Shown one piece after another: positions 1 through 64,000 of a stretch of DNA of 64,000 bases. Under the pieces are notes generated by a model. The model searched no databases, was not told the DNA's origin, and worked only from the letters and a program-made list of their open reading frames with translations. How positions within the stretch are numbered: position 1 is the first letter of the stretch; every line of letters starts with the position of its first letter. The position numbers were made by a program, and so were the translations under genes. Origin of the DNA: Shouchella miscanthi (lineage in GTDB: Bacteria > Bacillota > Bacilli > Bacillales > Bacillaceae_D). The stretch is from contig NZ_CP042163.1 in assembly GCF_007725405.1 (NCBI RefSeq), forward strand, positions 4,154,001 to 4,218,000, given 5' to 3'.

Positions 1-2
1 GA

Positions 3-179
3 ACGATCATCACCTTTTTCATTTCAACTCAGCTCCCAGCAAACCATTTCCCTTACTATATCCCGAATGATTTAAGGAATAAAGAGGACTCATTTTCAAT
101 TGTAAAGACGGTTTCTGGCTTTCCAAGAAACAGAATCCTCATTTATCAATACATGCGTCTATTTTCGTTAAATTCGTAA
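3..179 (+). CDS. C-terminal end of an unidentified protein (gene enters from the left edge)
   Basis: An open frame runs from the window edge to a TAA at 177-179 and encodes about 58 residues, including the stretch TQLPANHFPYYIPNDLRNKE. It reads like real protein rather than chance sequence and sits directly ahead of a polysaccharide operon on the same strand. It is therefore probably the end of a further glycan-synthesis gene. Too little is left to assign a family. About 105 bases without a gene separate it from the next start. Confidence 0.45.
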   Translation, partial: TIITFFISTQLPANHFPYYIPNDLRNKEDSFSIVKTVSGFPRNRILIYQYMRLFSLNS

Positions 180-284
180 ATGTCCTTGGCTCCGAATCTT
201 CATTTTTTCTTTAAGAAGCCTTTATAAATAACGTTTCTTACCGTGTTACGATGACGACAGTTCAAACGTGAAAGGATTCAGACG

Positions 285-1673
285 ATGCACTCACTTAACT
301 ACACACTCACTCGAAGACAGACTTTACCTATTTATAGCGTCATGACCCTCTATGCCGCTTCTGCTCCCGTTGCTGTTACAAGTATAGTGCAGCATCTCAT
401 ACCAATACCCGGTTCTGTTTTGCTTACATTTCTAGCGTTAGCGCTGTTCCTAGTAGCGTTGTTTACAGAGCGACAACCGGTTTCTATTACAGAATTGAAT
501 CGGATAGGGCTTCTTGTGTGTGGCGCCATTGCGATACCAGCTATTGCTTCGCTCACTGGTGTCGCCTTTGCCTTGGTCTCCATTCAATCTGTCGAATATA
601 CAGCGTACGTGAATCATTCTTTACTCAACAGACTGATTAATCTTTCTTTATACATTGTGTTGACATTCGTTGTTCTTATCTTTATTCGTAGAGATGTTCA
701 ACAAACGAACACATCCCTTCTAAAAGGCTATACAATCGGAACGTTTCTTCTCGCACTCGGAGGTATCTGGCAGTTTTTACATTTTACGATTGGCTACCCT
801 ATGCCCCTGTTCGATACTCGAGCTTATGTACATAGCGTTAACCAAGACGTGCTGTTTAATTTCAGGATCACTTCTTTTACAGACGAACCAAGCTTTCTTG
901 TACCCTTCTTACTAGATGGTCTCATTATTGGAACACTTATCATGACTAGAAAAACATACGCTTTGTTTGCAAGTCTGACCATTCTCGTTTTACTACTCAC
1001 TTTTTCAATTAGCGGTTATGTGAATGTTGTCGTCATTGGGCTTGTAGCCATGCTATTGCTGTTTACTAGAAACATGATCCCAAAGAAAATGATTCTAACG
1101 ATTATAGGCGGTTTGTTTCTACTCATTACTACCTTATTCCTTTTACTACCACAAGCCTTTATAGCCTTATTCATGCCGATTCTTGGCCGGGTTGATGGTC
1201 TTTTTGATGTCATGCACCATAGCAGGCTCTACATGCTCGTCTTTCCGTTCGTATGGCTCTTCGACTACTCGTTCATGAATACACTCTTCGGCTTTGGCCC
1301 TGGAAGTTACGATTTCCTAGCACGAACGAAATTTCTTAGTCACCAAGGGGCTGTTAGCGGAACGTCAAACAATGTCTTTGTTGATCTCCTCTTTGAACAC
1401 GGCTTGCTAGGGGGGTTGCTATTCACAATGAGTTTCATTGCAATTTCCTTTTATTTATGGAAAAAGCGCAATATTCACCTTTATTACAGCATCGCATTGA
1501 TTTTATGGATTCACTTAGGTGTAACAAGCCTATACAGAGCTGATTTTGCCTCACCCCGATTTTGGCTCATCATCATGATCGTTGTTGGTTTACTAGAACT
1601 TGCTAGACAGAAACGATACTTACCAAATCACGTACCGAACATTTTTCAGAAAGCGAAGGTGACTTCTATATGA
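285..1673 (+). CDS. O-antigen ligase/Wzy-like polysaccharide polymerase, TuaE-like membrane protein
   Basis: This 462-residue protein is almost wholly hydrophobic, with about ten to twelve predicted membrane segments. A larger polar loop follows the segment near residues 160-215, and a second lies near residues 330-370 (FGPGSYDFLART, then SNNVFVDLLFEHG). This is the layout of Wzy/O-antigen-ligase family polymerases, which join lipid-linked repeat units outside the membrane. The start follows a GAAAGGA ribosome site. It overlaps the next gene, a UDP-glucose dehydrogenase, by four bases (ATGA), so the two are translationally coupled. In B. subtilis the neighbours tuaD and tuaE encode the same pair for teichuronic acid, hence the TuaE-like call. 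The exact polymer is inferred. Confidence 0.75.
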   Translation: MHSLNYTLTRRQTLPIYSVMTLYAASAPVAVTSIVQHLIPIPGSVLLTFLALALFLVALFTERQPVSITELNRIGLLVCGAIAIPAIASLTGVAFALVSIQSVEYTAYVNHSLLNRLINLSLYIVLTFVVLIFIRRDVQQTNTSLLKGYTIGTFLLALGGIWQFLHFTIGYPMPLFDTRAYVHSVNQDVLFNFRITSFTDEPSFLVPFLLDGLIIGTLIMTRKTYALFASLTILVLLLTFSISGYVNVVVIGLVAMLLLFTRNMIPKKMILTIIGGLFLLITTLFLLLPQAFIALFMPILGRVDGLFDVMHHSRLYMLVFPFVWLFDYSFMNTLFGFGPGSYDFLARTKFLSHQGAVSGTSNNVFVDLLFEHGLLGGLLFTMSFIAISFYLWKKRNIHLYYSIALILWIHLGVTSLYRADFASPRFWLIIMIVVGLLELARQKRYLPNHVPNIFQKAKVTSI

Positions 1674-3031
1674 ATGTATGTGTAATTGGAACTGGCTATG
1701 TAGGCCTTGTCACAGGTGTATGCTTCAGCTCTCTCGGGCACAACGTTGTCTGTGTTGACCACGATCTCGATAAAATTAATAGCTTAAGATGCGGTGTTGT
1801 GCCAATTTATGAGCCTGGTTTAAAAGAGCTTATGAATAAAAGCACAAAAGCGAACAACCTTATTTTCACTACCGATTTAGAAGAAGGGATGAACGAAGCA
1901 ACGATCATACTAATCGCGGTGGGCACACCTGCAAATAAAGATGGATCTGCCAACTTGACGTATATCAAACGAGTGGCATTAGAGATTGGTCAATACGTTC
2001 GACCAGGTATGACAATCGTAACAAAAAGTACAGTCCCGGTTGGTACAAATAAAAAGATTAAGCAGTGGGTGTCATTCAGTAGCGGTCACCAACAGTTCTC
2101 GATTGCATCATGCCCTGAATTTCTACGAGAAGGGAACGCCATAAAAGACACATTAGAGATGGAGCGTGCTGTTTTTGGTGTAGAAGACGTTCAAGCCGAG
2201 CTCGCTTTACGAGCCTTGCATAAACCCATTAATCCCACAATTATCGTGACAACAATTGAAACAGCTGAAACAGCAAAATATGCCGCAAATGCCTTTTTGG
2301 CCACAAAGATTAGCTTCATTAATGAAGTAGCAAATGTTTGCGAAAGCGTCGGTGCTGATGTAGAAGCGCTTGCACGAGTTATGGGTCTTGACCACAGAAT
2401 CGGTACATCCTTCTTAAAAGCCGGGGTAGGCTACGGCGGATCTTGCTTCCCAAAAGATACACAGGCGTTCATTCGAATTGCTGCAGAGGCAAATTATCAT
2501 TTACAGATTGTTCCTGCTGTCGAACGTGTCAATCACGAACAGCGCTACCGCCTTTTAGCGAAACTTAAAAAAAGCTGCCCCATACTGGCTGGAAAACGAA
2601 TTGCCATTTTAGGTCTAGCATTTAAGCCACACACCGATGACATGAGAGCTGCTCCTGCACTCGATATTATTCAAGCCTTACTAAGTGAGCAAAGTAGTAC
2701 GATTGCTTACGATCCCGTTGCATCAGACCAAGCGAAGCGCTTGCTACCAGATGTCGTTCTTGCTTCTTCTTGGCAAGAAGCTGTAAAAGAGGCAGATGCG
2801 GTTCTAATTTTAACAGATTGGGCTGAATTCAAATCCATTGATTTAGAAGAGCTAAAGGTACTTATGCGTGATTCTGTTGTTATTGATGGACGGAATTTAT
2901 TTCATCCTGAAGAAATGAAACAGCAAGGATTTTATTATGATTCTGTCGGTCGAGCACAGGTTGATGGACGTCTCTCTCAAAAGAAAGAGGCACCATCACC
3001 TTCATTGACGGCTCAAACTGGAACCCATTAG
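1670..3031 (+). CDS. tuaD: UDP-glucose 6-dehydrogenase
   Basis: Oxidises UDP-glucose to UDP-glucuronate with NAD+, supplying the acidic sugar of teichuronic acid or a capsule. The 453-residue length is normal for the family. The N-terminal Rossmann motif GTGYVGLVTG begins at residue 7. The catalytic cysteine is Cys259 in GGSCFPKDTQ, and the C-terminal UDP-binding domain carries LGLAFKPHTDDMR. It overlaps the polymerase gene upstream by four bases and is followed 16 bases later by a small exported protein. The last 25 or so residues, rich in Gln, Ser and Pro, are an ordinary variable tail. Assignment to tuaD rather than another ugd paralogue rests on gene order. Confidence 0.93.
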   Translation: MNVCVIGTGYVGLVTGVCFSSLGHNVVCVDHDLDKINSLRCGVVPIYEPGLKELMNKSTKANNLIFTTDLEEGMNEATIILIAVGTPANKDGSANLTYIKRVALEIGQYVRPGMTIVTKSTVPVGTNKKIKQWVSFSSGHQQFSIASCPEFLREGNAIKDTLEMERAVFGVEDVQAELALRALHKPINPTIIVTTIETAETAKYAANAFLATKISFINEVANVCESVGADVEALARVMGLDHRIGTSFLKAGVGYGGSCFPKDTQAFIRIAAEANYHLQIVPAVERVNHEQRYRLLAKLKKSCPILAGKRIAILGLAFKPHTDDMRAAPALDIIQALLSEQSSTIAYDPVASDQAKRLLPDVVLASSWQEAVKEADAVLILTDWAEFKSIDLEELKVLMRDSVVIDGRNLFHPEEMKQQGFYYDSVGRAQVDGRLSQKKEAPSPSLTAQTGTH

Positions 3032-3047
3032 AGGAGGCATTTCTGCG

Positions 3048-3428
3048 ATGAGACAAGTGGGATTAAGCGCCCTTGCTTTATTCTTTTTAAGTGGATTCTT
3101 TTTCCTCGATAGCAACAATGCTGATCCTTACCGAGAAAAAGAGGAACCTATTAACCAGCAGGTAGTTGAAGAAATTATCCGCTATCATCGTGCAGCTGCA
3201 TTCGTTATCAATGAAAAGGATACAACGCAGTTCAATCATCACTTCTCACGTGAGTTAACCGAAAAAGAAATGCTTTTATTTCGCTCCATTGATCACTCAA
3301 TGGAACCAATGATTACAACACAGCTCAGTCACACCGTCACCTTACGTTGGTCTGACATCGATGTCCATTATGAAAACAGATCAAATCGCTGGTATATTAC
3401 ATCCGTTTCGGAGGTGAAGTCAGAGTGA
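3048..3428 (+). CDS. Small exported or membrane-anchored protein, TuaF position
   Basis: The 126-residue product begins with a hydrophobic segment (residues 4-21, GLSALALFFLSGFFFLDS) that looks like an uncleaved signal anchor. A polar domain of about 100 residues follows, ending in WYITSVSEVKSE. No known enzymatic motif is visible. The start follows a GAGGAGG ribosome site. It ends four bases inside the next gene, a glycosyltransferase, so it belongs to the same operon. In the B. subtilis teichuronic acid operon tuaF encodes a membrane protein of unknown role at the equivalent place, but that protein is longer and similarity is not established here. Confidence 0.6.
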   Translation: MRQVGLSALALFFLSGFFFLDSNNADPYREKEEPINQQVVEEIIRYHRAAAFVINEKDTTQFNHHFSRELTEKEMLLFRSIDHSMEPMITTQLSHTVTLRWSDIDVHYENRSNRWYITSVSEVKSE

Positions 3429-4174
3429 AGGAACCACTCGTATCCATTATTACGCCCGTCTATAACTGTGAGCGTTATTTAGCAGATACCATTGAGTCCA
3501 TACTAAGCCAAACGTACGAAAATTGGGAATTATTGATTATTAATGATGCTTCTCACGACGGAAGTAGTGAGATAGCCAAACACTATCAATCTAAGGACCA
3601 TCGGATTCACCTTTTTCACTTGTCCAGTAATAGCGGCGCGGCTGTCGCTCGTAATCTAGGCTTAACACGTGCTACAGGCAAATATGTCGCATTCCTTGAT
3701 GGAGATGACCTGTGGAAACCGCAAAAATTAGCTCGTCAAGTACACTTTATGGAAAAAAACAACTACCTTTTTACGTTTACAAGCTATCGAATTATGCGCG
3801 AAGATGGCCGGGAGCGACATAAGGTTGTACCTGCTCCTAAACAAGTATCGTATGACAAACTGCTATCAAACACGATTATCGGTTGTTTAACTGTCATGAT
3901 TAATCAAGAAGCGTTAGGCAAGCTACAAATGCCAACCATTCGAACAAGACAAGACCTTATGTTATGGCTAGCTATCTTAAAAAATGGCCATATCGCCTAT
4001 GGTATGAACGAAGAACTTGCAGCCTATCGTAAAGTTGGCGGATCCATTTCAAGTAATAAGTGGAAAGCGGCTAAACAAAACTGGCACATATACCGCAAGC
4101 ATGAGGCACTGCCACTACTTAAATGCTGTTTTATTTTTTGCAGCTATGCGTGGAACGGTGTAAAGAAACTATAA
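3425..4174 (+). CDS. tuaG: Family 2 glycosyltransferase, TuaG-like
   Basis: GT-A fold inverting glycosyltransferase of 249 residues, starting with GTG behind GGAGGTGAAG. The N-terminus LVSIITPVYNCERYL and the nucleotide-binding stretch IINDASHDGSS are typical of GT2 enzymes. So are the conserved SGAAVARNLGL and the metal-binding AFLDGDDLW (DXD-type, about residue 95). The C-terminal third carries RTRQDLMLWLAILK, the acceptor side. It lies in an operon with UDP-glucose dehydrogenase and the polymerase, so it probably transfers a sugar onto a lipid-linked repeat unit on the cytoplasmic face. The sequence pattern resembles B. subtilis TuaG; sugar specificity cannot be read. Confidence 0.82.
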   Translation: MKEPLVSIITPVYNCERYLADTIESILSQTYENWELLIINDASHDGSSEIAKHYQSKDHRIHLFHLSSNSGAAVARNLGLTRATGKYVAFLDGDDLWKPQKLARQVHFMEKNNYLFTFTSYRIMREDGRERHKVVPAPKQVSYDKLLSNTIIGCLTVMINQEALGKLQMPTIRTRQDLMLWLAILKNGHIAYGMNEELAAYRKVGGSISSNKWKAAKQNWHIYRKHEALPLLKCCFIFCSYAWNGVKKL

Positions 4175-4214
4175 CCATTCATAACACTAGACGTAGCACA
4201 GTGAGGAGAACAAC

Positions 4215-5315
4215 ATGGACTCGTTCATTATTGCATCCCTAATTAGCTTTATCTCCACTATTCTTGTCACACCGTTCATGATTCGTATTGCCCACAGGTT
4301 CGGTTTTGTCGATAAACCGAACGAACGAAAAGTACATCGAACTGCCATGCCACGTATCGGTGGTGTTGCTTTTATCATTGGTACGCTTGCTGGCATGCTC
4401 TTTTTAACGGATCTTTTTGAAGCCGACGTTCGCACAACATTCTTTATTCTACTTGGCTCTGTTCCGTTACTAATCATCGGCTTACTAGACGATCGTTTTA
4501 TTCTAAAAGCAAGGTATAAACTAGTAGCACAATTACTAACTGCACTAATCGTTGTTAGCTCTGGTTTAACCATTGAATTTATATCCATTCCATTTGGTGA
4601 CCGGCTAGACTTTGGTATTCTTAGCACCGTCATCACGGTTTTTTGGCTCGTAGCCATTATGAATTCGATTAACTTGATTGATGGACTTGATGGGCTAGCA
4701 GCTGGTGTAAGTATTATTGCCTTAGCAACAATGCTTGTTTTAGCGACAGGCAATCCTGCTGCATATGGGTTAGTCTTCGCATTTGGTGTACCCTTAATCG
4801 GTAGCGTCAGTGGTTTTCTCTTCTACAACTTTCATCCTGCAAAACTATTTATGGGGGATACTGGCTCTTTGTTTCTCGGCTATATGATTGCCGTTCTATC
4901 AATTGTCGGGTTGTTTAAAAGCGTGACGATGATTAGTTTGATCATCCCACTCCTCATTCTTGGTGTTCCTATTATGGATACGTTCTTTGCGATTATACGC
5001 AGGAAGCTCAATCATCAAAACATCGGTTCTCCTGACAAAGGCCATCTCCACCATTGCCTATTAAAAAAAGGATACGGCCATCGGCAAGTCGTTTTAACCA
5101 TTTATGGAGTTAGCATCCTCTTTGCTTGTGCGGCACTCTTAATGTCCATGTCTAATTTATGGCTTTCCCTTCTACTCCTATTGATCGTCACTGTGCTGAT
5201 CCAGCTTTTCGCAGAAATCATTGGCTTAATTGGGGAGAAACGCCAACCATTATTAAACTTAATAAGGCGGCGATTCAAACGAAAACACCCAAAAATGGTC
5301 ATGCGAAGTAAGTGA
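4215..5315 (+). CDS. tagO: Undecaprenyl-phosphate GlcNAc-1-phosphate transferase (TagO/WecA type)
   Basis: Integral membrane enzyme of 366 residues with about eleven hydrophobic segments. It belongs to the MraY/WecA family and loads GlcNAc-1-P onto undecaprenyl phosphate, the first step of teichoic and teichuronic acid linkage units. Family motifs are present: the Mg-binding LLDDRF near residue 93, NSINLIDGLDGLAAG near residue 150 and FMGDTGSLFLGY near residue 215. The cytoplasmic histidine loop DKGHLHHCLLKKG follows near residue 275. It is the last gene of the polysaccharide operon, 40 bases after the glycosyltransferase, and a strong terminator follows. Confidence 0.9.
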   Translation: MDSFIIASLISFISTILVTPFMIRIAHRFGFVDKPNERKVHRTAMPRIGGVAFIIGTLAGMLFLTDLFEADVRTTFFILLGSVPLLIIGLLDDRFILKARYKLVAQLLTALIVVSSGLTIEFISIPFGDRLDFGILSTVITVFWLVAIMNSINLIDGLDGLAAGVSIIALATMLVLATGNPAAYGLVFAFGVPLIGSVSGFLFYNFHPAKLFMGDTGSLFLGYMIAVLSIVGLFKSVTMISLIIPLLILGVPIMDTFFAIIRRKLNHQNIGSPDKGHLHHCLLKKGYGHRQVVLTIYGVSILFACAALLMSMSNLWLSLLLLLIVTVLIQLFAEIIGLIGEKRQPLLNLIRRRFKRKHPKMVMRSK

Positions 5316-5335
5316 AGCGGGTGGATCAATTAGAG

Positions 5336-5364
5336 CCAACCCTTTTCTAAAAAGGGTTGGTTTT
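5336..5364 (+). terminator. Intrinsic terminator of the polysaccharide operon
   Basis: CCAACCCTTTT and AAAAGGGTTGG form a perfect eleven-base stem with a short CTA-type loop, followed by TTTTG. It lies 21 bases after the tagO stop. Confidence 0.88.
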
Positions 5365-5410
5365 GTGATACGATAACTATGAATGAAAAGCTGGACAAAT
5401 TGTTCAAGTT

Positions 5411-5557
5411 ATGAGGTTTATCGATTTGCTTGTCACCGAGCATGCCACTATAAAGAAAAATAAGGTTAATCCACTATACTTCACGAGCTTGGATGAATTA
5501 CAACAGAAAAATGAAGTATCCTCCATTATGTTATGGAACAACTCACGAATCGATTGA
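5411..5557 (+). pseudogene. Possible short ORF or gene remnant in the tagO/anti-sigma gap
   Basis: The roughly 220 bases between the two terminators contain a 48-codon frame beginning MRFIDLLVTEHATIKKNK and ending WNNSRID. The frame stays open past its TGA for a further stretch (IAAIDDTMLQEVKK) before the next terminator. That looks like an old coding sequence with a nonsense mutation. No ribosome site precedes the ATG and I do not recognise the family. Chance cannot be excluded. Confidence 0.25.
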
Positions 5558-5588
5558 ATTGCTGCTATTGATGATACAATGTTACAAG

Positions 5589-5627
5589 AGGTAAAAAAGC
5601 AGTCTATAGTAGACTGCTTTTTTACCT
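5589..5627. terminator. Bidirectional terminator at the 3' end of the anti-sigma gene
   Basis: AGGTAAAAAAGCAGTCTA pairs perfectly with TAGACTGCTTTTTTACCT across a three-base loop. The stem contains A/T runs that give a U tract on either strand. It overlaps the last codons of the reverse-strand anti-sigma gene. Confidence 0.85.
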
Positions 5628-6626
5628 CTCTTTCTCCATCTCTACCTCTTCAATCAATCCATTTGGACCGAAGAATTCTACAATGAATGTTGTGCCTTCT
5701 GCGAAAGACGATAACGGAAAATTCCCTCGATATTGAACGTTATTTCCTTCTGTTGTTATCGAGTAAGTAGCGTCCGTAATGGTTTGTCCATCTGGGATAC
5801 GAACATGCACTTCAGGAACATCCCACTCATTTTCTCCTAATTGTTGCTGAACGTCTGGTTTAAACACAAACGCTAAATCTAAGTTTGTAGCCGATACCTC
5901 TGTGGTCACGAATTCAACGTTAGCAGGCTTTTCTACAGGTCGATATTCAACAAGTAGCTCTCTTTCTGTGTTCTCAAGATTAAATAACCATTCACCATCA
6001 ATCTTCTTTACTTCATTTCCTTGGAATAGATTAATCGACTCCACCGACAATAGAGCATTTTCGAGTTGCGGAAACGGACGGTCAGTTCGATTCTCAAAAA
6101 GGTATTCAATTTCTGCTAGTCCATATTTAGTTAACAGCTTACTACTTGTATACCCACTGCTTACATAACCAGCTTCTGTTCCACGTAATGGTTTAGTGTC
6201 CGGTATTTGTTCAACCACGTACTCATCGTCTCCATTTTTGATGCGAAAATCGATACTGACATCTGTTACATCTTCTAGTACTGTCTTATCATCAAATTGA
6301 ATAGTGAAATGAGTCCCCATTTTACGCTCATCAATAAAATGATGGGCTAATGTAAGGGTGACGTCTTCATCACGTGCCATACTCTCCTCTGCAGTACCGT
6401 ATCCATTTGCTACTGCCTTTTCTACCCCTGGGTCATTGCTATAAAATAGATCTTTAATGGAGGCCTGCACATCTTCATTTGTCGCCATACCAATTACAAA
6501 CAGACCAACGGCTGTAAGAGACACCTGTTTCCAAACACGAAAACGTCTTTTTTTCTTCCCACGTACTTGAATTTCACGATAGGCTTGGTTCAACGACTCA
6601 CTAACAATTTTCGGTAACTGCTCCAT
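5622..6626 (-). CDS. Membrane-bound anti-sigma factor, DUF4179 type
   Basis: Predicted 334-residue protein. It has a short basic cytoplasmic N-terminus (SESLNQAYREIQVRGKKKRR), one membrane segment at about residues 33-48 (VSLTAVGLFVIGMA), and a large extracellular domain. The domain begins ASIKDLFYSNDPGVEKAV, the pattern of DUF4179 anti-sigma proteins. Its start overlaps the end of an ECF sigma factor gene by 26 bases, the usual arrangement for a sigma factor and its cognate inhibitor. It would hold the sigma factor at the membrane until an envelope signal releases it. The signal cannot be read from sequence. Confidence 0.78.
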   Translation of the reverse strand: MEQLPKIVSESLNQAYREIQVRGKKKRRFRVWKQVSLTAVGLFVIGMATNEDVQASIKDLFYSNDPGVEKAVANGYGTAEESMARDEDVTLTLAHHFIDERKMGTHFTIQFDDKTVLEDVTDVSIDFRIKNGDDEYVVEQIPDTKPLRGTEAGYVSSGYTSSKLLTKYGLAEIEYLFENRTDRPFPQLENALLSVESINLFQGNEVKKIDGEWLFNLENTERELLVEYRPVEKPANVEFVTTEVSATNLDLAFVFKPDVQQQLGENEWDVPEVHVRIPDGQTITDATYSITTEGNNVQYRGNFPLSSFAEGTTFIVEFFGPNGLIEEVEMEKER

Positions 6627-7143
6627 GATTCTGCACTCCCATCCCTATTTCATAATAATGCTTCTTTAATTCGGCTCTTCCTCTCGATAAATGAGATTTA
6701 ATAGTTCCTTCTGATTGGTTTAATAGCTGGCTAATTTCTTTTGTCGTATAGCCAGCTGCATAATACAAGGTAAAGATGTTGCGCTGTTCTTCTCTAAGAC
6801 TGTTCACTGCATCTTTAAATTCAATGTCCGAATACTGATTTTTAGCCGGCTTCATGAGATAGTCATTTAAATCAACTGCCGCTTGGGTCTGTTTTTTCTT
6901 CGTTAAACTAGCACATTTGTTTAGTAATATTCGAAAAAGCCATGTATGAAAATACTCGCTTTTTTTTAATTTATGTAGCTTCTCAAACGCAGTCATCATC
7001 GTATCTTGCAACACATCAGCTATATCTTCATCCTCTTTTACAATACGTTTTGCTGTTTTATACAGCACCTCTTCATATTGTTTAACGAGAGTGACAAACG
7101 CTTCTCCATCTCCTTTTTTTGCTCTTTTCACCAACTTCTCCAT
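6601..7143 (-). CDS. ECF-type RNA polymerase sigma factor
   Basis: 180 residues with region 2 (EDIADVLQDTMMTAFEKLHK, then FHTWLFRILLNKC, about residues 38-74). Region 4 reads LREEQRNIFTLYYAAGYTTK and continues to a helix-turn-helix (QSEGTIKSHLSRGRAELKK). The size and two-region layout are those of group IV sigma factors such as SigV and SigW. AAGGGGGATTGT precedes the ATG. It is co-transcribed with, and overlaps, the DUF4179 anti-sigma gene. ECF sigma factors usually control their own operon, but I did not find a matching promoter pair by eye. The regulon is unknown. Confidence 0.9.
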   Translation of the reverse strand: MEKLVKRAKKGDGEAFVTLVKQYEEVLYKTAKRIVKEDEDIADVLQDTMMTAFEKLHKLKKSEYFHTWLFRILLNKCASLTKKKQTQAAVDLNDYLMKPAKNQYSDIEFKDAVNSLREEQRNIFTLYYAAGYTTKEISQLLNQSEGTIKSHLSRGRAELKKHYYEIGMGVQNHGAVTENC

Positions 7144-7207
7144 ACAATCCCCCTTGCTTGCTTTTATCTTACACTTATTAGACCATGTAAGAGATCAAAA
7201 GGTTGCA

Positions 7208-7243
7208 AAAAAAAAATCCTTGCAGCTTCACACTGCAAGGATT
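7208..7243 (-). terminator. Terminator after the MscS gene
   Basis: AATCCTTGCAG and CTGCAAGGATT form an eleven-base stem with a seven-base loop. On the reverse strand it is followed by a run of at least eight U. Confidence 0.88.
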
Positions 7244-7251
7244 GAACTCAT

Positions 7252-8106
7252 TTATGCTTCTTTTTGGTGTACCGTCACTTGTTGGTATGGAACATCAATT
7301 CCTTTTTCAGCAAAGGAATCTAAAATGACACGGCGAATTTCTCGCTCTACGCCCCACTGCATGACCGGCTTACATAACGCAATCACGCGAATAACAGCGC
7401 CAGATTCACTTATTTCCTGTATACCTAGCATATCCGGCTTCTCGATCATGTTTTCGTTTCTATCATAAACAACAAAGCTAGCGTCCATGATCAGTTGCTG
7501 TAACTTCTCAAGGTCATGTCCATACGAAACACGCATATCTACTACGGCATATGAATTTTCTTTTGAATAGTTTTTCAGATCCTCAATATGACCATTTGGG
7601 ATAATGTTGACTTCACCTGTCCAGTCTTGAATCTTGGTGACTCTAAGCCCAAAATCAATGACTGTTCCTGTGTATTGACCGGTTGTAATGTAATCACCAA
7701 CGGAAAATTGGTCTTCATATAAAATAAAGAATCCTGTAATTACATCTCGGACCACGTTCTGTGCACCAAAACCAATTGCTAGACCTAGTACACCTGCCCC
7801 CACGAGGACGGATGCAAGGTTAAACCCTAATTCATCTAGTACCAGTAAAATAGCAATAAAATAAACAACATTGGCTACAACACTATGTAGCAATGACGTT
7901 AAGGTTTTACTTCGTTGTTCTGATACATTGACATACTTTCCTTCACGCTTTTGTAAAATCTGGGTAATGACTCGCTTTAATACCCCTAATAGAATTCGCG
8001 CCAGTACTAGAATAACAATGACTTTTACAAGGGTACTTACAACAGCAAGCCAAAACTCCGTATCCGATAAGAGCGCATACGTGGAGTTCCATAAATCATC
8101 AAACAT
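7252..8106 (-). CDS. Small-conductance mechanosensitive channel, MscS family
   Basis: 284 residues. Two N-terminal hydrophobic helices (residues 16-40 and 68-90) are followed by the pore helix GAGVLGLAIGFGAQNVVRDV (about residues 95-115). The beta domain FILYEDQFSVGDYITTGQYT comes next, and an alpha/beta C-terminal domain closes the protein. The Gly/Ala-packed pore helix and the F-x-I-x-x-ED-x-F-x-V-GD motif are diagnostic of MscS. The channel opens under membrane tension on hypo-osmotic shock and releases solutes. The start follows AGGAGG. It is transcribed alone with its own terminator. Confidence 0.92.
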   Translation of the reverse strand: MFDDLWNSTYALLSDTEFWLAVVSTLVKVIVILVLARILLGVLKRVITQILQKREGKYVNVSEQRSKTLTSLLHSVVANVVYFIAILLVLDELGFNLASVLVGAGVLGLAIGFGAQNVVRDVITGFFILYEDQFSVGDYITTGQYTGTVIDFGLRVTKIQDWTGEVNIIPNGHIEDLKNYSKENSYAVVDMRVSYGHDLEKLQQLIMDASFVVYDRNENMIEKPDMLGIQEISESGAVIRVIALCKPVMQWGVEREIRRVILDSFAEKGIDVPYQQVTVHQKEA

Positions 8107-8134
8107 AGAAACCTCCTAGAATAAATAGCATCAC

Positions 8135-8998
8135 TTATTCTTTATCCGCACTTACATCTTTTAAAACATAGCCTATTTTCATTAAAGCTGCTTCAATGGT
8201 TTTGACATAAGCGACATCAAGCTTTACAAGTTGATCGCGAATTGTATTTTCATGAGCAAGCTGGACGGGAACTCCGGATAACATGACTTTTACACCCATT
8301 AGTCTTAATGCAGAAATTAATGAATGAAGCAGTACGGCAAAATTTGTATCGCTATACTTTATTTGAGATAAATCAATAATAAAATGGTTAATACGGTGAT
8401 CTAATGCATAGTTTAATGTGTCTTCTAAAATTTTCTTCCCACGGCTTTTATTAATATTACCTTGCAAAGCCAAAATTGCTAAGCCTGAGCGAATCGGTAT
8501 AATTGGCACACTTAACAGTTCGATATCCGCAAAGGTTTCATCAAGCTCAATAATATAAGACAAGACTTCCGCTATTGTTTTCAAGAACTCTACATCTTCT
8601 TCACTAAAGTGTTTTTCCGCATGGTCCATGACGCATAAAGTACCGAAAATATCCCCGTTCATGCTTTTTAACTTTACACCCATAAAGCCTCGAACATGCC
8701 ACTCTCTTGAGGCCACTTGATCTTGCGTTTTCGGATTTGTCATTAAGTTCTCAACGGTGGTATACTCTTGATCGCTTTCAAATACTTGCTTACAGCTTGA
8801 TTCATAATAATCAATCTCTACATCTTTAGAAAGGATCGTCTCCTTCTCATTAAATGCGTTGACGATCTTAATTTGTTCATCTTCTTTTCTAGCGATATAA
8901 GCAGTGTTTACACCTAATTTATTTGAAACAAGCTTGAACAGCTTGTTTGAGACTTCTATTACGGAATCGTAGTTTGAATGGTACTTCGTTTCGTCCAT
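8135..8998 (-). CDS. GAF-STAS domain signalling protein
   Basis: 287 residues. Residues 10-155 form a GAF domain (DYYESSCKQVF, then FMGVKLKSMNGDIFGTLCVM and FLKTIAEVLSYII). Residues 165-280 form a STAS domain (IPIRSGLAILALQGNINKSR, then HFIIDLSQIKYSDTNFAVLL and VKVMLSGVPVQLA). The combination resembles RsbR-type stressosome co-antagonists and other STAS regulators. In STAS proteins of this class a Ser/Thr after the ID-segment is phosphorylated; here the sequence after IIDLSQIKYSDT offers Ser and Thr. No RsbS/RsbT partner is adjacent, so its pathway is not shown. Start follows AAAGGAG. Confidence 0.8.
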   Translation of the reverse strand: MDETKYHSNYDSVIEVSNKLFKLVSNKLGVNTAYIARKEDEQIKIVNAFNEKETILSKDVEIDYYESSCKQVFESDQEYTTVENLMTNPKTQDQVASREWHVRGFMGVKLKSMNGDIFGTLCVMDHAEKHFSEEDVEFLKTIAEVLSYIIELDETFADIELLSVPIIPIRSGLAILALQGNINKSRGKKILEDTLNYALDHRINHFIIDLSQIKYSDTNFAVLLHSLISALRLMGVKVMLSGVPVQLAHENTIRDQLVKLDVAYVKTIEAALMKIGYVLKDVSADKE

Positions 8999-9125
8999 AT
9001 ATTCTGCTCCTTTTATTACCTAAGCGTGGATGTCTGTTTTTAAGCGCTCTTCCTCCATACCCATTTATACATAAATAAAACCTCTTTTTGCTTTTTTTAA
9101 GTACATACTACATTTTTTTAGGTAA

Positions 9126-9156
9126 ACAAAAAAGGTTTGGCACCAGCCAAACCTTT
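9126..9156 (-). terminator. Terminator after deoD
   Basis: AAAGGTTTGGC and GCCAAACCTTT form an eleven-base stem with a four-base loop, followed on the reverse strand by a U-rich tract. It lies ten bases after the deoD stop. Confidence 0.85.
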
Positions 9157-9165
9157 CACAAAGTA

Positions 9166-9879
9166 TTATTCACCTAGCTCAAGTGCAATCTCCATCATTT
9201 TTGTAAATGATGTTTGACGCTCTTCCGCTGTTGTTTCTTCTTGCTTATAAATATGATCGCTTACTGTTAAAATGCATAAGGCGTTCACACCAGCTTCTGC
9301 TGCATTCATGTATAATGCCGCTGCTTCCATTTCAATACCAAGGATTCCCATTTTACGCCATTTATCATTTGCTTCTTTATCGGCACTGTAGAACGTATCA
9401 CTCGAAAGAATATTTCCAACGTGTACCGGATATCCTTTCTCATCAGCAATATGCTTTGCTTTTTCAAGTAAAGAGTAAGAAGCAACTGGTGCATAATGAC
9501 CTGGAATATGGTACTGGCTTACGTAGCTCGAATTCGATGAAGCACCCATTCCAATGATAATATCGTATAAATCTAAATTGTCCTGTAAAGCACCACAAGA
9601 GCCGATACGAATTAAGTTTTTAACACCGTATATATGAATCAATTCCCAAGAATAAATACCCATTGATGGCATACCCATTCCCGTTCCCATTACAGAGATT
9701 TTTTTACCTTTGTATGTGCCTGTGAAGCCAAGCATATTACGAACACTATTAAATTGTACAACGTCTTCTAAAAATGTTTCTGCGATAAACTTTGCTCTTA
9801 ATGGATCACCTGGAAGAAGAACCGTTTCTGCAATCTCACCTGTTGGGTTAATATGAGCGGTTTGTTTTACTTCTGACAT
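9166..9879 (-). CDS. deoD: Purine-nucleoside phosphorylase DeoD
   Basis: Phosphorolysis of purine (deoxy)nucleosides for salvage. The 237-residue length is that of the hexameric DeoD family. Visible motifs are the phosphate-binding [14 protein letters not shown] (about residues 21-35) and [17 protein letters not shown] near residue 65. [10 protein letters not shown], the base-site region [10 protein letters not shown] and the purine-site MEMEAAALY-type stretch [13 protein letters not shown] (about residues 180-192) follow. It is monocistronic between its own terminator and a start preceded by AAGGAG. Confidence 0.95.
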
Positions 9880-10002
9880 ATCCTAACAACTCCTTGTTTG
9901 TTTCACTTATTATGTGAAAAAATACAATTTCCATTACTATGCTTACTACATCATCATAGACAAACTCCGGCTAAATCGCAAAGATTTCTGTGCTAATCAA
10001 GC

Positions 10003-10033
10003 AAAAAACTCCCCTTCACGTGACAAAGGGGAG
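10003..10033 (-). terminator. Terminator after the dioxygenase gene
   Basis: CTCCCCTT and AAGGGGAG form an eight-base GC-rich stem, with six A on the plus strand giving a U run for reverse-strand transcripts. It lies eleven bases after the mhqO-like stop. Confidence 0.85.
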
Positions 10034-10043
10034 CACAACTGCT

Positions 10044-11027
10044 TTATTCGTATTCTTTTTCAAATGTTTTCGTACTTCTTGTTGTATCAATTGGACGAAC
10101 CGCGCTTTCAATTTGTTCACGCTGTGGCTCAAGAAATGGCGGAAGTGAAAGCTTCTCACCAAGAGTCTCGTAAGGCTCGTCACCCATAAACCCAGGTCCA
10201 TCTGTTGCAAACTCAAACAAGATTTGCGGCGAGACTCTTGCATAAAGAGATTCGAAAAAGTGACGATTCACATAGCCAGATGTTTGGAAGCCAAGTGACT
10301 CTAAATGCTTCGTCCACTCATCGAGAACAGCACGATCTTCTACTCTAAACGCGGCATGGTGCACGGTTCCAAAGCCTTGTTGAGCACGTGGTAAGATCGC
10401 GTTATGCTCTACTACAATTTGTGCACCATTTCCACCTTCCCCTACTTCGTATAGATAGCGAGAACCTTCATGGGCAATTTCTTTAAACTGCAAAGCATGT
10501 TCTAATACTTGTTTAAAGAAATCCACATTCGCAACTCTTACATAAATAGGACCAAGACCGGTAATGGCATATTCTAGTGGAATAGGACCGTCTTGCCACG
10601 GAATGCCAGACTCTACACCTTGATTAGTTTCATCAGAAACGAGCTGATACTGTTGATCATCGAAGTCTACAAAAGACAGTGTTTTTTTACCAAACTCCTC
10701 TTTAACACCTGTATGTTTCACATTTAAGCGGTTAAACCGTTTTTCCCAGTATTCAATCGCTTCATCGGTTGGTACGCGGAAAGCCGTTTTAAAAATCTCA
10801 TCTGTTCCGTGTGACCCTTTTTGGATTCCTGGGAAGTCAAAGAACGTCATGTCCGTTCCAGCATTCCCTTTATCGTCCGCAAAGAACAGATGATACGTCT
10901 GAATATCATCTTGGTTAACTGTTTTTTTCACCAGTCTCATCCCAAGGGTATACGTAAAAAATTCATAGTTTTTTTCCGCGCTGCTTGTAATGGCTGTTAC
11001 GTGATGAATACCTTTTAATTGATTCAT
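10044..11027 (-). CDS. mhqO: Ring-cleaving dioxygenase of the VOC/glyoxalase superfamily, MhqO-like
   Basis: 327 residues made of two tandem VOC modules. The first begins LKGIHHVTAITSSAEKNYEF with its metal histidine in HHVTA. The second begins around residue 150 (YAITGLGPIYVRVANVDFF). A later FGTVHHAAFRVEDRA supplies the second histidine pair and ISPQ-type LFEFATDGPGFMGDE supplies the glutamate region. In B. subtilis MhqO and MhqA act against quinones and catechol-like electrophiles. The upstream region carries an MhqR-like inverted repeat, which supports the same regulon here. The ribosome site is GAGGAGG. Confidence 0.83.
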   Translation of the reverse strand: MNQLKGIHHVTAITSSAEKNYEFFTYTLGMRLVKKTVNQDDIQTYHLFFADDKGNAGTDMTFFDFPGIQKGSHGTDEIFKTAFRVPTDEAIEYWEKRFNRLNVKHTGVKEEFGKKTLSFVDFDDQQYQLVSDETNQGVESGIPWQDGPIPLEYAITGLGPIYVRVANVDFFKQVLEHALQFKEIAHEGSRYLYEVGEGGNGAQIVVEHNAILPRAQQGFGTVHHAAFRVEDRAVLDEWTKHLESLGFQTSGYVNRHFFESLYARVSPQILFEFATDGPGFMGDEPYETLGEKLSLPPFLEPQREQIESAVRPIDTTRSTKTFEKEYE

Positions 11028-11056
11028 GCTAGGACCTCCTCGGTATCTAACTTTCC

Positions 11057-11100
11057 TTTTATCTCTAATTCAATTATAACTAATTCGAGATAAATGTCAA
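11057..11100 (-). promoter_or_regulatory. Promoter of mhqO with MhqR-like operator
   Basis: Read on the reverse strand, TTGACA (11095-11100) and TATAAT (11073-11078) are sixteen bases apart, a near-perfect sigma-A promoter. The arms ATCTCGAATTA and TGAATTAGAGAT frame the -10 box as a long inverted repeat. The half-site TATCTCGAATT matches the published B. subtilis MhqR operator half (TATCTCGAA type), as I recall it. The second arm is diverged. Confidence 0.72.
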
Positions 11101-11130
11101 CAATGAGACGTTTCATGAGGAAACAAAATT

Positions 11131-11193
11131 GAAAAAACGCGCTCTGACAGTCGTTTTCGTACTAAACGGTACATCCTCGACGTCATGCGCGTT
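11131..11193 (-). terminator. Long hairpin terminator after ubiD
   Basis: AACGCGC (11136-11142) pairs with GCGCGTT (11187-11193). TGAC pairs with GTCA and GTCG with CGAC inside it, and a small GTAC/GTAC hairpin sits at the tip. A/T runs flank both sides, so it can end transcripts from either direction. It is unusually long for a simple terminator. Confidence 0.7.
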
Positions 11194-11209
11194 CGTTTTT
11201 CCCTTTATA

Positions 11210-13054
11210 TCATTGTTGTCTGTCTTCTTCTGTTCTTGAGAGCACGCTGTTTTTTTGAAAAAAACGGTCTACTCGTCTCTCTACCTCTTCGTCTTCTACA
11301 AGTGGTGGTGCATGGTGTGGTTTAAGTCGCGCATCAATAATGACGGCATCACACCCCCAATGTTTATGCTTCATAAAAGCATTAACGCCGTGAATATCGT
11401 GAGAAGGGTTGCTTCTTGTAAACGTCGCCCAAAGGAAATTCTCAAGTGAGTCACTTAAAAACTCACTGTCATCACATAGAACGATAAGAGGACACCGCTC
11501 CATATTCACCTCTTCTAACCTTTTTGTAAACTGGTTCATTTCCGCCTCTATGACCTCATAGTCTGTAAATCCTTTTTCAAGCTGAACAGCCACCACTCCT
11601 GGCATAACCAGGCTAGCACCTTCAATTCCGCTTACTTGTTTCATTCCGTTAGGCACTTGCTTACAGAGCTCACGCTTTTTATCTCCATAAGCTGCAAACG
11701 TTACCTTACTGCCTCGATTTAATCCTGTTCCGCTGTAATCTAACGTATCCATTGTTGCGTTCGCTTGGAAATGGAGATCCCGTCTTAAATCAATTCGCTC
11801 TAAAATATGTTGAATGAATGCTGCTTCGTCATGAATATCAATCGATTCTTCTTCTTCAGCTGTTAAGAATAAATATTTCGCTAAGCTTAGCTGACCAAAA
11901 CCTAAGATGCGATTGGCAATCGTCAATAACTCTGTTGGCTGATTCACTTTCTCAAACGGCGTGTATCGTTCACTCCCAATGGCGAATAGAAGCGGGTGAA
12001 CACCAGCAGCATCTACAGCGTGCACAGCCTTAACACCTGGTAGTTCTTGCGTTACTGCATCTCCTGTAATCTCATGAATCAAAGCGCCAAAACTTGTATC
12101 TTCTTGCGGCGGTCGACCAACCACCGTAAATGGGTAGATAGCCCCTTTTCTTCCGTACACTTTATGAACTTTTAAAACCGGGAACTCATGAGTTAAACTG
12201 TAATAGCCTAAATGATCACCAAAAGGTCCCTCTGGCTTTGTATCATCTGGATAGATGTCTCCTGTAATGACGAAATCAGCATCATGGCTAATACAGTAAC
12301 CATCTTCATAGCCATAGCGAAAACGACGATTCGCAAGTAAGCCAGCAAATAACATCTCACTTAACCCTTCCGGCAGAGGCATAACAGCGGCTAATGTGTG
12401 TGCCGGAGGACCTCCAATAAAAATACTGACTTTTAACGGTTCATCGCGTTTAACGGCTTTTGTTTGATGAACACCGATACCGCGCTGAATTTGATAATGT
12501 AAGCCAACCTCTTTCCCAACTTGATAATCATTTCCATCAAGCTGAACACGATACATGCCTACATTAGCCGACATGATGCCTTTCTTGTCAGGGTCTTCTG
12601 AATAGACTTGTGGGAGCGTAACAAACGCCCCCCCATCATCTGGCCATGATTGAATAAAGGGAATGTCGGTTAGTTCGATTTCTTCTAACTTAGAGCCATT
12701 CAAGCCTGATTTTCGCATCGGCAATGCCGTTAACGCTGAGACACCATTTCCAATATGGCGAAACGGACTCTTAATAGCTTTCATTGGATCATCACGAAGG
12801 GCGATAATGTCTTGCACTTTGTCCCAATTATGGCGAAACATGAATTTGCTTCGTTCAATGGAACCAAATAAGTTCGCAACAGCCGGATAACGTGACCCTT
12901 TTACGTTTTCAAATAGTATTGCTGGTGCCCCTTCTTTATAGGCTCTTCGTTGAATGGAAGCCATCTCTAGATAAGGATCTACCTCTTCTTTAATACGGAC
13001 AAGATGACCGTGCTTTTCCAGATCAAGCACACATTCCTCTAGACTTTGATACAT
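11210..13054 (-). CDS. UbiD-family prenyl-FMN-dependent decarboxylase, long form
   Basis: The ATG at 13054 is chosen over an upstream one because AGGAGG stands seven bases before it, giving 614 residues. UbiD-type features include AILFENVKGSRYPAVANLFG, VGMYRVQLDGND, GPFGDHLGYYSLTHEFPVLK and FTVVGRPPQEDTSFG. The E-x-P-FGDH-x-GYY stretch is the prenylated-FMN/metal site of the family. Classical UbiD and BsdC proteins are near 475-500 residues, so this belongs to the longer group seen in some Bacillaceae and often annotated as a menaquinone-type decarboxylase. No ubiX is adjacent and the substrate is unknown. Confidence 0.82.
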   Translation of the reverse strand: MYQSLEECVLDLEKHGHLVRIKEEVDPYLEMASIQRRAYKEGAPAILFENVKGSRYPAVANLFGSIERSKFMFRHNWDKVQDIIALRDDPMKAIKSPFRHIGNGVSALTALPMRKSGLNGSKLEEIELTDIPFIQSWPDDGGAFVTLPQVYSEDPDKKGIMSANVGMYRVQLDGNDYQVGKEVGLHYQIQRGIGVHQTKAVKRDEPLKVSIFIGGPPAHTLAAVMPLPEGLSEMLFAGLLANRRFRYGYEDGYCISHDADFVITGDIYPDDTKPEGPFGDHLGYYSLTHEFPVLKVHKVYGRKGAIYPFTVVGRPPQEDTSFGALIHEITGDAVTQELPGVKAVHAVDAAGVHPLLFAIGSERYTPFEKVNQPTELLTIANRILGFGQLSLAKYLFLTAEEEESIDIHDEAAFIQHILERIDLRRDLHFQANATMDTLDYSGTGLNRGSKVTFAAYGDKKRELCKQVPNGMKQVSGIEGASLVMPGVVAVQLEKGFTDYEVIEAEMNQFTKRLEEVNMERCPLIVLCDDSEFLSDSLENFLWATFTRSNPSHDIHGVNAFMKHKHWGCDAVIIDARLKPHHAPPLVEDEEVERRVDRFFQKNSVLSRTEEDRQQ

Positions 13055-13235
13055 GTACTTACCTCCTACAAACATTCTTCTACTTTCTATTATGCTTGCA
13101 GGATGAAAAAAGAGTCAATTCTCACTACTAGGAAAGACGCTTCTAAGAAAAAATAAATCGCTAAAAGATAAATATTTATTGATAATCAATATATATTAGT
13201 GGATAATAGAAAAAAATCAGAGATGGGGTTATTTC

Positions 13236-13646
13236 ATGAGAACAAGATTAACTGGGCTATATACCTCCGTTTTTATCTTTATCTTATCCGGTTGTTTTAA
13301 CGAAACGGTTGAAGAGGAAGGTCTTGCAATGATCACTGTCACAAACATGGCATCATTTCCTGTTTATGGTTTTGAAATAGCCTATGAAAATGGGTATTCA
13401 GGTATGGCTTATGCAGATGGTTCACGATTAGAAGAAGGTGATTCTTTAGACTTTACGTTTACAAAAGGAGATGGTTATCACGAAGACGGCTTAGGGGACG
13501 TCACCTTTTTCGTCAAAATAGATAGTGAAGAAAATGCTTATCCTATTAAAGGCACCTTTCCGTTAGAAGCCTATGAGGATCAGTGCTATACCTTTACTTT
13601 AACCGGGGATAAAATAGAAAATGCACAAATGTATTTAGAACGTTAA
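13236..13646 (+). CDS. Small secreted lipoprotein of unknown function
   Basis: 136 residues with a signal peptide ending in the lipobox LSGC (Cys21), so it is probably lipid-anchored outside the membrane. The remaining roughly 115 residues are acidic and beta-rich (ITVTNMASFPVYGFEIAYEN, later YTFTLTGDK). I recognise no family. The start follows GATGGGG. An A/T-rich segment upstream with TTGATAATCAATATATATTA could hold its promoter. It is convergent with the bce genes and shares a hairpin with them. Confidence 0.65.
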   Translation: MRTRLTGLYTSVFIFILSGCFNETVEEEGLAMITVTNMASFPVYGFEIAYENGYSGMAYADGSRLEEGDSLDFTFTKGDGYHEDGLGDVTFFVKIDSEENAYPIKGTFPLEAYEDQCYTFTLTGDKIENAQMYLER

Positions 13647-13648
13647 GA

Positions 13649-13690
13649 AGCTTGTCAAAAGCCTCCAGGTAGGAGACTGATGAACAAGCT
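13649..13690. terminator. Hairpin between the lipoprotein gene and bceB
   Basis: AGCTTGT and ACAAGCT form the outer stem, with an inner CCTCC/GGAG pairing. It lies between two convergent genes, within 25 bases of both stops, and lacks a strong U run. Confidence 0.5.
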
Positions 13691-13701
13691 ACTAACACTC
13701 A

Positions 13702-15630
13702 TTATAAGGATTCACGGATAATTTTCTTAGAGTGGCTGACTGATAGAATGCCAAATACTGAGTACAGTGCTGTGTAAAGGGTCATCACAATAAGCATTGG
13801 GATGTGCATCTCATTCCCAAAAATAAACCAGCCAGAGCGAACTGCAAAGTAACTATGCAGTAAACCAATCAACAATGGAATGCCGAAATTGTAAAGCTGA
13901 CGAACTTTAATCCCTTTAAGCAAGTCTTGATTCGTAAATCCTAACTTTCGAAGGATCGTATAGTCAGGGCGATCCGCTTCACTCTCATCCATTTGTTTGA
14001 TGTAAAGAATACAACCTGACGTGAAAAGAAACGCGAATCCAAGAAAGCCTACAATAAACATGACTAAGCCCATTTGTTGCTTTTGTTCCTGTTCACTGGC
14101 AAGTTGGCCGATTGCCAACTCACGAAAGCTTTCGTTATGATCCATAAACCATTCGTTGGCTGCTTCTAATTCCGCAGCATCTTCTATATTAATAGCAAAC
14201 TCCATTCGTATGTCTTCAACGCTAGTAAGCTCTTGATAGACCTCATCGGCTACAATTAAAGTAGGCAAACCACCAACAGATAGAATATAGTTCACGACAG
14301 GCTCTTCTTTCTTGCCAATAAATTCAAGGTTATAGTGATCGTCTCCATTAAAAATGGTGATGTCCCCAGAATCCCCGAACTGCATGAAAATTTCCAGCAT
14401 AGGAGCCATTGGTGTTAAAAAGACATCCCCCGCTTGGACAGTCACTCCGTCCACATCTTCATCGCTGACTACAGGTAAAGACATTTCTCGTGGATTAATG
14501 TAAAGATCATCACTCTCATATTCTAATAAATTCTCCACATCGACATTTAATGCCTTCACTTCTATATCGTGAAGTGAATACGTTAGGCCTTCTTCATCAA
14601 GAAACGTGATCATCTCATTTCGATCCTGTTCTTCTAAGAAGCCAAAATCATTTGGCGCATTAAACAAGGCATTTTGATTCGCTGAGTAATAGGAAATGTA
14701 GCTTAATGACAATAAACCAATGGCTAATGCCGAAACGGTTGTAATAATTGTTAACAGCAAAGCACTTGATTTCATTCGAAACATAATAGACGAAAGGGAT
14801 AGAACTTTCACAACGGACATATATCCTGCTTGCTTCTTCCGTACGATCTTGGCCAGTAACGACACTGACCCTCTATAGGACAAGTACGTTCCTAAAATAA
14901 CTGAACCTAATGTGTAGCCCATGCCAAGAAAGAGAATACTCGGCGATCCAGCAAAGGTGTCACTTAACAAGATGGTTGATACATAATAGCCGCTACCGAT
15001 TAATGCGATTCCAACTATTCCAGTAATAATTTCCCATACACTTAGCTTTTTAACAACAATCTCTGTACGCTTACGAAAATGGAACAGTTGAAGAACCGTA
15101 TGTCGCTTTAGGAATAAAGCATTCGCTACTACGACAATAAGATAAATTCCTAGAAAAACGAGTAACGTTTGTAACAACGCTGTACTTGAAAAATAAAGAG
15201 AAACGATTTCTTCTACACCGATAATGTTTAATAAAATCATTGTGACGAGCTTTGCTAAAAGAAACCCTGCAATGATACCAATCATAAGGGAAATGAGGTA
15301 TAAATACATAATCTCAATACTAATCAACTGAAATACGCGTCTTTTTGTCATACCAATTAATTGAAGCAATCCAAGCTCCTGACTTCTACGCTTAATCATC
15401 AGATTATTGGCGTACAGCAGGAAAAAAGCCAGAATGAAAAATAGTAAAACCGATGCCGTTCCAATACCAGCAGAACCACGTGTTGACTCTTCCACCGCCT
15501 CCATTGCAGGTGCATAACGCAATGTAACAAACGCAAAATACAACGCTACACTAAAGCTAATGGAAAAAAAGTAAATCCCATACGTACGCGCATGCTTTTT
15601 TAAATTTTTTAGAGCTAATGTGTTACTCAT
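13702..15630 (-). CDS. bceB: BceB-type FtsX-like ABC transporter permease
   Basis: Ten-helix permease of about 642 residues. One helix at the N-terminus (residues 15-35) is followed by three more, then pairs, with a large extracellular loop of about 200 residues ([18 protein letters not shown] through [12 protein letters not shown]). The loop sits between helices seven and eight, which is the Bce hallmark and the part that senses the peptide or lipid-peptide complex. [20 protein letters not shown] is the FtsX-family coupling segment. The ATG at 15630 is preferred because AGGTGG precedes it; it then overlaps bceA by eight bases. It works with BceA against bacitracin-like or lipid-II-binding peptides. 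Confidence 0.88.
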
Positions 15631-16381
15631 CGTGAACGCCACCTAAAACAGCTTGCGTTTGGATAATATCTTTAAAAAACGCCTGCCTTGACTGCCCGCC
15701 TCGTGTCAGCCTTGTATAAATTTGACCATCTTTAATAAAAACAACGCTACTGCCATAGCTTGCTGCAGTCGGATCATGGGTCACCATCATAATCGTAGCA
15801 TGTCGTTTCTCATTCAGTTCGCTTAATGTTCCTAGTAAACCTGAGGCTGCTTTCGAATCAAGCGCTCCTGTTGGTTCATCAGCAAAAATAATACTCGGCT
15901 CGTGAATGAATGCTCTTGCAGCAGAAGTTCGTTGCTTTTGTCCGCCAGACAATTCGTTCGGGTATTTGTCGGCTAACTCTTCAATTCCGAGTTGTGTTGC
16001 AATGGTTTCAAACCTTGCCGTTGCTTCTTTTTTACTGATTTTCTGAACCGTTAAAGGGAGCAAAATGTTTTCTTTAACGGTTAATGAATCAAGTAAGTTA
16101 TATTCCTGAAAAATAAATCCTAATTCTTTTTTTCTAAACTCCGCCAGGTGCTTTTCTTTTAAGTGGGTTAGCTCCATACCGTTAACTAAGATCGACCCTC
16201 CGCTTGCTTGATCAATCGTAGACAGAACGTTTAATAACGTCGTTTTTCCAGAACCGGAGGCACCCATAATGGAGACAAATTCACCTTGTTTAATTTTTAA
16301 ATCAATGTTTTTTAATACTTCTTGCTTATTCCATTTGCTTCCATAGTTTTTTGTTAATTTGCTTGCCTGTAAAATGTCCAT
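15623..16381 (-). CDS. bceA: BceA-type ABC transporter ATPase
   Basis: 252 residues with Walker [10 protein letters not shown] (residues 39-47), Q-loop [13 protein letters not shown], signature [15 protein letters not shown] and Walker [14 protein letters not shown]. The H-loop is [13 protein letters not shown]. This is the MacB/LolD-like class that partners FtsX-type permeases. GAAGGAG precedes the start. Expression is probably driven by the promoter and BceR operator in the 103-base gap behind the kinase gene, so the transporter can be induced separately from bceRS. Confidence 0.92.
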
Positions 16382-16414
16382 CGTAACACTCCTTCTTTCT
16401 CTACTTGTACCTTC

Positions 16415-16493
16415 AGTATAGGAGCTTTCTCTTTAAGATTCCTGCGAATGAGCGAACAATATACAAAAGCATGTGACAGTTTTGTCACATGCT
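16415..16493 (-). promoter_or_regulatory. bceAB promoter with candidate BceR operator
   Basis: On the reverse strand AGCATGTGACA and TGTCACATGCT form an eleven-base inverted repeat around AAAC (16468-16493). Its core TGACA-N4-TGTCA fits the TNACA-N4-TGTNA pattern described for BceR-type regulators. A TATACT -10 box (16415-16420) lies downstream with no good -35 box, as expected for an activator-dependent promoter. The repeat overlaps the stop codon of the kinase gene. Confidence 0.72.
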
Positions 16494-17492
16494 GGTCAAT
16501 TCAATGAAAGAATTTCTACGTGGGAATAGCAGCTGAGCTGTTGTTCCTTTATTTAAAGTAGACTGGATGCTAAGTCTAATTGATAAGCCATCCGCTACTT
16601 TTCGCGCTAAATAAAGACCCATTCCCGTAGCGGATTGTTCATTGTGGAGAGTTGTGGACGTAAAGCCTTTTTCAAAGATGCGAGGCAAATCGTGGTCAGC
16701 AATTCCTTTGCCTTCATCAATAATTTCAAGCACGGTCTGCTCATTTTTAACATAAGACCGAATATGAATATCTCCACCGTTAGTATACTTTATCGCATTT
16801 GACAACAACTGCCTAACGAGAAAGGATAGCCACTTGCCATCGCTATGAACCATTAATTCATGCAGTTCAAGCTCAATGCCAATGCCTTTTTGCATACACC
16901 AATTCTGGAAGGTTCGAATCTCTTCATATAGTAGCCGTTCTAACTCGATTTTTTCCATATACAAATCATTTTCGATAAATTCCATTCGTTTTTGGTACAA
17001 CTGTTGATCCAGTAACAAATGTATGCGGAGCCACTCGTTTTGCAACGCGGCCTTTGTTCCCTTGTCATCAAGCCGATCAATGACTAAACTCATTGTTGTT
17101 AAAGGGGTTTTCACTTCATGGATCCATGCCATCATTTCATCTTTATCATGATCGACTTGTCGACGGTGTGCAATATACTTTTGTGAAAGATGACTACGCT
17201 GTTCTTCAAGTGCCGTTTCGACTACTTCTTCAAAAGGGGTTTGTCCGTCAGGTAAGTCTGACAGTTGTTCATACTGATTGTACTGCTCCAGCTGCTTATA
17301 AAATCGTGTCTCTTTATAATAGCGGTAAATAAGAAATCCACTAAAAAGAATAGCCGTCAGTAACAAAGGATAGCCTACTTGCTCCAAAGACAGGCTTTGA
17401 TCGAGATAAGCGACAAACAGAATTAATCCGTGTACAAATAAAATAAAGCTAATCCACGCGACTCGTTCTTTAAGAAAACGTCTTATCATCAT
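16485..17492 (-). CDS. bceS: BceS-type intramembrane-sensing histidine kinase
   Basis: 335 residues. Two closely spaced membrane helices (about residues 12-30 and 38-56) have almost no external loop, typical of kinases that take their signal from the BceAB transporter. The H-box is WIHEVKTPLTTM (about residue 123), the N-box LLSNAIKYTNGG, the G-boxes EIIDEGKGIADHD and ATGMGLYLARKVA. It overlaps the regulator gene by four bases, so the two are coupled. Confidence 0.9.
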   Translation of the reverse strand: MMIRRFLKERVAWISFILFVHGLILFVAYLDQSLSLEQVGYPLLLTAILFSGFLIYRYYKETRFYKQLEQYNQYEQLSDLPDGQTPFEEVVETALEEQRSHLSQKYIAHRRQVDHDKDEMMAWIHEVKTPLTTMSLVIDRLDDKGTKAALQNEWLRIHLLLDQQLYQKRMEFIENDLYMEKIELERLLYEEIRTFQNWCMQKGIGIELELHELMVHSDGKWLSFLVRQLLSNAIKYTNGGDIHIRSYVKNEQTVLEIIDEGKGIADHDLPRIFEKGFTSTTLHNEQSATGMGLYLARKVADGLSIRLSIQSTLNKGTTAQLLFPRRNSFIELTSM

Positions 17493-18178
17493 GCGCCCTC
17501 ATCAACAGCCATATAGCCTTGCCCAACCTTTGTTTCAATAAAGGTTCCTAGACCAATTACTTCTAATTGTTTTCGCAAGCGATTAACATTAACCGTTAGT
17601 GTATTATCACTTATAAATCGTTTATCGTCCCATAACTCTTTAATTAATTCATCTCGACTAACAATGTGATTTCTCTTACTGAGCAAAATTTTCAAAATGA
17701 ACATTTCGTTTTTCGTTAATTCTACTTTCGTATCGTTGGACGTTACAGTATTGTTTTCAACATTAATGATTGCGCCTTGCCACGTCAGCGTTGTTCTCTG
17801 TTCTTCATGATTATAATTATAAACACGACGTAATGTAGCTTGAACTTTCGCAATAAGGACATCAAAGTGAAATGGCTTTTGAATATAGTCGTCTGCCCCT
17901 AACTGCATGGACATGACGTGATCAGTTGGATGCTCACGAGACGATAAGAACAAAATGGGGACAGTAGACTGGGCTCGAATCATTCGACACCAGTGAAAGC
18001 CATCATACTTTGGCAGTTGGATATCGATCAAGATCAGATCTGGTTTAACGCGAATAAACGTCTCCATCACCTCTTCCCAGTTTTCAACGCCATAGACATG
18101 AAAATCCCACTGTTGCAACTGCTGTTTAATTTCTTCAAAAAGTGCTCGATCATCTTCAATTAACAAGATTTTAGACAT
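17489..18178 (-). CDS. bceR: BceR-type OmpR/PhoB response regulator
   Basis: 229 residues from the ATG at 18178, chosen because the receiver domain begins at once (MSKILLIEDDRALFEE) and AAAGG lies upstream; a longer in-frame start exists at 18247. Receiver residues are Glu/Asp in IEDD, the phosphoacceptor Asp in DLILIDIQLPKYDG and Lys in DDYIQKPF. The C-terminal winged helix (TWQGAIINVENNT through NTLTVNVNRLRKQLE) binds DNA. Its likely target is the inverted repeat ahead of bceA. Confidence 0.9.
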   Translation of the reverse strand: MSKILLIEDDRALFEEIKQQLQQWDFHVYGVENWEEVMETFIRVKPDLILIDIQLPKYDGFHWCRMIRAQSTVPILFLSSREHPTDHVMSMQLGADDYIQKPFHFDVLIAKVQATLRRVYNYNHEEQRTTLTWQGAIINVENNTVTSNDTKVELTKNEMFILKILLSKRNHIVSRDELIKELWDDKRFISDNTLTVNVNRLRKQLEVIGLGTFIETKVGQGYMAVDEGA

Positions 18179-18257
18179 CTCTTCACGACCTTTTACTTGC
18201 CTAACGTATTGTTTCTTTAGCTTAATCTGATTCAAGGACAATTGCAAACAAGGTACA

Positions 18258-18290
18258 AAAAAGATCTATCAACATGTTATTGATAGATCC
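18258..18290 (-). terminator. Terminator of scoAB
   Basis: GATCTATCAA and TTGATAGATC form a ten-base stem with a seven-base loop. On the reverse strand six U follow (TTTTTTG). It separates scoB from bceR. Confidence 0.82.
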
Positions 18291-18304
18291 TAATCTATAA
18301 GAAC

Positions 18305-18946
18305 CTACACACCAATTCCTACTTGAAATTCAGCTTCAGTTGCTCGTTTCACTTCATCAAGTGTGACACCTGGTTGCAGTTCTAACAACGTCATTGCATT
18401 AGCTTTAAACTCAAACACGGCTAAATCGGTAATTAATAAATCAACAACACATTTACCTGTTAACGGTAAAGTACATCCTTTCTTCACCTTTGATTCACCA
18501 TATTTGTTGGTATGATCCATAATGACAACGGTTTTTTTAGCCCCTTGAACAAGGTCCATCGCTCCGCCCATTCCCTTGACCATTTTTCCTGGGATCATCC
18601 AATTTGCTAAATCTCCTGTTTCTGAAACTTCCATTCCACCTAGTATGGCTAAATCAATATGCCCGCCTCGTATCATCGCAAACGACTCCGCACTATCAAA
18701 ATACGAGGCACCTTTTTTTGCTGTAACCGTTTCTTTCCCGGCATTAATTAAGTCAGGATCTACTTCCTCTTCTGTAGGATAACGGCCAATACCGAGTAGT
18801 CCGTTTTCTGACTGAAGCATGACGCTGACTTCATCAGGAATGTAATTTGCAATTAAGGTAGGCATACCAATCCCTAAATTCACACACATTCCATCTTGCA
18901 CTTCCTTTACCGCACGATCAATAATTCGTTTTCTTGATTCGTTCAT
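18305..18946 (-). CDS. scoB: 3-oxoacid CoA-transferase subunit B
   Basis: Transfers CoA between succinyl-CoA (or another acyl-CoA) and acetoacetate, together with subunit A. 213 residues from the ATG at 18946, which has GAGGAGGGGG upstream and lies one base past the scoA stop. The catalytic-glutamate motif of subunit B is seen as [12 protein letters not shown] (about residues 46-57), with [15 protein letters not shown] and [12 protein letters not shown] further on. Length is normal. Confidence 0.9.
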
Positions 18947-18947
18947 T

Positions 18948-19655
18948 TCATGCCCCCTCCTCAACTAGTACAGTCCGGCGCTCAATTCGTTTTTCATATT
19001 CATGACCGACAAACACGTGCTGAACATACACACCTGGTAAATGAATATCATCTGGCTCTAGCTCTCCTATTTCAACAAGTTCCTCCACTTCCACAATCGT
19101 CACTTTTCCAGCAGTTGCCACTAAAGGATTAAAGTTTCGTGACGTTTTTCTGAACACAAGATTACCGAAGCGATCCGCCTTCCATGCCTTTACTAATGCC
19201 ACATCACCTACAATGCCTCGCTCCATAATATAACGCTTGCCTTCAAACACTTTTTCTTCCTTCCCTTCAGCAACTGGCGTATCTACTCCCGTCGCCGTAT
19301 AAAAAGCCGGAATACCAGCACCACCAGCACGAAGCCGTTCTGCTAATGTACCTTGAGGAACGAGTTCAACCTCAAGTTCTTGACTAAGAAACTGTTGCTC
19401 GAATTGTTTGTTTTCACCTACGTAGGAAGAAACCATCTTTTTTATTTGCTTATCTTCTAGTAGTATTCCTAAACCAAACTCATCAACGCCACAATTGTTA
19501 CTTACAACCGTTAATCCTTTAACCCCTTTTGCTTTTACTGCTGCAATTAAATGTTCCGGAATACCACATAAACCAAATCCACCTACAACAAGTGTTTGCT
19601 CGTCCTTAATCTGACTCATTACTTCGTCTAAAGAACCTATGACTTTATCCATCAT
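18948..19655 (-). CDS. scoA: 3-oxoacid CoA-transferase subunit A
   Basis: 235 residues with the family motifs [15 protein letters not shown] (about residues 22-36), [13 protein letters not shown] and the later [37 protein letters not shown] is the typical C-terminal block. The gene is directly followed by scoB and a terminator, so the two form a simple two-gene operon for ketone-body or acetoacetate use. AAGGAGG lies ahead of the ATG. Confidence 0.9.
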
Positions 19656-19770
19656 GCAACCTCCTTCAACTTAAGACAACCTATAAAAGCGCTTTCATGT
19701 TTATTCTACCAGTATCACACGTTCTTTTCCAATTACGTTATGGAGTATTCATCAATAACTGATCACAAAA

Positions 19771-19832
19771 ACTAGGCGTACCCCTTCTCCGCTTCTGAAT
19801 AAACTAGTTATTAGCCTAGCAAAAAGGGGGTA
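19771..19832 (+). promoter_or_regulatory. Leader of the DUF6944-type gene with pairing that can hide the ribosome site
   Basis: TACCCCTT (19779-19786) can pair with the Shine-Dalgarno segment AAGGGGGTA just ahead of the ATG at 19838. CTAGGC (19772-19777) can pair with GCCTAG (19814-19819). The two pairings are not nested, so they would form a pseudoknot or compete. This could control translation; function is inferred. Confidence 0.35.
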
Positions 19833-19837
19833 TCAAG

Positions 19838-20425
19838 ATGTCAACCGAAGTGAAGGTACTTTTTGGAGCATGGTCGCAAGCAATTGGTACAGTCATTGCG
19901 GCAATTGCTGATACCCCCAATAAAGCACTTACGCCTAAACAAATAAACGATCTTGGCCTTTATGGCAATGCACTCCAAGCTACAGGAAATGGCCTTCTTG
20001 CAGATACAAATGCGTTTGGTTCACTTAATCAAGTTGGAAATGCGGTACAAGCAACCGGGAACACCATCATTGTAGGTGCTCTTGCCTTCCCATTGGAAGA
20101 AAATCTAGAACAAAATTTAATTATAAAAGGAAATTTGATTCAAGCTGTTGGTGGCTCTGTTTCCTTTAATGAAGACTTAAAAGAAGAGGTCAGCATCGCT
20201 GCACTATATGCTGTCAGTGGCGATTTTCTACAAGTAGTTGGAAACGGTATTCAAGCCTATGCAGCGATAGCTGACTTTATTGTTGATGATGACGAAGAAT
20301 TCGTTAATGCTGTAGGTAGCTGGATTCAAGCAACTGGTGCTGTCTTAGCTGCGTTAAGCGTTTCAAAATCATACACTTCTGTTACTGAAGAGCCAAGCGA
20401 TGATTCACTCATAAGCAAGGGTTAA
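19838..20425 (+). CDS. DUF6944-like repetitive protein
   Basis: 195 residues built of about six copies of a short motif of the form G-x-x-aromatic/aliphatic-Q-A-x-G. They are GAWSQAIG, GNALQATG, GNAVQATG, GNLIQAVG, GDFLQVVG and GSWIQATG, with the Gln at residues 14, 47, 71, 102, 132 and 164. Spacing is therefore 24 to 33 residues. No signal peptide or membrane segment is clear, and the repeats look amphipathic. The pattern matches the repeat family I know as DUF6944, found in Bacillus, whose function is unknown. The start follows AAGGGGG. It converges with a cation exchanger gene, overlapping by four bases. Confidence 0.72.
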   Translation: MSTEVKVLFGAWSQAIGTVIAAIADTPNKALTPKQINDLGLYGNALQATGNGLLADTNAFGSLNQVGNAVQATGNTIIVGALAFPLEENLEQNLIIKGNLIQAVGGSVSFNEDLKEEVSIAALYAVSGDFLQVVGNGIQAYAAIADFIVDDDEEFVNAVGSWIQATGAVLAALSVSKSYTSVTEEPSDDSLISKG

Positions 20426-21390
20426 CCATATACGTAAAGTAAAACAATGGATGTGACATAACCCACAGCGACTATCGTTGACGGTAGCCAAAACAATCGA
20501 CCAAGCTTTTCATTTTTCCATATACCGTAGAGCACAACAATTGTTAATAACAGTAAAGCAACCATTGTAATCCAATTACTTAAGCTAGCATCGCGAATTA
20601 ATACACCATCTCGATAAAAGAGATCTGCTAAAGCAAGTAAATTTAAATTGAACATATTACTACCTACAATCAAGCCAACAGCAGCACTGAATTGATTTCG
20701 TTTAACAGCTAAATAGACAATAGAGACTTCTGGCAAAGACGTAGCACCTGCAATGAGAATCGAGCCTACAAAGGATTGCCCTAATCCACTTTGAACGGCA
20801 ATCTCATCGCCTAGAATCGTTAAGTAGGAACCCGCTGCCAAAATAATTAACGCTACAATCACAAAGCGAATGATGGCCCCTTTCAATGACATTGATACTT
20901 TTTTCGCTGCAGGGGGTTCATCTGGCAATAGATCTTTTTTATTCAAATAATACAAACCACCAAAATATAAAAGGACAATCAGCAAGACATCCACGCCCAT
21001 GCCAAAAACAGATAAGGATGACCGTGCAATTAGAGAAATGGCAATGATCATCGTTAATAAAAGCCCCAATGCTCCAGGCATCGCGTTTTTCGGCGCTAAA
21101 TGGGTATACATTCGTTTACGACGAAACCATAGATCTCCAAAAGCAAGGACCGTCAAATTAAACAAGTTGCTCCCAATCACATTTCCTACTGCTAAATCGG
21201 GACTATTAATGACACCCGCAGTAATATTTGTTGTTACTTCTGGTAAAGAAGTAGCACCTGCAATTAAGACGGCTCCAGTGAAAAAACCAGTCATGCCCGT
21301 ACGTAATTGAATGGTGTCTGCATATGTAGATAACTTTATTGCTGCAAAAACGGTCACTGCTGCGAGAAGAATAAATAAGATATAGAGCAT
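20422..21390 (-). CDS. Calcium/sodium antiporter, CaCA family (YrbG type)
   Basis: About 322 residues from ATG 21390 (GTG one codon upstream is equally placed behind AAAGGAG). Ten hydrophobic segments are arranged as an inverted repeat. The alpha-1 motif AGATSLPEVTTNI with GNVIGSNLFNL and the alpha-2 motif AGATSLPEVSIVY with VGSNMFNLNLLALAD hold the ion-binding acidic and polar residues. A central cytoplasmic stretch (NKKDLLPDEPPAAKK) divides the halves. It exports Ca2+ in exchange for Na+ (or H+), relevant for an alkaliphile; ion preference is not readable. Confidence 0.87.
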   Translation of the reverse strand: MLYILFILLAAVTVFAAIKLSTYADTIQLRTGMTGFFTGAVLIAGATSLPEVTTNITAGVINSPDLAVGNVIGSNLFNLTVLAFGDLWFRRKRMYTHLAPKNAMPGALGLLLTMIIAISLIARSSLSVFGMGVDVLLIVLLYFGGLYYLNKKDLLPDEPPAAKKVSMSLKGAIIRFVIVALIILAAGSYLTILGDEIAVQSGLGQSFVGSILIAGATSLPEVSIVYLAVKRNQFSAAVGLIVGSNMFNLNLLALADLFYRDGVLIRDASLSNWITMVALLLLTIVVLYGIWKNEKLGRLFWLPSTIVAVGYVTSIVLLYVYG

Positions 21391-21515
21391 CACATCGTTA
21401 ACTCCTTTTTTCACTCCACCTGGGTAGAGCACCTTTCAGACTTTTGTCTTCTTACATAGGATGCACAAGAAGCCGTTTTTTACGCTTTAATTGCTACAAG
21501 TTTGGAGGTACTTTT

Positions 21516-23306
21516 ATGAACCTGATTAGTCGATTGACTCAGAAGCAATCGTTACTAACCGAGCAGCTGATTCGTTATCAGCAAGAGGACGGCTCATTTC
21601 GACTATGCTTTGAATCAGGTACGATGACCGATGCGTATATGCTTTTACTCTTGTCACATTTTAACCAGGAGTACACCTTACAAAAGAAAATAGCTCATCG
21701 CCTCTTACGTACACAGTCCGAACATGGCTATTGGAAACTTCACGAAGACGACTTAGGTCACCTTTCGTCTACAATAGAAGCCTACACCGCTCTATATGTT
21801 TCAGGATTTGCGAAGAAAAGCGACTCTTCTATGAAAGCAGCTGAATCATTTATAGTAAAAAAAGGCGGTGTAGAAAATGCACACATTGCCACAAAGACGT
21901 TATTGGCCTTGCATCACTTATACCCTTGGCCAACGCTTTTTCCGCTACCGCTTTTTTTAGTCCAGCTACCAAAATGGGTACCATTCAGTTTCTATCGGTA
22001 TAGTGCCTATGTTAAAACCCATTTTGCAGCGCTACTCATTTTAGGCCATACCCGTTTCCATGTAAAAAGAAAACACAACCGGCACATTCAGCATCTTTAT
22101 ATAAGTTCTAAGCATCTCCAGTTGCGCAAACGGAAACGATTACTCTTGTCATCCTATACGAAAGCAGCCTTTCAGAAAGCGGAAAGCTATATTTTACGTC
22201 ATATTGAACAAGATGGAACGCTTCACAGCTATTCTAGTGCGACTTTTCTAATGATGTATGCGCTATTCGCACTAGGCTATAAAAAGCAGTCTCCTATCAT
22301 GGAACAAGCTTTAGAGGGATTGAAGGCTCACCTTTATACGGAAGGAGAAGAGGGTCACATCCAAAATTCTCCCTCAGCCATCTGGGATACCGCGTTAATT
22401 GCAACAGCTATTCAGCAGGCAAACACGGATGATAAGGAAACGCTCCTACGTTCATCCATTCACTACATTTTATCCAATCAGCAAAGAAATGGCGGTTGGG
22501 GTTTTTCGACAAGCAATTCAACCAATCCTGATGTAGATGACACACACGCATGCTTACGCTTCCTATCACCGCATCTCCATTTACCTGAAACGAAGCGTGC
22601 TTGGCGAGATGGGTTTTCTTGGCTATTAAGCCGACAAAATCGTGATGGGGGCTGGGCTGCGTTTGAAAAAGATAGCTGGGCCGCTTTGTGTTTGCCTCTT
22701 GAAAATGGAGCAGATACCATTATGGATCCATCTTCTCCTGATTTAACTGGCCGAACGCTGGAATGCCTTGGAAACTACGGTCATTTATCAGCTAAACATC
22801 CTTCTGTTGAAAGGGCTATTATGTGGCTTGAGAAAAATCAGCAAAAGGAAGGAAATTGGCAAGGAAGATGGGGTGTCTCCTATATTTATGGAACGTGGGC
22901 TGCCGTTACAGGGATGCGTGCTGTCGGTGTACCGATTGATCATGAAAGCTTACAGCATGCTCGACGTTGGTTGGAGTCCGTTCAACTACTAGATGGTGGT
23001 TGGGGCGAGTCATGCAAAAGTGATGTGGAGCAGCGCTTTATCCCTCTACAGTTTTCCACAATCGTTCATACAGCTTGGGCGTTAGATGCGTTAATTTCAC
23101 TATACGATCGACCAACAAAACAAATGGACGATGCGCTTACACTCTTAATGGACTGGGTTATGACTTCTTCTATCCGCTCGACTTACCCGACTGGAGGAGG
23201 GCTTCCTGGTCAATTTTATATTCATTACCATAGCTATCCGCTTCTCTGGCCTCTTGTCACACTTAACAACTACAAGCAAAAATATATGAAAACAAAGGCG
23301 GAATAA
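21516..23306 (+). CDS. sqhC: Squalene-hopene cyclase family protein, probable sporulenol synthase
   Basis: 596 residues from the ATG at 21516, which follows TTGGAGG; longer frames upstream lack a ribosome site. The protonating DXDD motif is NPDVDDTHA (Asp339-Asp342). QW-type repeats include GGWGFS, DGGWAAF, GNWQGRWG and DGGWGES. In B. subtilis SqhC cyclises tetraprenyl-beta-curcumene to sporulenol in spores, while related enzymes make hopanoids. Length is slightly shorter than typical bacterial SHC (about 630). Which substrate applies here is not shown. Confidence 0.86.
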   Translation: MNLISRLTQKQSLLTEQLIRYQQEDGSFRLCFESGTMTDAYMLLLLSHFNQEYTLQKKIAHRLLRTQSEHGYWKLHEDDLGHLSSTIEAYTALYVSGFAKKSDSSMKAAESFIVKKGGVENAHIATKTLLALHHLYPWPTLFPLPLFLVQLPKWVPFSFYRYSAYVKTHFAALLILGHTRFHVKRKHNRHIQHLYISSKHLQLRKRKRLLLSSYTKAAFQKAESYILRHIEQDGTLHSYSSATFLMMYALFALGYKKQSPIMEQALEGLKAHLYTEGEEGHIQNSPSAIWDTALIATAIQQANTDDKETLLRSSIHYILSNQQRNGGWGFSTSNSTNPDVDDTHACLRFLSPHLHLPETKRAWRDGFSWLLSRQNRDGGWAAFEKDSWAALCLPLENGADTIMDPSSPDLTGRTLECLGNYGHLSAKHPSVERAIMWLEKNQQKEGNWQGRWGVSYIYGTWAAVTGMRAVGVPIDHESLQHARRWLESVQLLDGGWGESCKSDVEQRFIPLQFSTIVHTAWALDALISLYDRPTKQMDDALTLLMDWVMTSSIRSTYPTGGGLPGQFYIHYHSYPLLWPLVTLNNYKQKYMKTKAE

Positions 23307-23402
23307 GCAAGAAATTAGCCCTGTCCAAAGACTCCTTTTAAACATAAAGTAAAGGAACACACACGTGTTAAACCGACTGATTGATATATGAAAGGAGTTC
23401 CC

Positions 23403-23684
23403 ATGAGCACAATTGATCCTCAATTAATGCATGCGTTTCGCTCTAAAATGAAAAACCCGCGACATTTCCACAATGTGTGCAAAATCTTATGTCGTCAACG
23501 GCGTGGAGATTTAAAACAGTACGGTCGTTGTTGTTCGATGATTGATGAGTTATCTCATTGCTTAGGTGTACCTATTTCGAGAGAGCAACGAGACCGACAT
23601 GCAAAATGGCTGATGAATTGTAATGTCGATCCTAAAAACCGTCAACATCGCCATGATATGTGGGGCCTAGTTACAGGTCGTTAA
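23403..23684 (+). CDS. Cys/His-rich small protein of unknown function
   Basis: 93 residues from the ATG at 23403, which has AAAGGAG at good spacing. The protein is basic and carries six cysteines (HNVCKILC, GRCCSM, SHCLG, MNCNVD) with several histidines (HRHDMW at the end), suggesting metal binding. I recognise no family. It lies 96 bases after sqhC on the same strand and before a strong terminator, so it may be co-transcribed with sqhC. Confidence 0.6.
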   Translation: MSTIDPQLMHAFRSKMKNPRHFHNVCKILCRQRRGDLKQYGRCCSMIDELSHCLGVPISREQRDRHAKWLMNCNVDPKNRQHRHDMWGLVTGR

Positions 23685-23693
23685 CCGCAAAAC

Positions 23694-23764
23694 AAAAAAA
23701 GCGTTTAGGCAAAGAAAGCAATACATTCTTACGAATATTGCTATACTTCCTTAACGCTTTTTTA
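23694..23764. terminator. Bidirectional terminator between the small protein and modB
   Basis: AAAAAAAGCGTT and AACGCTTTTTT form the base of a long stem. AGCAATA/TATTGCT pair near the tip. Runs of A and T flank both sides, between two convergent genes. Confidence 0.82.
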
Positions 23765-23766
23765 TT

Positions 23767-24432
23767 CTAGTTAGACTGTTTTAACCGCTGCACAGTTGCT
23801 AAAAGAAGGAACGAGAATAAGACGATGGAGGCTACCCAATAGATTGCCATTAACGTATTCCCGGTTTCAACTGCTAAATAAATACTAATTGGAATCGTCT
23901 GTGTCACCCCAACAATGCTTCCTGCGAACATAAGCGTAGCACCAAATTCACCAAGAGCGCGTGCAAACCCAAGGGTAAAACCTGAAACAAGGGATCGCCA
24001 TGCTAAAGGCAGGCTTACATAGCGGAAAACCGCCCATTCACTCGCACCCATTTGCCTCGCTGCATCTTCAAGTTCGTCGTCAACCGATTCAAATCCATTC
24101 ATTAATACTTGATAAATTAATGGAAACGCCACTACAGTCGCTGCAATAACCGCAGCAACTAGTGTAAACACAATTGGCTGATTAAACAATTGTTCATACC
24201 ACTGTCCGATAAGACTGCGTCGACCAAAGAGCACAAGCAAACCAAACCCAATAACAGTCGGAGGCAGGACAAGCGGTAACATGAGAGCCGTTTCAAGCAT
24301 GATCTTTCCTTTGAAAGCTCGTTTCTTTAACAGCCAGCTAGCCAGGAGAGCCAATATGAACGCCAGTACACTCGCTATACCTACAACCTGTAAAGAAACA
24401 AAAATAGGTGTCCAAAATCGAGGGTCCATCAT
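23767..24432 (-). CDS. modB: Molybdate ABC transporter permease
   Basis: 221 residues with five to six membrane helices. The binding-protein-dependent permease signature is EDAARQMGASEWAVFRYVSL (EAA loop, about residues 142-161). LPPTVIGFGLLVLFGRRS and RALGEFGATLMFAGSIVG are typical of ModB/CysW-like molybdate and tungstate permeases. The start abuts the modA stop. No ATPase gene (modC) lies beside it, a pattern also known from B. subtilis yvgLM, so the ATPase must be shared or elsewhere. Confidence 0.9.
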   Translation of the reverse strand: MMDPRFWTPIFVSLQVVGIASVLAFILALLASWLLKKRAFKGKIMLETALMLPLVLPPTVIGFGLLVLFGRRSLIGQWYEQLFNQPIVFTLVAAVIAATVVAFPLIYQVLMNGFESVDDELEDAARQMGASEWAVFRYVSLPLAWRSLVSGFTLGFARALGEFGATLMFAGSIVGVTQTIPISIYLAVETGNTLMAIYWVASIVLFSFLLLATVQRLKQSN

Positions 24433-25176
24433 TTATTCACCTTTCTGAAACCCATACGATTCAAACGTGGCCATCGCCTCGTCCTGTTGGAGCCACTCAT
24501 AGAGATTAGCCGCACTGTTATTCGTCGTTAACAATCCAATTGGGTAATGGATAGAATCATGGCTATTTGCAGGTGCTTCCGCTACTATGGTTACTGCATC
24601 TCCTGCCACACGTGCGTCGGTTTCATACACAATCCCTACATCGGCATTCCCTGTCTGAACATATGTAAGAACTTGGCGTACATCTTTTCCAACAATAAGC
24701 TTATCCTCTATATCAGCGAAAATCCCCATAGATTCAAGGGCTTGTTTCCCGTATCGACCAGCAGGAACGGTCTCTGTCTCGCCGATCGCGAGCCCTTGAT
24801 ACGGAGCCGTAGTAAGGTCTGCCCAACTCGTCAATGTTGAGGCGATTTCTGGTGTTGCAATTAATACAAGCGTATTCTCTATTAAGTTAGTAGAGCTTTT
24901 TATCCCCTCTGCTTCTACCACTTCTTCCATATCCGCAATCGAAGCAGATAGAAACAAATCGGCTGGTGCGCCTTGAATAATTTGTTGACGTAGTTGACCA
25001 GAAGAGCCATAATTCACGGTTATGTCTACATCATGATCTTGTTCATAAATTTCAATTAATTCATCTATAGCATCATTCAAGCTAGCTGCGGCCATGATCA
25101 TCACTTCCTCTGTTTCATTAGATGAGCAACCCACTAAGCCAACTCCTATAAACGTGACAAGTAGCCTTTTCTTCAA
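24433..25176 (-). CDS. modA: Molybdate-binding lipoprotein
   Basis: 247 residues, TTG start behind GAGGGG. The signal peptide ends at the lipobox LVGCSS. The mature part opens with IMAAASLNDAIDELIEIYE and has VNYGSSGQLRQQIIQGAPAD (about residues 57-76), the oxyanion-binding pattern of ModA. Later come VPAGRYGKQALES and VLTYVQTGNADVGIVYETDA. It captures molybdate or tungstate outside the membrane for ModB. No Moco riboswitch or ModE-type box was seen upstream. Confidence 0.9.
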   Translation of the reverse strand: MKKRLLVTFIGVGLVGCSSNETEEVMIMAAASLNDAIDELIEIYEQDHDVDITVNYGSSGQLRQQIIQGAPADLFLSASIADMEEVVEAEGIKSSTNLIENTLVLIATPEIASTLTSWADLTTAPYQGLAIGETETVPAGRYGKQALESMGIFADIEDKLIVGKDVRQVLTYVQTGNADVGIVYETDARVAGDAVTIVAEAPANSHDSIHYPIGLLTTNNSAANLYEWLQQDEAMATFESYGFQKGE

Positions 25177-25387
25177 AAAAACCCCTCACATCTGTCTCTT
25201 TTTCCGTAGTATAAGGTATATCTATTTCTATGTAAATCTATCAAGTCTCCACATATCAGCATTATCCGTGAATAAGTCTATAGAGCGAAAGAACAACTAT
25301 CTTTACATCACATTCATTAAGAAGTAACTCACTTAAGTGTAGCTAGCCTCGTGAAGGAAAACCATGCCGATCTTTGAGTTGGCATTG

Positions 25388-25420
25388 AAAAAGCCGCACA
25401 CCCAACAGGTACGACTTTTT
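25388..25420 (-). terminator. Terminator after galM
   Basis: AAAAAGCCGCAC and GTACGACTTTTT pair over twelve positions; the two imperfect positions become G-U pairs only in reverse-strand RNA. A U run follows. This points to the galM transcript. Confidence 0.78.
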
Positions 25421-25426
25421 ATCCCC

Positions 25427-26461
25427 TTATTCAGCCGAAAATCGGTAAACGGTTTCATGTTTATAAACATCTTCCGGTTTCAGCCAAATAGATGGTAATC
25501 CTTTATGTTGGAGAGCGGCCGGGTGTCCCTGCGTTTCTAAACATAAGCCAGCGTGCTTTTCTATCTTTTTGCCTTCTTTTAGAAGCAACTCGTCCTCCAA
25601 ACTATTTCCTGTGTAAAACACAACACCTGGCTGTGTCGTTCTCATCACAAGCTTACGCCCAGACTCTTCATCATAAATAACAGCTTTGACCTCTTTGGTA
25701 TGATCCAACAAAAAATAATGATCATATCCATTCTTTGCTACCTGCAGCTGATGGTGTGTTAAATGAATTCGTTCACCAAGTCTTTTTTCTGATCTAAAGT
25801 CAAACGGTGTATGAGTAGTTGAGCGAATAAATCCAGTTGGAGCAAGGGTTTCATCTAGTTCCAAGTAGCTATCACTTTCCAGCATAATCACGTGATTTAA
25901 TACCGACCTTTTCACCCCACCTGTAAGATTAAAATACGTATGATTCGTGAGTGTAACAGGCATCATTTCATCTACCGTTGCATGATAATCAATAATCCAT
26001 TCATTTTCATTTGTAACGATGTATGTAATCGTCGTTGTGAGCTTTCCAGGATAATGATCCATTTCCATTTCTTCCGCTGTTAGAATGGCACCAACCCGAT
26101 CTTCATGCTGAAAAAGAGTCACGCTAAACAGCTGTTGATGCAAGCCATTCCCTCCACCATGCAGATGATGATGACCATCATTTGCTGATAGCGTATGTTT
26201 TTTTCCGTTTTTTATAAAACAAGCATCCTTTATCCGACCTGCAACTGGCCCAATTAACGCGCCGAAATACGGCTTATTTTCTTTATAATGAGAAAGATCT
26301 GCATAAGAAAGGACGACATTTTCATGTACACCTCTCTTATCTGGGACGATTAAATCCGTCACGATCCCTCCAAAGTTAAGAAATTTTAAACACATGCCGT
26401 GATCATTTTCAAGAATCGTTTCTGTCCATCCGTTACTTGTTTGCTGGTTTATTGCTTTCAT
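25427..26461 (-). CDS. galM: Aldose 1-epimerase (mutarotase)
   Basis: Interconverts alpha and beta anomers of aldoses. 344 residues from the ATG at 26461, preceded by GAAGGAG. Family residues are visible: GALIGPVAGRIKDACF, the catalytic histidines in DGHHHLHGG (about residue 95) and in PVTLTNHTYFNLTG (about residue 170), and the C-terminal glutamate in GLCLETQGHPAA. The motifs are in normal order and length is usual. It stands alone with its own terminator, 21 bases downstream of an unrelated radical SAM gene. Confidence 0.92.
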   Translation of the reverse strand: MKAINQQTSNGWTETILENDHGMCLKFLNFGGIVTDLIVPDKRGVHENVVLSYADLSHYKENKPYFGALIGPVAGRIKDACFIKNGKKHTLSANDGHHHLHGGGNGLHQQLFSVTLFQHEDRVGAILTAEEMEMDHYPGKLTTTITYIVTNENEWIIDYHATVDEMMPVTLTNHTYFNLTGGVKRSVLNHVIMLESDSYLELDETLAPTGFIRSTTHTPFDFRSEKRLGERIHLTHHQLQVAKNGYDHYFLLDHTKEVKAVIYDEESGRKLVMRTTQPGVVFYTGNSLEDELLLKEGKKIEKHAGLCLETQGHPAALQHKGLPSIWLKPEDVYKHETVYRFSAE

Positions 26462-26482
26462 GAAAAACCACTCCTTCAACCT

Positions 26483-27304
26483 TTAAGGTAGAAATCCCTC
26501 TTTACTGATGAAAAGTTGATTCTCTGAAAAATACTTAAGAAAACGACGTTTCACCTTCCATATGGCATCTCTCTCATACCATTTCTCTAGCCCTAGTTCA
26601 GTATAAAGTGAAGCCATTTTAAGCTTTTCTGTACGCTTGCCTCCTGAACCATCACCCATAAAAAAATCATCTATACAGACACGGTCCACTACATCTGCCA
26701 ACATTTCAGGAAACGCTTTTGAACTCGGCAGTAGGGGCGCTACTGTCGCTTGAATTGGAATTCCGTTCTCTTTGAGACACTGTAACGCTTTTACTCTTCC
26801 TTGGATCGGAGGTGCCTGAGGTGCAAACTGTTTTCGAATAGCATCTGAATCCGTTTCAATGGTCATACTTACACGCACGCGATTACCTAGACGTTTCAAT
26901 AGGTCCATGTCCCTTGTCACAAGGGCGCCTCTTGTTTGAATGAATAAAAAATCTGGTTGTTCCCTTACCATGGCTTCAAGCAAGGATCGAGTGACCCGCT
27001 CTCGATGTTCAATTGGCTGATAAGGATCTGTGCTTGAAGACATAAAGATTGTCACTGGCCCATGGTTCTTTGCACGACGTATTTCTTTTTCTAGAAGCGA
27101 AGCTATGTCTCTTTTAATAGTAACCCAATTTCCCCATTCTTCCTCTTGAAACAGTTGAACGGGCATTTGCCTGACATAGCAATACGAACAAGCAAAGGAA
27201 CATCCAACGTATGGATTTAAGGTGTGAGAATAGCCAGCCAAAAAACCACTCGCTTTAGTTAAAATTCGTTTCGGTTGCGATTCCCTAATAGAAAGACCTT
27301 TCAT
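26483..27304 (-). CDS. SPL-like radical SAM protein (Rv2578c type)
   Basis: 273 residues from ATG 27304, which has AGGGGTGA upstream. The iron-sulphur cluster motif is CSFACSYCYVR (about residues 37-45, CX3CX2C). FMSSSTDPYQPIEHRERVTR and LFIQTRGALVTRDMDLL then VRVSMTIETDSDAIRKQF are characteristic of the group related to spore photoproduct lyase. True SPL proteins are about 340 residues, so this is more likely the widespread Rv2578c-like family of unknown reaction. A 53-residue membrane protein lies immediately upstream. Confidence 0.78.
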   Translation of the reverse strand: MKGLSIRESQPKRILTKASGFLAGYSHTLNPYVGCSFACSYCYVRQMPVQLFQEEEWGNWVTIKRDIASLLEKEIRRAKNHGPVTIFMSSSTDPYQPIEHRERVTRSLLEAMVREQPDFLFIQTRGALVTRDMDLLKRLGNRVRVSMTIETDSDAIRKQFAPQAPPIQGRVKALQCLKENGIPIQATVAPLLPSSKAFPEMLADVVDRVCIDDFFMGDGSGGKRTEKLKMASLYTELGLEKWYERDAIWKVKRRFLKYFSENQLFISKEGFLP

Positions 27305-27374
27305 CTTACTCACCCCTAACCACTCGCTCCCCATAAAAAGAAAACGATTACATAATTCTCTTCTCTTACACTTT

Positions 27375-27536
27375 TCACATTCGCTTGCGATTCCAATCAA
27401 CAAGTAGCCCTAGCACTAGTCCTAAACTAATATACAGAACATAGGAGTTTGTAAATAAGCCAAACGAAAACCCTACTGTAAGGCCTATTATGGTCGCGCT
27501 ACCTAACCTTAGCGACTTGCGTTTTCTGCCATTCAT
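27375..27536 (-). CDS. Small two-helix membrane protein
   Basis: A 53-codon frame reads MNGRKRKSLRLGSATIIG at its start and ends VDWNRKRM. AAGGGGAAGAACGA stands before the ATG, a good ribosome site. The middle is hydrophobic (TVGFSFGLFTNSYVLYIS, then LGLVLGLLV), giving two short membrane helices with basic ends. It lies 70 bases upstream of the radical SAM gene on the same strand and may share its transcript. No family recognised. Confidence 0.55.
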   Translation of the reverse strand: MNGRKRKSLRLGSATIIGLTVGFSFGLFTNSYVLYISLGLVLGLLVDWNRKRM

Positions 27537-27622
27537 TCGTTCTTCCCCTTACCGTTTTTGTTACAAGTAGTCTACCATGCGTCGTGTAAACAGAAAAGCG
27601 ATCACACTCTTCTTCGAATTAG

Positions 27623-27667
27623 TTGAAAACAAATCATTATAATGCTAATATGAGCATATAATCATAT
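27623..27667 (+). promoter_or_regulatory. Promoter and ArsR/SmtB-type operator of czrA-czcD
   Basis: TTGAAA (27623-27628) and TAATAT (27646-27651) are seventeen bases apart. ATATGA (27648-27653) and TCATAT (27662-27667) form an inverted repeat over and just after the -10 box, matching the ATA-TGA..TCA-TAT pattern of SmtB/CzrA operators. Autoregulation by the zinc sensor is likely. Confidence 0.72.
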
Positions 27668-27686
27668 ATTGAAATGAGGGAATGCA

Positions 27687-27992
27687 ATGTCAACATCCTA
27701 TAATGATCTTGATCAAGAAACACTGTTCATTGTTTCTCAAAGCTTTAAAGCCTTAAGCGATCCAACCCGGATTCGAATTCTTCATTTACTGGCAAACAAA
27801 GAATGCTCAGTAGGCGAAATTGTTGAACACCTTGAACTAGGGCAGTCTACTGTTTCTCATCAACTACGATTTTTGAAAAATTTAAGACTTGTTAAATCAA
27901 GACGTGCTGGAACAACGATTTATTATTCACCTCAAGATGAACACGTACTCGACATTTTAGAGAAAACCATTGAACACGCCACACACGATTAA
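27687..27992 (+). CDS. czrA: ArsR/SmtB-family zinc-responsive repressor
   Basis: 101 residues. A winged helix ([20 protein letters not shown], then [20 protein letters not shown]) carries the DNA-binding helix. No cysteine pair lies in helix 3 ([13 protein letters not shown] has a single Cys). The C-terminal helix has [18 protein letters not shown], an Asp/His...His/His arrangement of the alpha-5 zinc site seen in CzrA and SmtB. It should leave its operator when Zn2+ or Co2+ binds. It is followed 37 bases later by the zinc efflux gene. Confidence 0.88.
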
Positions 27993-28029
27993 ACAAATTG
28001 AATCCTATTAAATGATAAGGAGGGATACA

Positions 28030-28917
28030 ATGGGTCACCATCACCATGGACATAGTCACCACCATTCTACTGGTCAAGCAAATAAACGAAACTTACTCTT
28101 TGCCATGCTCATTATTGGTAGCTGGATGTTTATCCAGTTCATTGGCGGTTTGTGGACAGGGAGCCTCGCTCTTTTAGCTGACGCCGTTCACATGTTTAAT
28201 GATTTTGCTAATCTATTTATTAGCTTTCTTGCTATTACACTTGCAGCAAAAGCGGCAACAAAGACAAGAACGTTTGGGAACCATCGCTATGAAGTACTTT
28301 CCTCGTTATTAAACAGTGTCATGTTGCTAGTCATTGCGTTTTTTATTGTTCGTGAAGCGATTGGACGATTCATTGAACCTGAAGAAGTCATGGGCAGTGG
28401 CATGATTGTATTAGCGTTTATTGGATTGCTTGCCAACCTTGGAGCCATGTATGTACTTATGCGTGGCGATGTAAAAAATAACTTGAATATGCGCGGCGCT
28501 TATTTACATGTTTTGAGCGATACATTAGGTTCTGTTGCCGCTGTACTCGCAGGCGTCATTATTTTAACAACTGGTTGGTATCTAGCCGATCCTATTTTAA
28601 GCATCGTCATTGCCTTAATGATTGCTTTATCGGCAATACGGCTTCTTAAAGACACCTTGCACGTGCTTATGGAAGGTACCCCTAAGTATATTGATATTGA
28701 CGAAGTAAACGCTAAAATACTTGCAATTGATGGCGTTAAACGTGTTCATGATCTCCACGTTTGGACCATTACTTCTGGGATGGATCGCTTAAGTGCTCAT
28801 GTCGTCATTGACGCTGACAAGAAAATTGACGCACAAGACGTACTTATGCGCGCAAACGATTATTTTCAACATACACTTCATATCGAAAACACGACGATCC
28901 AAATTGAACGAGAATAA
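28030..28917 (+). CDS. czcD: CDF-family zinc/cobalt efflux protein
   Basis: 295 residues from ATG 28030, preceded by AAGGAGGG. The His-rich N-terminus (MGHHHHGHSHHHS) is followed by six membrane helices. ALLADAVHMFNDFANL holds the His/Asp metal site of helix 2 and HVLSDTLGSVAAVLAG that of helix 5. The cytoplasmic domain includes RVHDLHVWTITSGMDRLSAH. It exports Zn2+ (and Co2+/Cd2+) in exchange for protons or K+. It is in one operon with the CzrA-type repressor. Confidence 0.93.
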   Translation: MGHHHHGHSHHHSTGQANKRNLLFAMLIIGSWMFIQFIGGLWTGSLALLADAVHMFNDFANLFISFLAITLAAKAATKTRTFGNHRYEVLSSLLNSVMLLVIAFFIVREAIGRFIEPEEVMGSGMIVLAFIGLLANLGAMYVLMRGDVKNNLNMRGAYLHVLSDTLGSVAAVLAGVIILTTGWYLADPILSIVIALMIALSAIRLLKDTLHVLMEGTPKYIDIDEVNAKILAIDGVKRVHDLHVWTITSGMDRLSAHVVIDADKKIDAQDVLMRANDYFQHTLHIENTTIQIERE

Positions 28918-28946
28918 GAAAGGAACAGCTAAACGCTGTTCCTTTC
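28918..28946. terminator. Hairpin shared by convergent czcD and the downstream reverse gene
   Basis: GAAAGGAACAGC and GCTGTTCCTTTC form a perfect twelve-base stem with loop TAAAC. It includes the end of the reverse-strand gene. The U tract is weak on both strands. Confidence 0.65.
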
Positions 28947-29534
28947 TGGCTGTACCTTTACATTGAGCAGAGGATTTGGTTCGTACCTTGACGCAAGGGA
29001 ATGAATGAAGAGTTGAATTTCATTAAATAGCTTCTCTTCAATTTGATTTCGTTTTTTCTTCGCTTCTTCATCAGGCAAGAAGTGATGCGTGTTTGATGCT
29101 TGACACCATAAAGGCAGTAGCCGAAACACCGTAGCAGCTTCATGATAAAAATCAGCTTCGTAATGAGTAAATGGGATATCCATATTTATTCCGTCTGACC
29201 GTTTGACCATCCACTGTCCATTTACAAAAAGCAGCTCCTCATTCTCTAGCTCAAAGACGATTCGAATGGCTTTTTGTCCTAAATGAAAGGTCGTTTTCGT
29301 ACCCATTAAATTATAAGTCTTTTTTATGTCATCGACTGCCTCGCCTGCTTGCCTTAACTCTTTTTCTATCGCTTTACACATCGCGATTAGTAAATCTTTA
29401 TATTCATCATTCTCTGTTAGCTTTTTTTCAATTTGTTTGATCTTTCTCATCTTCATAAGCCGGGGATGTATAAATGCATTGTAAACAAGTAAGAATAGCA
29501 ACACAATTCCACTAATCCATATAAGCTCCGTCAT
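28929..29534 (-). CDS. Membrane-anchored protein of unknown function
   Basis: 201 residues from the ATG at 29534 (AGGAG upstream). It has one N-terminal membrane helix (LIWISGIVLLFLLVYNAFI) and then a soluble domain starting with a charged helix (KMRKIKQIEKKLTENDEYKD). The body has mixed alpha/beta character with FHLGQKAIRIVFELENEELL. I recognise no family. It is convergent with czcD and shares a hairpin; there is no operon partner. Confidence 0.6.
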   Translation of the reverse strand: MTELIWISGIVLLFLLVYNAFIHPRLMKMRKIKQIEKKLTENDEYKDLLIAMCKAIEKELRQAGEAVDDIKKTYNLMGTKTTFHLGQKAIRIVFELENEELLFVNGQWMVKRSDGINMDIPFTHYEADFYHEAATVFRLLPLWCQASNTHHFLPDEEAKKKRNQIEEKLFNEIQLFIHSLASRYEPNPLLNVKVQPERNSV

Positions 29535-29637
29535 GTTTAAACAGCTCCTGAACAGCAAAGTCTATCTTTCTATTATAAGACATTTAACGAAGTCATGAAA
29601 AGGGATAGGAGAAAGGGAATGGTTTACATATAAAAGA

Positions 29638-29654
29638 GTAGGTGATCCACCTAC
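29638..29654 (-). terminator. Terminator after the siderophore-binding protein gene
   Basis: GTAGGTG and CACCTAC form a seven-base stem with a three-base loop. On the reverse strand it is followed by TCTTTTA. It lies ten bases after the gene. Confidence 0.7.
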
Positions 29655-29663
29655 CCTCCTTTT

Positions 29664-30614
29664 TTATTCCCCTTCAATAATGGCCTCATAAACAGAATCA
29701 ATCGTTTGCATATTCGCTTGAAACCCATTGTATAACCAGCTACTAGTTCCTGAACGGTTGTAGATATTCCCTTGAGCTACTGCTGGAATATTGGTCCACA
29801 CAGCTTCTGACTCTAACGTCTCAATCGTTTCCGGATCGCTATCAATTAAGAATAAGTAGTCAGCGTCAAGCTCAGCTACCGCTTCCAACGAAACAGGATT
29901 CCAGTGCGCTCCTACATCTTCGGGTAAATCTGCAATCATGTTTGCAGGCGTGAGCTCTAAATCTTCAAAAAGTACTGCCCCACTCGCTACATCAGGTGCT
30001 ACAACATAATAGTTACCGCCAATAACCCATAAAGCTGCAACTTTGCTATCCCCAATTTCTGCTTGAAGCTGTGCCTTTACATCCTCTACATGGGCATCAT
30101 ACTCATCCACTGCAGCCTTTGCTTCACTCTCTTTTTGTAATACATCTCCTAAAAGAGTCAAAGTCGCTCGCCAATCATCTTTTGTTTCATTATCAATAAC
30201 GTAGGTAGGTGCTATCTTATTATATTGATCATAGCTCCCTCCTGCTGCTGAGTCTTCCCCCCAAGCAAAAATTAAATCAGGCTCTGCCTCCATAACAGCT
30301 TCTAACGGTAGCGTCGAATCAATCGGTTCAACGCCTTCTAAATGCTCTTCTAAATAAACTTGCGTACTGGCTCTACTGGCAACTGACCATTGACGCACCG
30401 GTGTCACGCCGAGTGTGACAAGTGGGTCTTCTACATAAGAACCTAGTATTCTTTCCGGATTAGCTGGGATGGTGACGTCATTTCCGACTTTATCAGTAAC
30501 CGTTCTAGGTTGCTGTTGTTCTTGCGACTCTCCGTCAATTGAATTATCGGAACCATCGGAACAAGCCACTAAAAAGGCCATTCCTAATGCAGTAAAAAGC
30601 AATGATCGATTCAT
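29664..30614 (-). CDS. Iron-siderophore ABC transporter substrate-binding lipoprotein
   Basis: 316 residues. The lipobox LVACSD (Cys18) is followed by an acidic, Gln-rich linker and a two-lobe periplasmic-binding domain of the FhuD/FepB type. That domain begins RTVTDKVGNDVTIPANPERI, with LEAVMEAEPDLIFAWGED and the later AELDADYLFLIDSDPETIET. It would bind a ferric siderophore outside the membrane. No permease or ATPase genes are adjacent, so it must use a transporter encoded elsewhere. A strong Fur box stands just upstream. The ribosome site is AAGGAG. Confidence 0.86.
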   Translation of the reverse strand: MNRSLLFTALGMAFLVACSDGSDNSIDGESQEQQQPRTVTDKVGNDVTIPANPERILGSYVEDPLVTLGVTPVRQWSVASRASTQVYLEEHLEGVEPIDSTLPLEAVMEAEPDLIFAWGEDSAAGGSYDQYNKIAPTYVIDNETKDDWRATLTLLGDVLQKESEAKAAVDEYDAHVEDVKAQLQAEIGDSKVAALWVIGGNYYVVAPDVASGAVLFEDLELTPANMIADLPEDVGAHWNPVSLEAVAELDADYLFLIDSDPETIETLESEAVWTNIPAVAQGNIYNRSGTSSWLYNGFQANMQTIDSVYEAIIEGE

Positions 30615-30650
30615 TCGTTTAACTCCTTCATAGATCTACTACTGTTATAG

Positions 30651-30677
30651 TATTGATAATGATTTTCATTGTCAATA
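30651..30677 (-). promoter_or_regulatory. Fur box upstream of the siderophore-binding protein gene
   Basis: TATTGATAATGA and TCATTGTCAATA form a twelve-base inverted repeat around TTT with one mismatch. The centre GATAATGATTTTCATTGTC matches the 19-base Fur consensus closely. It lies 37-63 bases ahead of the start codon, where it would block transcription when iron is plentiful. Confidence 0.88.
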
Positions 30678-30796
30678 CTATTTTGTTAAAGTCTACAAAA
30701 AAGCACTAAAACTTATAGAACCGAGCTTGTTTAATAAAAAGCACTTCTTTTTCTATTTTCTTCATTACTATCGTCCCTTATACTTATCTGTATCAA

Positions 30797-30994
30797 GCCT
30801 CTGTAGCTCTAGAAGGGAAGAGCGCCGGAAAACAAATTGTATAAACCGGGTCGCAAGGCAAGGGTTTCAGAAGCACCGAAAAGCAAATTAGCTGAGACAG
30901 GTGGAATTCCTGTCGGTGAAATTCCGTAGGGAAGCGTGTTCTCCCCTAGCCTATGCTTACGAAAGGAGTGCGGGTTCGAATCCCGTCAGAGGCT
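30797..30994 (+). ncRNA. Structured RNA of about 198 nt with tRNA-like acceptor, D-like and T arms
   Basis: GCCTCTG (30797-30803) pairs with CAGAGGC (30987-30993) as an acceptor-like stem. GCTC (30806-30809) pairs with GAGC (30820-30823) around a GG-containing D-like loop. GCGGG-TTCGAAT-CCCGT (30970-30986) is a textbook T arm. The anticodon region is not canonical. CCGG/CCGG encloses seventeen bases. A domain of about 105 bases then follows, in which GCAAGGC (30853-30859) pairs with GCCTATGC (30949-30956), GGGTTT (30862-30867) with AAATTCC (30919-30925), CACCG (30874-30878) with CGGTG (30914-30918) and ACAGG with CCTGT. TAGGG/CCCTA forms a side hairpin at 30927-30948. TATACT (30779-30784) is well placed as a -10 box. 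The size and host range suggest the raiA-motif RNA of Firmicutes as one candidate, from memory only. CCA is not encoded. Confidence 0.65.
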
Positions 30995-31035
30995 TCCCCC
31001 ATCCACATCTGATGATAATTCTAAAACCATCGTTT

Positions 31036-31524
31036 TTATACCCAAATTCGATTTAACTGTTTTGAATACAAAGCCAGGGCATTACGATACTGGAGAATAT
31101 TTTGATCCTGTGTTGTTTCAAGTAGACACGTTAGTAACACTTCCATCGCTTTTTCATGTTCTCGAACGTTATAAAGGGTTAACGAATAAAAGACTTTCAA
31201 GGCATTGTCTTCTGGAAATTTCGTTAAACCGAATTCTAGCGTTGATTTAGACTCTTCGTACATTCCAAGCGTTCTATATGTACTGCCAAGTCCTAAAAAG
31301 GCACCTTTTAACTCTTCTTCGTCTAACCCAAGCTCAATCGCTTTTTCATAGTGAGGATACGCTTTTTTCTCATTCCCTTTTGAATCATAGGTTGATGCGA
31401 GGTAATAGTGAAGATCACCATCATGAGAGTTGCCTTCGAGCCATTTATGTAGGTGTTTAAAAGCATCGCTATCGTTCCCTTCACGTAAAAGCAAGTCGAT
31501 AGTCTCTTTTTGCTGTTGGTTCAT
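31036..31524 (-). CDS. Tetratricopeptide-repeat protein
   Basis: 162 residues, nearly all helical repeats. Examples are DLHYYLASTYDSKGNEKKAY followed by PHYEKAIELG, then AFLGLGSTYRTLGMYEESKS and LKVFYSLTLYNVREHEKAME. This gives about four TPR units, a protein-protein interaction scaffold. Short stand-alone TPR proteins of this kind are common in Bacillaceae without known partners. The start follows AAGGAG. A 16-base palindrome (31577-31592) lies upstream. Confidence 0.75.
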   Translation of the reverse strand: MNQQQKETIDLLLREGNDSDAFKHLHKWLEGNSHDGDLHYYLASTYDSKGNEKKAYPHYEKAIELGLDEEELKGAFLGLGSTYRTLGMYEESKSTLEFGLTKFPEDNALKVFYSLTLYNVREHEKAMEVLLTCLLETTQDQNILQYRNALALYSKQLNRIWV

Positions 31525-31651
31525 AAGAATCTCCTTAACAAATCAATTTTACTCTTGTCTCTACTATAACAGATAAAGATAATTAATTATCTAAATAAAA
31601 TGAATTAATACACTTTATGTTGCACGTGAAACAACTGAGTAAATGAAAAAT

Positions 31652-31697
31652 AACCCCTTTGCACGTAAATCGACTTAACGACTTACGGAAAGGGGTT
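31652..31697 (-). terminator. Terminator after the GH81 gene
   Basis: AACCCCTTT and AAAGGGGTT form the outer stem with further partial pairing inside (CGTAA/TTACG). It lies about 23 bases past the GH81 stop. Confidence 0.75.
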
Positions 31698-31719
31698 TAC
31701 AATCATTCATGTTCTACGT

Positions 31720-34356
<2,637 letters not shown>

Positions 34357-34489
34357 CTAATTACCTCCAATTTGTTTTTTGTTTCATATCTACCTTCACA
34401 TCTGCATAAAATGAGCATGTCCCCTTAATCACTTCCCCTACTCTACGCAGAAACGATTTCTGAATCCATCGAAAAACGTCGACCCTTTA

Positions 34490-34666
34490 TTGGGAAATAA
34501 AAAAAGAACATGCATCAGAAATAATAACATTAGTGCTTACGATCAAGCAGGATGTGCTACGCTCTCTTACGCTACGACAACAAGCTACAAGAAATGGTTA
34601 CAAAACACTTATTCTTTCACCAAAGAAGATTGGGAAACAAAAGCTTACTCATTTTATATGTTTTAG
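34490..34666 (+). pseudogene. Possible gene remnant in the 378-base gap between GH81 and cytochrome c
   Basis: A plus-strand frame, open from at least 34490 to a TAG at 34664-34666, ends with protein-like sequence (YDQAGCATLSYATTTSYKKW, then TYSFTKEDWETKAYSFYMF). There is no ribosome site and no clear start, so it looks like the C-terminal stump of a lost gene. I do not recognise the family. The rest of the gap holds the GH81 ribosome site, a weak palindrome at 34448-34462 and the cytochrome c terminator. Confidence 0.25.
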
Positions 34667-34697
34667 AAATTTGTCAAATGTGCTTTAAATACAAAAA

Positions 34698-34722
34698 AAA
34701 CTACTCATTCGTTGAGTAGTTT
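34698..34722 (-). terminator. Terminator after the cytochrome c gene
   Basis: AAACTACTCA and TGAGTAGTTT form a ten-base stem around TTCGT. The adjacent eight-A run gives a U tract on the reverse strand. Confidence 0.88.
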
Positions 34723-34734
34723 CTTTAATAAAAA

Positions 34735-35079
34735 TTATTGATCAGCTAACCACATGGACAAATTATCCACTTCATCTTCCTCTAATTGGGATTGAGCCGG
34801 CATGCTTCCTCGCCCATTTACAATGATCTCTCTAATCTCGTTAGAAGATAAGTTGTTGTTAGCAAGAGCAGGACCCGTTCCACCTTCATTTAAACCAGCA
34901 TGGCATTGAATACAGCTTTGTTGATACGTCTGTTCAGCTAACGCCTCATCGTACTCTCCAACTTCACTCGTTCCATCATCGGTTCCGTTTTCCGGTTCTG
35001 GTGCTTCCGCTTCATCACCATTTCCACCACACGCCGTTAAAAATAACGTTAGTCCAGCTAATACCATCCATTTTTTCAT
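34735..35079 (-). CDS. Small membrane-anchored cytochrome c (c-551 type)
   Basis: 114 residues from the second ATG (35079), which has AAAGGAG at proper spacing. The lipobox LTACGG marks lipid anchoring, and an acidic linker of about 35 residues follows. The haem-binding motif is CIQCH and the distal methionine lies in GRGSMPAQS. This is the layout of Bacillus CccB/c-551 lipoproteins that pass electrons to terminal oxidases at the outer membrane face. The acidic linker suits an alkaliphile. Confidence 0.88.
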   Translation of the reverse strand: MKKWMVLAGLTLFLTACGGNGDEAEAPEPENGTDDGTSEVGEYDEALAEQTYQQSCIQCHAGLNEGGTGPALANNNLSSNEIREIIVNGRGSMPAQSQLEEDEVDNLSMWLADQ

Positions 35080-35203
35080 AAACATTCTCCTTTTATGGTT
35101 ACGGTTTCACCTTTTTAAAAACATGCTTATAAAATATAAGCTAGTACCATTATTGTTAACCGATTTATGGAGAAACTAACCTTCTTTTTTAGAGTTTGAT
35201 GGT

Positions 35204-35362
35204 TTATTTTTCTTTCTCGACCATGAAGCGAAGATAAGCATCCTCAACTTCTGCATACCTTAATTCGTACAAATGGGTATCTTTATATTTATAAATACCT
35301 GCCTTCAGCAGTTTATCAATCATTTTTTCTTGTCTTTTCTTAATAAGCTCTTCTTCTGTCAT
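35204..35362 (-). CDS. FbpB/FbpA-like small basic protein (Fur-regulated basic protein family)
   Basis: A 52-residue product begins MTEEELIKKRQEKMIDKLLK and continues GIYKYKDTHLYELRYAEVED. The core LLxxGIYKxxDxxLYEL is the hallmark of the Fur-regulated basic protein family. In B. subtilis these proteins assist the FsrA iron-sparing small RNA. AGGTGA stands ahead of the ATG. I found no convincing Fur box upstream, so iron control is not shown from sequence. Confidence 0.68.
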   Translation of the reverse strand: MTEEELIKKRQEKMIDKLLKAGIYKYKDTHLYELRYAEVEDAYLRFMVEKEK

Positions 35363-35519
35363 TCATGCATCACCTGTTCTAAACAATTCTATCTCCATCA
35401 TACCATATCTCTGTTTAAATTAAATTAATTTTACCCGATTAGTAGGATTAATAGATAAATAAAGTGACGTCATTTCCATCACTTATCCTCAATCTATGTA
35501 GATAAAAATATAAAAAGCA

Positions 35520-36095
35520 TTATTTAGCATTGTCAGCCTCTTCGCCTACAACTGTAGAGTTTGATTCCTCAGGATCAACGTTATTAAAACCATTTATATC
35601 AATAAATTGCGCAATACTATTTTTATCTTTATCCGCAACAAGTAGGTTAAATTCGGAAATATTAATAAAAATAGCATCTATTTCTTCTTTTGATAGTTTC
35701 TTCTCTACAACAAATTGAGTTTGGAATGTTGTATGATAATTTTCGGGAGTTTCTGCAGGAACAAATTCACTCTTTGAACCATTCAATAGCTCATGCAAAT
35801 CATTAGGGTATTCTAAAGAAAAGTACAGTTCTTGGTAACCATTAGTCAATAGATCGTATAGATCTGTATCTATTTCGTAGCCCATATTAAAAAATAGTTC
35901 CACTTCTTCATCAACATAGTCTACGTTAAATGAAGTAATGTTAAATTTTGGAGGTACTATTTTATTTTCTAAAGAAATTGTTGGTTGTGTAGTTTCAGAA
36001 TTTGTATCGTGATCTCCTTCGACTACACCTTCATTATTATGACAACTGATTAACAGAAATACAGTAACAAGTAATGGAATTGTCTTTAAAAGCAT
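35520..36095 (-). CDS. Lipoprotein of unknown function
   Basis: 191 residues from the ATG at 36095, with GGAGGG upstream. The signal peptide ends in the lipobox LISCHN. The mature part is acidic and beta-rich (FNITSFNVDYVDEEVELFFN) and ends in an acidic tail. No enzymatic motif and no family recognised. It stands alone; a weak hairpin (AAGTGA/TCACTT near 35463-35484) lies beyond its stop. Confidence 0.6.
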   Translation of the reverse strand: MLLKTIPLLVTVFLLISCHNNEGVVEGDHDTNSETTQPTISLENKIVPPKFNITSFNVDYVDEEVELFFNMGYEIDTDLYDLLTNGYQELYFSLEYPNDLHELLNGSKSEFVPAETPENYHTTFQTQFVVEKKLSKEEIDAIFINISEFNLLVADKDKNSIAQFIDINGFNNVDPEESNSTVVGEEADNAK

Positions 36096-36228
36096 GTGCA
36101 CACCCTCCATACATTTAAGTTACATTTACTGTTTAACTTTATCACTCCAGGTGAAAAAACGTAAAGAATCTAACGTTCTTTACCCTCGTAGATTAATCCC
36201 CTCACGTGTCATCAACTTGTATAAATCG

Positions 36229-36522
36229 TCAACCTCTATAGAGAGGGACAACCTTTGTATACGTTTGAAAATTGGCTTTTTCATCTTCGTCTTTAAAAAA
36301 AGTAAGAATCTCTAAATACGTTACCCTCGACAGTTTCTCTTCTAGAAGACTTGTCATTGCCTTATCATTTACTGCTGACAGTAACATCATATTTCCATAA
36401 AACCATTCAAATGCTTTTGAGCGGAATCCCTTCTTTTCATTCCATTCGATATACTGGCAAGCACTTTCACTAAACCTGTATTTTTGCTCTATTAATTGCT
36501 GGACGACTTCTGATTGTTCCAC
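36229..36522 (-). CDS. Small soluble protein of unknown function
   Basis: 97 residues, predicted mostly helical (MEQSEVVQQLIEQKYRFSES and LEEKLSRVTYLEILTFFKDE). There is no signal peptide or membrane segment. Frame quality and isolation between two transcription units suggest a real gene, but I recognise no family and the ribosome site is modest (AAGGGG lies about twelve bases upstream). Confidence 0.5.
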   Translation of the reverse strand: MEQSEVVQQLIEQKYRFSESACQYIEWNEKKGFRSKAFEWFYGNMMLLSAVNDKAMTSLLEEKLSRVTYLEILTFFKDEDEKANFQTYTKVVPLYRG

Positions 36523-36697
36523 GAAAAACGTACCCCTTTGTTCTTGCTAGTATCCTTAGTATAAAGGAGCAGACACTTCTAAGGAAATGGGGATTATAGG
36601 GAATCAAGGGTACGGTTTTACTTTCTTTCAATGAAGAAAACAATAAGAAACTCGCTTTGACTTTAAGCGAATTTCTATCGTTACAGTACAGCTTAGC

Positions 36698-37525
36698 CTA
36701 TGCATTCTTCTTTGTTTTTGCTGTTTTTTTCTTTGCAGGGGCTTTCTTCTTTTTTGTTTTATCAATGGATGCTTGAAGAGCAGACATAATATCGGTTACA
36801 TTTGAAGTGTCTTTCGCTTTTTCGGTTGTTGTAACAACTTCCTCACCAGACTTTTTCTTTTCAATTAAGTCCATAAGGGCGTGCCGATACTCATCTTGAT
36901 AGTTATCAGGATCAAACGATACTGTAAGTTGATCAATGAGCATTAAAGCTGCATCCAATTCTTTTTTTACGATCTTTTGCTCTTGAGGTACATTTGGAAC
37001 ATCTTCCATTTTCCTTACTTCATCAGGAAAATGGATGGTTTCCATCATCAACCCATTTTCATATACGCGCACAATAGCAAGCTGTTCTTTTGAACGAATG
37101 ATTATTTTGGCAACTCCAATCTTACCCGACTGAACCAGCCCTTCACGTAATAACCCATAGGCTTTGTTTCCACCGGAATCAGGTGCTAAGAAATAGCTTT
37201 TTTCAAAATAAATCGGATCAATCTCTTCTAATTTAACGAAATCAATAATTTCTACCGCTTTGTCCTCTTGTTCTTTCTTGAGCTGTTCTAAATCCTCTGC
37301 ATCAAGGACAACAAACTTATTTTTTGCATACTCATATGCCTTCACAATATCTTCGTTCTTCACTTCTTCATCGCAATCGGGACAAACTTTTTTATAGTTT
37401 ATCGGGATATGACATTTTTTATGAAGTTGTCTTAATTTAATGTCTTTGTTTTCCGTAGCGGTATGGAGCTTAACAGGAATCGTAACGAGGCCAAAACTAA
37501 TGCTCCCTTTCCAAACTGTGTGCAT
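36698..37525 (-). CDS. ku: Ku, non-homologous end-joining DNA-end-binding protein
   Basis: 275 residues, the length of bacterial Ku. The start MHTVWKGSISFGLVTIPVKL is diagnostic. Further motifs are KVCPDCDEEV, SYFLAPDSGGNKAYGLLREG and ARVYENGLMMETIHFPDEVR-like sequence near residue 170. A Lys-rich C-terminal tail (KTKKKKAPAKKKTAKTKKNA) contacts DNA. Ku homodimers thread onto broken ends and recruit LigD, whose gene is divergent across an 86-base gap. In B. subtilis the pair is made in the forespore. Confidence 0.96.
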   Translation of the reverse strand: MHTVWKGSISFGLVTIPVKLHTATENKDIKLRQLHKKCHIPINYKKVCPDCDEEVKNEDIVKAYEYAKNKFVVLDAEDLEQLKKEQEDKAVEIIDFVKLEEIDPIYFEKSYFLAPDSGGNKAYGLLREGLVQSGKIGVAKIIIRSKEQLAIVRVYENGLMMETIHFPDEVRKMEDVPNVPQEQKIVKKELDAALMLIDQLTVSFDPDNYQDEYRHALMDLIEKKKSGEEVVTTTEKAKDTSNVTDIMSALQASIDKTKKKKAPAKKKTAKTKKNA

Positions 37526-37611
37526 GCAGTCACATCCTTTTTATCCTTAATATGCAGGAAAAGCTAATAATTTATGTGTCGAGGGAAAAACTAACTCGTG
37601 AGGTGAGATGA

Positions 37612-39423
37612 TTGAAACCAATGTTAGCTACAAATGCATCTACTATTCCTAAAGGAGACCAATGGTCATATGAGGTAAAATACGATGGATTTCGTTGCTT
37701 GCTTCATTGGGACGAGGACGGACCAGCATTATACAGTCGGAATAAAAAAGAATTATCGAAAGCATTTCCAGAAATTATTCATGCATGCTTACAGATTGAA
37801 GAGAAAGTAAAAAAGCATCTTCCACTTATTTTAGATGCAGAGATTGTATCATTAGTGAACCCTTATCAAAGTAGCTTCTCTATTGTGCATCGACGCGCAA
37901 AACTTCGTACCAAAGAACAAGTTACGATCTATTCCCAACGCTTGCCTGTTTCCCTTATGATTTTTGATCTATTAATGGAAAAAGGCATTCCTTTAACAGA
38001 CCTTCCGTTAAAGGATCGGAAACGAAAGTTGAATGTACTTCAAAGCCAGACACCAACGTTAGCCATTATTCAACCCTATAAAAACCCTAAAGAGATAGAG
38101 ACGATTGTGAAGAAATACAATGGAGAAGGCATTATAGCGAAAAAAAACACAAGCACTTATGTGCCTAAACGATCCTCCCAGTGGGTCAAGATAAAGAACT
38201 ATCGCTATGTTCATGTCATTTTAACAGAGTACGATAAACAAAATGGTTATTTTCAAGGCGGGGTGTATCAAGAAAATACATACGTTCCTATTGTTCAGTT
38301 TTCCCATGGTTTAAAGACTGAAGACCGAAAAGCGTTAGCCACTCTTTTTGAAAAAAACGGGGAACGTGTCGGCAAAGAACGGTGGTCTTTACCTCCTTCT
38401 ATTTGCGTGAAAATTGGTTGCATTAGTTTTGATGGCGATCAACTTAGAGAACCGTTTTTTCAATCGTTTTTACTAGAAGAAAAGGTGGAGGATTGCACGT
38501 GGCAAAACCTTCTTTCTCAGCTACAGCCTTTGCCTGCCAACGTGGTGATTACGAGTGAGAATAAACCGATTTGGCCAGCTATACAATATACAAAAATGGA
38601 TTATTTGCAGTACTTACATGCGGTTGCATCAACTATGCTCCCTTTTTTAACAAATCGGCTACTTACAACTATTCGTTATCCTCACGGTGCCGAAAGCGAA
38701 GCCTTTTATCAAAAAAATTGCCCAGATTATGCACCCGAATTTATCCTTACACATAACCGTGACGGCATAAACTATATTGTGTGTAACTCCCTCGAGTCGC
38801 TACTGTGGTTAGGGAATCAGCTCGCGCTAGAATATCATCTTCCTTTTCAGAAGAACGATCAGTCATGTCCTTCAGAAATTGTGTTCGACTTGGATCCGCC
38901 TAGTGTGGAACAATTTTCTCTTGCTGTAAAAGCAGCTCTAGCGTTAAAGGAAGTAATTTCATCCTTTGGCTTAATGGTTTACATCAAAACGTCGGGAAAT
39001 AAAGGCTTGCAGCTATACCTGCCTTTACCAGAAGAAACCTTTACTTATCAAGAGACAAGGGTTTTCTGTCAGTTTATTAGTAGGTATGTGGTAGAACAGC
39101 ATCCAGAACATTTTACACTTGAACGCTTGAAAAAAAATCGAGCAGGACGATTATACGTTGATTATTTGCAGCATGACGAAGGAAAAACCATCATTGCGCC
39201 TTATTCGCCTCGTGGACATAGCCGTGGTTTAGTTGCCACTCCTCTATATTGGGAAGAGGTAACAAATCAATTGAACCCCTCCCTTTTTACACTGACACAT
39301 GTTGTAAGCCGTTTAAAATTAGAGGGAGACCCTTTTCGAACGTTTCGAGAAAATGTACATGAGCAAGGAAAGCGATTTTCAGATGTTCTTCTACATCTAC
39401 AATCACTCCTTTCTAAAACGTAA
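37612..39423 (+). CDS. ligD: ATP-dependent DNA ligase D (ligase plus polymerase domains)
   Basis: 603 residues, TTG start seven bases after GAGGTGAG. The N-terminal ligase domain has the nucleotidyl-lysine motif YEVKYDGFR (Lys23), then LYSRNKKELSKAFPE, DAEIVSL, EGIIAKKN and WVKIKNYR. From about residue 315 a primase-like polymerase domain follows (FLTNRLLTTIRYPHG, EIVFDLDPPS with the metal Asp pair, KTSGNKGLQLYLPL). A 3'-phosphoesterase domain is absent, as in B. subtilis LigD (LigV). It seals ends held by Ku. Confidence 0.95.
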   Translation: MKPMLATNASTIPKGDQWSYEVKYDGFRCLLHWDEDGPALYSRNKKELSKAFPEIIHACLQIEEKVKKHLPLILDAEIVSLVNPYQSSFSIVHRRAKLRTKEQVTIYSQRLPVSLMIFDLLMEKGIPLTDLPLKDRKRKLNVLQSQTPTLAIIQPYKNPKEIETIVKKYNGEGIIAKKNTSTYVPKRSSQWVKIKNYRYVHVILTEYDKQNGYFQGGVYQENTYVPIVQFSHGLKTEDRKALATLFEKNGERVGKERWSLPPSICVKIGCISFDGDQLREPFFQSFLLEEKVEDCTWQNLLSQLQPLPANVVITSENKPIWPAIQYTKMDYLQYLHAVASTMLPFLTNRLLTTIRYPHGAESEAFYQKNCPDYAPEFILTHNRDGINYIVCNSLESLLWLGNQLALEYHLPFQKNDQSCPSEIVFDLDPPSVEQFSLAVKAALALKEVISSFGLMVYIKTSGNKGLQLYLPLPEETFTYQETRVFCQFISRYVVEQHPEHFTLERLKKNRAGRLYVDYLQHDEGKTIIAPYSPRGHSRGLVATPLYWEEVTNQLNPSLFTLTHVVSRLKLEGDPFRTFRENVHEQGKRFSDVLLHLQSLLSKT

Positions 39424-39435
39424 ACCTCTATAAAA

Positions 39436-39464
39436 AAGGAAGCCCATTTAACAACGGCTTCCTT
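39436..39464. terminator. Bidirectional terminator between ligD and a small gene
   Basis: AAGGAAGCC and GGCTTCCTT form a nine-base stem with an eleven-base loop. A six-A run precedes it, favouring reverse-strand use as well as ending ligD. Confidence 0.75.
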
Positions 39465-39472
39465 GCTTCTAC

Positions 39473-39574
39473 TTATTCTTTTGTTGATCCTTTTTTATTG
39501 CCTTTTGCATACTTTCCTTGTCTACCGTATTCCTTGTTCTCTTCTTTTGTTCGTTCATCTCCTCGCTTACCCAT
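39473..39574 (-). CDS. 33-residue Lys/Gly-rich peptide
   Basis: The frame reads MGKRGDERTKEENKEYGRQG and ends NKKGSTKE. AAGGAGG stands seven bases before the ATG, the best possible ribosome site, and a terminator follows. The peptide is strongly basic and hydrophilic, reminiscent in composition of minor small acid-soluble spore proteins, but no family is recognised. A degenerate Zur-like box lies about 120 bases upstream. Confidence 0.55.
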   Translation of the reverse strand: MGKRGDERTKEENKEYGRQGKYAKGNKKGSTKE

Positions 39575-39727
39575 AACGATCGCCTCCTTAGTGATTTACA
39601 TACTGAGTACCCGTCAGCGATTGAGCTAAACATCCTATTTGAACGTTTTTCACAAAGCATAATTGGGCTAGCGCAGTATTTGGATTGCTTAGTTAGGAAT
39701 GATTACGATTTACATTATAAAAAAATT

Positions 39728-39997
39728 TTACCAACTTGCTTTTTTCACACCAGGAATTTGACCTTTATGCGCTAGTTCGCGGAAAGCAATACGTGATAAT
39801 TCAAAATCCCGGAGTACACCTCTTGGTCTTCCAGTCACGCGACAGCGTCTCGTTAACCGTGCTGGAGAAGAATCTCTTGGTAGTTTTGCAAGAGCAATGT
39901 AGTCTCCTTTTTCCTTTAATTCTTTTCTTTTCTGAGCGTATTGTTCAACCAATGCTTGACGTTTCATTTCCTTTGCAACTTTTGATTTCTTAGCCAT
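39728..39997 (-). CDS. rpsN: Zinc-independent ribosomal protein S14 (C-minus paralogue)
   Basis: 89 residues beginning [20 protein letters not shown] and carrying [20 protein letters not shown]. The zinc ribbon cysteines of the usual 61-residue S14 are absent. This is therefore the long form made under zinc starvation (YhzA/RpsN2 in B. subtilis) that replaces the zinc-binding S14 in ribosomes. A near-perfect Zur box covers its promoter. It stands alone. Confidence 0.94.
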
Positions 39998-40017
39998 TTC
40001 TTTTACACCTCTTTCTT

Positions 40018-40043
40018 ATAAATCGTAATGATTACGAATTATA
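40018..40043 (-). promoter_or_regulatory. Zur box and -10 element of rpsN
   Basis: AAATCGTAATGATTACGAAT (40020-40039) matches the Zur operator TCGTAAT-N-ATTACGA exactly in both arms. On the reverse strand TATAAT (40038-40043) adjoins it, so bound Zur would block RNA polymerase when zinc is sufficient. Confidence 0.92.
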
Positions 40044-40104
40044 GCAGTGTTTTTCTTTTTTGACAACCCTAAAGAGCCAGATACAATGACCTGGCTTATC
40101 GTAC

Positions 40105-40686
40105 TTATTTTTTTCGAAACCCTGACAAACCAAAGTTAATAAATTGATGAATCAGTCGCGCCATCTCTTGAGGCGATTCTTTCTTCCCATTCACTAGCCA
40201 ACTTTCAATTGTATCGACTCCTCCGCTTACAACCAAAAGCGGTATGTATTCGGATAGATCATCACCTAATTGATGTTCTTCCATCCATTTTTTCATAATA
40301 AACTCTTGAATAATTCCTATCACTCGTTTTTTAAAGGACGTATCGCCGTTATCACTTAAAAGAATTTGGCATTGCTCACTCCGCTCTGCAACATATTCTA
40401 ATATTTTGGTCGACATTTGCAAGACTTCATCCTGTTTTTTATAGTTATATTGATTGAGCGTGGCATACATATCATCAAAAAGCTCTTTTCCAATTTTATC
40501 GAGTAGATCATGGGCGTCAATATAGTGGCTATAAAATGTTGAACGGTTAATATTAGCCATTTCACATAATTCTTTTACGGTTACAGATGAAATCGGCTTC
40601 TCCTTAAGCAACTTCATTAAAGCCTCTTTTAATACCATTCTCGTAAACTGTTTTCTGCGGTCAATTTTTTCTGACAACGTATTCAC
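40105..40686 (-). CDS. TetR/AcrR-family repressor
   Basis: About 193 residues. Start is GTG 40686 or a TTG three codons later; spacing to AAAGG favours the latter slightly. The helix-turn-helix is KPISSVTVKELCEMANINRS with TFYSHYIDAHDLLD (residues 30-64). The C-terminal ligand and dimer domain resembles the group that regulates MMPL/YhgE-type exporters. It is divergent from an MMPL transporter gene, with an operator-like repeat between them, so it probably represses that operon. Confidence 0.86.
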   Translation of the reverse strand: MNTLSEKIDRRKQFTRMVLKEALMKLLKEKPISSVTVKELCEMANINRSTFYSHYIDAHDLLDKIGKELFDDMYATLNQYNYKKQDEVLQMSTKILEYVAERSEQCQILLSDNGDTSFKKRVIGIIQEFIMKKWMEEHQLGDDLSEYIPLLVVSGGVDTIESWLVNGKKESPQEMARLIHQFINFGLSGFRKK

Positions 40687-40757
40687 AACCTTTTCACAAA
40701 TTTATCCGACATTTTCTATTGATCTGTTGTTCTGCTAACACATTTTATCCAACTGTT

Positions 40758-40788
40758 TGTTGTATAGACAACACCGTGTAGATATAAT
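40758..40788 (+). promoter_or_regulatory. Promoter of the MMPL operon with TetR-type operator
   Basis: TGTTGT-ATAG-ACAACA (40758-40773) is a perfect inverted repeat. It overlaps a -35 box TTGTAT (40760-40765) that stands seventeen bases before TATAAT (40783-40788). Binding of the divergent TetR protein here would block the exporter genes. Confidence 0.72.
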
Positions 40789-40834
40789 GTTAAAAGAATT
40801 TACGATATTGTCAACATAGGGTGGGGGAAATGGA

Positions 40835-42901
40835 TTGCTTGTTGAAAGAATTATAAAACATAAGAAATCTGTTGTGATGGTTTTTGCTGCGTTAACACTG
40901 TTAGCAATCATTGGACAATTTTTTGTTTCAACCAATTACAATATGGTTGATTATCTACCTGATGATGCTCCCTCTACGAATGCGCTAGAGGTAATGGAAA
41001 ATGAATTTACAGCATCTATTCCAAACACGAATGTACTAGTAAAAGACGTCAGTATACAGGAAGCACTGTCGTATAAACATGAGTTAGAAAAAATGAATGG
41101 AGTCGAGGAAGTTCTTTGGCTTGATGACCTTGTTGATTTACAAATTCCACTTGAGATGGTTGACAGGACGACGCTTGAATCGTATTACAAAGACGGTAAT
41201 GCCTTGTTTTCTTTAACCATTACAACCGGAGAAGAAGTGGAAGCAACAGATGCTATCTACGAACTTATTGGTGAGGATAACGCGATTTCTGGTGAGGCTG
41301 TCAATAATGCCACGTCTCAAAACATGGCGGTATCAGAAACCATCTATGCAGCTGCATTACTTGTCCCGGTTATTATCATTATTTTAGTTCTGTCGACTAA
41401 TTCTTGGGCAGAACCCCTCTTTTTTCTTACTGCCATCGGAGTTTCTGTTTTAATTAACCTAGGTTCCAACATCTTTCTTGGTGAAGTGTCGTTTGTTACA
41501 CAATCTGTTGCACCGATTTTGCAGCTTGCCGTTTCCCTTGATTATGCCATCTTTTTGCTACATAGCTTTAATGATGAATTAGCCAAAGGGAAGAAGCCTG
41601 AACAAGCAATGGCCGCTGCTATGAGAAATTCATTTCCTGTTATTTTCGTAAGTGCGGTTACGACGTTCTTTGGCTTTATGGCTCTAATGTTCATGAACTT
41701 TGAGATTGGCGCAGACTTGGGCTTAAACTTAGTTAAAGGAATTGTCTTTAGCTTCATCTCTGTTGTTGTCTTCCTACCTGCTCTTACGTTGTTTTTATAC
41801 AAATGGATTGAAAAGACGCGCCACAAATCTCTTGTGCCTAGTTTTAAAGGGGTTGGAGCGAAATTACTGAAATTACGTTATCCAGCGCTTATCCTTGTCT
41901 TTTTGTTAATTGTTCCAAGCTTTATTGCTCAAGGGAGTACCTCTTTTATTTATGGGCTAGGTGATTTACCTGACACAACTCGTGCAGGTGCAGATGCAGC
42001 ATTGATTGAAGAGACATTTGGTGAATCAACACCACTTGTTGTTCTTGTGCCTAATGATGATATTGCAAAAGAAGCAGAATTGGTAAGTCAGCTTGAAGAG
42101 CTCGCTTATGTTGATTCTGTCATGTCTTATACGAACGTTGTCGGTACAGGGATCCCTGCTGAATTTCTGGATGATTCGATTATCAGTGAATTTCAATCAG
42201 AACAGTTCAGTCGAATTATGGTTTTTACAGATGCAGGCGTTGAGGGCGATATTCCGTTTAGCTTAGTTGAAGACGTACGTGCATTAAGTGAATCGTATTA
42301 CGGAGATACTGCCTACACCCTTGGGGAAAGCGTGACACTTTATGATATGAAAGAGACTGTCACCGTTGATAATCAAGTTGTTAATACCATAACGGTGGTA
42401 ACGATCGCCCTTGTGTTAATGATCACATTTAGGTCGATCTCCATTCCTATTATTCTGCTTGTTACGATCCAATCAGCTGTATGGATTAATTTAGCGATTC
42501 CCTATATGACAAATGATTCGCTCGTATTTGTTGGCTATTTAGTTGTTAGTACGGTGCAATTAGCCGCAACCATTGATTACGGTATTCTCCTTATGGAAAC
42601 GTACAAACACCATCGTCAAAAAATGCCAGCATACCCTGCAATGAAAAAAGCCCTTGATGAGAAACTATTTTCCATCATTATCTCAGCAGCGATTCTTTCA
42701 AGTGTTGGTCTTATTCTATGGATTACATCTACGAATCCAACGGTTTCTTCTATTGGATTATTGTTAGGTCGAGGTGCCATTTTAGCCTTTATCCTTGTTG
42801 TTGTCCTGTTACCGGCACTATTGCTTGTTGGTGATAAACTCGTGAAAAAGACGACGTATCGATCAAATTTCTATGAACAAGAGGAGGAGACGGAACGATG
42901 A
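40835..42901 (+). CDS. RND superfamily MMPL-type exporter
   Basis: 688 residues, TTG start behind GGTGGGGG. The protein has two halves. Each is a first membrane helix, an external domain of about 150 residues, and then five helices (first half VPVIIIILVLSTNSW to PALTLFLYKWIE; second half TITVVTIALVLMITF to VVLLPALLLVGDKL). Conserved segments are LAVSLDYAIFLLHSFNDE and the matching LAATIDYGILLMETY, whose Asp-Tyr pairs belong to the proton relay of MMPL proteins. It ends four bases into the next gene, an exported coiled-coil protein. Substrate unknown. Confidence 0.87.
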   Translation: MLVERIIKHKKSVVMVFAALTLLAIIGQFFVSTNYNMVDYLPDDAPSTNALEVMENEFTASIPNTNVLVKDVSIQEALSYKHELEKMNGVEEVLWLDDLVDLQIPLEMVDRTTLESYYKDGNALFSLTITTGEEVEATDAIYELIGEDNAISGEAVNNATSQNMAVSETIYAAALLVPVIIIILVLSTNSWAEPLFFLTAIGVSVLINLGSNIFLGEVSFVTQSVAPILQLAVSLDYAIFLLHSFNDELAKGKKPEQAMAAAMRNSFPVIFVSAVTTFFGFMALMFMNFEIGADLGLNLVKGIVFSFISVVVFLPALTLFLYKWIEKTRHKSLVPSFKGVGAKLLKLRYPALILVFLLIVPSFIAQGSTSFIYGLGDLPDTTRAGADAALIEETFGESTPLVVLVPNDDIAKEAELVSQLEELAYVDSVMSYTNVVGTGIPAEFLDDSIISEFQSEQFSRIMVFTDAGVEGDIPFSLVEDVRALSESYYGDTAYTLGESVTLYDMKETVTVDNQVVNTITVVTIALVLMITFRSISIPIILLVTIQSAVWINLAIPYMTNDSLVFVGYLVVSTVQLAATIDYGILLMETYKHHRQKMPAYPAMKKALDEKLFSIIISAAILSSVGLILWITSTNPTVSSIGLLLGRGAILAFILVVVLLPALLLVGDKLVKKTTYRSNFYEQEEETER

Positions 42902-44697
42902 GAAAAAGATGGACGATTGCCACTGCTGTATGTGTTCTTGTGTTTACATCCCATTCTTACGTTTCAGCAAATACAGAAGCAGAAACAGGGACGATTGAAA
43001 GCAAAGATGAAGTTGTCTATGCGAATCTATTTGCTAATGGTGGGATCCAGGAACTCTACATCGTCAATGCGCTAACAGTTACTGAAGAGGGGCTGATTTC
43101 TGATTATGGCCAGTACGATACCATCACGAATTTGACGGATTTGTCAGCAATTGAACAAAAGGATGAAGAAATTACATTAAACGCGCCTGTCGGGACCTTT
43201 CACTACCAAGGCAATATTCAAAAGGATCCCCAGCTACCCTGGGATATAGAGATTCGCTATCTATTGGATGGCGACCAACTAGACGCTGAGGACATCGTTG
43301 GGGAAAGCGGAACATTTGAGCTTGAAATAGACATTTCGCAAAACGATACGATGGATGAAGCATTTTTTGACCATTACCTCCTACAGGTATCGGTTCCACT
43401 CAATAGCGATCTTTTTACAGCGATTGATGCACCAGACGCAACTATTGCCAATGCAGGTAAGAATAAGCAGCTTGCGTTCACCGTAATGCCAGAAGAAGGA
43501 GCCGAACTCCGTCTTTCTGCTGAAGCATCTGCTATTGAACTTGAAAGTATTGAGATTTCAGCATTACCTTCTTCATTTGCCATTGATATGCCGGATACGG
43601 AAGAGCTAACAGGTGAATTTGATTCCTTAACTGGAGCGATTGGTGAGCTTGCTAACGGCGTCGGTGGCCTTAAAAACGGCATTCAAGAATTATCCTCCGG
43701 TTTAACGGAGCTGGGAAAAGGTTCTGCACAGTTTCAAACTGGTCTTACCGACCTGTCTTCAAGTGGGAGTGACCTCGTTACGGCTTCCAGTCAGCTGCAA
43801 GCTGGTTTAAATGAAGTGAATACCGCATTAAACGGAGCAGAAGATGACCTTAGCTTTGATATGGGTACAGAATTAACAAGCGGCCTAGATGAACTTGTTG
43901 CAGGCTTACGCGAGCTGGCAGGAGGGCTAGATACACTCGGTGCCCATCATCAACAAGGCTATCAGGCACTTGAAGAAGCCATGAATCAACTTCCAGCAGC
44001 TACACTATCAGAAGAAGCAATCGGCAAGCTATATGAAACAACAGAAGATCGTGAAACCCTTGATGTTTTAGTGGATTCTTACACTGCTGCGCAAACGGTT
44101 AAAGGTACGTTTGATGCAGTTAAAGAAGCGTTTACCTCTGTCCAACCGGCGTTACAAGAAATGAGTACTTCCGTCACAGACATGGCTGATGGGTTACATA
44201 CAATGTCCCAATCCTTGTCTGCAGTCGCCGACTCGTTTGATGCAGATGCTGGCTTAGGCGAATTGACGAACGGCATTTCCCAGCTCGCCAGTCAATATAG
44301 CCAGTTTCATGAAGGTCTCGCTTCTTATACTGGCGGCGTATCTAAAGTAGCAAATGAATACAACCAAATCCATCAAGGGATTCAAGAATCTGCTACTGGA
44401 TCATCACAGTTAGTAGATGGCGGCGCGTCCCTACAGGCAGGAATGAATGAACTGCATGATGCTACTGCAGAAATACCGGAACAGATGCAGCAAGAAATCG
44501 ATGACATGATCGCCCAATATGACAAATCAGATTTTGAACCTCGATCGTTTGTTCACGAGAACAACGACGACCAAGTCGAGAATGTCCAATTTGTTATTCA
44601 CACCGAGCCTTTAACAAAAGAGGAACCCTCTCCTGAAGTGGAGGAGGAAGAAGAGCCTAACATCTGGCAACGTTTTTTAAACCTTTTCCGCTTTTAA
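42898..44697 (+). CDS. Secreted coiled-coil protein with YhgE-like Gly-spaced repeats, MMPL partner
   Basis: 599 residues with a signal peptide ending SYVSA-NTEA. Residues 40-230 are beta-rich. From about residue 240 to 560 there are long helices with L-x-x-G spacing (LANGVGGLKNGIQELSSGLT, later GLHTMSQSLSAVADSF), like the X-helix of YhgE/Pip-family proteins. The tail is acidic (EVEEEEEPNIWQRF). ATGA overlap with the MMPL gene shows coupling. A periplasm-like adaptor or wall-spanning accessory for the exporter is inferred. Confidence 0.75.
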   Translation: MRKRWTIATAVCVLVFTSHSYVSANTEAETGTIESKDEVVYANLFANGGIQELYIVNALTVTEEGLISDYGQYDTITNLTDLSAIEQKDEEITLNAPVGTFHYQGNIQKDPQLPWDIEIRYLLDGDQLDAEDIVGESGTFELEIDISQNDTMDEAFFDHYLLQVSVPLNSDLFTAIDAPDATIANAGKNKQLAFTVMPEEGAELRLSAEASAIELESIEISALPSSFAIDMPDTEELTGEFDSLTGAIGELANGVGGLKNGIQELSSGLTELGKGSAQFQTGLTDLSSSGSDLVTASSQLQAGLNEVNTALNGAEDDLSFDMGTELTSGLDELVAGLRELAGGLDTLGAHHQQGYQALEEAMNQLPAATLSEEAIGKLYETTEDRETLDVLVDSYTAAQTVKGTFDAVKEAFTSVQPALQEMSTSVTDMADGLHTMSQSLSAVADSFDADAGLGELTNGISQLASQYSQFHEGLASYTGGVSKVANEYNQIHQGIQESATGSSQLVDGGASLQAGMNELHDATAEIPEQMQQEIDDMIAQYDKSDFEPRSFVHENNDDQVENVQFVIHTEPLTKEEPSPEVEEEEEPNIWQRFLNLFRF

Positions 44698-44705
44698 AAG
44701 GTACA

Positions 44706-44748
44706 CAAAAAGAATCCTTACACCTTGAACAGTGTAAGGATTCTTTTT
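44706..44748. terminator. Bidirectional terminator between the MMPL operon and mqo
   Basis: AAAGAATCCTTACAC and GTGTAAGGATTCTTT form a fifteen-base stem around an eight-base loop. A and U runs lie on both sides. Confidence 0.92.
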
Positions 44749-44750
44749 AT

Positions 44751-46268
44751 TTAAGCTAAATGTTCCTGAGAAGGTACGTACGACTCTTCAAGCTGTAAAT
44801 CTCGTGCAGTCGATGCCTGAATTTCTTTAAATAAACTTGGATGGCTCATTAATAATTTTCCATAAGAAGGAACCATCTCTTTGATTTTCGCCTTCCATCC
44901 ATCTATTTCTGATGGAAAACATTTTTCTAAGATTTCAAGCATCACATGGACTGCTGTCGATGCACCTGGTGAAGCACCAAGTAATGCGGCAACGGAACCA
45001 TCATCTGCCGTGACCACTTCTGTTCCAAACTGAAGGGTTCCTCTTCCGCCTGCTTCCGTATCTTTTATAACCTGCACACGCTGACCAGCAACGATGATCT
45101 CCCAGTCTTCACTTTTCGCATTCGGAATAAATTCCTTTAATTCTTCCATTCGCTTCTCATTTGATAACATGACTTGTTGAATTAAATAGCGGGTTAACCC
45201 TAATTCTTTAAACCCTGCTCCCAGCATGGTAAAGAGATTATTAGGCTTAACAGAACCAATCAAATCAAAGTATGATCCGGTTTTAAGAAATTTAGGAGAA
45301 AATCCAGCAAACGGACCAAATAATAACGATTTCTTATTATCAATATACCGTGTATCTAAATGCGGAACCGACATTGGTGGAGCCCCTACTTTTGCTTTTC
45401 CATATACTTTCGCATGATGCTGCTCTACGATTTCAGGGTTGTTACAGACGAGAAATAATCCGCTTACAGGAAATCCACCAATTCGACGTGATTCAGGTAT
45501 TCCTGTCTTCTGTAATAACGGCAAACTACCTCCACCAGCACCAATAAAGACGAACTTAGCTGAATGATTTTCCGTTTCTCCAGTATTGATATTTTGAACT
45601 TTCACTTTCCAAGAGCCATCGGCTGCTTTCTTCAAATCTTTTACACTATGCTCATAATGAACAGCGACGTTCTCATTTTCTAAATGGGTAAATAACTTAC
45701 GTGTTAGCGAGCCAAAATTCACATCTGTACCTGTGTCGATTTTCGTTGCGGCAATAGGTCCATCCGTTTCTTCACGGCCTTCCATTACAAGAGGCATCCA
45801 TTCTTTTAACACTTCAGGGTCATCACTAAACGCCATTCCTTCGAAAAGAGGGTTGTCTGATAACGCTTCCATACGTTTTTTTAAAAATAAGCCATTCTTT
45901 TCACCTTGAACCATACTAATATGTGGAATGGGCATAATAAACTCTTTAGGATTTTCAATTAGCTTTTTTCTTACAAGATAAGACCAAAATTGTCGTGAGA
46001 GTTGAAAATGCTCGTTCACCTTTACAGCCTTGCTTATATCAAGTGATCCGTCCGGCTTTTCCGACGTATAGTTTAATTCGCACAGTGCTGCATGACCTGT
46101 ACCAGCGTTATTCCATTCATTCGAGCTTTCTTCCCCTGCACTTTTTAACTTTTCGAAAACCGTTACTTTCCAGTCTGGTGCTAACTCTTTTAATAACGTA
46201 CCTAGCGTCGCGCTCATCACTCCAGCGCCAATTAAAATAACGTCTGACTTAGTTTCTCTATAGCTCAT
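44751..46268 (-). CDS. mqo: Malate:quinone oxidoreductase
   Basis: FAD-dependent membrane-associated enzyme that oxidises malate to oxaloacetate and reduces the quinone pool. 505 residues from ATG 46268; earlier in-frame ATGs lack a ribosome site. FAD motif [20 protein letters not shown] (N-terminal), then [60 protein letters not shown] and [16 protein letters not shown] are all typical. Length is usual. It is monocistronic. Confidence 0.95.
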
Positions 46269-46289
46269 TTCGCTCATCCTTATGTCCAT

Positions 46290-46651
46290 TAGTCATTAGA
46301 AAAACCTCTATTATCTAATAATAAACTATTTCTGACAGATAAAAAAGGTGTGAACTACCCAAAGATTGTTTTTTCTCAGAAAAACCCGAAATAACGGCGA
46401 TTTTCTCTGTTTTCTTAGTATTCCACATCTTATTTGAATATACACATCATAGTGCTTTTCACTACCATTTGGCAAGTAAAAGTTAAACACTGCCTTTTTT
46501 CTGTAAAGGTCCCACAATGATGCTTCCCTTCTAGTTTATGTCTCTTTGCTTATCCATATTAAAGTGAATTATGAGAATAACCCTTTGACGACTTTGAAGA
46601 AAAACCCATATAATGAAATCATTCCAAATTTGTACACGAAGGGTTGAATCA
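46290..46651. other. Gap between mqo and a small membrane protein gene
   Basis: About 360 bases, A/T-rich. It contains an open reverse frame (46326-46517) that could begin at TTG behind AAGGGA but has no family features. It presumably also holds the mqo promoter. I see no clear RNA structure or repeat in it. Confidence 0.4.
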
Positions 46652-46795
46652 ATGAAGAAATTACTTTTTTCTTTTTCTGCCGGGTTGCTTACTTCTATTA
46701 CTGTTTTTTCTCTAATCCGCTATTTTTTTCTAAAGTCGATTAAAGAGAATAGGAAGCTGCGAATGAATACTGGTTGTCTTGTTTTAACGTACTAA
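46652..46795 (+). CDS. Small membrane protein
   Basis: 47 residues from an ATG preceded by GAAGGG. The product opens MKKLLFSFSAGLLTSITVFS and has one hydrophobic helix followed by a basic segment (KSIKENRKLRMN). A terminator lies 43 bases after the stop. Family unknown; the reading frame could be incidental. Confidence 0.4.
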   Translation: MKKLLFSFSAGLLTSITVFSLIRYFFLKSIKENRKLRMNTGCLVLTY

Positions 46796-46837
46796 GAGAA
46801 AAAAGACCCAGACTTTCGTAACTGAATAAACGTTGAT

Positions 46838-46874
46838 AAAAAAACTTGTACTTTTTTTCTGTACAAGTTTTTTT
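46838..46874. terminator. Strong bidirectional terminator
   Basis: AAAAAAACTTGTAC and GTACAAGTTTTTTT form a perfect fourteen-base stem with a U-rich loop. It separates the small membrane protein gene from the methyltransferase pair. Confidence 0.88.
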
Positions 46875-46936
46875 ATATGTGGTTTTATTTTGTGCCGTTT
46901 GTACATACGTATAACGTAGGACAGGGAGGTGAGGCA

Positions 46937-47497
46937 TTGTCAGTGGTTGACGGTCTTTTCTTTTTTTTGACGGTAATGTGGGTGTCTGAATTTCTTTTTT
47001 TTCGAGGAAAATCAAAGCAAGAGCCTGGTGATTTGAAGGAAAACAAAAGCTTTCATTCGATCTTGGCGTGCACGGTTCTTAGTATTACGAGCTGTGTTCT
47101 TTTACATCAAATCGGTTGGACCCTGTTCGATCTTTCGATTCTTTCAAGCTTAGGCGTCGTTCTATATAGCCTTGGTATCGGCTTGCGGTATTGGTCCATG
47201 TTTGTCTTAAGGGATCACTTTTCAAGACATGTTCATGTAACAGCAACAATGGAATTAGTTAGCCATGGTCCTTACCGTCTTATGCGCCATCCGCTATACA
47301 CAGGCTTATTTCTTTGCGTTCTAGGCATCTCCATTTATCTTGGGACGATCATTGGGATCCTCCTTTCCGTTGTCATTATGGCACATGTACTCAAAAAACG
47401 AATGGTAATAGAAGAAAAAATGCTTACAGCAACACTGCCCAAACAGTATGAGGAATGGAAACAAAAACGCTGGATTTTGCTTCCTTGGGTCTATTAA
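46937..47497 (+). CDS. Isoprenylcysteine carboxyl methyltransferase-like membrane protein
   Basis: 186 residues from a TTG at 46937, which has GGGAGGTGA seven bases upstream; a longer frame from 46877 lacks a ribosome site. Five or so hydrophobic segments lead to the family core LVSHGPYRLMRHPLYTGLF, the S-adenosylmethionine-binding part of ICMT/NnrU-like proteins. The C-terminus EEKMLTATLPKQYEEWKQKR is also typical. Only 20 bases separate it from a carotenoid-desaturase-type gene. In several Bacillaceae such proteins sit beside crt genes and may modify a carotenoid end group; that role is inferred. Confidence 0.78.
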   Translation: MSVVDGLFFFLTVMWVSEFLFFRGKSKQEPGDLKENKSFHSILACTVLSITSCVLLHQIGWTLFDLSILSSLGVVLYSLGIGLRYWSMFVLRDHFSRHVHVTATMELVSHGPYRLMRHPLYTGLFLCVLGISIYLGTIIGILLSVVIMAHVLKKRMVIEEKMLTATLPKQYEEWKQKRWILLPWVY

Positions 47498-47517
47498 TAG
47501 AAAAAGGTGTGTGAGAT

Positions 47518-49029
47518 ATGACGAAAAAACGAATTGTGATCGTAGGCGGTGGCTTAGGAGGGTTATCGGCGGCAATTAGTTTAGCTTCACAAGGACACGA
47601 TGTAACAGTGCTTGAAAAGAATGAACGTATAGGCGGCAAATGTAATATTCGCAGCGGTGAGGGCTATCAGTTTGACACTGGTCCATCAATCTTAACGATG
47701 CCTTGGGTGTTAGAAGCATTATTTAACCGAGCGGGACGTGATGTTCATGACTATATGGAGATTGAACGAGTTGAACCTCAATGGCGTACCTTTTTTGAAG
47801 ATGGTGTATCCATTGATTTAAAAGGCGACTTACCCGACATGCTAGATGAAATAAAAAAAGTTGCACCTGATGATGCCGCCCCTTTTATGAATTACTTAAA
47901 CTACAGTGCACAAATGTATGAGCTGTGCATGAAAAGCTTTTACAACAAAAGCATCTCAGGTCTAAGTGAACTTCGTAAACTTCATTCATTACGAGAGCTT
48001 ATGGCATTTGATCCGATGAAGACGTTAAACGAAGGCACCGAACGTTATATTAAAGACCCACATATTAAACAGTTTATTAATTTTCTCGTCATGTACGTTG
48101 GCTCGTCTCCTTACCAAGCTCCAGCTGTATTGTCTCAGCTTGCTTATGTTCAGTTCGGTCTTGGTAATTTCTACGTAAAGGGTGGCATGTACAACATTGT
48201 ACGTGGAATGGAGCAATTGCTAACAGAACTAAACGTAACGATTCGTACAGAAACCCCCGTAAAAGGAATTATTCAAGTCGATTCCGTTGCAAAAGGGGTG
48301 CGCTTAGAGTGTGGGGAAGAAGTACATGCCGACATCGTCGTGTCAAATCTCGAAGCGATTCCAACCTATCGTCAATTGTTAAAGGAGCATCCACAACATA
48401 AGACACAGGCAAAGAAGCTAGAAAAGTTCGAACCTAGTGTGTCTGGACTTGTTCTCTTGCTCGGGCTAAGACGAGAATACCCACAACTCGCCCATCATAA
48501 TTTTTTCTTTTCAAAAGATCCAGAAGAAGAATTCAAACAAATTTTTGAAGAAAAACGCCCAGCTGACGATCCCACTGTTTATATTGGCATTTCGTCTAAA
48601 TCAGATCCTAGTCAAGCGCCAGAAGGGAAAGAGAATCATTTTGTTCTGACTCATGTGCCACCACTTAAAGAAGGCGAGACATGGGAAAAATATAAAACGA
48701 GCTATCGAGAAACGGTTATTAGCAAATTAGAGCGGAATGGACTAACCACTATAAGAGAGGATATTGAGTTTGAAATGACCTTTACACCAGATGATCTACA
48801 GTCTCTGTACGGGGCTAATGGAGGATCCATTTACGGTGTCGTTGCAGATAAAAAGAAAAATGGCGGGTTTAAAATTCCTAGCAAAAGTGAGCTCATTTCT
48901 CAACTCTATTTTGTCGGTGGTTCCACCCATCCAGGCGGAGGTGTCCCAATGGTTACCCTCTCAGGTCAGCTTACGGCAGACTTAATTGCAGAAGAGCTAA
49001 CCATTCAGCAAAAAACAGCTGTGCGATGA
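47518..49029 (+). CDS. Phytoene desaturase (CrtI/CrtN)-family oxidoreductase
   Basis: 503 residues. The FAD-binding dinucleotide motif is IVGGGLGGLSAAISLASQGH (about residues 7-26), followed by EKNERIGGKCNIRS. The substrate-domain segment is FDTGPSILTMPWVLEALF. At the C-terminus LYFVGGSTHPGGGVPMVTLS is the carotenoid-desaturase signature. It acts on a C30 or C40 polyene at the membrane; desaturase and aldehyde- or acid-forming members (CrtN, CrtP/CrtNb) cannot be told apart by eye. Likely in one transcript with the methyltransferase. The ribosome site AAGGTGTG is fair. Confidence 0.85.
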   Translation: MTKKRIVIVGGGLGGLSAAISLASQGHDVTVLEKNERIGGKCNIRSGEGYQFDTGPSILTMPWVLEALFNRAGRDVHDYMEIERVEPQWRTFFEDGVSIDLKGDLPDMLDEIKKVAPDDAAPFMNYLNYSAQMYELCMKSFYNKSISGLSELRKLHSLRELMAFDPMKTLNEGTERYIKDPHIKQFINFLVMYVGSSPYQAPAVLSQLAYVQFGLGNFYVKGGMYNIVRGMEQLLTELNVTIRTETPVKGIIQVDSVAKGVRLECGEEVHADIVVSNLEAIPTYRQLLKEHPQHKTQAKKLEKFEPSVSGLVLLLGLRREYPQLAHHNFFFSKDPEEEFKQIFEEKRPADDPTVYIGISSKSDPSQAPEGKENHFVLTHVPPLKEGETWEKYKTSYRETVISKLERNGLTTIREDIEFEMTFTPDDLQSLYGANGGSIYGVVADKKKNGGFKIPSKSELISQLYFVGGSTHPGGGVPMVTLSGQLTADLIAEELTIQQKTAVR

Positions 49030-49067
49030 CAAAGTAAAAAGGCTATTTGCAAGTAAAAGCTGCAATG

Positions 49068-49230
49068 AGAGGCTGGGACAAAAGGTTCTTAGTCGATGAA
49101 AAAGCCGAACTATTGTCTGAAATGCCCTAAAGGCATGCAGTTATAGTTCGGCTTTATGTTTTAAGATAAGTTAATATACATATCTTTATTCGGCAATAGA
49201 TAGGCTTAAGTTAGTTATGTCCCAGCCTCT
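49068..49230. repeat. MITE-like palindromic intergenic element
   Basis: AGAGGCTGGGACA (49068-49080) is perfectly inverted as TGTCCCAGCCTCT (49218-49230). Inside, AAAGCCGAACTAT (49101-49113) is inverted as ATAGTTCGGCTTT (49143-49155), with a small ATGCC/GGCAT hairpin at the tip. The ends GAGGCTGGGACA resemble short palindromic elements scattered in many Firmicutes genomes. It could also end transcription between the crt-type gene and the convergent YdcF-like gene. No coding capacity. Confidence 0.75.
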
Positions 49231-49238
49231 TTCCTTTT

Positions 49239-50285
49239 TTATTGATAATCAATAAACAAATAACTAAAAACAGAGAGACATAGAGATAGAAGGAGAATAC
49301 TAGCAATAACGATCATATGTCGTTTTCGCTGGAGTGCTACAATCGCAATATATTCTCGCACCATCGCATTTGGCCAGTAATAAAGAGCTGTTTTACTACC
49401 AATTCCTTGACTCTTTAAGCCTGCTTTTCTCGCATACAGACCTGCTCGAAAGAGATGGAAGTTATTCGTGGTAAATATGCTTTCGTAGTTGCCGTCAGGT
49501 CGTAGCTGATCCATCAATGCTTTTGAAAATGCCATATTTTGATACGTATTCAGTGATTGCTTTTCTTGAAGCGTATCCTCGGCAGGAATACCATGTTGTA
49601 TCGCATATTCTTCCATTGCTTCAGCTTCAGATCGATTCTCATCTGATCCTTGTCCACCTGAAAAAATAATCTTAGGCGGGGTCGTTACCTTCTTCTGTTT
49701 ATAATAAAAGCCCATCGCTTTGTTGATTCTACTTGCCAATAGTGGTGGTACATCATCGTTTATTAATCCACTCCCCAATACGATAATAAAATCTTGGTTA
49801 TGTTTTGGTCGATTAAATTGATACAAAACGTAAGCCGTAAAAAAGTTCAAGAGATGAATAAAAAAATAAAAAGCTATGATATAAACACTACTAAACAAAG
49901 GTCGAAAATGAACAGAAACGTATTGAGAAAGATCCAGTCCATTTAGAAGAAACAAAAGAATGAATCCAAGACCAGTGAGCATTGTTAGTGAATTAGCAAG
50001 CTTCTTCCCCTCTCGCTGCATAAGTAGCTTAGCATTATATAAAAGACCTCCCACCAAAGCGACACTACCAAAAGGAATCAAAATGACTAGCGCAACAACC
50101 GGGAATAAAATGAGATACTCTGAATACGGATAGTCCGTCCGCAATACTAGCACGAAGCAAAACAATAAAAAAGAAACAATACACGCATTAAACAAGAAAC
50201 CATTGATCATTCTTCTAGGGTCTCTTCTATATGAAAACAAAAACAGAAGAAACATAATGGCTGAAAACCCGCCTATCCAGAGCAT
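49239..50285 (-). CDS. YdcF/ElyC/SanA (DUF218) family membrane protein
   Basis: 348 residues from ATG 50285, preceded by AGGAGGGG. Five N-terminal membrane helices are followed by the DUF218 domain. That domain shows FIIVLGSGLINDDVPPLLAS, PKIIFSGGQGSDENRSEAEA and SIFTTNNFHLFRAGLYARKA, the conserved Ser/Asp/His-lined pocket. A last membrane helix ends the protein. Relatives such as ElyC and SanA affect envelope polysaccharide synthesis; the reaction is unknown. It follows a homocysteine methyltransferase gene with a 47-base gap. Confidence 0.85.
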   Translation of the reverse strand: MLWIGGFSAIMFLLFLFSYRRDPRRMINGFLFNACIVSFLLFCFVLVLRTDYPYSEYLILFPVVALVILIPFGSVALVGGLLYNAKLLMQREGKKLANSLTMLTGLGFILLFLLNGLDLSQYVSVHFRPLFSSVYIIAFYFFIHLLNFFTAYVLYQFNRPKHNQDFIIVLGSGLINDDVPPLLASRINKAMGFYYKQKKVTTPPKIIFSGGQGSDENRSEAEAMEEYAIQHGIPAEDTLQEKQSLNTYQNMAFSKALMDQLRPDGNYESIFTTNNFHLFRAGLYARKAGLKSQGIGSKTALYYWPNAMVREYIAIVALQRKRHMIVIASILLLSLCLSVFSYLFIDYQ

Positions 50286-50332
50286 ATAAGCACCCCTCCT
50301 ACTCGGTTTAATACGTACCTTAGCGATCATAC

Positions 50333-51271
50333 TTATTTATGACGCGCCCAATCGGCAATTGCCTCAATATCTTCAGGCTTTGTCCTACAACAACCACCTA
50401 TTATCCTAGCTCCTGCTTCATACCAGCTTTTCGCACTAGTAGAAAATGGTTGACTAGAGAGGACTTCGTTCCATTGCTTACTCGATGCATCATAGGCTTC
50501 ACCTGAATTCGGATAAACGATGATTGGTTTAGCCGTTTTACTCTTTATTTCTTTAATCAGTGAATGAATAAAAGTCGGCGCAGAACAGTTTATACCAATT
50601 GCTGCTACTTGCTCCTCCTTTGCTAGCCACCTTGCACAATCTGCCATTTTTTCTCCACTACTAATATGAACTCCGTCTTGTGCACTAAAACTAACCCACG
50701 TATAAATGTGAGGAAATTCCTTTAATACCCTTATTAGAGCCTTCGCTTCTTTCAGACATGGAATCGTCTCACAAGCTAAAATTTCAGCACCAGCTTCAAT
50801 GAACAGACGAATCCGCTCTCTGTGAAACGAAACGAATTGATCTTCGCTTACTTGATAATCACCTCGATATTCAGAGCCATCTGCTAAAAACGCACCGTAA
50901 GGACCTACTGATGCAGCCACTATAGGTTTAGGTCTTCCATATCGATTCTCTTCATCGCTCCAAAAGTCATCACGGGCTTTAACCGCAATGTGAACAGATT
51001 CTTTAAGTAAACGAATTGCCTCAACTTCACTTAAGCCCCTATCCTTATATCCCTCTACTGTAGCTTGATAGCTAGCGGTAATGGCACAATCTGCACCCGC
51101 AGCAAAATAATTTGTATGTATTTGCTTAATTAAAGTAGGCTCCTCCATTAACACTTTTGCGGACCATAATGGATCGTTTAAATGACACCCGTGGGTTTCA
51201 AGTTCCGTCGCCAAAGCACCATCTAAAATCATCATTGGAAAGTGAGTTAGAATTTTTTCGATTGGATTCAT
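50333..51271 (-). CDS. mmuM: Homocysteine S-methyltransferase
   Basis: 312 residues. Uses S-methylmethionine (or SAM) to methylate homocysteine to methionine. The N-terminus MILDGALATELETHGCHLND is typical. Zinc ligands are the Cys of IGINCSAP (about residue 227) and the CysCys pair of GGCCRTKPEDI near the end. Other blocks are AGADCAITASYQATVEGYKD and ACETIPCLKEAKAL. Length is usual. GAAGGA precedes the ATG. No S-box riboswitch was recognised upstream. Confidence 0.92.
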   Translation of the reverse strand: MNPIEKILTHFPMMILDGALATELETHGCHLNDPLWSAKVLMEEPTLIKQIHTNYFAAGADCAITASYQATVEGYKDRGLSEVEAIRLLKESVHIAVKARDDFWSDEENRYGRPKPIVAASVGPYGAFLADGSEYRGDYQVSEDQFVSFHRERIRLFIEAGAEILACETIPCLKEAKALIRVLKEFPHIYTWVSFSAQDGVHISSGEKMADCARWLAKEEQVAAIGINCSAPTFIHSLIKEIKSKTAKPIIVYPNSGEAYDASSKQWNEVLSSQPFSTSAKSWYEAGARIIGGCCRTKPEDIEAIADWARHK

Positions 51272-51388
51272 GTGATATCCTTCCTCTCTTATTCGATTGT
51301 TCTTGGCACTACGTATGTTTCTTTAACTGGTTGTTGAACTATCTTAGTCCGAGTGTAAAGTTTTACATTTCAAATGATTGTAGATCAT

Positions 51389-51538
51389 TTACAAGCATGA
51401 TGTCTGTATTGAAGAAAAGCAGATAGAAAAAAGTATACCATTAATCAAAATGTTCCTCATTTTGTTTTTAGCAGCTTCAGGTAATTCTTCCACAGTCTCC
51501 ACCTGTAGCACAAAGTGGTTCTCATAGTTTGAAAAATC
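51389..51538 (-). pseudogene. C-terminal remnant of an unidentified gene
   Basis: The roughly 490-base gap ahead of the amylase gene contains a reverse frame without a start codon. It runs from just after a TAG to TAA at 51389 and reads NYENHFVLQVETVEELPEAA followed by KNKMRNILING. The quality of this sequence, with alternating polar and hydrophobic residues and no ribosome site, suggests a decayed gene end. The rest of the gap (51539-51731) shows nothing I can identify. Confidence 0.35.
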
Positions 51539-51731
51539 CTATCAACGATTAGTGTAATTGAAAACCATTCAGCGCAAACGTTTGCTCTAGATTGATCAAC
51601 CAGTGCTACATAAATGGTATTAAACGTATTTTTAGTCCTAATGACCTATTTACGAACACAGTGTCCATAAGATATTAATAAATGAACAGCATATCTTCAC
51701 CAATTTAAGGGCAATGCTTTTGGTTTTTTAC

Positions 51732-51770
51732 AAACAACCCCGTCTTTTATTCTAAAAGGCGGGGTTGTTT
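51732..51770. terminator. Hairpin just upstream of the CGTase gene
   Basis: AAACAACCCC and GGGGTTGTTT form a ten-base stem extended by CTTTT/AAAAG, with U runs after it. It lies 45 bases before the CGTase start codon. It may be an orphan terminator of a lost upstream gene or an attenuator in the CGTase leader. Confidence 0.75.
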
Positions 51771-51815
51771 TATTTTATATACGTTTTATCACAATTTGTT
51801 GAAGGAGGAATAGAG

Positions 51816-53927
51816 TTGAACTGTTTAAAAGGTTTTTTGAAAACGATTTCATTATGCTTTATCTTTTTCTTACTTCTTTCTTTACCTACTGTTGCGGAGG
51901 CTGACGTAACAAACAAAGTCAATTACTCAAAAGATGTAATTTACCAGATTGTTACCGATCGATTCTCTGACGGGAATCCTGGCAACAACCCTTCAGGCGC
52001 TATCTATAGTCAGAACTGTATAGATCTCCATAAGTATTGTGGTGGGGACTGGCAAGGGATTATAGACAAAATCAATGACGGTTACTTAACTGATTTAGGC
52101 ATTACGGCACTATGGATCTCTCAGCCGGTCGAAAATGTTTACGCCTTACACCCAAGCGGCTATACCTCCTACCATGGATATTGGGCTCGAGATTACAAAA
52201 AGACAAACCCTTACTATGGGAATTTCGATGACTTTGATCGTTTAATGAGTACCGCACATAACAATGGGATAAAGGTAATCATGGATTTCACGCCAAATCA
52301 TTCATCACCTGCACTTGAAACAAACCCTAACTATGTTGAAAATGGTGCGATATATGATAATGGCGCATTATTAGGCAACTATTCAAATGATCAACAAAAC
52401 CTCTTTCACCACAATGGCGGAACAGATTTCTCTTCATATGAAGATAGCATCTACAGAAACTTATATGATTTGGCAGACTATGATTTAAACAACACAGTCA
52501 TGGATCAGTATTTAAAGGAGTCGATTAAGTTCTGGTTAGATAAAGGGATTGATGGTATTCGAGTGGATGCCGTTAAGCATATGTCAGAAGGGTGGCAAAC
52601 CTCTTTAATGAGCGAAATCTACTCGCATAAACCTGTTTTCACATTTGGAGAATGGTTTTTAGGATCAGGTGAAGTTGATCCCCAAAACCACCACTTCGCC
52701 AATGAAAGTGGTATGAGCTTATTGGATTTCCAATTTGGTCAAACCATTCGTAACGTCTTAAAAGATCGCACAAGCAACTGGTATGATTTTCATGACATGA
52801 TAAAAAGTACTGAAAAAGAGTATAACGAAGTCATTGATCAAGTAACCTTTATTGATAATCACGACATGAGTCGTTTTTCGGTAGGATCATCTTCAAACCG
52901 TCAGACAGATATGGCGCTTGCTGTCTTGCTTACTTCCCGTGGTGTACCGACGATTTACTACGGCACAGAGCAGTATGTAACAGGTGGCAACGACCCTGAA
53001 AATCGCAAACCATTGAAAACATTTGATCGGTCTACCAACTCCTATCAAATCATCAGTAAACTTGCTTCACTACGCCAAACAAATTCCGCCTTAGGCTATG
53101 GCACTACAACTGAACGTTGGCTGAACGAAGACATTTATATTTATGAAAGAAAGTTTGGCAATAGTATTGTATTAACTGCTGTCAATAGCAGTAATAGCAA
53201 CCAGACGATCACTAATTTAAACACCTCTTTACCTCAAGGGAACTATACAGATGAACTACAGCAACGTTTAGATGGAAACACGATTACTGTTAACGCCAAT
53301 GGCGCCGTAAATTCCTTTCCATTACGAGCAAATAGCGTAGCGGTTTGGCAAGTAAGCAACCCCTCTATGTCTCCTCTAATCGGCCAAGTGGGTCCTATGA
53401 TGGGTAAGGCCGGGAATACCATAACAGTAAGCGGTGAAGGATTTGGTGATGAGAGAGGAAGCGTTCTCTTTGATTCAACCTCTTCTGAAATTATTTCTTG
53501 GTCAAATACAGAAATAAGCGTAAAGGTGCCTAATGTAGCAGGCGGTTATTATGATCTATCCGTCGTAACTGCAGCAAACATAAAAAGCCCTACTTACAAA
53601 GAGTTTGAAGTATTGTCAGGCAATCAAGTCAGTGTCCGCTTTGGTGTTAACAATGCCACAACGAGCCCAGGAACCAATTTATATATCGTTGGGAATGTGA
53701 GCGAGCTGGGGAATTGGGATGCTGATAAAGCAATTGGACCTATGTTTAACCAAGTGATGTACCAATACCCAACGTGGTACTATGATATCAGCGTTCCTGC
53801 CGGAAAAAACCTTGAATACAAATACATTAAAAAAGATCAGAACGGTAACGTTGTCTGGCAAAGTGGCAATAATCGAACCTATACGTCACCTACTACCGGA
53901 ACAGACACGGTCATGATTAATTGGTAA
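51816..53927 (+). CDS. cgt: Cyclodextrin glucanotransferase (GH13 with IPT/TIG and CBM20)
   Basis: 703 residues from a TTG behind GAAGGAGG, with a signal peptide ending near TVAEA. Catalytic residues are Asp251 (GIRVDAVKH), Glu279 (GEWFLG) and Asp350 (IDNHDMS). Their spacing of 28 and 71 is identical to Asp229/Glu257/Asp328 of the B. circulans enzyme, a constant offset of 22. Tyr in NLYDLADYD matches the central subsite Tyr195 of CGTases. Domains run catalytic A/B, C, an IPT/TIG domain ([20 protein letters not shown]) and CBM20 starch-binding ([14 protein letters not shown]). It turns starch into cyclodextrins outside the cell; ring-size preference is not readable. Confidence 0.92.
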
Positions 53928-53941
53928 CGAAAGAGTAGATA

Positions 53942-53974
53942 CAACCCCATTTTCAATTGTAGAAAATGGGGTTG
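53942..53974 (+). terminator. Terminator of the CGTase gene
   Basis: CAACCCCATTTT and AAAATGGGGTTG form a twelve-base stem with a nine-base loop. It starts 15 bases after the stop. Confidence 0.85.
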
Positions 53975-54109
53975 ATTGATAGAGAAAATCCTATAATACT
54001 TTCCTTTCTAATCAAACCATTTTATTGAGTTGCGTAGATGTTGATAAAAAGTTCATTTAAAGATATTATAGATATATATAGTCTGTAAATTACGAATTAA
54101 GGAGGAGCA

Positions 54110-54607
54110 ATGAATAATTATAAGGTTCAATATGATCTGGTCCGTCGTTCAAGAGATTTATTATTTACCTATTGTGAATCAATGAAACCAAGCGATTACC
54201 TTAAAAAAGTTGAAAGACTAGGGGAGCATTCTATACCGAGTCTACATTGTCATGTCTCCGACGCTTATCGAATTTGGATTGGCAAACGTGCTTTAGGAAA
54301 ATCAGTGGAAAAAACCCCGCCTCAAAAGATTACATCTGTTGAACAGATGCGTAAAGTCTTTCATAAGACAGATGAAATCGTTTATGAATTTCTTGAGAAC
54401 TTTACAGCTGATTGGAATCAAGCGAGTCAAGATACGTGGAATAGTAATAGTGCAGAGCTCACCGAATTATGGTTGTTTACACATACTGTCACTCATGAAT
54501 TTCATCACAGAGGACAAATCGTTAAGATAGGTCAACAGCTTGGCTATAAGCCACCAAAGCTCATTTTGCCGAAACCAATTAAGAAGGAAAATTGGAATTT
54601 AGAATGA
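54110..54607 (+). CDS. DinB-family protein
   Basis: 165 residues forming a four-helix bundle. Metal-ligand histidines are seen in SIPSLHCHVSDAYRIW (about residue 48) and in HEFHHRGQIVKIGQQLGY near the end. The HxxxHRGQ ending is the DinB/YfiT signature. These are probably thiol-dependent metalloenzymes (bacillithiol transferase type) or damage-induced proteins; the activity is unknown. AAGGAGG precedes the ATG. It is the last ordinary gene before the A/T-rich island. Confidence 0.82.
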   Translation: MNNYKVQYDLVRRSRDLLFTYCESMKPSDYLKKVERLGEHSIPSLHCHVSDAYRIWIGKRALGKSVEKTPPQKITSVEQMRKVFHKTDEIVYEFLENFTADWNQASQDTWNSNSAELTELWLFTHTVTHEFHHRGQIVKIGQQLGYKPPKLILPKPIKKENWNLE

Positions 54608-54686
54608 AAATAATATTACGTTACAATGATATTAAAAACAACAGGATATAAGTTAAATTTTGTTGTTTCAGTTTGCAATAGAAAAA

Positions 54687-54715
54687 CAAAAAAGGCTGAA
54701 ATTCAACCTTTTTTG
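54687..54715. terminator. Terminator between dinB and the island
   Basis: CAAAAAAGGCTGA and TCAACCTTTTTTG pair over thirteen positions with one imperfect pair. The A/T runs allow use in both directions. Confidence 0.72.
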
Positions 54716-54789
54716 AATGTATTATCCTAAACATTAAGTTACTAAGACTTTATATTTTTTTAAGACTTCGATTTTCAAATGGCATAAAC

Positions 54790-55650
54790 CTAATCCATTT
54801 TAATTAATAAATCATTTTTAATAAATTGATAATAACTTAAATCTATAACTTGTAAAACTCTACCCAGCGAATTTAAATAAATATTAAAATTTTCTTTATC
54901 TAGAAAACTAATCCTTAAATAAAGACTTCGTATAAGAGATTTTATATTAGATTTTATAGTATACTGTTTTTCATAATCTAAGCTAGCATCTACTTCGCTT
55001 AAATCATTTAACCACGCATCAAAATCTTCAATCTTTAGTCGGTTCTTGAAAATTATCTTCACCAAAACATTGACTATTCTTTCATCTTCTTCGTCTTTTA
55101 AAATATATTCGTGTGTAGAAAATTTTATTGAAATAACATTCAAAACCTTTATCCGATCTTCTCTATTTAGATGATCGATCAACTGGTATAAGGTATCGGC
55201 AGTATGAGCAATACTATGTGCCCACCCCTTTCCACTGACGTGACCTCTGAGATCTATTTCTTTAGTCATATAATCAACAGTCTTATTAATGATAGCTCTC
55301 ACTTCTTCCGTGGAGAATATACTTTTCTTGTTATGTATATACATTATAGGGGCTAATAAAAGAACTGAAAATGACCTTTTAAAAATTGAATCAGTACCTT
55401 GTTCTCCAATTCGATAAAATAAAAATTCATTACATATTAACTTTTCTTTTAGATGTTTTATCTCTCGCTCCTTGAGAAAACCCTCTATTATCCAATATGA
55501 GAGTTGAGTATAAATAAGGTCATCTCTTAATTCACTATCTGTTGTACCTAATTGTTTTAATGACTCTTCTACCGTCTGTTGTAAATTTGTGTCTACATGT
55601 GGTTTAAAATTGTTTTCTTTTAGCTTCAGTAGATTGTCTTTCAATATCAC
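54790..55650 (-). CDS. DUF2785-containing helical protein
   Basis: 286 residues, GTG start eight bases after AAAGGAG. The diagnostic DUF2785 segment is DLRGHVSGKGWAHSIAHTAD (about residues 133-152). The protein is otherwise helical, in a HEAT-like pattern (EREIKHLKEKLICNEFLFYR). Function of the family is unknown. It overlaps the end of a broken E1/ThiF-like gene by 47 bases, so both belong to one operon. Codons are A/T-rich compared with the genes to the left. Confidence 0.75.
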   Translation of the reverse strand: MILKDNLLKLKENNFKPHVDTNLQQTVEESLKQLGTTDSELRDDLIYTQLSYWIIEGFLKEREIKHLKEKLICNEFLFYRIGEQGTDSIFKRSFSVLLLAPIMYIHNKKSIFSTEEVRAIINKTVDYMTKEIDLRGHVSGKGWAHSIAHTADTLYQLIDHLNREDRIKVLNVISIKFSTHEYILKDEEDERIVNVLVKIIFKNRLKIEDFDAWLNDLSEVDASLDYEKQYTIKSNIKSLIRSLYLRISFLDKENFNIYLNSLGRVLQVIDLSYYQFIKNDLLIKMD

Positions 55651-56728
55651 GATTTAAGCTCCTTTCTTTACTGCAAAAACTACATATAGGTTCCCATTCC
55701 TCTTCCTTAATAATTTGTCCGGTAATGAAATCTATTAAAGTTCTCTTTCCTAATGATATTGGTTCGCTTGTTTTTAGTATCAACCTTAATGCTTCCATAC
55801 AGATTAAGGATGCAATCATACTTATATGTGGAAGAATTGCAGCATTATTATTCTCTAATTTAGAGGTAGCCTCATGTAATTCTTTGTTTACTTCTAAATG
55901 CTTCTTGTAAAAGCATGCTTTACAAGGGCTTTCACCAGGAACTACAGTAAAATATTGACCTAAAGTTATGCCTGTTCCACCTGATATATAAGGGACACCC
56001 AACTCTTGGCATCTGTTATTTACCCATAAAATAATATCAACTGGGGGTGAATCCGCTGCACATATAACTAATTCAACATCCTTATTGATTAAATCTTTTC
56101 AATCCTCTTCACAGTTTATTTTTCTTTCATATGAATTAAAATTAATACTAGAATTGAACTCTTTTAGCCTTTCTATACCTATGTCTGTCTTTTTCTTTCC
56201 TATATTATTTTCAGAATAAAGTATTTGCCTGTTTAGGTTCTTATGTTCAATATCATCAAAATCAACTGTTACAATATTGCCCACTCCTAACCCGGATAAT
56301 TGATAGAGTACATTACTCCCGAGCCCTCCCATACCTATAACTAAAACTTTAGTCTCACATAACTTTTCTTGGAAACTAAATTTAGATTTATTCAAATTAC
56401 TGAATGCAGAAAAATAATTTATGTTATTATTGTATTTTTTTCTAAGTATTTCAGATTCATTAGCAAAAGTATCTTCTCCGTTCTCTAATACTCCCATATC
56501 GTTTAAAGATTCAATAATTTCTTGTATCTCAGTAAAACTTATTGGATAATCAATTTTCATGCAATTATATATGTTCTCTACATTATTACTCCCATCCAAT
56601 AAGTCTATCAGTTTTATAAATAAATTATTCTCATCTTCAATTTCTACTGCAAAATTTGGTTCATCCCCTATCTGAAATCCATGTGAAAATTTTATCACTG
56701 GATATATATGTTTCAATTTCGGCTTCAT
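55604..56728 (-). pseudogene. E1-like ThiF/MccB family adenylyltransferase of RiPP type, interrupted by in-frame UGA
   Basis: The frame from ATG 56728 (GGAGGG upstream) stays in register over 374 codons except for one TGA at 56099-56101, codon 210. The first 90 residues (HIYPVIKFSHGFQIGDEPNF and on) look like the leader-binding wHTH domain found on cyclodehydratase-type E1 proteins. The ATP site is VLVIGMGGLGSNVLYQLSGL with VDFDDIEHKNLNRQ. After the stop, ELVICAADSPPVDIILWVNN continues the E1 fold. CKACFYK and CSFCSKE supply the structural zinc cysteines. A full-length enzyme would adenylate a peptide carboxyl group; here only a 209-residue fragment is made unless UGA is read through. Confidence 0.8.
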
Positions 56729-56746
56729 AAAAACCCTCCATATTAA

Positions 56747-56908
56747 GTAATTATAGATACAAAAATTGGTAATGATGTAATGGAGATATTTAAACATTTA
56801 AACGATGAGGGTAGAACAATAATAGTGATTACTCATGGCGTAGATGTTGCACAATATGCTAATAGGGAATTTTTAATGAGAGATGGTCAGTTAATGGAAG
56901 CTAATTAA
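56747..56908 (+). pseudogene. C-terminal stump of an ABC transporter ATPase (MacB/LolD type)
   Basis: A 53-codon frame without an N-terminus encodes IDTKIGNDVMEIFKHLNDEG then TIIVITHGVDVAQYANREFL and RDGQLMEAN. This is the D-loop, H-loop and tail of an antimicrobial-peptide-type ABC ATPase. Walker A, signature and Walker B are missing. The fragment begins only 18 bases from the divergent E1 start codon, so a deletion joined the two genes. It supports a former bacteriocin or RiPP cluster. Confidence 0.8.
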
Positions 56909-56951
56909 TTAAATAAATCTACAATATTTTAATTAATCAAAGGAGAAAAAA

Positions 56952-57130
56952 ATGAACATTACTTGGACACCGTATTTTTTATTTTGTATATTAACACTTA
57001 TGTTTATTCTTATTCAATTTGACATCATAATTAATTGGTCTGAATACTCAACTTTTAGGAAAGTTATTTTTTAATTCTAGTATTTTTGTTTATTGCTAAT
57101 CTATTATTATTTCTTCCAAGAAATAAATAA
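56952..57130 (+). pseudogene. Small two-helix membrane protein with a homopolymer frameshift
   Basis: An ATG behind AAAGGAG opens a 40-codon frame (MNITWTPYFLFCILTLMFIL and on) that stops at 57072-57074 within a run of six T. If the run had seven T, the frame would continue ILVFLFIANLLLFLPRNK to TAA at 57128-57130, giving about 59 residues with two membrane helices. Either a real frameshift, phase variation at the T run, or a base-calling error. It follows the ABC ATPase stump on the same strand, as immunity or permease-like genes do in peptide clusters. Confidence 0.6.
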
Positions 57131-57231
57131 CATAACGCACAATCATTAAAAAGTATTTCGTTTATTTAAAAGCTGTATAGTCCAGTTTATAAGAATCTAA
57201 TTTATCAACTTAATAAAAAGTCACATTATAA

Positions 57232-57313
57232 AGAGAAGAAGTCTAAAATTGGCTTCTTCTCTCCCAACCTCCCTCACTTATGATAAGGCTCACCTTGTTG
57301 GATGTAAGTGAGG
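57232..57313. terminator. Two hairpins in the 270-base gap before the ATPase gene
   Basis: AGAGAAGAAG/CTTCTTCTCT (57232-57262) is a ten-base stem. CCTCACTTA/TAAGTGAGG (57272-57313) is a second, nine-base inverted repeat with a 24-base loop. The pair could stop transcription from both the decayed cluster and the reverse-strand operon. Nothing else is recognised in the gap. Confidence 0.6.
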
Positions 57314-57400
57314 TTATATAATTAAAAATAAATTTCACAAAATGCATTTTGAAAATAACTTTTTTCTCCATTTACGTCTAGGGATATTAATTTTGTAAAA

Positions 57401-59266
57401 CTATTGTTTAAAACCCAGCTCATTTAGAATAATTGATTTTAAATTATTAACTTCAATAGTTTTCAATTTAATGCACTCTCTGACCAGCAAATGAATGAAT
57501 CTATCATATTTAATACCTTCTACAAATTGATTTACAAATTCCTTTAATATATCTCTTCCAGGTGGAAAGTCCTTCCATATAGTTTCCCAGTTTTCCATAA
57601 TATAATTCTTTTTTTTATCTAGATTAACCATTATACTACTATCACCAAGTATATCATTTATTCGCTCTTTTTGAGCAACTACTCTTTCTTTGAGTCTTTC
57701 CTCTAAATTCTCGCCCCCCACATGAAAATTGAATTTTCTTAACTCTTCGTGTAATTCAAACGCTATCCACTGGGCTATAACATCATCTCTTTGACTATCA
57801 GCAATTTCTTTTAATTTAATCTCAATCTGATTCGAATTATTAAATATATCAAGACCTAAATTCTTTATGACATTTAAAATTGCATCACCAATTAAAAAAT
57901 AATTTTCAATATGATACTTTGGGAGTATATGGATTCTTTGGTTAAGCTTTACCCTAAGTTCTTCTATTTGAGAGGTTATTAAGAAATCTTTATCTCTAAT
58001 TAAATAAAAATCGGATGCTTTACTCGCCTCTGTTAATAAATCTACTACAGCATTACTTACTCTCATTAGATTATTTATACCCGTAGACTGGACAAAACTT
58101 ATATGTTCTTTATAATCATCAAATAATAATTGAAAAAATTCTTTATCCGTTTTCCCCTCGACAAATATAACCTTTTCAGATATTAATTGTAAACCCACAT
58201 TTGCACCTAATGACTTAAAAGTTTCAAACTTATCTTCATTACTAATAAGCCTAAACATTTGGTTTTCACCTGAATAATGAACAATTTGAAAAACATCTTT
58301 ATAATTTGCAGAATCCAAAATTTCGTAAGAATGGGTTGCTAGCCAAATTTGATTATTACCCTGTAATTGCTTCAAATGTGAGGATAATAATTTTTCTAAA
58401 TTAGCATTAAGGTGCAATTCCGGTTCATCATATAAAAATATATAGCTTTCTGCCTGAATCCATTTTAAATTGACGAATAACATTACTATCTCTTTCTCTC
58501 CCGAACTAAGTTCGTCTATGTCATGTATTAATTCATCGTATTCTATAGGAAAGGTTAACCCGGAAATATCTCTCTTTACACCTAAAAACTTTTTAGGTTT
58601 AATATAAGAGTTAATTATGTGAACTAACTCTTTAAGTTCATTCCCTATATCCCCACTTTCAGCTACTTTGATTAAATCATCAAAGTAAATAGCTACTAAG
58701 TAATCTTTTACCCTTTCAAACCTATTGTCATTTTCATTTCTTCTACTATATTTACTATATCTTCTCTCATCATCTTCTTCATAGTATCGTGCTAACGAGC
58801 TTAGATTTATTTCTTGATTTGATTTCGATGCTAAATTCCTATTGGCATTAATATGGTTAATTTGGGAGAATTTATTGCCCTTTAGCAACAATTCTCCTAA
58901 CTCATTGTCAAATCTGCAGTTGTTTATATTATTATAATCAAGTTTTCCGGTAACTAAATCTTTATCAGCTTTAAGAAAGGATTTCTCCTTTTCTGATAGT
59001 TGAAAAGTAATCTCAATTTCCCCCTTCTGGGTTTCATCTCCGAAGGGGGTATTTGCCATCATTAAATCGATTCTTCTTTGTATTCCATTTTTTAAATCAC
59101 TTATATAAATACGTTTTACCAGTCTTTGAAATTGCTTAATTGCATTAAATATTGTCGATTTACCCACTCCATTTGGACCTGCAATAACTACAAAATCAGG
59201 TATATCATCCATTTCTATATATCTAATTGCATTGTAATTACGTATAATTAATTTTTTTATTTTCAT
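57401..59266 (-). CDS. AAA (ABC-type) ATPase fused to a TOPRIM/DUF4435-like nuclease domain
   Basis: 621 residues. The ATPase half has Walker A VIAGPNGVGKSTIFNAI (about residues 27-43), the signature DELSSGEKEIVMLFV, Walker B SYIFLYDEPELHLN and switch histidine WLATHSYEIL. From about residue 365 a second domain opens with VIFVEGKTDKEFFQLLFDDY (conserved Glu). It has DFYLIRDKDFLI (Asp pair) and HILPKYHIENYFL, the pattern of TOPRIM-like DUF4435 nucleases. Both parts recall OLD/GajA proteins and the AriA plus AriB pair of PARIS, here in one chain. It is the last gene of a three-gene operon. An anti-phage role is inferred. Confidence 0.85.
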   Translation of the reverse strand: MKIKKLIIRNYNAIRYIEMDDIPDFVVIAGPNGVGKSTIFNAIKQFQRLVKRIYISDLKNGIQRRIDLMMANTPFGDETQKGEIEITFQLSEKEKSFLKADKDLVTGKLDYNNINNCRFDNELGELLLKGNKFSQINHINANRNLASKSNQEINLSSLARYYEEDDERRYSKYSRRNENDNRFERVKDYLVAIYFDDLIKVAESGDIGNELKELVHIINSYIKPKKFLGVKRDISGLTFPIEYDELIHDIDELSSGEKEIVMLFVNLKWIQAESYIFLYDEPELHLNANLEKLLSSHLKQLQGNNQIWLATHSYEILDSANYKDVFQIVHYSGENQMFRLISNEDKFETFKSLGANVGLQLISEKVIFVEGKTDKEFFQLLFDDYKEHISFVQSTGINNLMRVSNAVVDLLTEASKASDFYLIRDKDFLITSQIEELRVKLNQRIHILPKYHIENYFLIGDAILNVIKNLGLDIFNNSNQIEIKLKEIADSQRDDVIAQWIAFELHEELRKFNFHVGGENLEERLKERVVAQKERINDILGDSSIMVNLDKKKNYIMENWETIWKDFPPGRDILKEFVNQFVEGIKYDRFIHLLVRECIKLKTIEVNNLKSIILNELGFKQ

Positions 59267-59286
59267 TATAATCCCCTATCTTAAAA

Positions 59287-60468
59287 TTAAAAAGTACTTC
59301 TCATTTCCATTTCAATATCCTTGATATTATCTAACCAAGTACCACAACTATCAATAAAATTAAAAAGTCCTAATAAGTAATTAAAAAAGTTAGCTACATC
59401 AATCACTTCATTATTAAATTTATACTCGTTACTATATGAACAAGGGTACCTAAACATATCGCCTTGTTTATCTAGGGCATCTAGAGAAATAATATAGCTC
59501 TCTGCTAAATCAAGTGTTTCTTCATCTTGGTGGTCTTCTTGGGCATAATGTAATAACATTGGTTTAATTGACTTCCACAAGTCTTTATACAACAAATGTG
59601 AGTTTCTTTTCCTTCTTATAATTTTCTCATCAATATTTTGATACATCTTTATATGAAGTAGTCTTTTTAGTCCTATCTCAATAGCATTTCTCATTAAAAA
59701 AACAATTGGATAAAATAATGCTTCATCTCTTGATTCTTTAAATTGTGTAAATAAAAATTCTGCAACCCTACGATATCCTGTAACTTGCTTATAAAATCCA
59801 TCACTCAAAGGCGAATCCCATAAATAGCAATTATGAATGGCTGAGTTTGCTAATTTTATAAATACCGGCTCCTCTGAAAGGTTTAGTTTAATTTCATTAT
59901 ACCAATCCCCGTAAATTATTTTGTTTAAGGCACTATAACAATATATAAGTCGAATACTCATATAATATATGTCCAGTGACTTTTCGCCATATTGTTGCAA
60001 AAAATCATCCTTAAAAGGATACCTAAACAGATCAGAATTTGAATCTACTACTTCTATACTTTCTAAATACTGCTCTATCCACATTTGTTCGGATTCCGTT
60101 AGCTCAACAATCCCATATCTCTCTTTAAATATCATATACAATCCAAAAACATTGTGTTTTTCTGCAATAAATATTTTTTGTAATTCGCTCTTACTAGTTC
60201 CTTTAATGGCTAAACCAGCCTTAATTAATAATTCTATAGCTTGGCGCAACATATAAACTCCAGGAAGAAACCAGGTGTCATACTTGCTATTATTATTATG
60301 AGAACTTTCTATAACCTCTTTTAACACTATATAGCCTGCATTCATATAATTTTTTGATAAATTGGCATAGTCAACATTAGGTTTTTTAGTCCACTTTACA
60401 TATATTTTCATCTCTTCGTTTAATACTGTTTTTATTTCTTTATTTTTTTTAATCCAAACAAGACTCAA
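59287..60468 (-). CDS. Tandem HEPN-like two-domain protein
   Basis: 393 residues, TTG start eight bases after AAAGGAG. The protein consists of two similar halves. Half one has LPGVYMLRQAIELLIKAGLA, EKHNVFGLYMIF and SDLFRYPF. Half two has YPIVFLMRNAIEIGLKRLLH, NSHLLYKDLW and GDMFRYPC at matching spacing. The R-x-AIE-x-x-(I/L)K followed by (K/S)H-x-(L/V) pattern is that of HEPN-type helical domains, several of which are RNases in toxin and defence systems. A canonical R-x4-6-H motif appears only as RKRNSH in the second half. It stands 20 bases ahead of the ATPase gene. Confidence 0.65.
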   Translation of the reverse strand: MSLVWIKKNKEIKTVLNEEMKIYVKWTKKPNVDYANLSKNYMNAGYIVLKEVIESSHNNNSKYDTWFLPGVYMLRQAIELLIKAGLAIKGTSKSELQKIFIAEKHNVFGLYMIFKERYGIVELTESEQMWIEQYLESIEVVDSNSDLFRYPFKDDFLQQYGEKSLDIYYMSIRLIYCYSALNKIIYGDWYNEIKLNLSEEPVFIKLANSAIHNCYLWDSPLSDGFYKQVTGYRRVAEFLFTQFKESRDEALFYPIVFLMRNAIEIGLKRLLHIKMYQNIDEKIIRRKRNSHLLYKDLWKSIKPMLLHYAQEDHQDEETLDLAESYIISLDALDKQGDMFRYPCSYSNEYKFNNEVIDVANFFNYLLGLFNFIDSCGTWLDNIKDIEMEMRSTF

Positions 60469-60557
60469 TTACATTGCTCCTTTTAAGTTGGTTTCAATTA
60501 AGAACCTTACAAAATAATCTTAGATTAATTTGAATCAATCATCCTTTTTAAGTCTTT

Positions 60558-61502
60558 TCAAAATGGTAAATCTTGCTTTGACATAGGTGTTGTTGATTGT
60601 TTAGGAAACATAGATTTGATACTAGAGACAGCTTGCTGATTATCAAAGATAATTTTTTTTAATTTTTTATACACTGTTGGGCTCATTGAGTACAATCTTG
60701 CATTACCGTGATCAGTGAATTCCTCTATATCAATAATTTCACGTTGAACAATTTTGGATAGCGCTGCTTCATACCTTTCACTTAAATAGTTCTCTAAGTT
60801 ATTCTTATCTTCCCACTTTTGAATTGCTAAAACGGTTTCATCAGCCATCCATCTTGCCCCAAACATTCGAATTTCATCTTCAACAACAAAAATAAGGAAC
60901 AATTGTTCATCTTTATCAAACTCTATTTCGCAAAATATATCAATTTCTGATAAATTATTTTTTACTGAATTATTTTTTACTTCAACTTCTAAATCAGCTG
61001 CATCTACCAATCTTCTTACTTCTTTTGTAATAAAATGTCGTATTTTTCTAGTATCATAGGTTCCGTATAATCCACGTTCATTGTTAGATAAATGCTCTCT
61101 ATATTTTGATACTAATCTACGTTCATCAATTAATTCCTCTGGTATAGGATTATCTATAAAGAAAATCCCTATTCCTCTTTGATGTTTTTCATAAAAAACA
61201 TTAATTTCCTCAATAGTACCCGATTTATTATTTGCTGTTCTTGTACCAATCTTATTTCCAAATATAGCAATTAATATATCACTAGATCTTACTATTTGTT
61301 CGTTAATTATTGCCTGACCACTTGAATTAACTGCATAAGAAGCTGTTGAATTGTTCTCCCATCTAATAGGCATTAAAACAATGTTGTTCGTGTCACTATG
61401 TTCATTATTCCAATCTAAGATTAATCTTTCGACCTCATTTCGCTGTTCAAGAACATCGCTAGGAGATGCTATAAATATCTTGATTAACTTTACTAATTTC
61501 AT
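60558..61502 (-). CDS. DUF4062-containing (TIR-like) protein
   Basis: 314 residues. The N-terminal domain begins LIKIFIASPSDVLEQRNEVE and continues INEQIVRSSDILIAIFGNKI then SGTIEEINVFYEK, the diagnostic order of DUF4062, a Rossmann-like fold related to TIR domains. The second part (about residues 175-314) has no recognised motif and is partly helical. It is the first gene of the operon, followed after 89 bases by the tandem HEPN-like gene. The ribosome site (AAGGGG) is distant. A sensing or NAD-directed effector role is inference. Confidence 0.75.
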   Translation of the reverse strand: MKLVKLIKIFIASPSDVLEQRNEVERLILDWNNEHSDTNNIVLMPIRWENNSTASYAVNSSGQAIINEQIVRSSDILIAIFGNKIGTRTANNKSGTIEEINVFYEKHQRGIGIFFIDNPIPEELIDERRLVSKYREHLSNNERGLYGTYDTRKIRHFITKEVRRLVDAADLEVEVKNNSVKNNLSEIDIFCEIEFDKDEQLFLIFVVEDEIRMFGARWMADETVLAIQKWEDKNNLENYLSERYEAALSKIVQREIIDIEEFTDHGNARLYSMSPTVYKKLKKIIFDNQQAVSSIKSMFPKQSTTPMSKQDLPF

Positions 61503-61734
61503 AGAGTTTTAAACACCCCTTAAATTTTTGAGTCCTTATTATTTTCTGTGAAACTGGTTTATTTTGACCTTTTTTGTTTTTCATTAAATTTCCTGTCACA
61601 TTGAGGAATGCAAATTGACGCATCCTCTAGCCTTTCAAAAATCAATTTATTGGTCTTCCTTTTTTCGTTTAGAAATATTTTCTTCTATTGTAACTATTAT
61701 AAGCACCAATTTACCATATTTTTCTCCAAAAACG
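61503..61734. other. Gap between the three-gene operon and hag
   Basis: About 230 bases, A/T-rich, presumably holding the reverse-strand promoter of the operon. I found no clear -35/-10 pair or repeat. The hag terminator lies at its right end. Confidence 0.4.
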
Positions 61735-61767
61735 GAAAAAAGAGGACAAAAATTATCGTTTGTCCTC
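61735..61767 (-). terminator. Terminator of hag
   Basis: GAGGACAAA and TTTGTCCTC form a nine-base stem with an eight-base loop. Six U follow on the reverse strand. It lies about 20 bases after the original hag stop at 61789. Confidence 0.88.
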
Positions 61768-61812
61768 AAAACTTTATTATTTGATTTGTTAACCTAGAAG
61801 CTGCAACACTTG

Positions 61813-63330
61813 CTACGGTGCTTGGTTCGCTTGCGCAAGCATAGATTGTGATGCTTGAGACAAGATGTTTTGTTTCGTGAACTCCATGATTACCTTTGCC
61901 ATGTCTACATCACGAATACGTGATTCAGCAGCTTGAAGATTTTCAGAAGAGTTGTCAAGGTTAGAGATTGTGTGCTCAAGACGGTTTTGGCCAAGTTGAG
62001 AACGCTCCTTAGATACATTGTCAATAGCAGTTTGAAGAGTAGTGATTGCAGCAGACGCACTCTCATGTGTAGATACATCCAAAGCATTTTCAGTTTGAGC
62101 ATTACTAGTTCCATCAGTAACTTTTAGGTGCTCATTTAAGCCACCTTTAGATGTAATGCCTAGTGCAGATGCTCTCATATCAGAAATATTGATTTGAAGA
62201 CTTTGTCCTGTATTAGCACCAATTTGGAGTTCTGATTTGAATTCAGCCGGGTTAGCTTTTACAGAGAAAGAATTTCCACTAGCAACATCTTCAGTTAGAG
62301 TAATTGAATCATTATTCACTGCTGCAGTTACTGCTAAATCACCACTACCATTGATGCTCTTCAGTAAATTCGTAGTGGTTTCTGTTGAATTACTACCAAT
62401 TACAAATTGGTTTCCAGTAGGTTCACCTTCTTCAATTGCAGTGAATCTCACCCCATTGATCTCAATAGATTCTCCGGCCTTGAAGTTTTCTGTAATAGTT
62501 ATAGATGTTTGTCCTGTTTGTGCTACAGTAGCATCTCTACCACCTGTTAAACCTTGCTCAGATAGATTACCAACTGTTCTATCTCCATCAGTAATTTTTA
62601 GACTAACAGCGTTCTTAACATCTTCTGATGCGCTATTATATAAATCTTGAATATCCTGTTGAGTTAACTCAACTGTGGCACCATCTTTAACGCCTGCTGT
62701 AATGATAATTTTACCTTGATCAATACTTATACTCGCATCTACATCCTCATCCAGATCAGGATTATCCGTTACTTCAATACTTAACCCATTTCCTTCCACA
62801 TCTGAATCTTTAGCAGTAAAGGTCATTCCAGCATGAGTTGTAGATGCTTTTGTTGCTTCAGTAGCTAATTGACTTGTTCTCCCTTGACTGACATCAACAG
62901 AACCTTTACCTTCTTGACCTTGAAGCAATTTTTTGTTGTTAAATTCAGTCGTATTGCCAATACGATTAATCTCTGATGTTAATGAATTAATCTCATCTTG
63001 AATGTTTTGTGTATCCTGTTCAGTATTTGTACCATTAGAAGCCTGAGTTGCAAGCTCCCGCATACGTTGAAGTATATTTTGAGTTTCGGTCAAAGCACCC
63101 TCAGCGGTTTGAATCATGGAAATTCCATCTTGGGCATTACGACTTGCTTGATCCAAACCTCGAACTTGCGCGCGCATTTTTTCAGAGATCGCAAGTCCAG
63201 CAGCGTCATCGCCGGCACGGTTAATGCGAAGACCTGAAGATAGTTTTTCTTGTGCCTTTGCCGCCATTCCTTGATTTACGCCAAGTTGACGGTGAGCGTT
63301 CATTGCGCTCAAGTTGTTGTTGATAATCAT
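61813..63330 (-). CDS. hag: Flagellin, truncated eight codons early by an in-frame UAG
   Basis: 505 residues as read. The N-terminal D0/D1 region ([40 protein letters not shown]) and the C-terminal D1 helix ([36 protein letters not shown]) are classic flagellin. The variable centre (about residues 150-400) contains a hook-IN-like stretch ([19 protein letters not shown]). After ANQAP comes TAG (61813-61815), but the same frame continues Q-V-L-Q-L-L-G to TAA at 61789-61791, the normal flagellin ending. The most likely ancestral codon is CAG. It stands downstream of csrA. AAGGGTG is the ribosome site, a possible CsrA target. Confidence 0.95.
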
Positions 63331-63418
63331 TTCTTAACACACCCTTATGTTTTTTATTTTTCAACATCGATACGGTAAAGCATTTATTCACACTCGCAGA
63401 ATTGCGAAGGTTTGACCA

Positions 63419-63655
63419 TTAATCTAATTGATTCTGATTGCTCTCTTCTTGCTGTGCTACGAAAATTTCTCCACGAATAATTGGAATGTGCTTAGGTACA
63501 TCGAAATGAAGTTTTACAGACATACCTTCTACTTTGACCAAAGTAACCTTAATATCGTCTCCAATCATTACGGACTCATCTACGCCTCTTTGCAAAACTA
63601 GTCCCGTGTTATACAGTTTTTTGTGCTTAGGCTTTCGATTACCTTTTGGCTTCAT
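63419..63655 (-). CDS. csrA: CsrA-family translational repressor with a basic N-terminal extension
   Basis: 78 residues. The CsrA core starts at about residue 19 (GLVLQRGVDESVMIGDDIKV) and continues VEGMSVKLHFDVPKHIPIIR with GEIFVAQQEE. The Arg of the C-terminal RNA-binding strand (IIRGEI) is kept. Standard CsrA begins at MLVLTRK; here 18 extra residues, nine of them Lys or Arg counting the run KPKGNRKPKHKK, precede the core. AAGGAGGG stands correctly before the ATG, so the extension is real. In Bacillus CsrA blocks hag translation and is countered by FliW, which is not in this window. Confidence 0.85.
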   Translation of the reverse strand: MKPKGNRKPKHKKLYNTGLVLQRGVDESVMIGDDIKVTLVKVEGMSVKLHFDVPKHIPIIRGEIFVAQQEESNQNQLD

Positions 63656-63876
63656 CTCATGCCCTCCTTGGCTGTGTATTACTTTTTTAAAATTAAAGGG
63701 CTTTTTGTTCGAGAAATTATTAAACTCCTCTACACTATAAAATTTTTTATCAAATTGTGTCGTATCAAGGCGAATTATATTTCAAATCTACATGAACTTG
63801 TTGAAAAGTAGTTACAGAAGCGTATAATGAAAAATTGTCACTTCCATGTGATAAAAACAAATTCTTGGGGGAAATT

Positions 63877-64000
63877 ATGAAAAAAATATTAGTAAGTAGT
63901 ATTATTGCATCTGCGGTATTTATTGGTCTTAACAATTCATCAGCTTTTGCTGAGGAAATAAGTATTTCAACTGAACATCAACAGGTTATTGAAGATAATT
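63877..64000 (+). CDS. Start of an exported protein gene (runs off the right edge)
   Basis: An ATG behind TGGGGGAAATT opens a frame reading MKKILVSSIIASAVFIGLNN then SSAFA-EEIS, a typical signal peptide with an AFA cleavage site. Only 41 residues are visible, so the family cannot be named. It is divergent from csrA. Confidence 0.75.
   Translation, partial: MKKILVSSIIASAVFIGLNNSSAFAEEISISTEHQQVIEDN

Follow-up and report, generated by a model that had tools for sequence, protein, structure and literature searches.

Three predicted defence genes, among them a fused AriA-AriB and a tandem HEPN-like gene, at a variable locus 3' of rlmH in Shouchella miscanthi

Gene order and the variable segment

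We analysed a stretch of 64,000 nucleotides of the S. miscanthi genome (the window). The list of all long open reading frames contains the three consecutive reverse-strand genes that the initial annotation had pointed out, and they lie within a segment adjoining rlmH.

60558..61502, reverse strand: gene 1, DUF4062 (TIR-like) protein, 314 aa
59287..60468, reverse strand: gene 2, tandem helical HEPN-like protein, 393 aa, TTG start
57401..59266, reverse strand: gene 3, fused AriA-AriB, 621 aa
54059..64000, no strand: in-window part of the variable segment, which spans 11,943 bases in all (54059-66001 in window numbering) and continues beyond the window
66012-66491 in window numbering, beyond the window: rlmH (Pfam SPOUT_MTase match), whose 3' end the segment adjoins

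Genes 1 and 2 are 89 bp apart and genes 2 and 3 are 20 bp apart. No site between the three genes was found in a terminator scan, in which promoter and terminator counts were close to shuffle expectation, and the three genes are probably read as one transcript. The A/T-rich island noticed earlier was confirmed in 2-kb windows, with a G+C content of 0.28-0.31 at 54-62 kb versus 0.33-0.44 over most of the remaining window. One genome of the same species (G521) and one of the same genus (G003) lack the trio-bearing segment of about 12 kb and carry about 3 kb of other genes in its place; the flanks of the segment match those of G521 at 99.6% and 97.1% and those of G003 at 95.5% and 98.8%. We also considered, and rejected, insertion in the manner of a cassette that directly repeats the rlmH end: the end of rlmH and the far end of the segment share no word of at least 12 bases, only A/T-rich words of 10-11 bases. 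By eye, no recombinase was recognised among the open reading frames of the segment. The 3' side of rlmH is a variable locus, where related AriAB fusions are found in two bacterial families.

Domains and conserved residues of the three proteins

Sites in the three proteins are as follows.

59153..59179, reverse strand: gene 3 Walker A motif GPNGVGKST (residues 30-38), kept in a 77% identical relative
58496..58510, reverse strand: gene 3 ABC signature LSSGE (residues 253-257), seen in the sequence and in the same relative
57797..58171, reverse strand: gene 3 DUF4435 TOPRIM stretch (residues 366-490, PF14491) with VEGKTD (Glu370) and RDKD (424-427), both kept in the relative
About residues 1-175 of the gene 1 protein: predicted NADase domain, followed on the C-terminal side by an auxiliary domain and, at the very end, an SSB-like tip
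61206..61208, reverse strand: codon of gene 1 Glu99 in SGTIEEI, invariant in 7 of 7 aligned relatives
60220..60246, reverse strand: R75-x3-E79-x3-K83 (RQAIELLIK) in the first half of the gene 2 protein, from alignment and pattern
60016..60027, reverse strand: F148-R-Y-P151 in the first half of the gene 2 protein, with R149, Y150 and P151 invariant in alignments

Gene 3 encodes a fused AriA-AriB, that is, an ABC ATPase joined to a DUF4435 TOPRIM domain, and counts as a single-gene PARIS under the published detection rule. An AAA-TOPRIM fusion had been proposed from the sequence, and the domains AAA_21 (PF13304, 53.0 bits), AAA_15 (PF13175, 42.9 bits) and DUF4435 (PF14491, 36.7 bits) all exceed their Pfam cut-offs (27, 32.1 and 27 bits). 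The rule asks for AAA_21 or AAA_15 together with DUF4435 in one chain, at thresholds of 27, 32 and 27 bits, in the same publication that describes a PARIS fusion (Rousset et al., 2022; PMC9122126). AriAB is also the best PADLOC family by a wide margin (8e-75, 250.8 bits), followed by PtuA (2.1e-17), Old (5.1e-15) and GajA (5e-14). The nearest AriAB, the 77% identical relative, belongs to G075, a genome of another family, where it lies immediately 3' of rlmH without the other two genes. The AriAB of these two genomes differs from known PARIS in lying 3' of rlmH, not in a prophage hotspot, and its neighbours differ. A further difference is that no PDB chain was found by sequence for the fusion; the AriAB-pair profile had no hit among PDB chains at E<=0.01, which places the fusion far from every PARIS protein of known structure. 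Two-gene PARIS is triggered by an anti-restriction protein, and its TOPRIM half cleaves tRNA (PMC9122126, PMC12409363). By analogy, the ATPase half of gene 3 may sense an anti-restriction-type phage protein and free the TOPRIM half, which would then cut host tRNA.

For gene 1, the DUF4062 call holds: the protein scores 28.2 bits with PF13271 (cut-off 24.7) and matches PADLOC PDC-S60 over residues 4-183 (E 3e-23). Full-length relatives, 39-44% identical, are carried by Enterococcus and Vagococcus plasmids, and DUF4062 relatives occur singly, both on phage contigs and on plasmids, where Qat or type I restriction genes lie nearby; the relatives L075 and L014 score 21.2 and 19.7 with PF13271, below the cut-off. 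No additional DUF4062 relative was found in 40 genomes of the genus of G357, a DUF4062-positive genome, and an enterococcal DUF4062 query had no match among viral contigs. In a low-confidence structure model (mean pLDDT 59), the N-terminal domain is alternating beta-alpha and the C-terminal region, with pLDDT mostly below 60, consists mainly of helices and two short strands. Foldseek with this model gave general Rossmann-type and chance matches only, and no TIR match. A 2026 preprint (PMC13174449) describes Swarozyc as a single-gene DUF4062 NADase defence, with a conserved catalytic glutamate, NADase activity of the Klebsiella protein, and an HTH/winged auxiliary domain of KpSwz that binds the phage portal. 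Gene 1 resembles Swarozyc in its DUF4062 domain, invariant Glu, C-terminal auxiliary region, single-gene occurrence and defence neighbourhoods, but its subfamily bears an SSB-like C-terminal tip, and 'SSB' appears nowhere in the main text of the preprint. This analogy suggests that gene 1 encodes a TIR-like protein of the Swarozyc kind with a predicted NADase activity. Glu99 is likely its catalytic glutamate and the presumed counterpart of KpSwz E97, judged from invariance among relatives. The auxiliary domain would sense a phage product and free the TIR-like domain, leading to NAD+ hydrolysis.

Gene 2 is the undescribed member of the trio. Its protein matches no Pfam or PADLOC family at E<=1 and no PHROGs at E<=0.01; the one NCBIfam line (E 0.043) is far below the cut-off and indicates no credible family. 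A query of viral contigs gave no match, and a relationship to DUF5677 was rejected (hhalign probability below 1%). The two HEPN-like domains of the initial annotation find indirect support. The two halves are homologous to each other (hhalign probability 99.0), a low-confidence model (mean pLDDT 65, three sequences) consists of helices throughout, roughly five in each half, Pfam HEPN (PF05168) gives sub-threshold matches in 2 of 10 relatives, and the arrangement of conserved residues is AbiV-like; against this, Foldseek with the model returned no PDB match at E<=0.001 and no HEPN match. Both halves carry the E-x3-K/H/FRYP residues, and the classical HEPN RNase motif R-x4-6-H is nowhere common to the 11 sequences of the family. 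AbiV/AF0298-type HEPN domains are described as having Glu-x3-Lys and an alternative conserved His before the Arg, with the His of Rx4-6H lost (Anantharaman et al., 2013; PMC3710099). The same three features are seen in the gene 2 family: the layout (Ex3[KR], alternative His, Arg with the next His lost) fits 15 of 17 domains by pattern, and the other two (the second half of L004, and L050) fit by eye with one residue changed in each. The family differs in matching no HEPN family over cut-off, in having the domain duplicated in one chain, and in the FRYP motif, which is not part of the AbiV/AF0298 description in the passages of PMC3710099 used here. Gene 2 would be a stand-alone defence effector, most likely a putative HEPN ribonuclease whose alternative active site (Glu-x3-Lys, His, Arg) is of the AbiV type.

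These residues bear on whether the trio could be decaying cargo without function, as the adjoining ThiF-like gene, split by an in-frame stop, and the variability of the segment within the species might suggest. We regard this as highly unlikely: all three reading frames are intact, gene 3 has its Walker A, TOPRIM and ABC signature motifs, gene 1 keeps the Glu that is invariant among its DUF4062 relatives, and the E-x3-K/H/FRYP residues are in place in both HEPN-like halves. A role in defence, as first proposed, is likely for all three genes.

Recurrence of the three families

In sets of 149 and 398 genomes, searched with one genome per species and differing E-value limits, only the window's own genome has two of the three families. 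DUF4062 was found in G253, G357, G467, G483 and G493, the middle family in G230, G258, G342, G397, G419, G456 and G517 and, among relatives, in G031, and AriAB beyond the own genome in G075 only (1 of 149 and 0 of 398); at the same settings, these groups do not overlap in the sets searched. Nor does any of 27 neighbourhood loci of relatives (13 DUF4062, 11 HEPN-like, 2 AriAB and 1 with fragments only) carry two families. Few candidates were scored per genome (3 in one search, 8 in another), which means that remote copies of AriAB could have escaped detection. PADLOC AriAB was confined to the own genome among 299 genomes of the phylum, and an AriAB query of viral contigs had no match. None of the three proteins had a match in a phage collection, two pattern-based scans of genome contigs found no relatives, and searches of PDB sequences with the trio proteins returned nothing useful.

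The initial proposal of one undescribed three-gene system, with a DUF4062 NADase effector, a HEPN-like RNase and an AriAB sensor, is not supported by this comparison. The tight same-strand order and the low G+C content common to all three genes speak for it, but no second trio or pair appeared in any set searched, and the outer two families are described in print as self-sufficient (PMC13174449; PARIS fusion, PMC9122126). We consider it very improbable. Of the three genes only the middle one is undescribed, the outer two matching the named single-gene systems Swarozyc (preprint) and fused PARIS.

The 20-bp gap, shared strand and lack of a terminator-like site between genes 2 and 3 would also suit a two-gene unit that leaves DUF4062 as a bystander and adds the HEPN-like protein to PARIS as a further effector or as a regulator. 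This is unlikely, as G075 has its AriAB without a HEPN-like gene in the neighbourhood or the genome, and AriAB occurs at 0 of the 11 HEPN-like neighbourhood loci. The gene 2 family recurs alone, often next to other defence genes. The five other full-length tandem HEPN-like genes have differing neighbours: PDC-M46AB; type I restriction with a PADLOC 'Effector' endonuclease; PDC-M01/Septu; TIR-SLOG; and a TPR protein with a resolvase. This undescribed duplicated family with its FRYP motif is a ready candidate for a single-gene test.

We therefore favour, with good though not full confidence, three mechanistically independent defence genes of the abortive-infection type stacked at a variable locus, not one system. 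Each family is found without the other two, the outer genes fit single-gene systems, and the segment varies within the species. The genes would have been acquired one by one and now lie head to tail 3' of rlmH. The single strand, the 89- and 20-bp gaps and the absence of a terminator-like site count against stacking and also fit an operon of partners; the AriAB sample is small (one genome beyond the own in 149, none in 398), and the gene functions are predicted. Read as stacking, the trio is a case of defence-gene accumulation, and a false lead to a new system is removed.

An SSB-like tip on TIR-fold proteins

The end of the gene 1 protein resembles that of host single-stranded DNA-binding proteins (SSBs).

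60558..60581, reverse strand: C-terminal SKQDLPF-stop of gene 1, resembling the host SSB ends -SDDDLPF and -SSDDLPF

The SSBs of this genome end in -DDDLPF, and E. coli SSB ends in -DDDIPF. Such tips (-DLPF, -ELPF, -DDNLPF, -DDIPF) are present on the gene 1 protein, on some of its plasmid and phage relatives and on an unrelated TIR family; the gene 1 protein ends in -DLPF and the TIR protein of a Klebsiella plasmid in -DDIPF. Here the tip sits on a TIR-fold effector, whereas in SSB it belongs to an OB-fold DNA-binding protein. Several observations count against an SSB-tip reading. The tip is absent from 13 other distinct DUF4062 open reading frames in one scan, from 4 in another and from the DUF4062 relative L019, which is full-length; the relative L014 ends in -KLPF, without the acidic residue. 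The TIR relatives L091 and L092, which have only part of the protein in common, lack it, and in four further TIR-family frames or neighbours it is missing or the ending differs. Of 120 scan loci with proteins ending in DDLPF, 80 were read by eye, and no TIR-fold protein was recognised among them. A search for a DDIPF-tipped E. coli homologue of the TIR protein was negative. Such endings do arise by chance, as the -DDLIPF of an unrelated short open reading frame (L091:4568-5044) shows.

The tip of gene 1 probably docks to, or baits, proteins that bind SSB tails. More tentatively, and with the balance slightly against it, SSB-tail mimicry on TIR-fold suicide enzymes (gene 1, some relatives and the unrelated canonical TIR family) might draw tail-docking replication or recombination proteins, of the phage or recruited by it from the host, to the NADase and so switch it on. 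If the tip does act as bait or docking signal, it would explain in general, testable terms how some NADase defences become aware of phage DNA replication. What is gained here is the sighting of SSB-like tips on TIR-fold effectors of two kinds that are unrelated to each other. The tip also seems matched to the host, with -LPF in Firmicutes and -DDIPF in the Klebsiella plasmid homologue.

Gene arrangement and co-occurrence

All three reverse-strand genes reported in the initial annotation are present as open reading frames (ORFs) in an A/T-rich region, with intergenic gaps of 89 and 20 bp.

Genes of the trio and its surroundings, from the ORF list or Pfam
61813-63330: flagellin gene, upstream of the trio (Pfam)
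60558-61502, reverse strand: DUF4062 gene (ORF list)
59287-60468, reverse strand: middle gene, probably HEPN-like (ORF list)
57401-59266, reverse strand: AAA-TOPRIM gene, fused AriA-AriB (AriAB) (ORF list)
56099-56797 and 55604-56002, reverse strand: ThiF-like (ThiF/E1-like) gene interrupted by an in-frame stop, downstream of the trio (ORF list, Pfam)

A pattern scan, whose counts were close to chance, found no terminator-like site between the trio genes and placed one at 61767-61742, after the flagellin gene and upstream of the trio. The two ThiF-like pieces, ORFs in the same frame, were searched separately; the split gene (55604-56797) possibly belongs to the decayed peptide cluster noted initially.

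The trio had been proposed to be a candidate undescribed defence system, a reading that recurrence as a conserved neighbourhood would support. With the same settings for 149 relatives and 398 class genomes, we detected, beyond the own genome, DUF4062 in five genomes, the HEPN-like family in eight (seven of the class set and one relative) and AriAB in one; no genome carried more than one of the three. The 27 neighbourhood loci (354 ORFs of at least 60 aa), several of them near-identical or overlapping (e.g. L075-L077, L014/L043), comprised 13 with DUF4062, 11 with HEPN-like, 2 with AriAB and one without any of the families at the limit used; none carried two. No second instance of even a gene pair was thus found in these sets, and the reading of the trio as one new system is not supported. 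On the tests available, the DUF4062 and AAA-TOPRIM genes each belong to a known single-gene system.

DUF4062 and AAA-TOPRIM genes

The N-terminal domain of the DUF4062 protein passed Pfam, bearing out the TIR-like DUF4062 reading, and in the structural model (mean pLDDT 59) strands and helices alternate, as would be expected for a TIR-like or NDT-like fold; Foldseek returned general Rossmann-type matches only. As outlined in a 2026 preprint (PMC13174449), DUF4062 proteins are TIR-like NADases constituting a system named Swarozyc, and KpSwz from Klebsiella mediates abortive infection upon sensing phage portal via a helix-turn-helix/winged auxiliary domain. Glu99 is conserved, being invariant in seven aligned relatives. 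The protein matched 188 plasmid records, 123 of which cover 80% or more of the query; the full-length relatives on plasmids of Enterococcus and Vagococcus (five read) stand as single genes, and further ones occurred in one genome (G357) and on viral contigs. On Enterococcus plasmids L021 and L022 the gene is damaged, with an altered end or a split frame; other plasmids carry intact copies.

The AAA-TOPRIM reading was likewise upheld. The protein matched the PADLOC fused AriAB model at 250.8 bits (8e-75) over residues 131-598, plus a second, more N-terminal stretch, the next-best PADLOC family giving 2e-17. It also passed Pfam AAA_21, AAA_15 and DUF4435, in agreement with the published PARIS rule of either AAA model together with DUF4435 above 27/32/27 bits; ariAB is described there also as a single-gene fusion (Rousset et al., 2022, PMC9122126). 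The protein carries Walker A, LSSGE, a Walker B region and the TOPRIM residues, all conserved in a 77% identical relative. Counting against this assignment, a profile built from these two sequences retrieved no PDB chain at E<=0.01. The fusion family is rare in the sets searched: 2 of 149 relatives (own genome included), the own genome alone among 398 class genomes and, with the PADLOC model, among 299 phylum genomes (at most three candidates scored per genome in both), and 2 plasmid records.

We compared the window and the next 19 kb of its chromosome with two genomes, G521 of the same species (by kinship) and G003 of the same genus. A segment of 11,943 bp (54059-66001) is missing from both, with about 3 kb in its place that carries one LysR and one MFS gene in G521; the flanks align at 95-99.6% on both sides. 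The right edge lies 10 bp beyond the stop of rlmH (SPOUT_MTase). The AriAB relative in G075, a genome of another family, is also directly 3' of rlmH, and this side of rlmH may be a shared insertion place of AriAB fusions in both families. The rlmH end is a known insertion place of staphylococcal cassettes. No terminal repeat of at least 12 bases was found at the segment, no recombinase was recognised in it by eye, and a titles-level literature search on rlmH and defence hotspots returned no paper on this locus in Bacillaceae. The 77% identical fusion in G075 (L012:6168-8810) adjoins a D12-class adenine methyltransferase gene. The flagellin gene (61813-63330) and a CsrA-family gene (63419-63655, Pfam CsrA) fall inside the segment absent from G521, an odd cargo beside defence genes; a second CsrA, at 3182034-3182204 in genome G000, scores equal to the only G521 match.

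The middle gene

In Pfam and PADLOC the middle protein had no match at E<=1, in PHROGs none at E<=0.01, and in NCBIfam none that was credible. By hhalign, its halves are homologous to each other (probability 99.0) and each matches the single-domain set (99.5 and 99.6), and the structural model shows two similar helical units. The classical HEPN motif R-x4-6-H is not conserved among 11 sequences of the family; what the domains share is E-x3-K, a His further along and F-R-Y-P, found by pattern in 15 of 17 and by eye, with a single residue altered, in the remaining two. Ex3[KR] sits in helix 2 of HEPN domains; in AbiV and AF0298-type members the motif His is lost, and an alternative His, situated between helix 2 and helix 3, may form the active site (Anantharaman et al., 2013, PMC3710099). 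The family layout fits this type as described there, and the HEPN label is therefore kept: of the two HEPN-like domains initially assigned, the duplication stands and the HEPN identity is likely but unproven. RNase activity is predicted.

Five other full-length tandem relatives were found (three plasmids, G031 and G456), and single-domain relatives occur in further Bacilli and on enterobacterial plasmids. The relative at L013 matched 207 plasmid records, 3 of them over at least 80% (one Klebsiella record read). On enterobacterial plasmids, L050:4004-4612 among them, the single-domain FRYP HEPN-like relatives are unannotated genes.

Neighbours of the tandem HEPN-like genes, by locus
L036: PDC-M46AB
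L002: type I restriction genes and a PADLOC 'Effector' endonuclease
L003: PDC-M01/Septu, transposition genes in between
L004: TIR-SLOG gene
L013: TPR gene and resolvase; no PADLOC hit

Four of the five thus adjoin known or candidate defence genes, different ones each time, the pattern expected of independent defence genes in islands. The middle gene is a new stand-alone HEPN-like candidate.

An SSB-like C-terminal tip

The most surprising feature of the trio is the end of the DUF4062 protein, SKQDLPF, resembling that of the genome's four single-stranded-DNA-binding protein (SSB) genes (SDDDLPF or SSDDLPF). Enterococcal and vagococcal DUF4062 proteins end DPFSNLDESDLPF, those on phage contigs (L075-L077) FELPF and that of L014 KLPF; the L019 protein lacks such an end, as do proteins matching in the N-terminal part only (13 distinct ORFs in one set, 4 in another). 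A canonical TIR protein (Pfam TIR_2) unrelated to DUF4062 is encoded beside fragments of the HEPN-like family in G230 and terminates in EIEIVDDNLPF; a homologue from a Klebsiella plasmid, 45% identical to it, terminates in DIESDDIPF.

Canonical TIR proteins with SSB-like ends
L037:6798-7808: 336 aa, Bacilli genome, ends -DDNLPF
L090:4022-4954: 310 aa, Klebsiella plasmid, ends -DDIPF

Both ends resemble those of SSBs from the respective type of host. The tip seems, judging from these sequences, to follow the host's SSB, since E. coli SSB ends -DDDIPF and the Klebsiella-plasmid TIR -DDIPF. C-terminal [DE]x0-2[LIV]PF occurred in 44 of 1622 ORFs of at least 100 aa: 32 in scan-selected loci (L177-L216), 6 DUF4062 (one fragment), 2 TIR, 3 SSB and one unrelated ORF (L091), which is the only estimate of background because the DUF4062, TIR and SSB loci were fetched by homology. 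A scan of viral contigs gave at least 120 loci with DDLPF-ending proteins; of 80 examined, HMMER matched 30 to a single SSB, and by eye many of the remaining 50 resemble phage ssDNA-binding proteins; the ending is therefore characteristic of that functional class. We found no description of a TIR protein with an SSB-like tip, nor of DDIPF together with a TIR domain, in a literature search partly at the level of titles. The tip may serve as a bait or docking signal for SSB-tail-binding proteins. On viral contigs L146 and L179, a long primase-like and an exonuclease-like protein (by eye) also end DDLPF, so that the tip extends beyond ssDNA-binding proteins.
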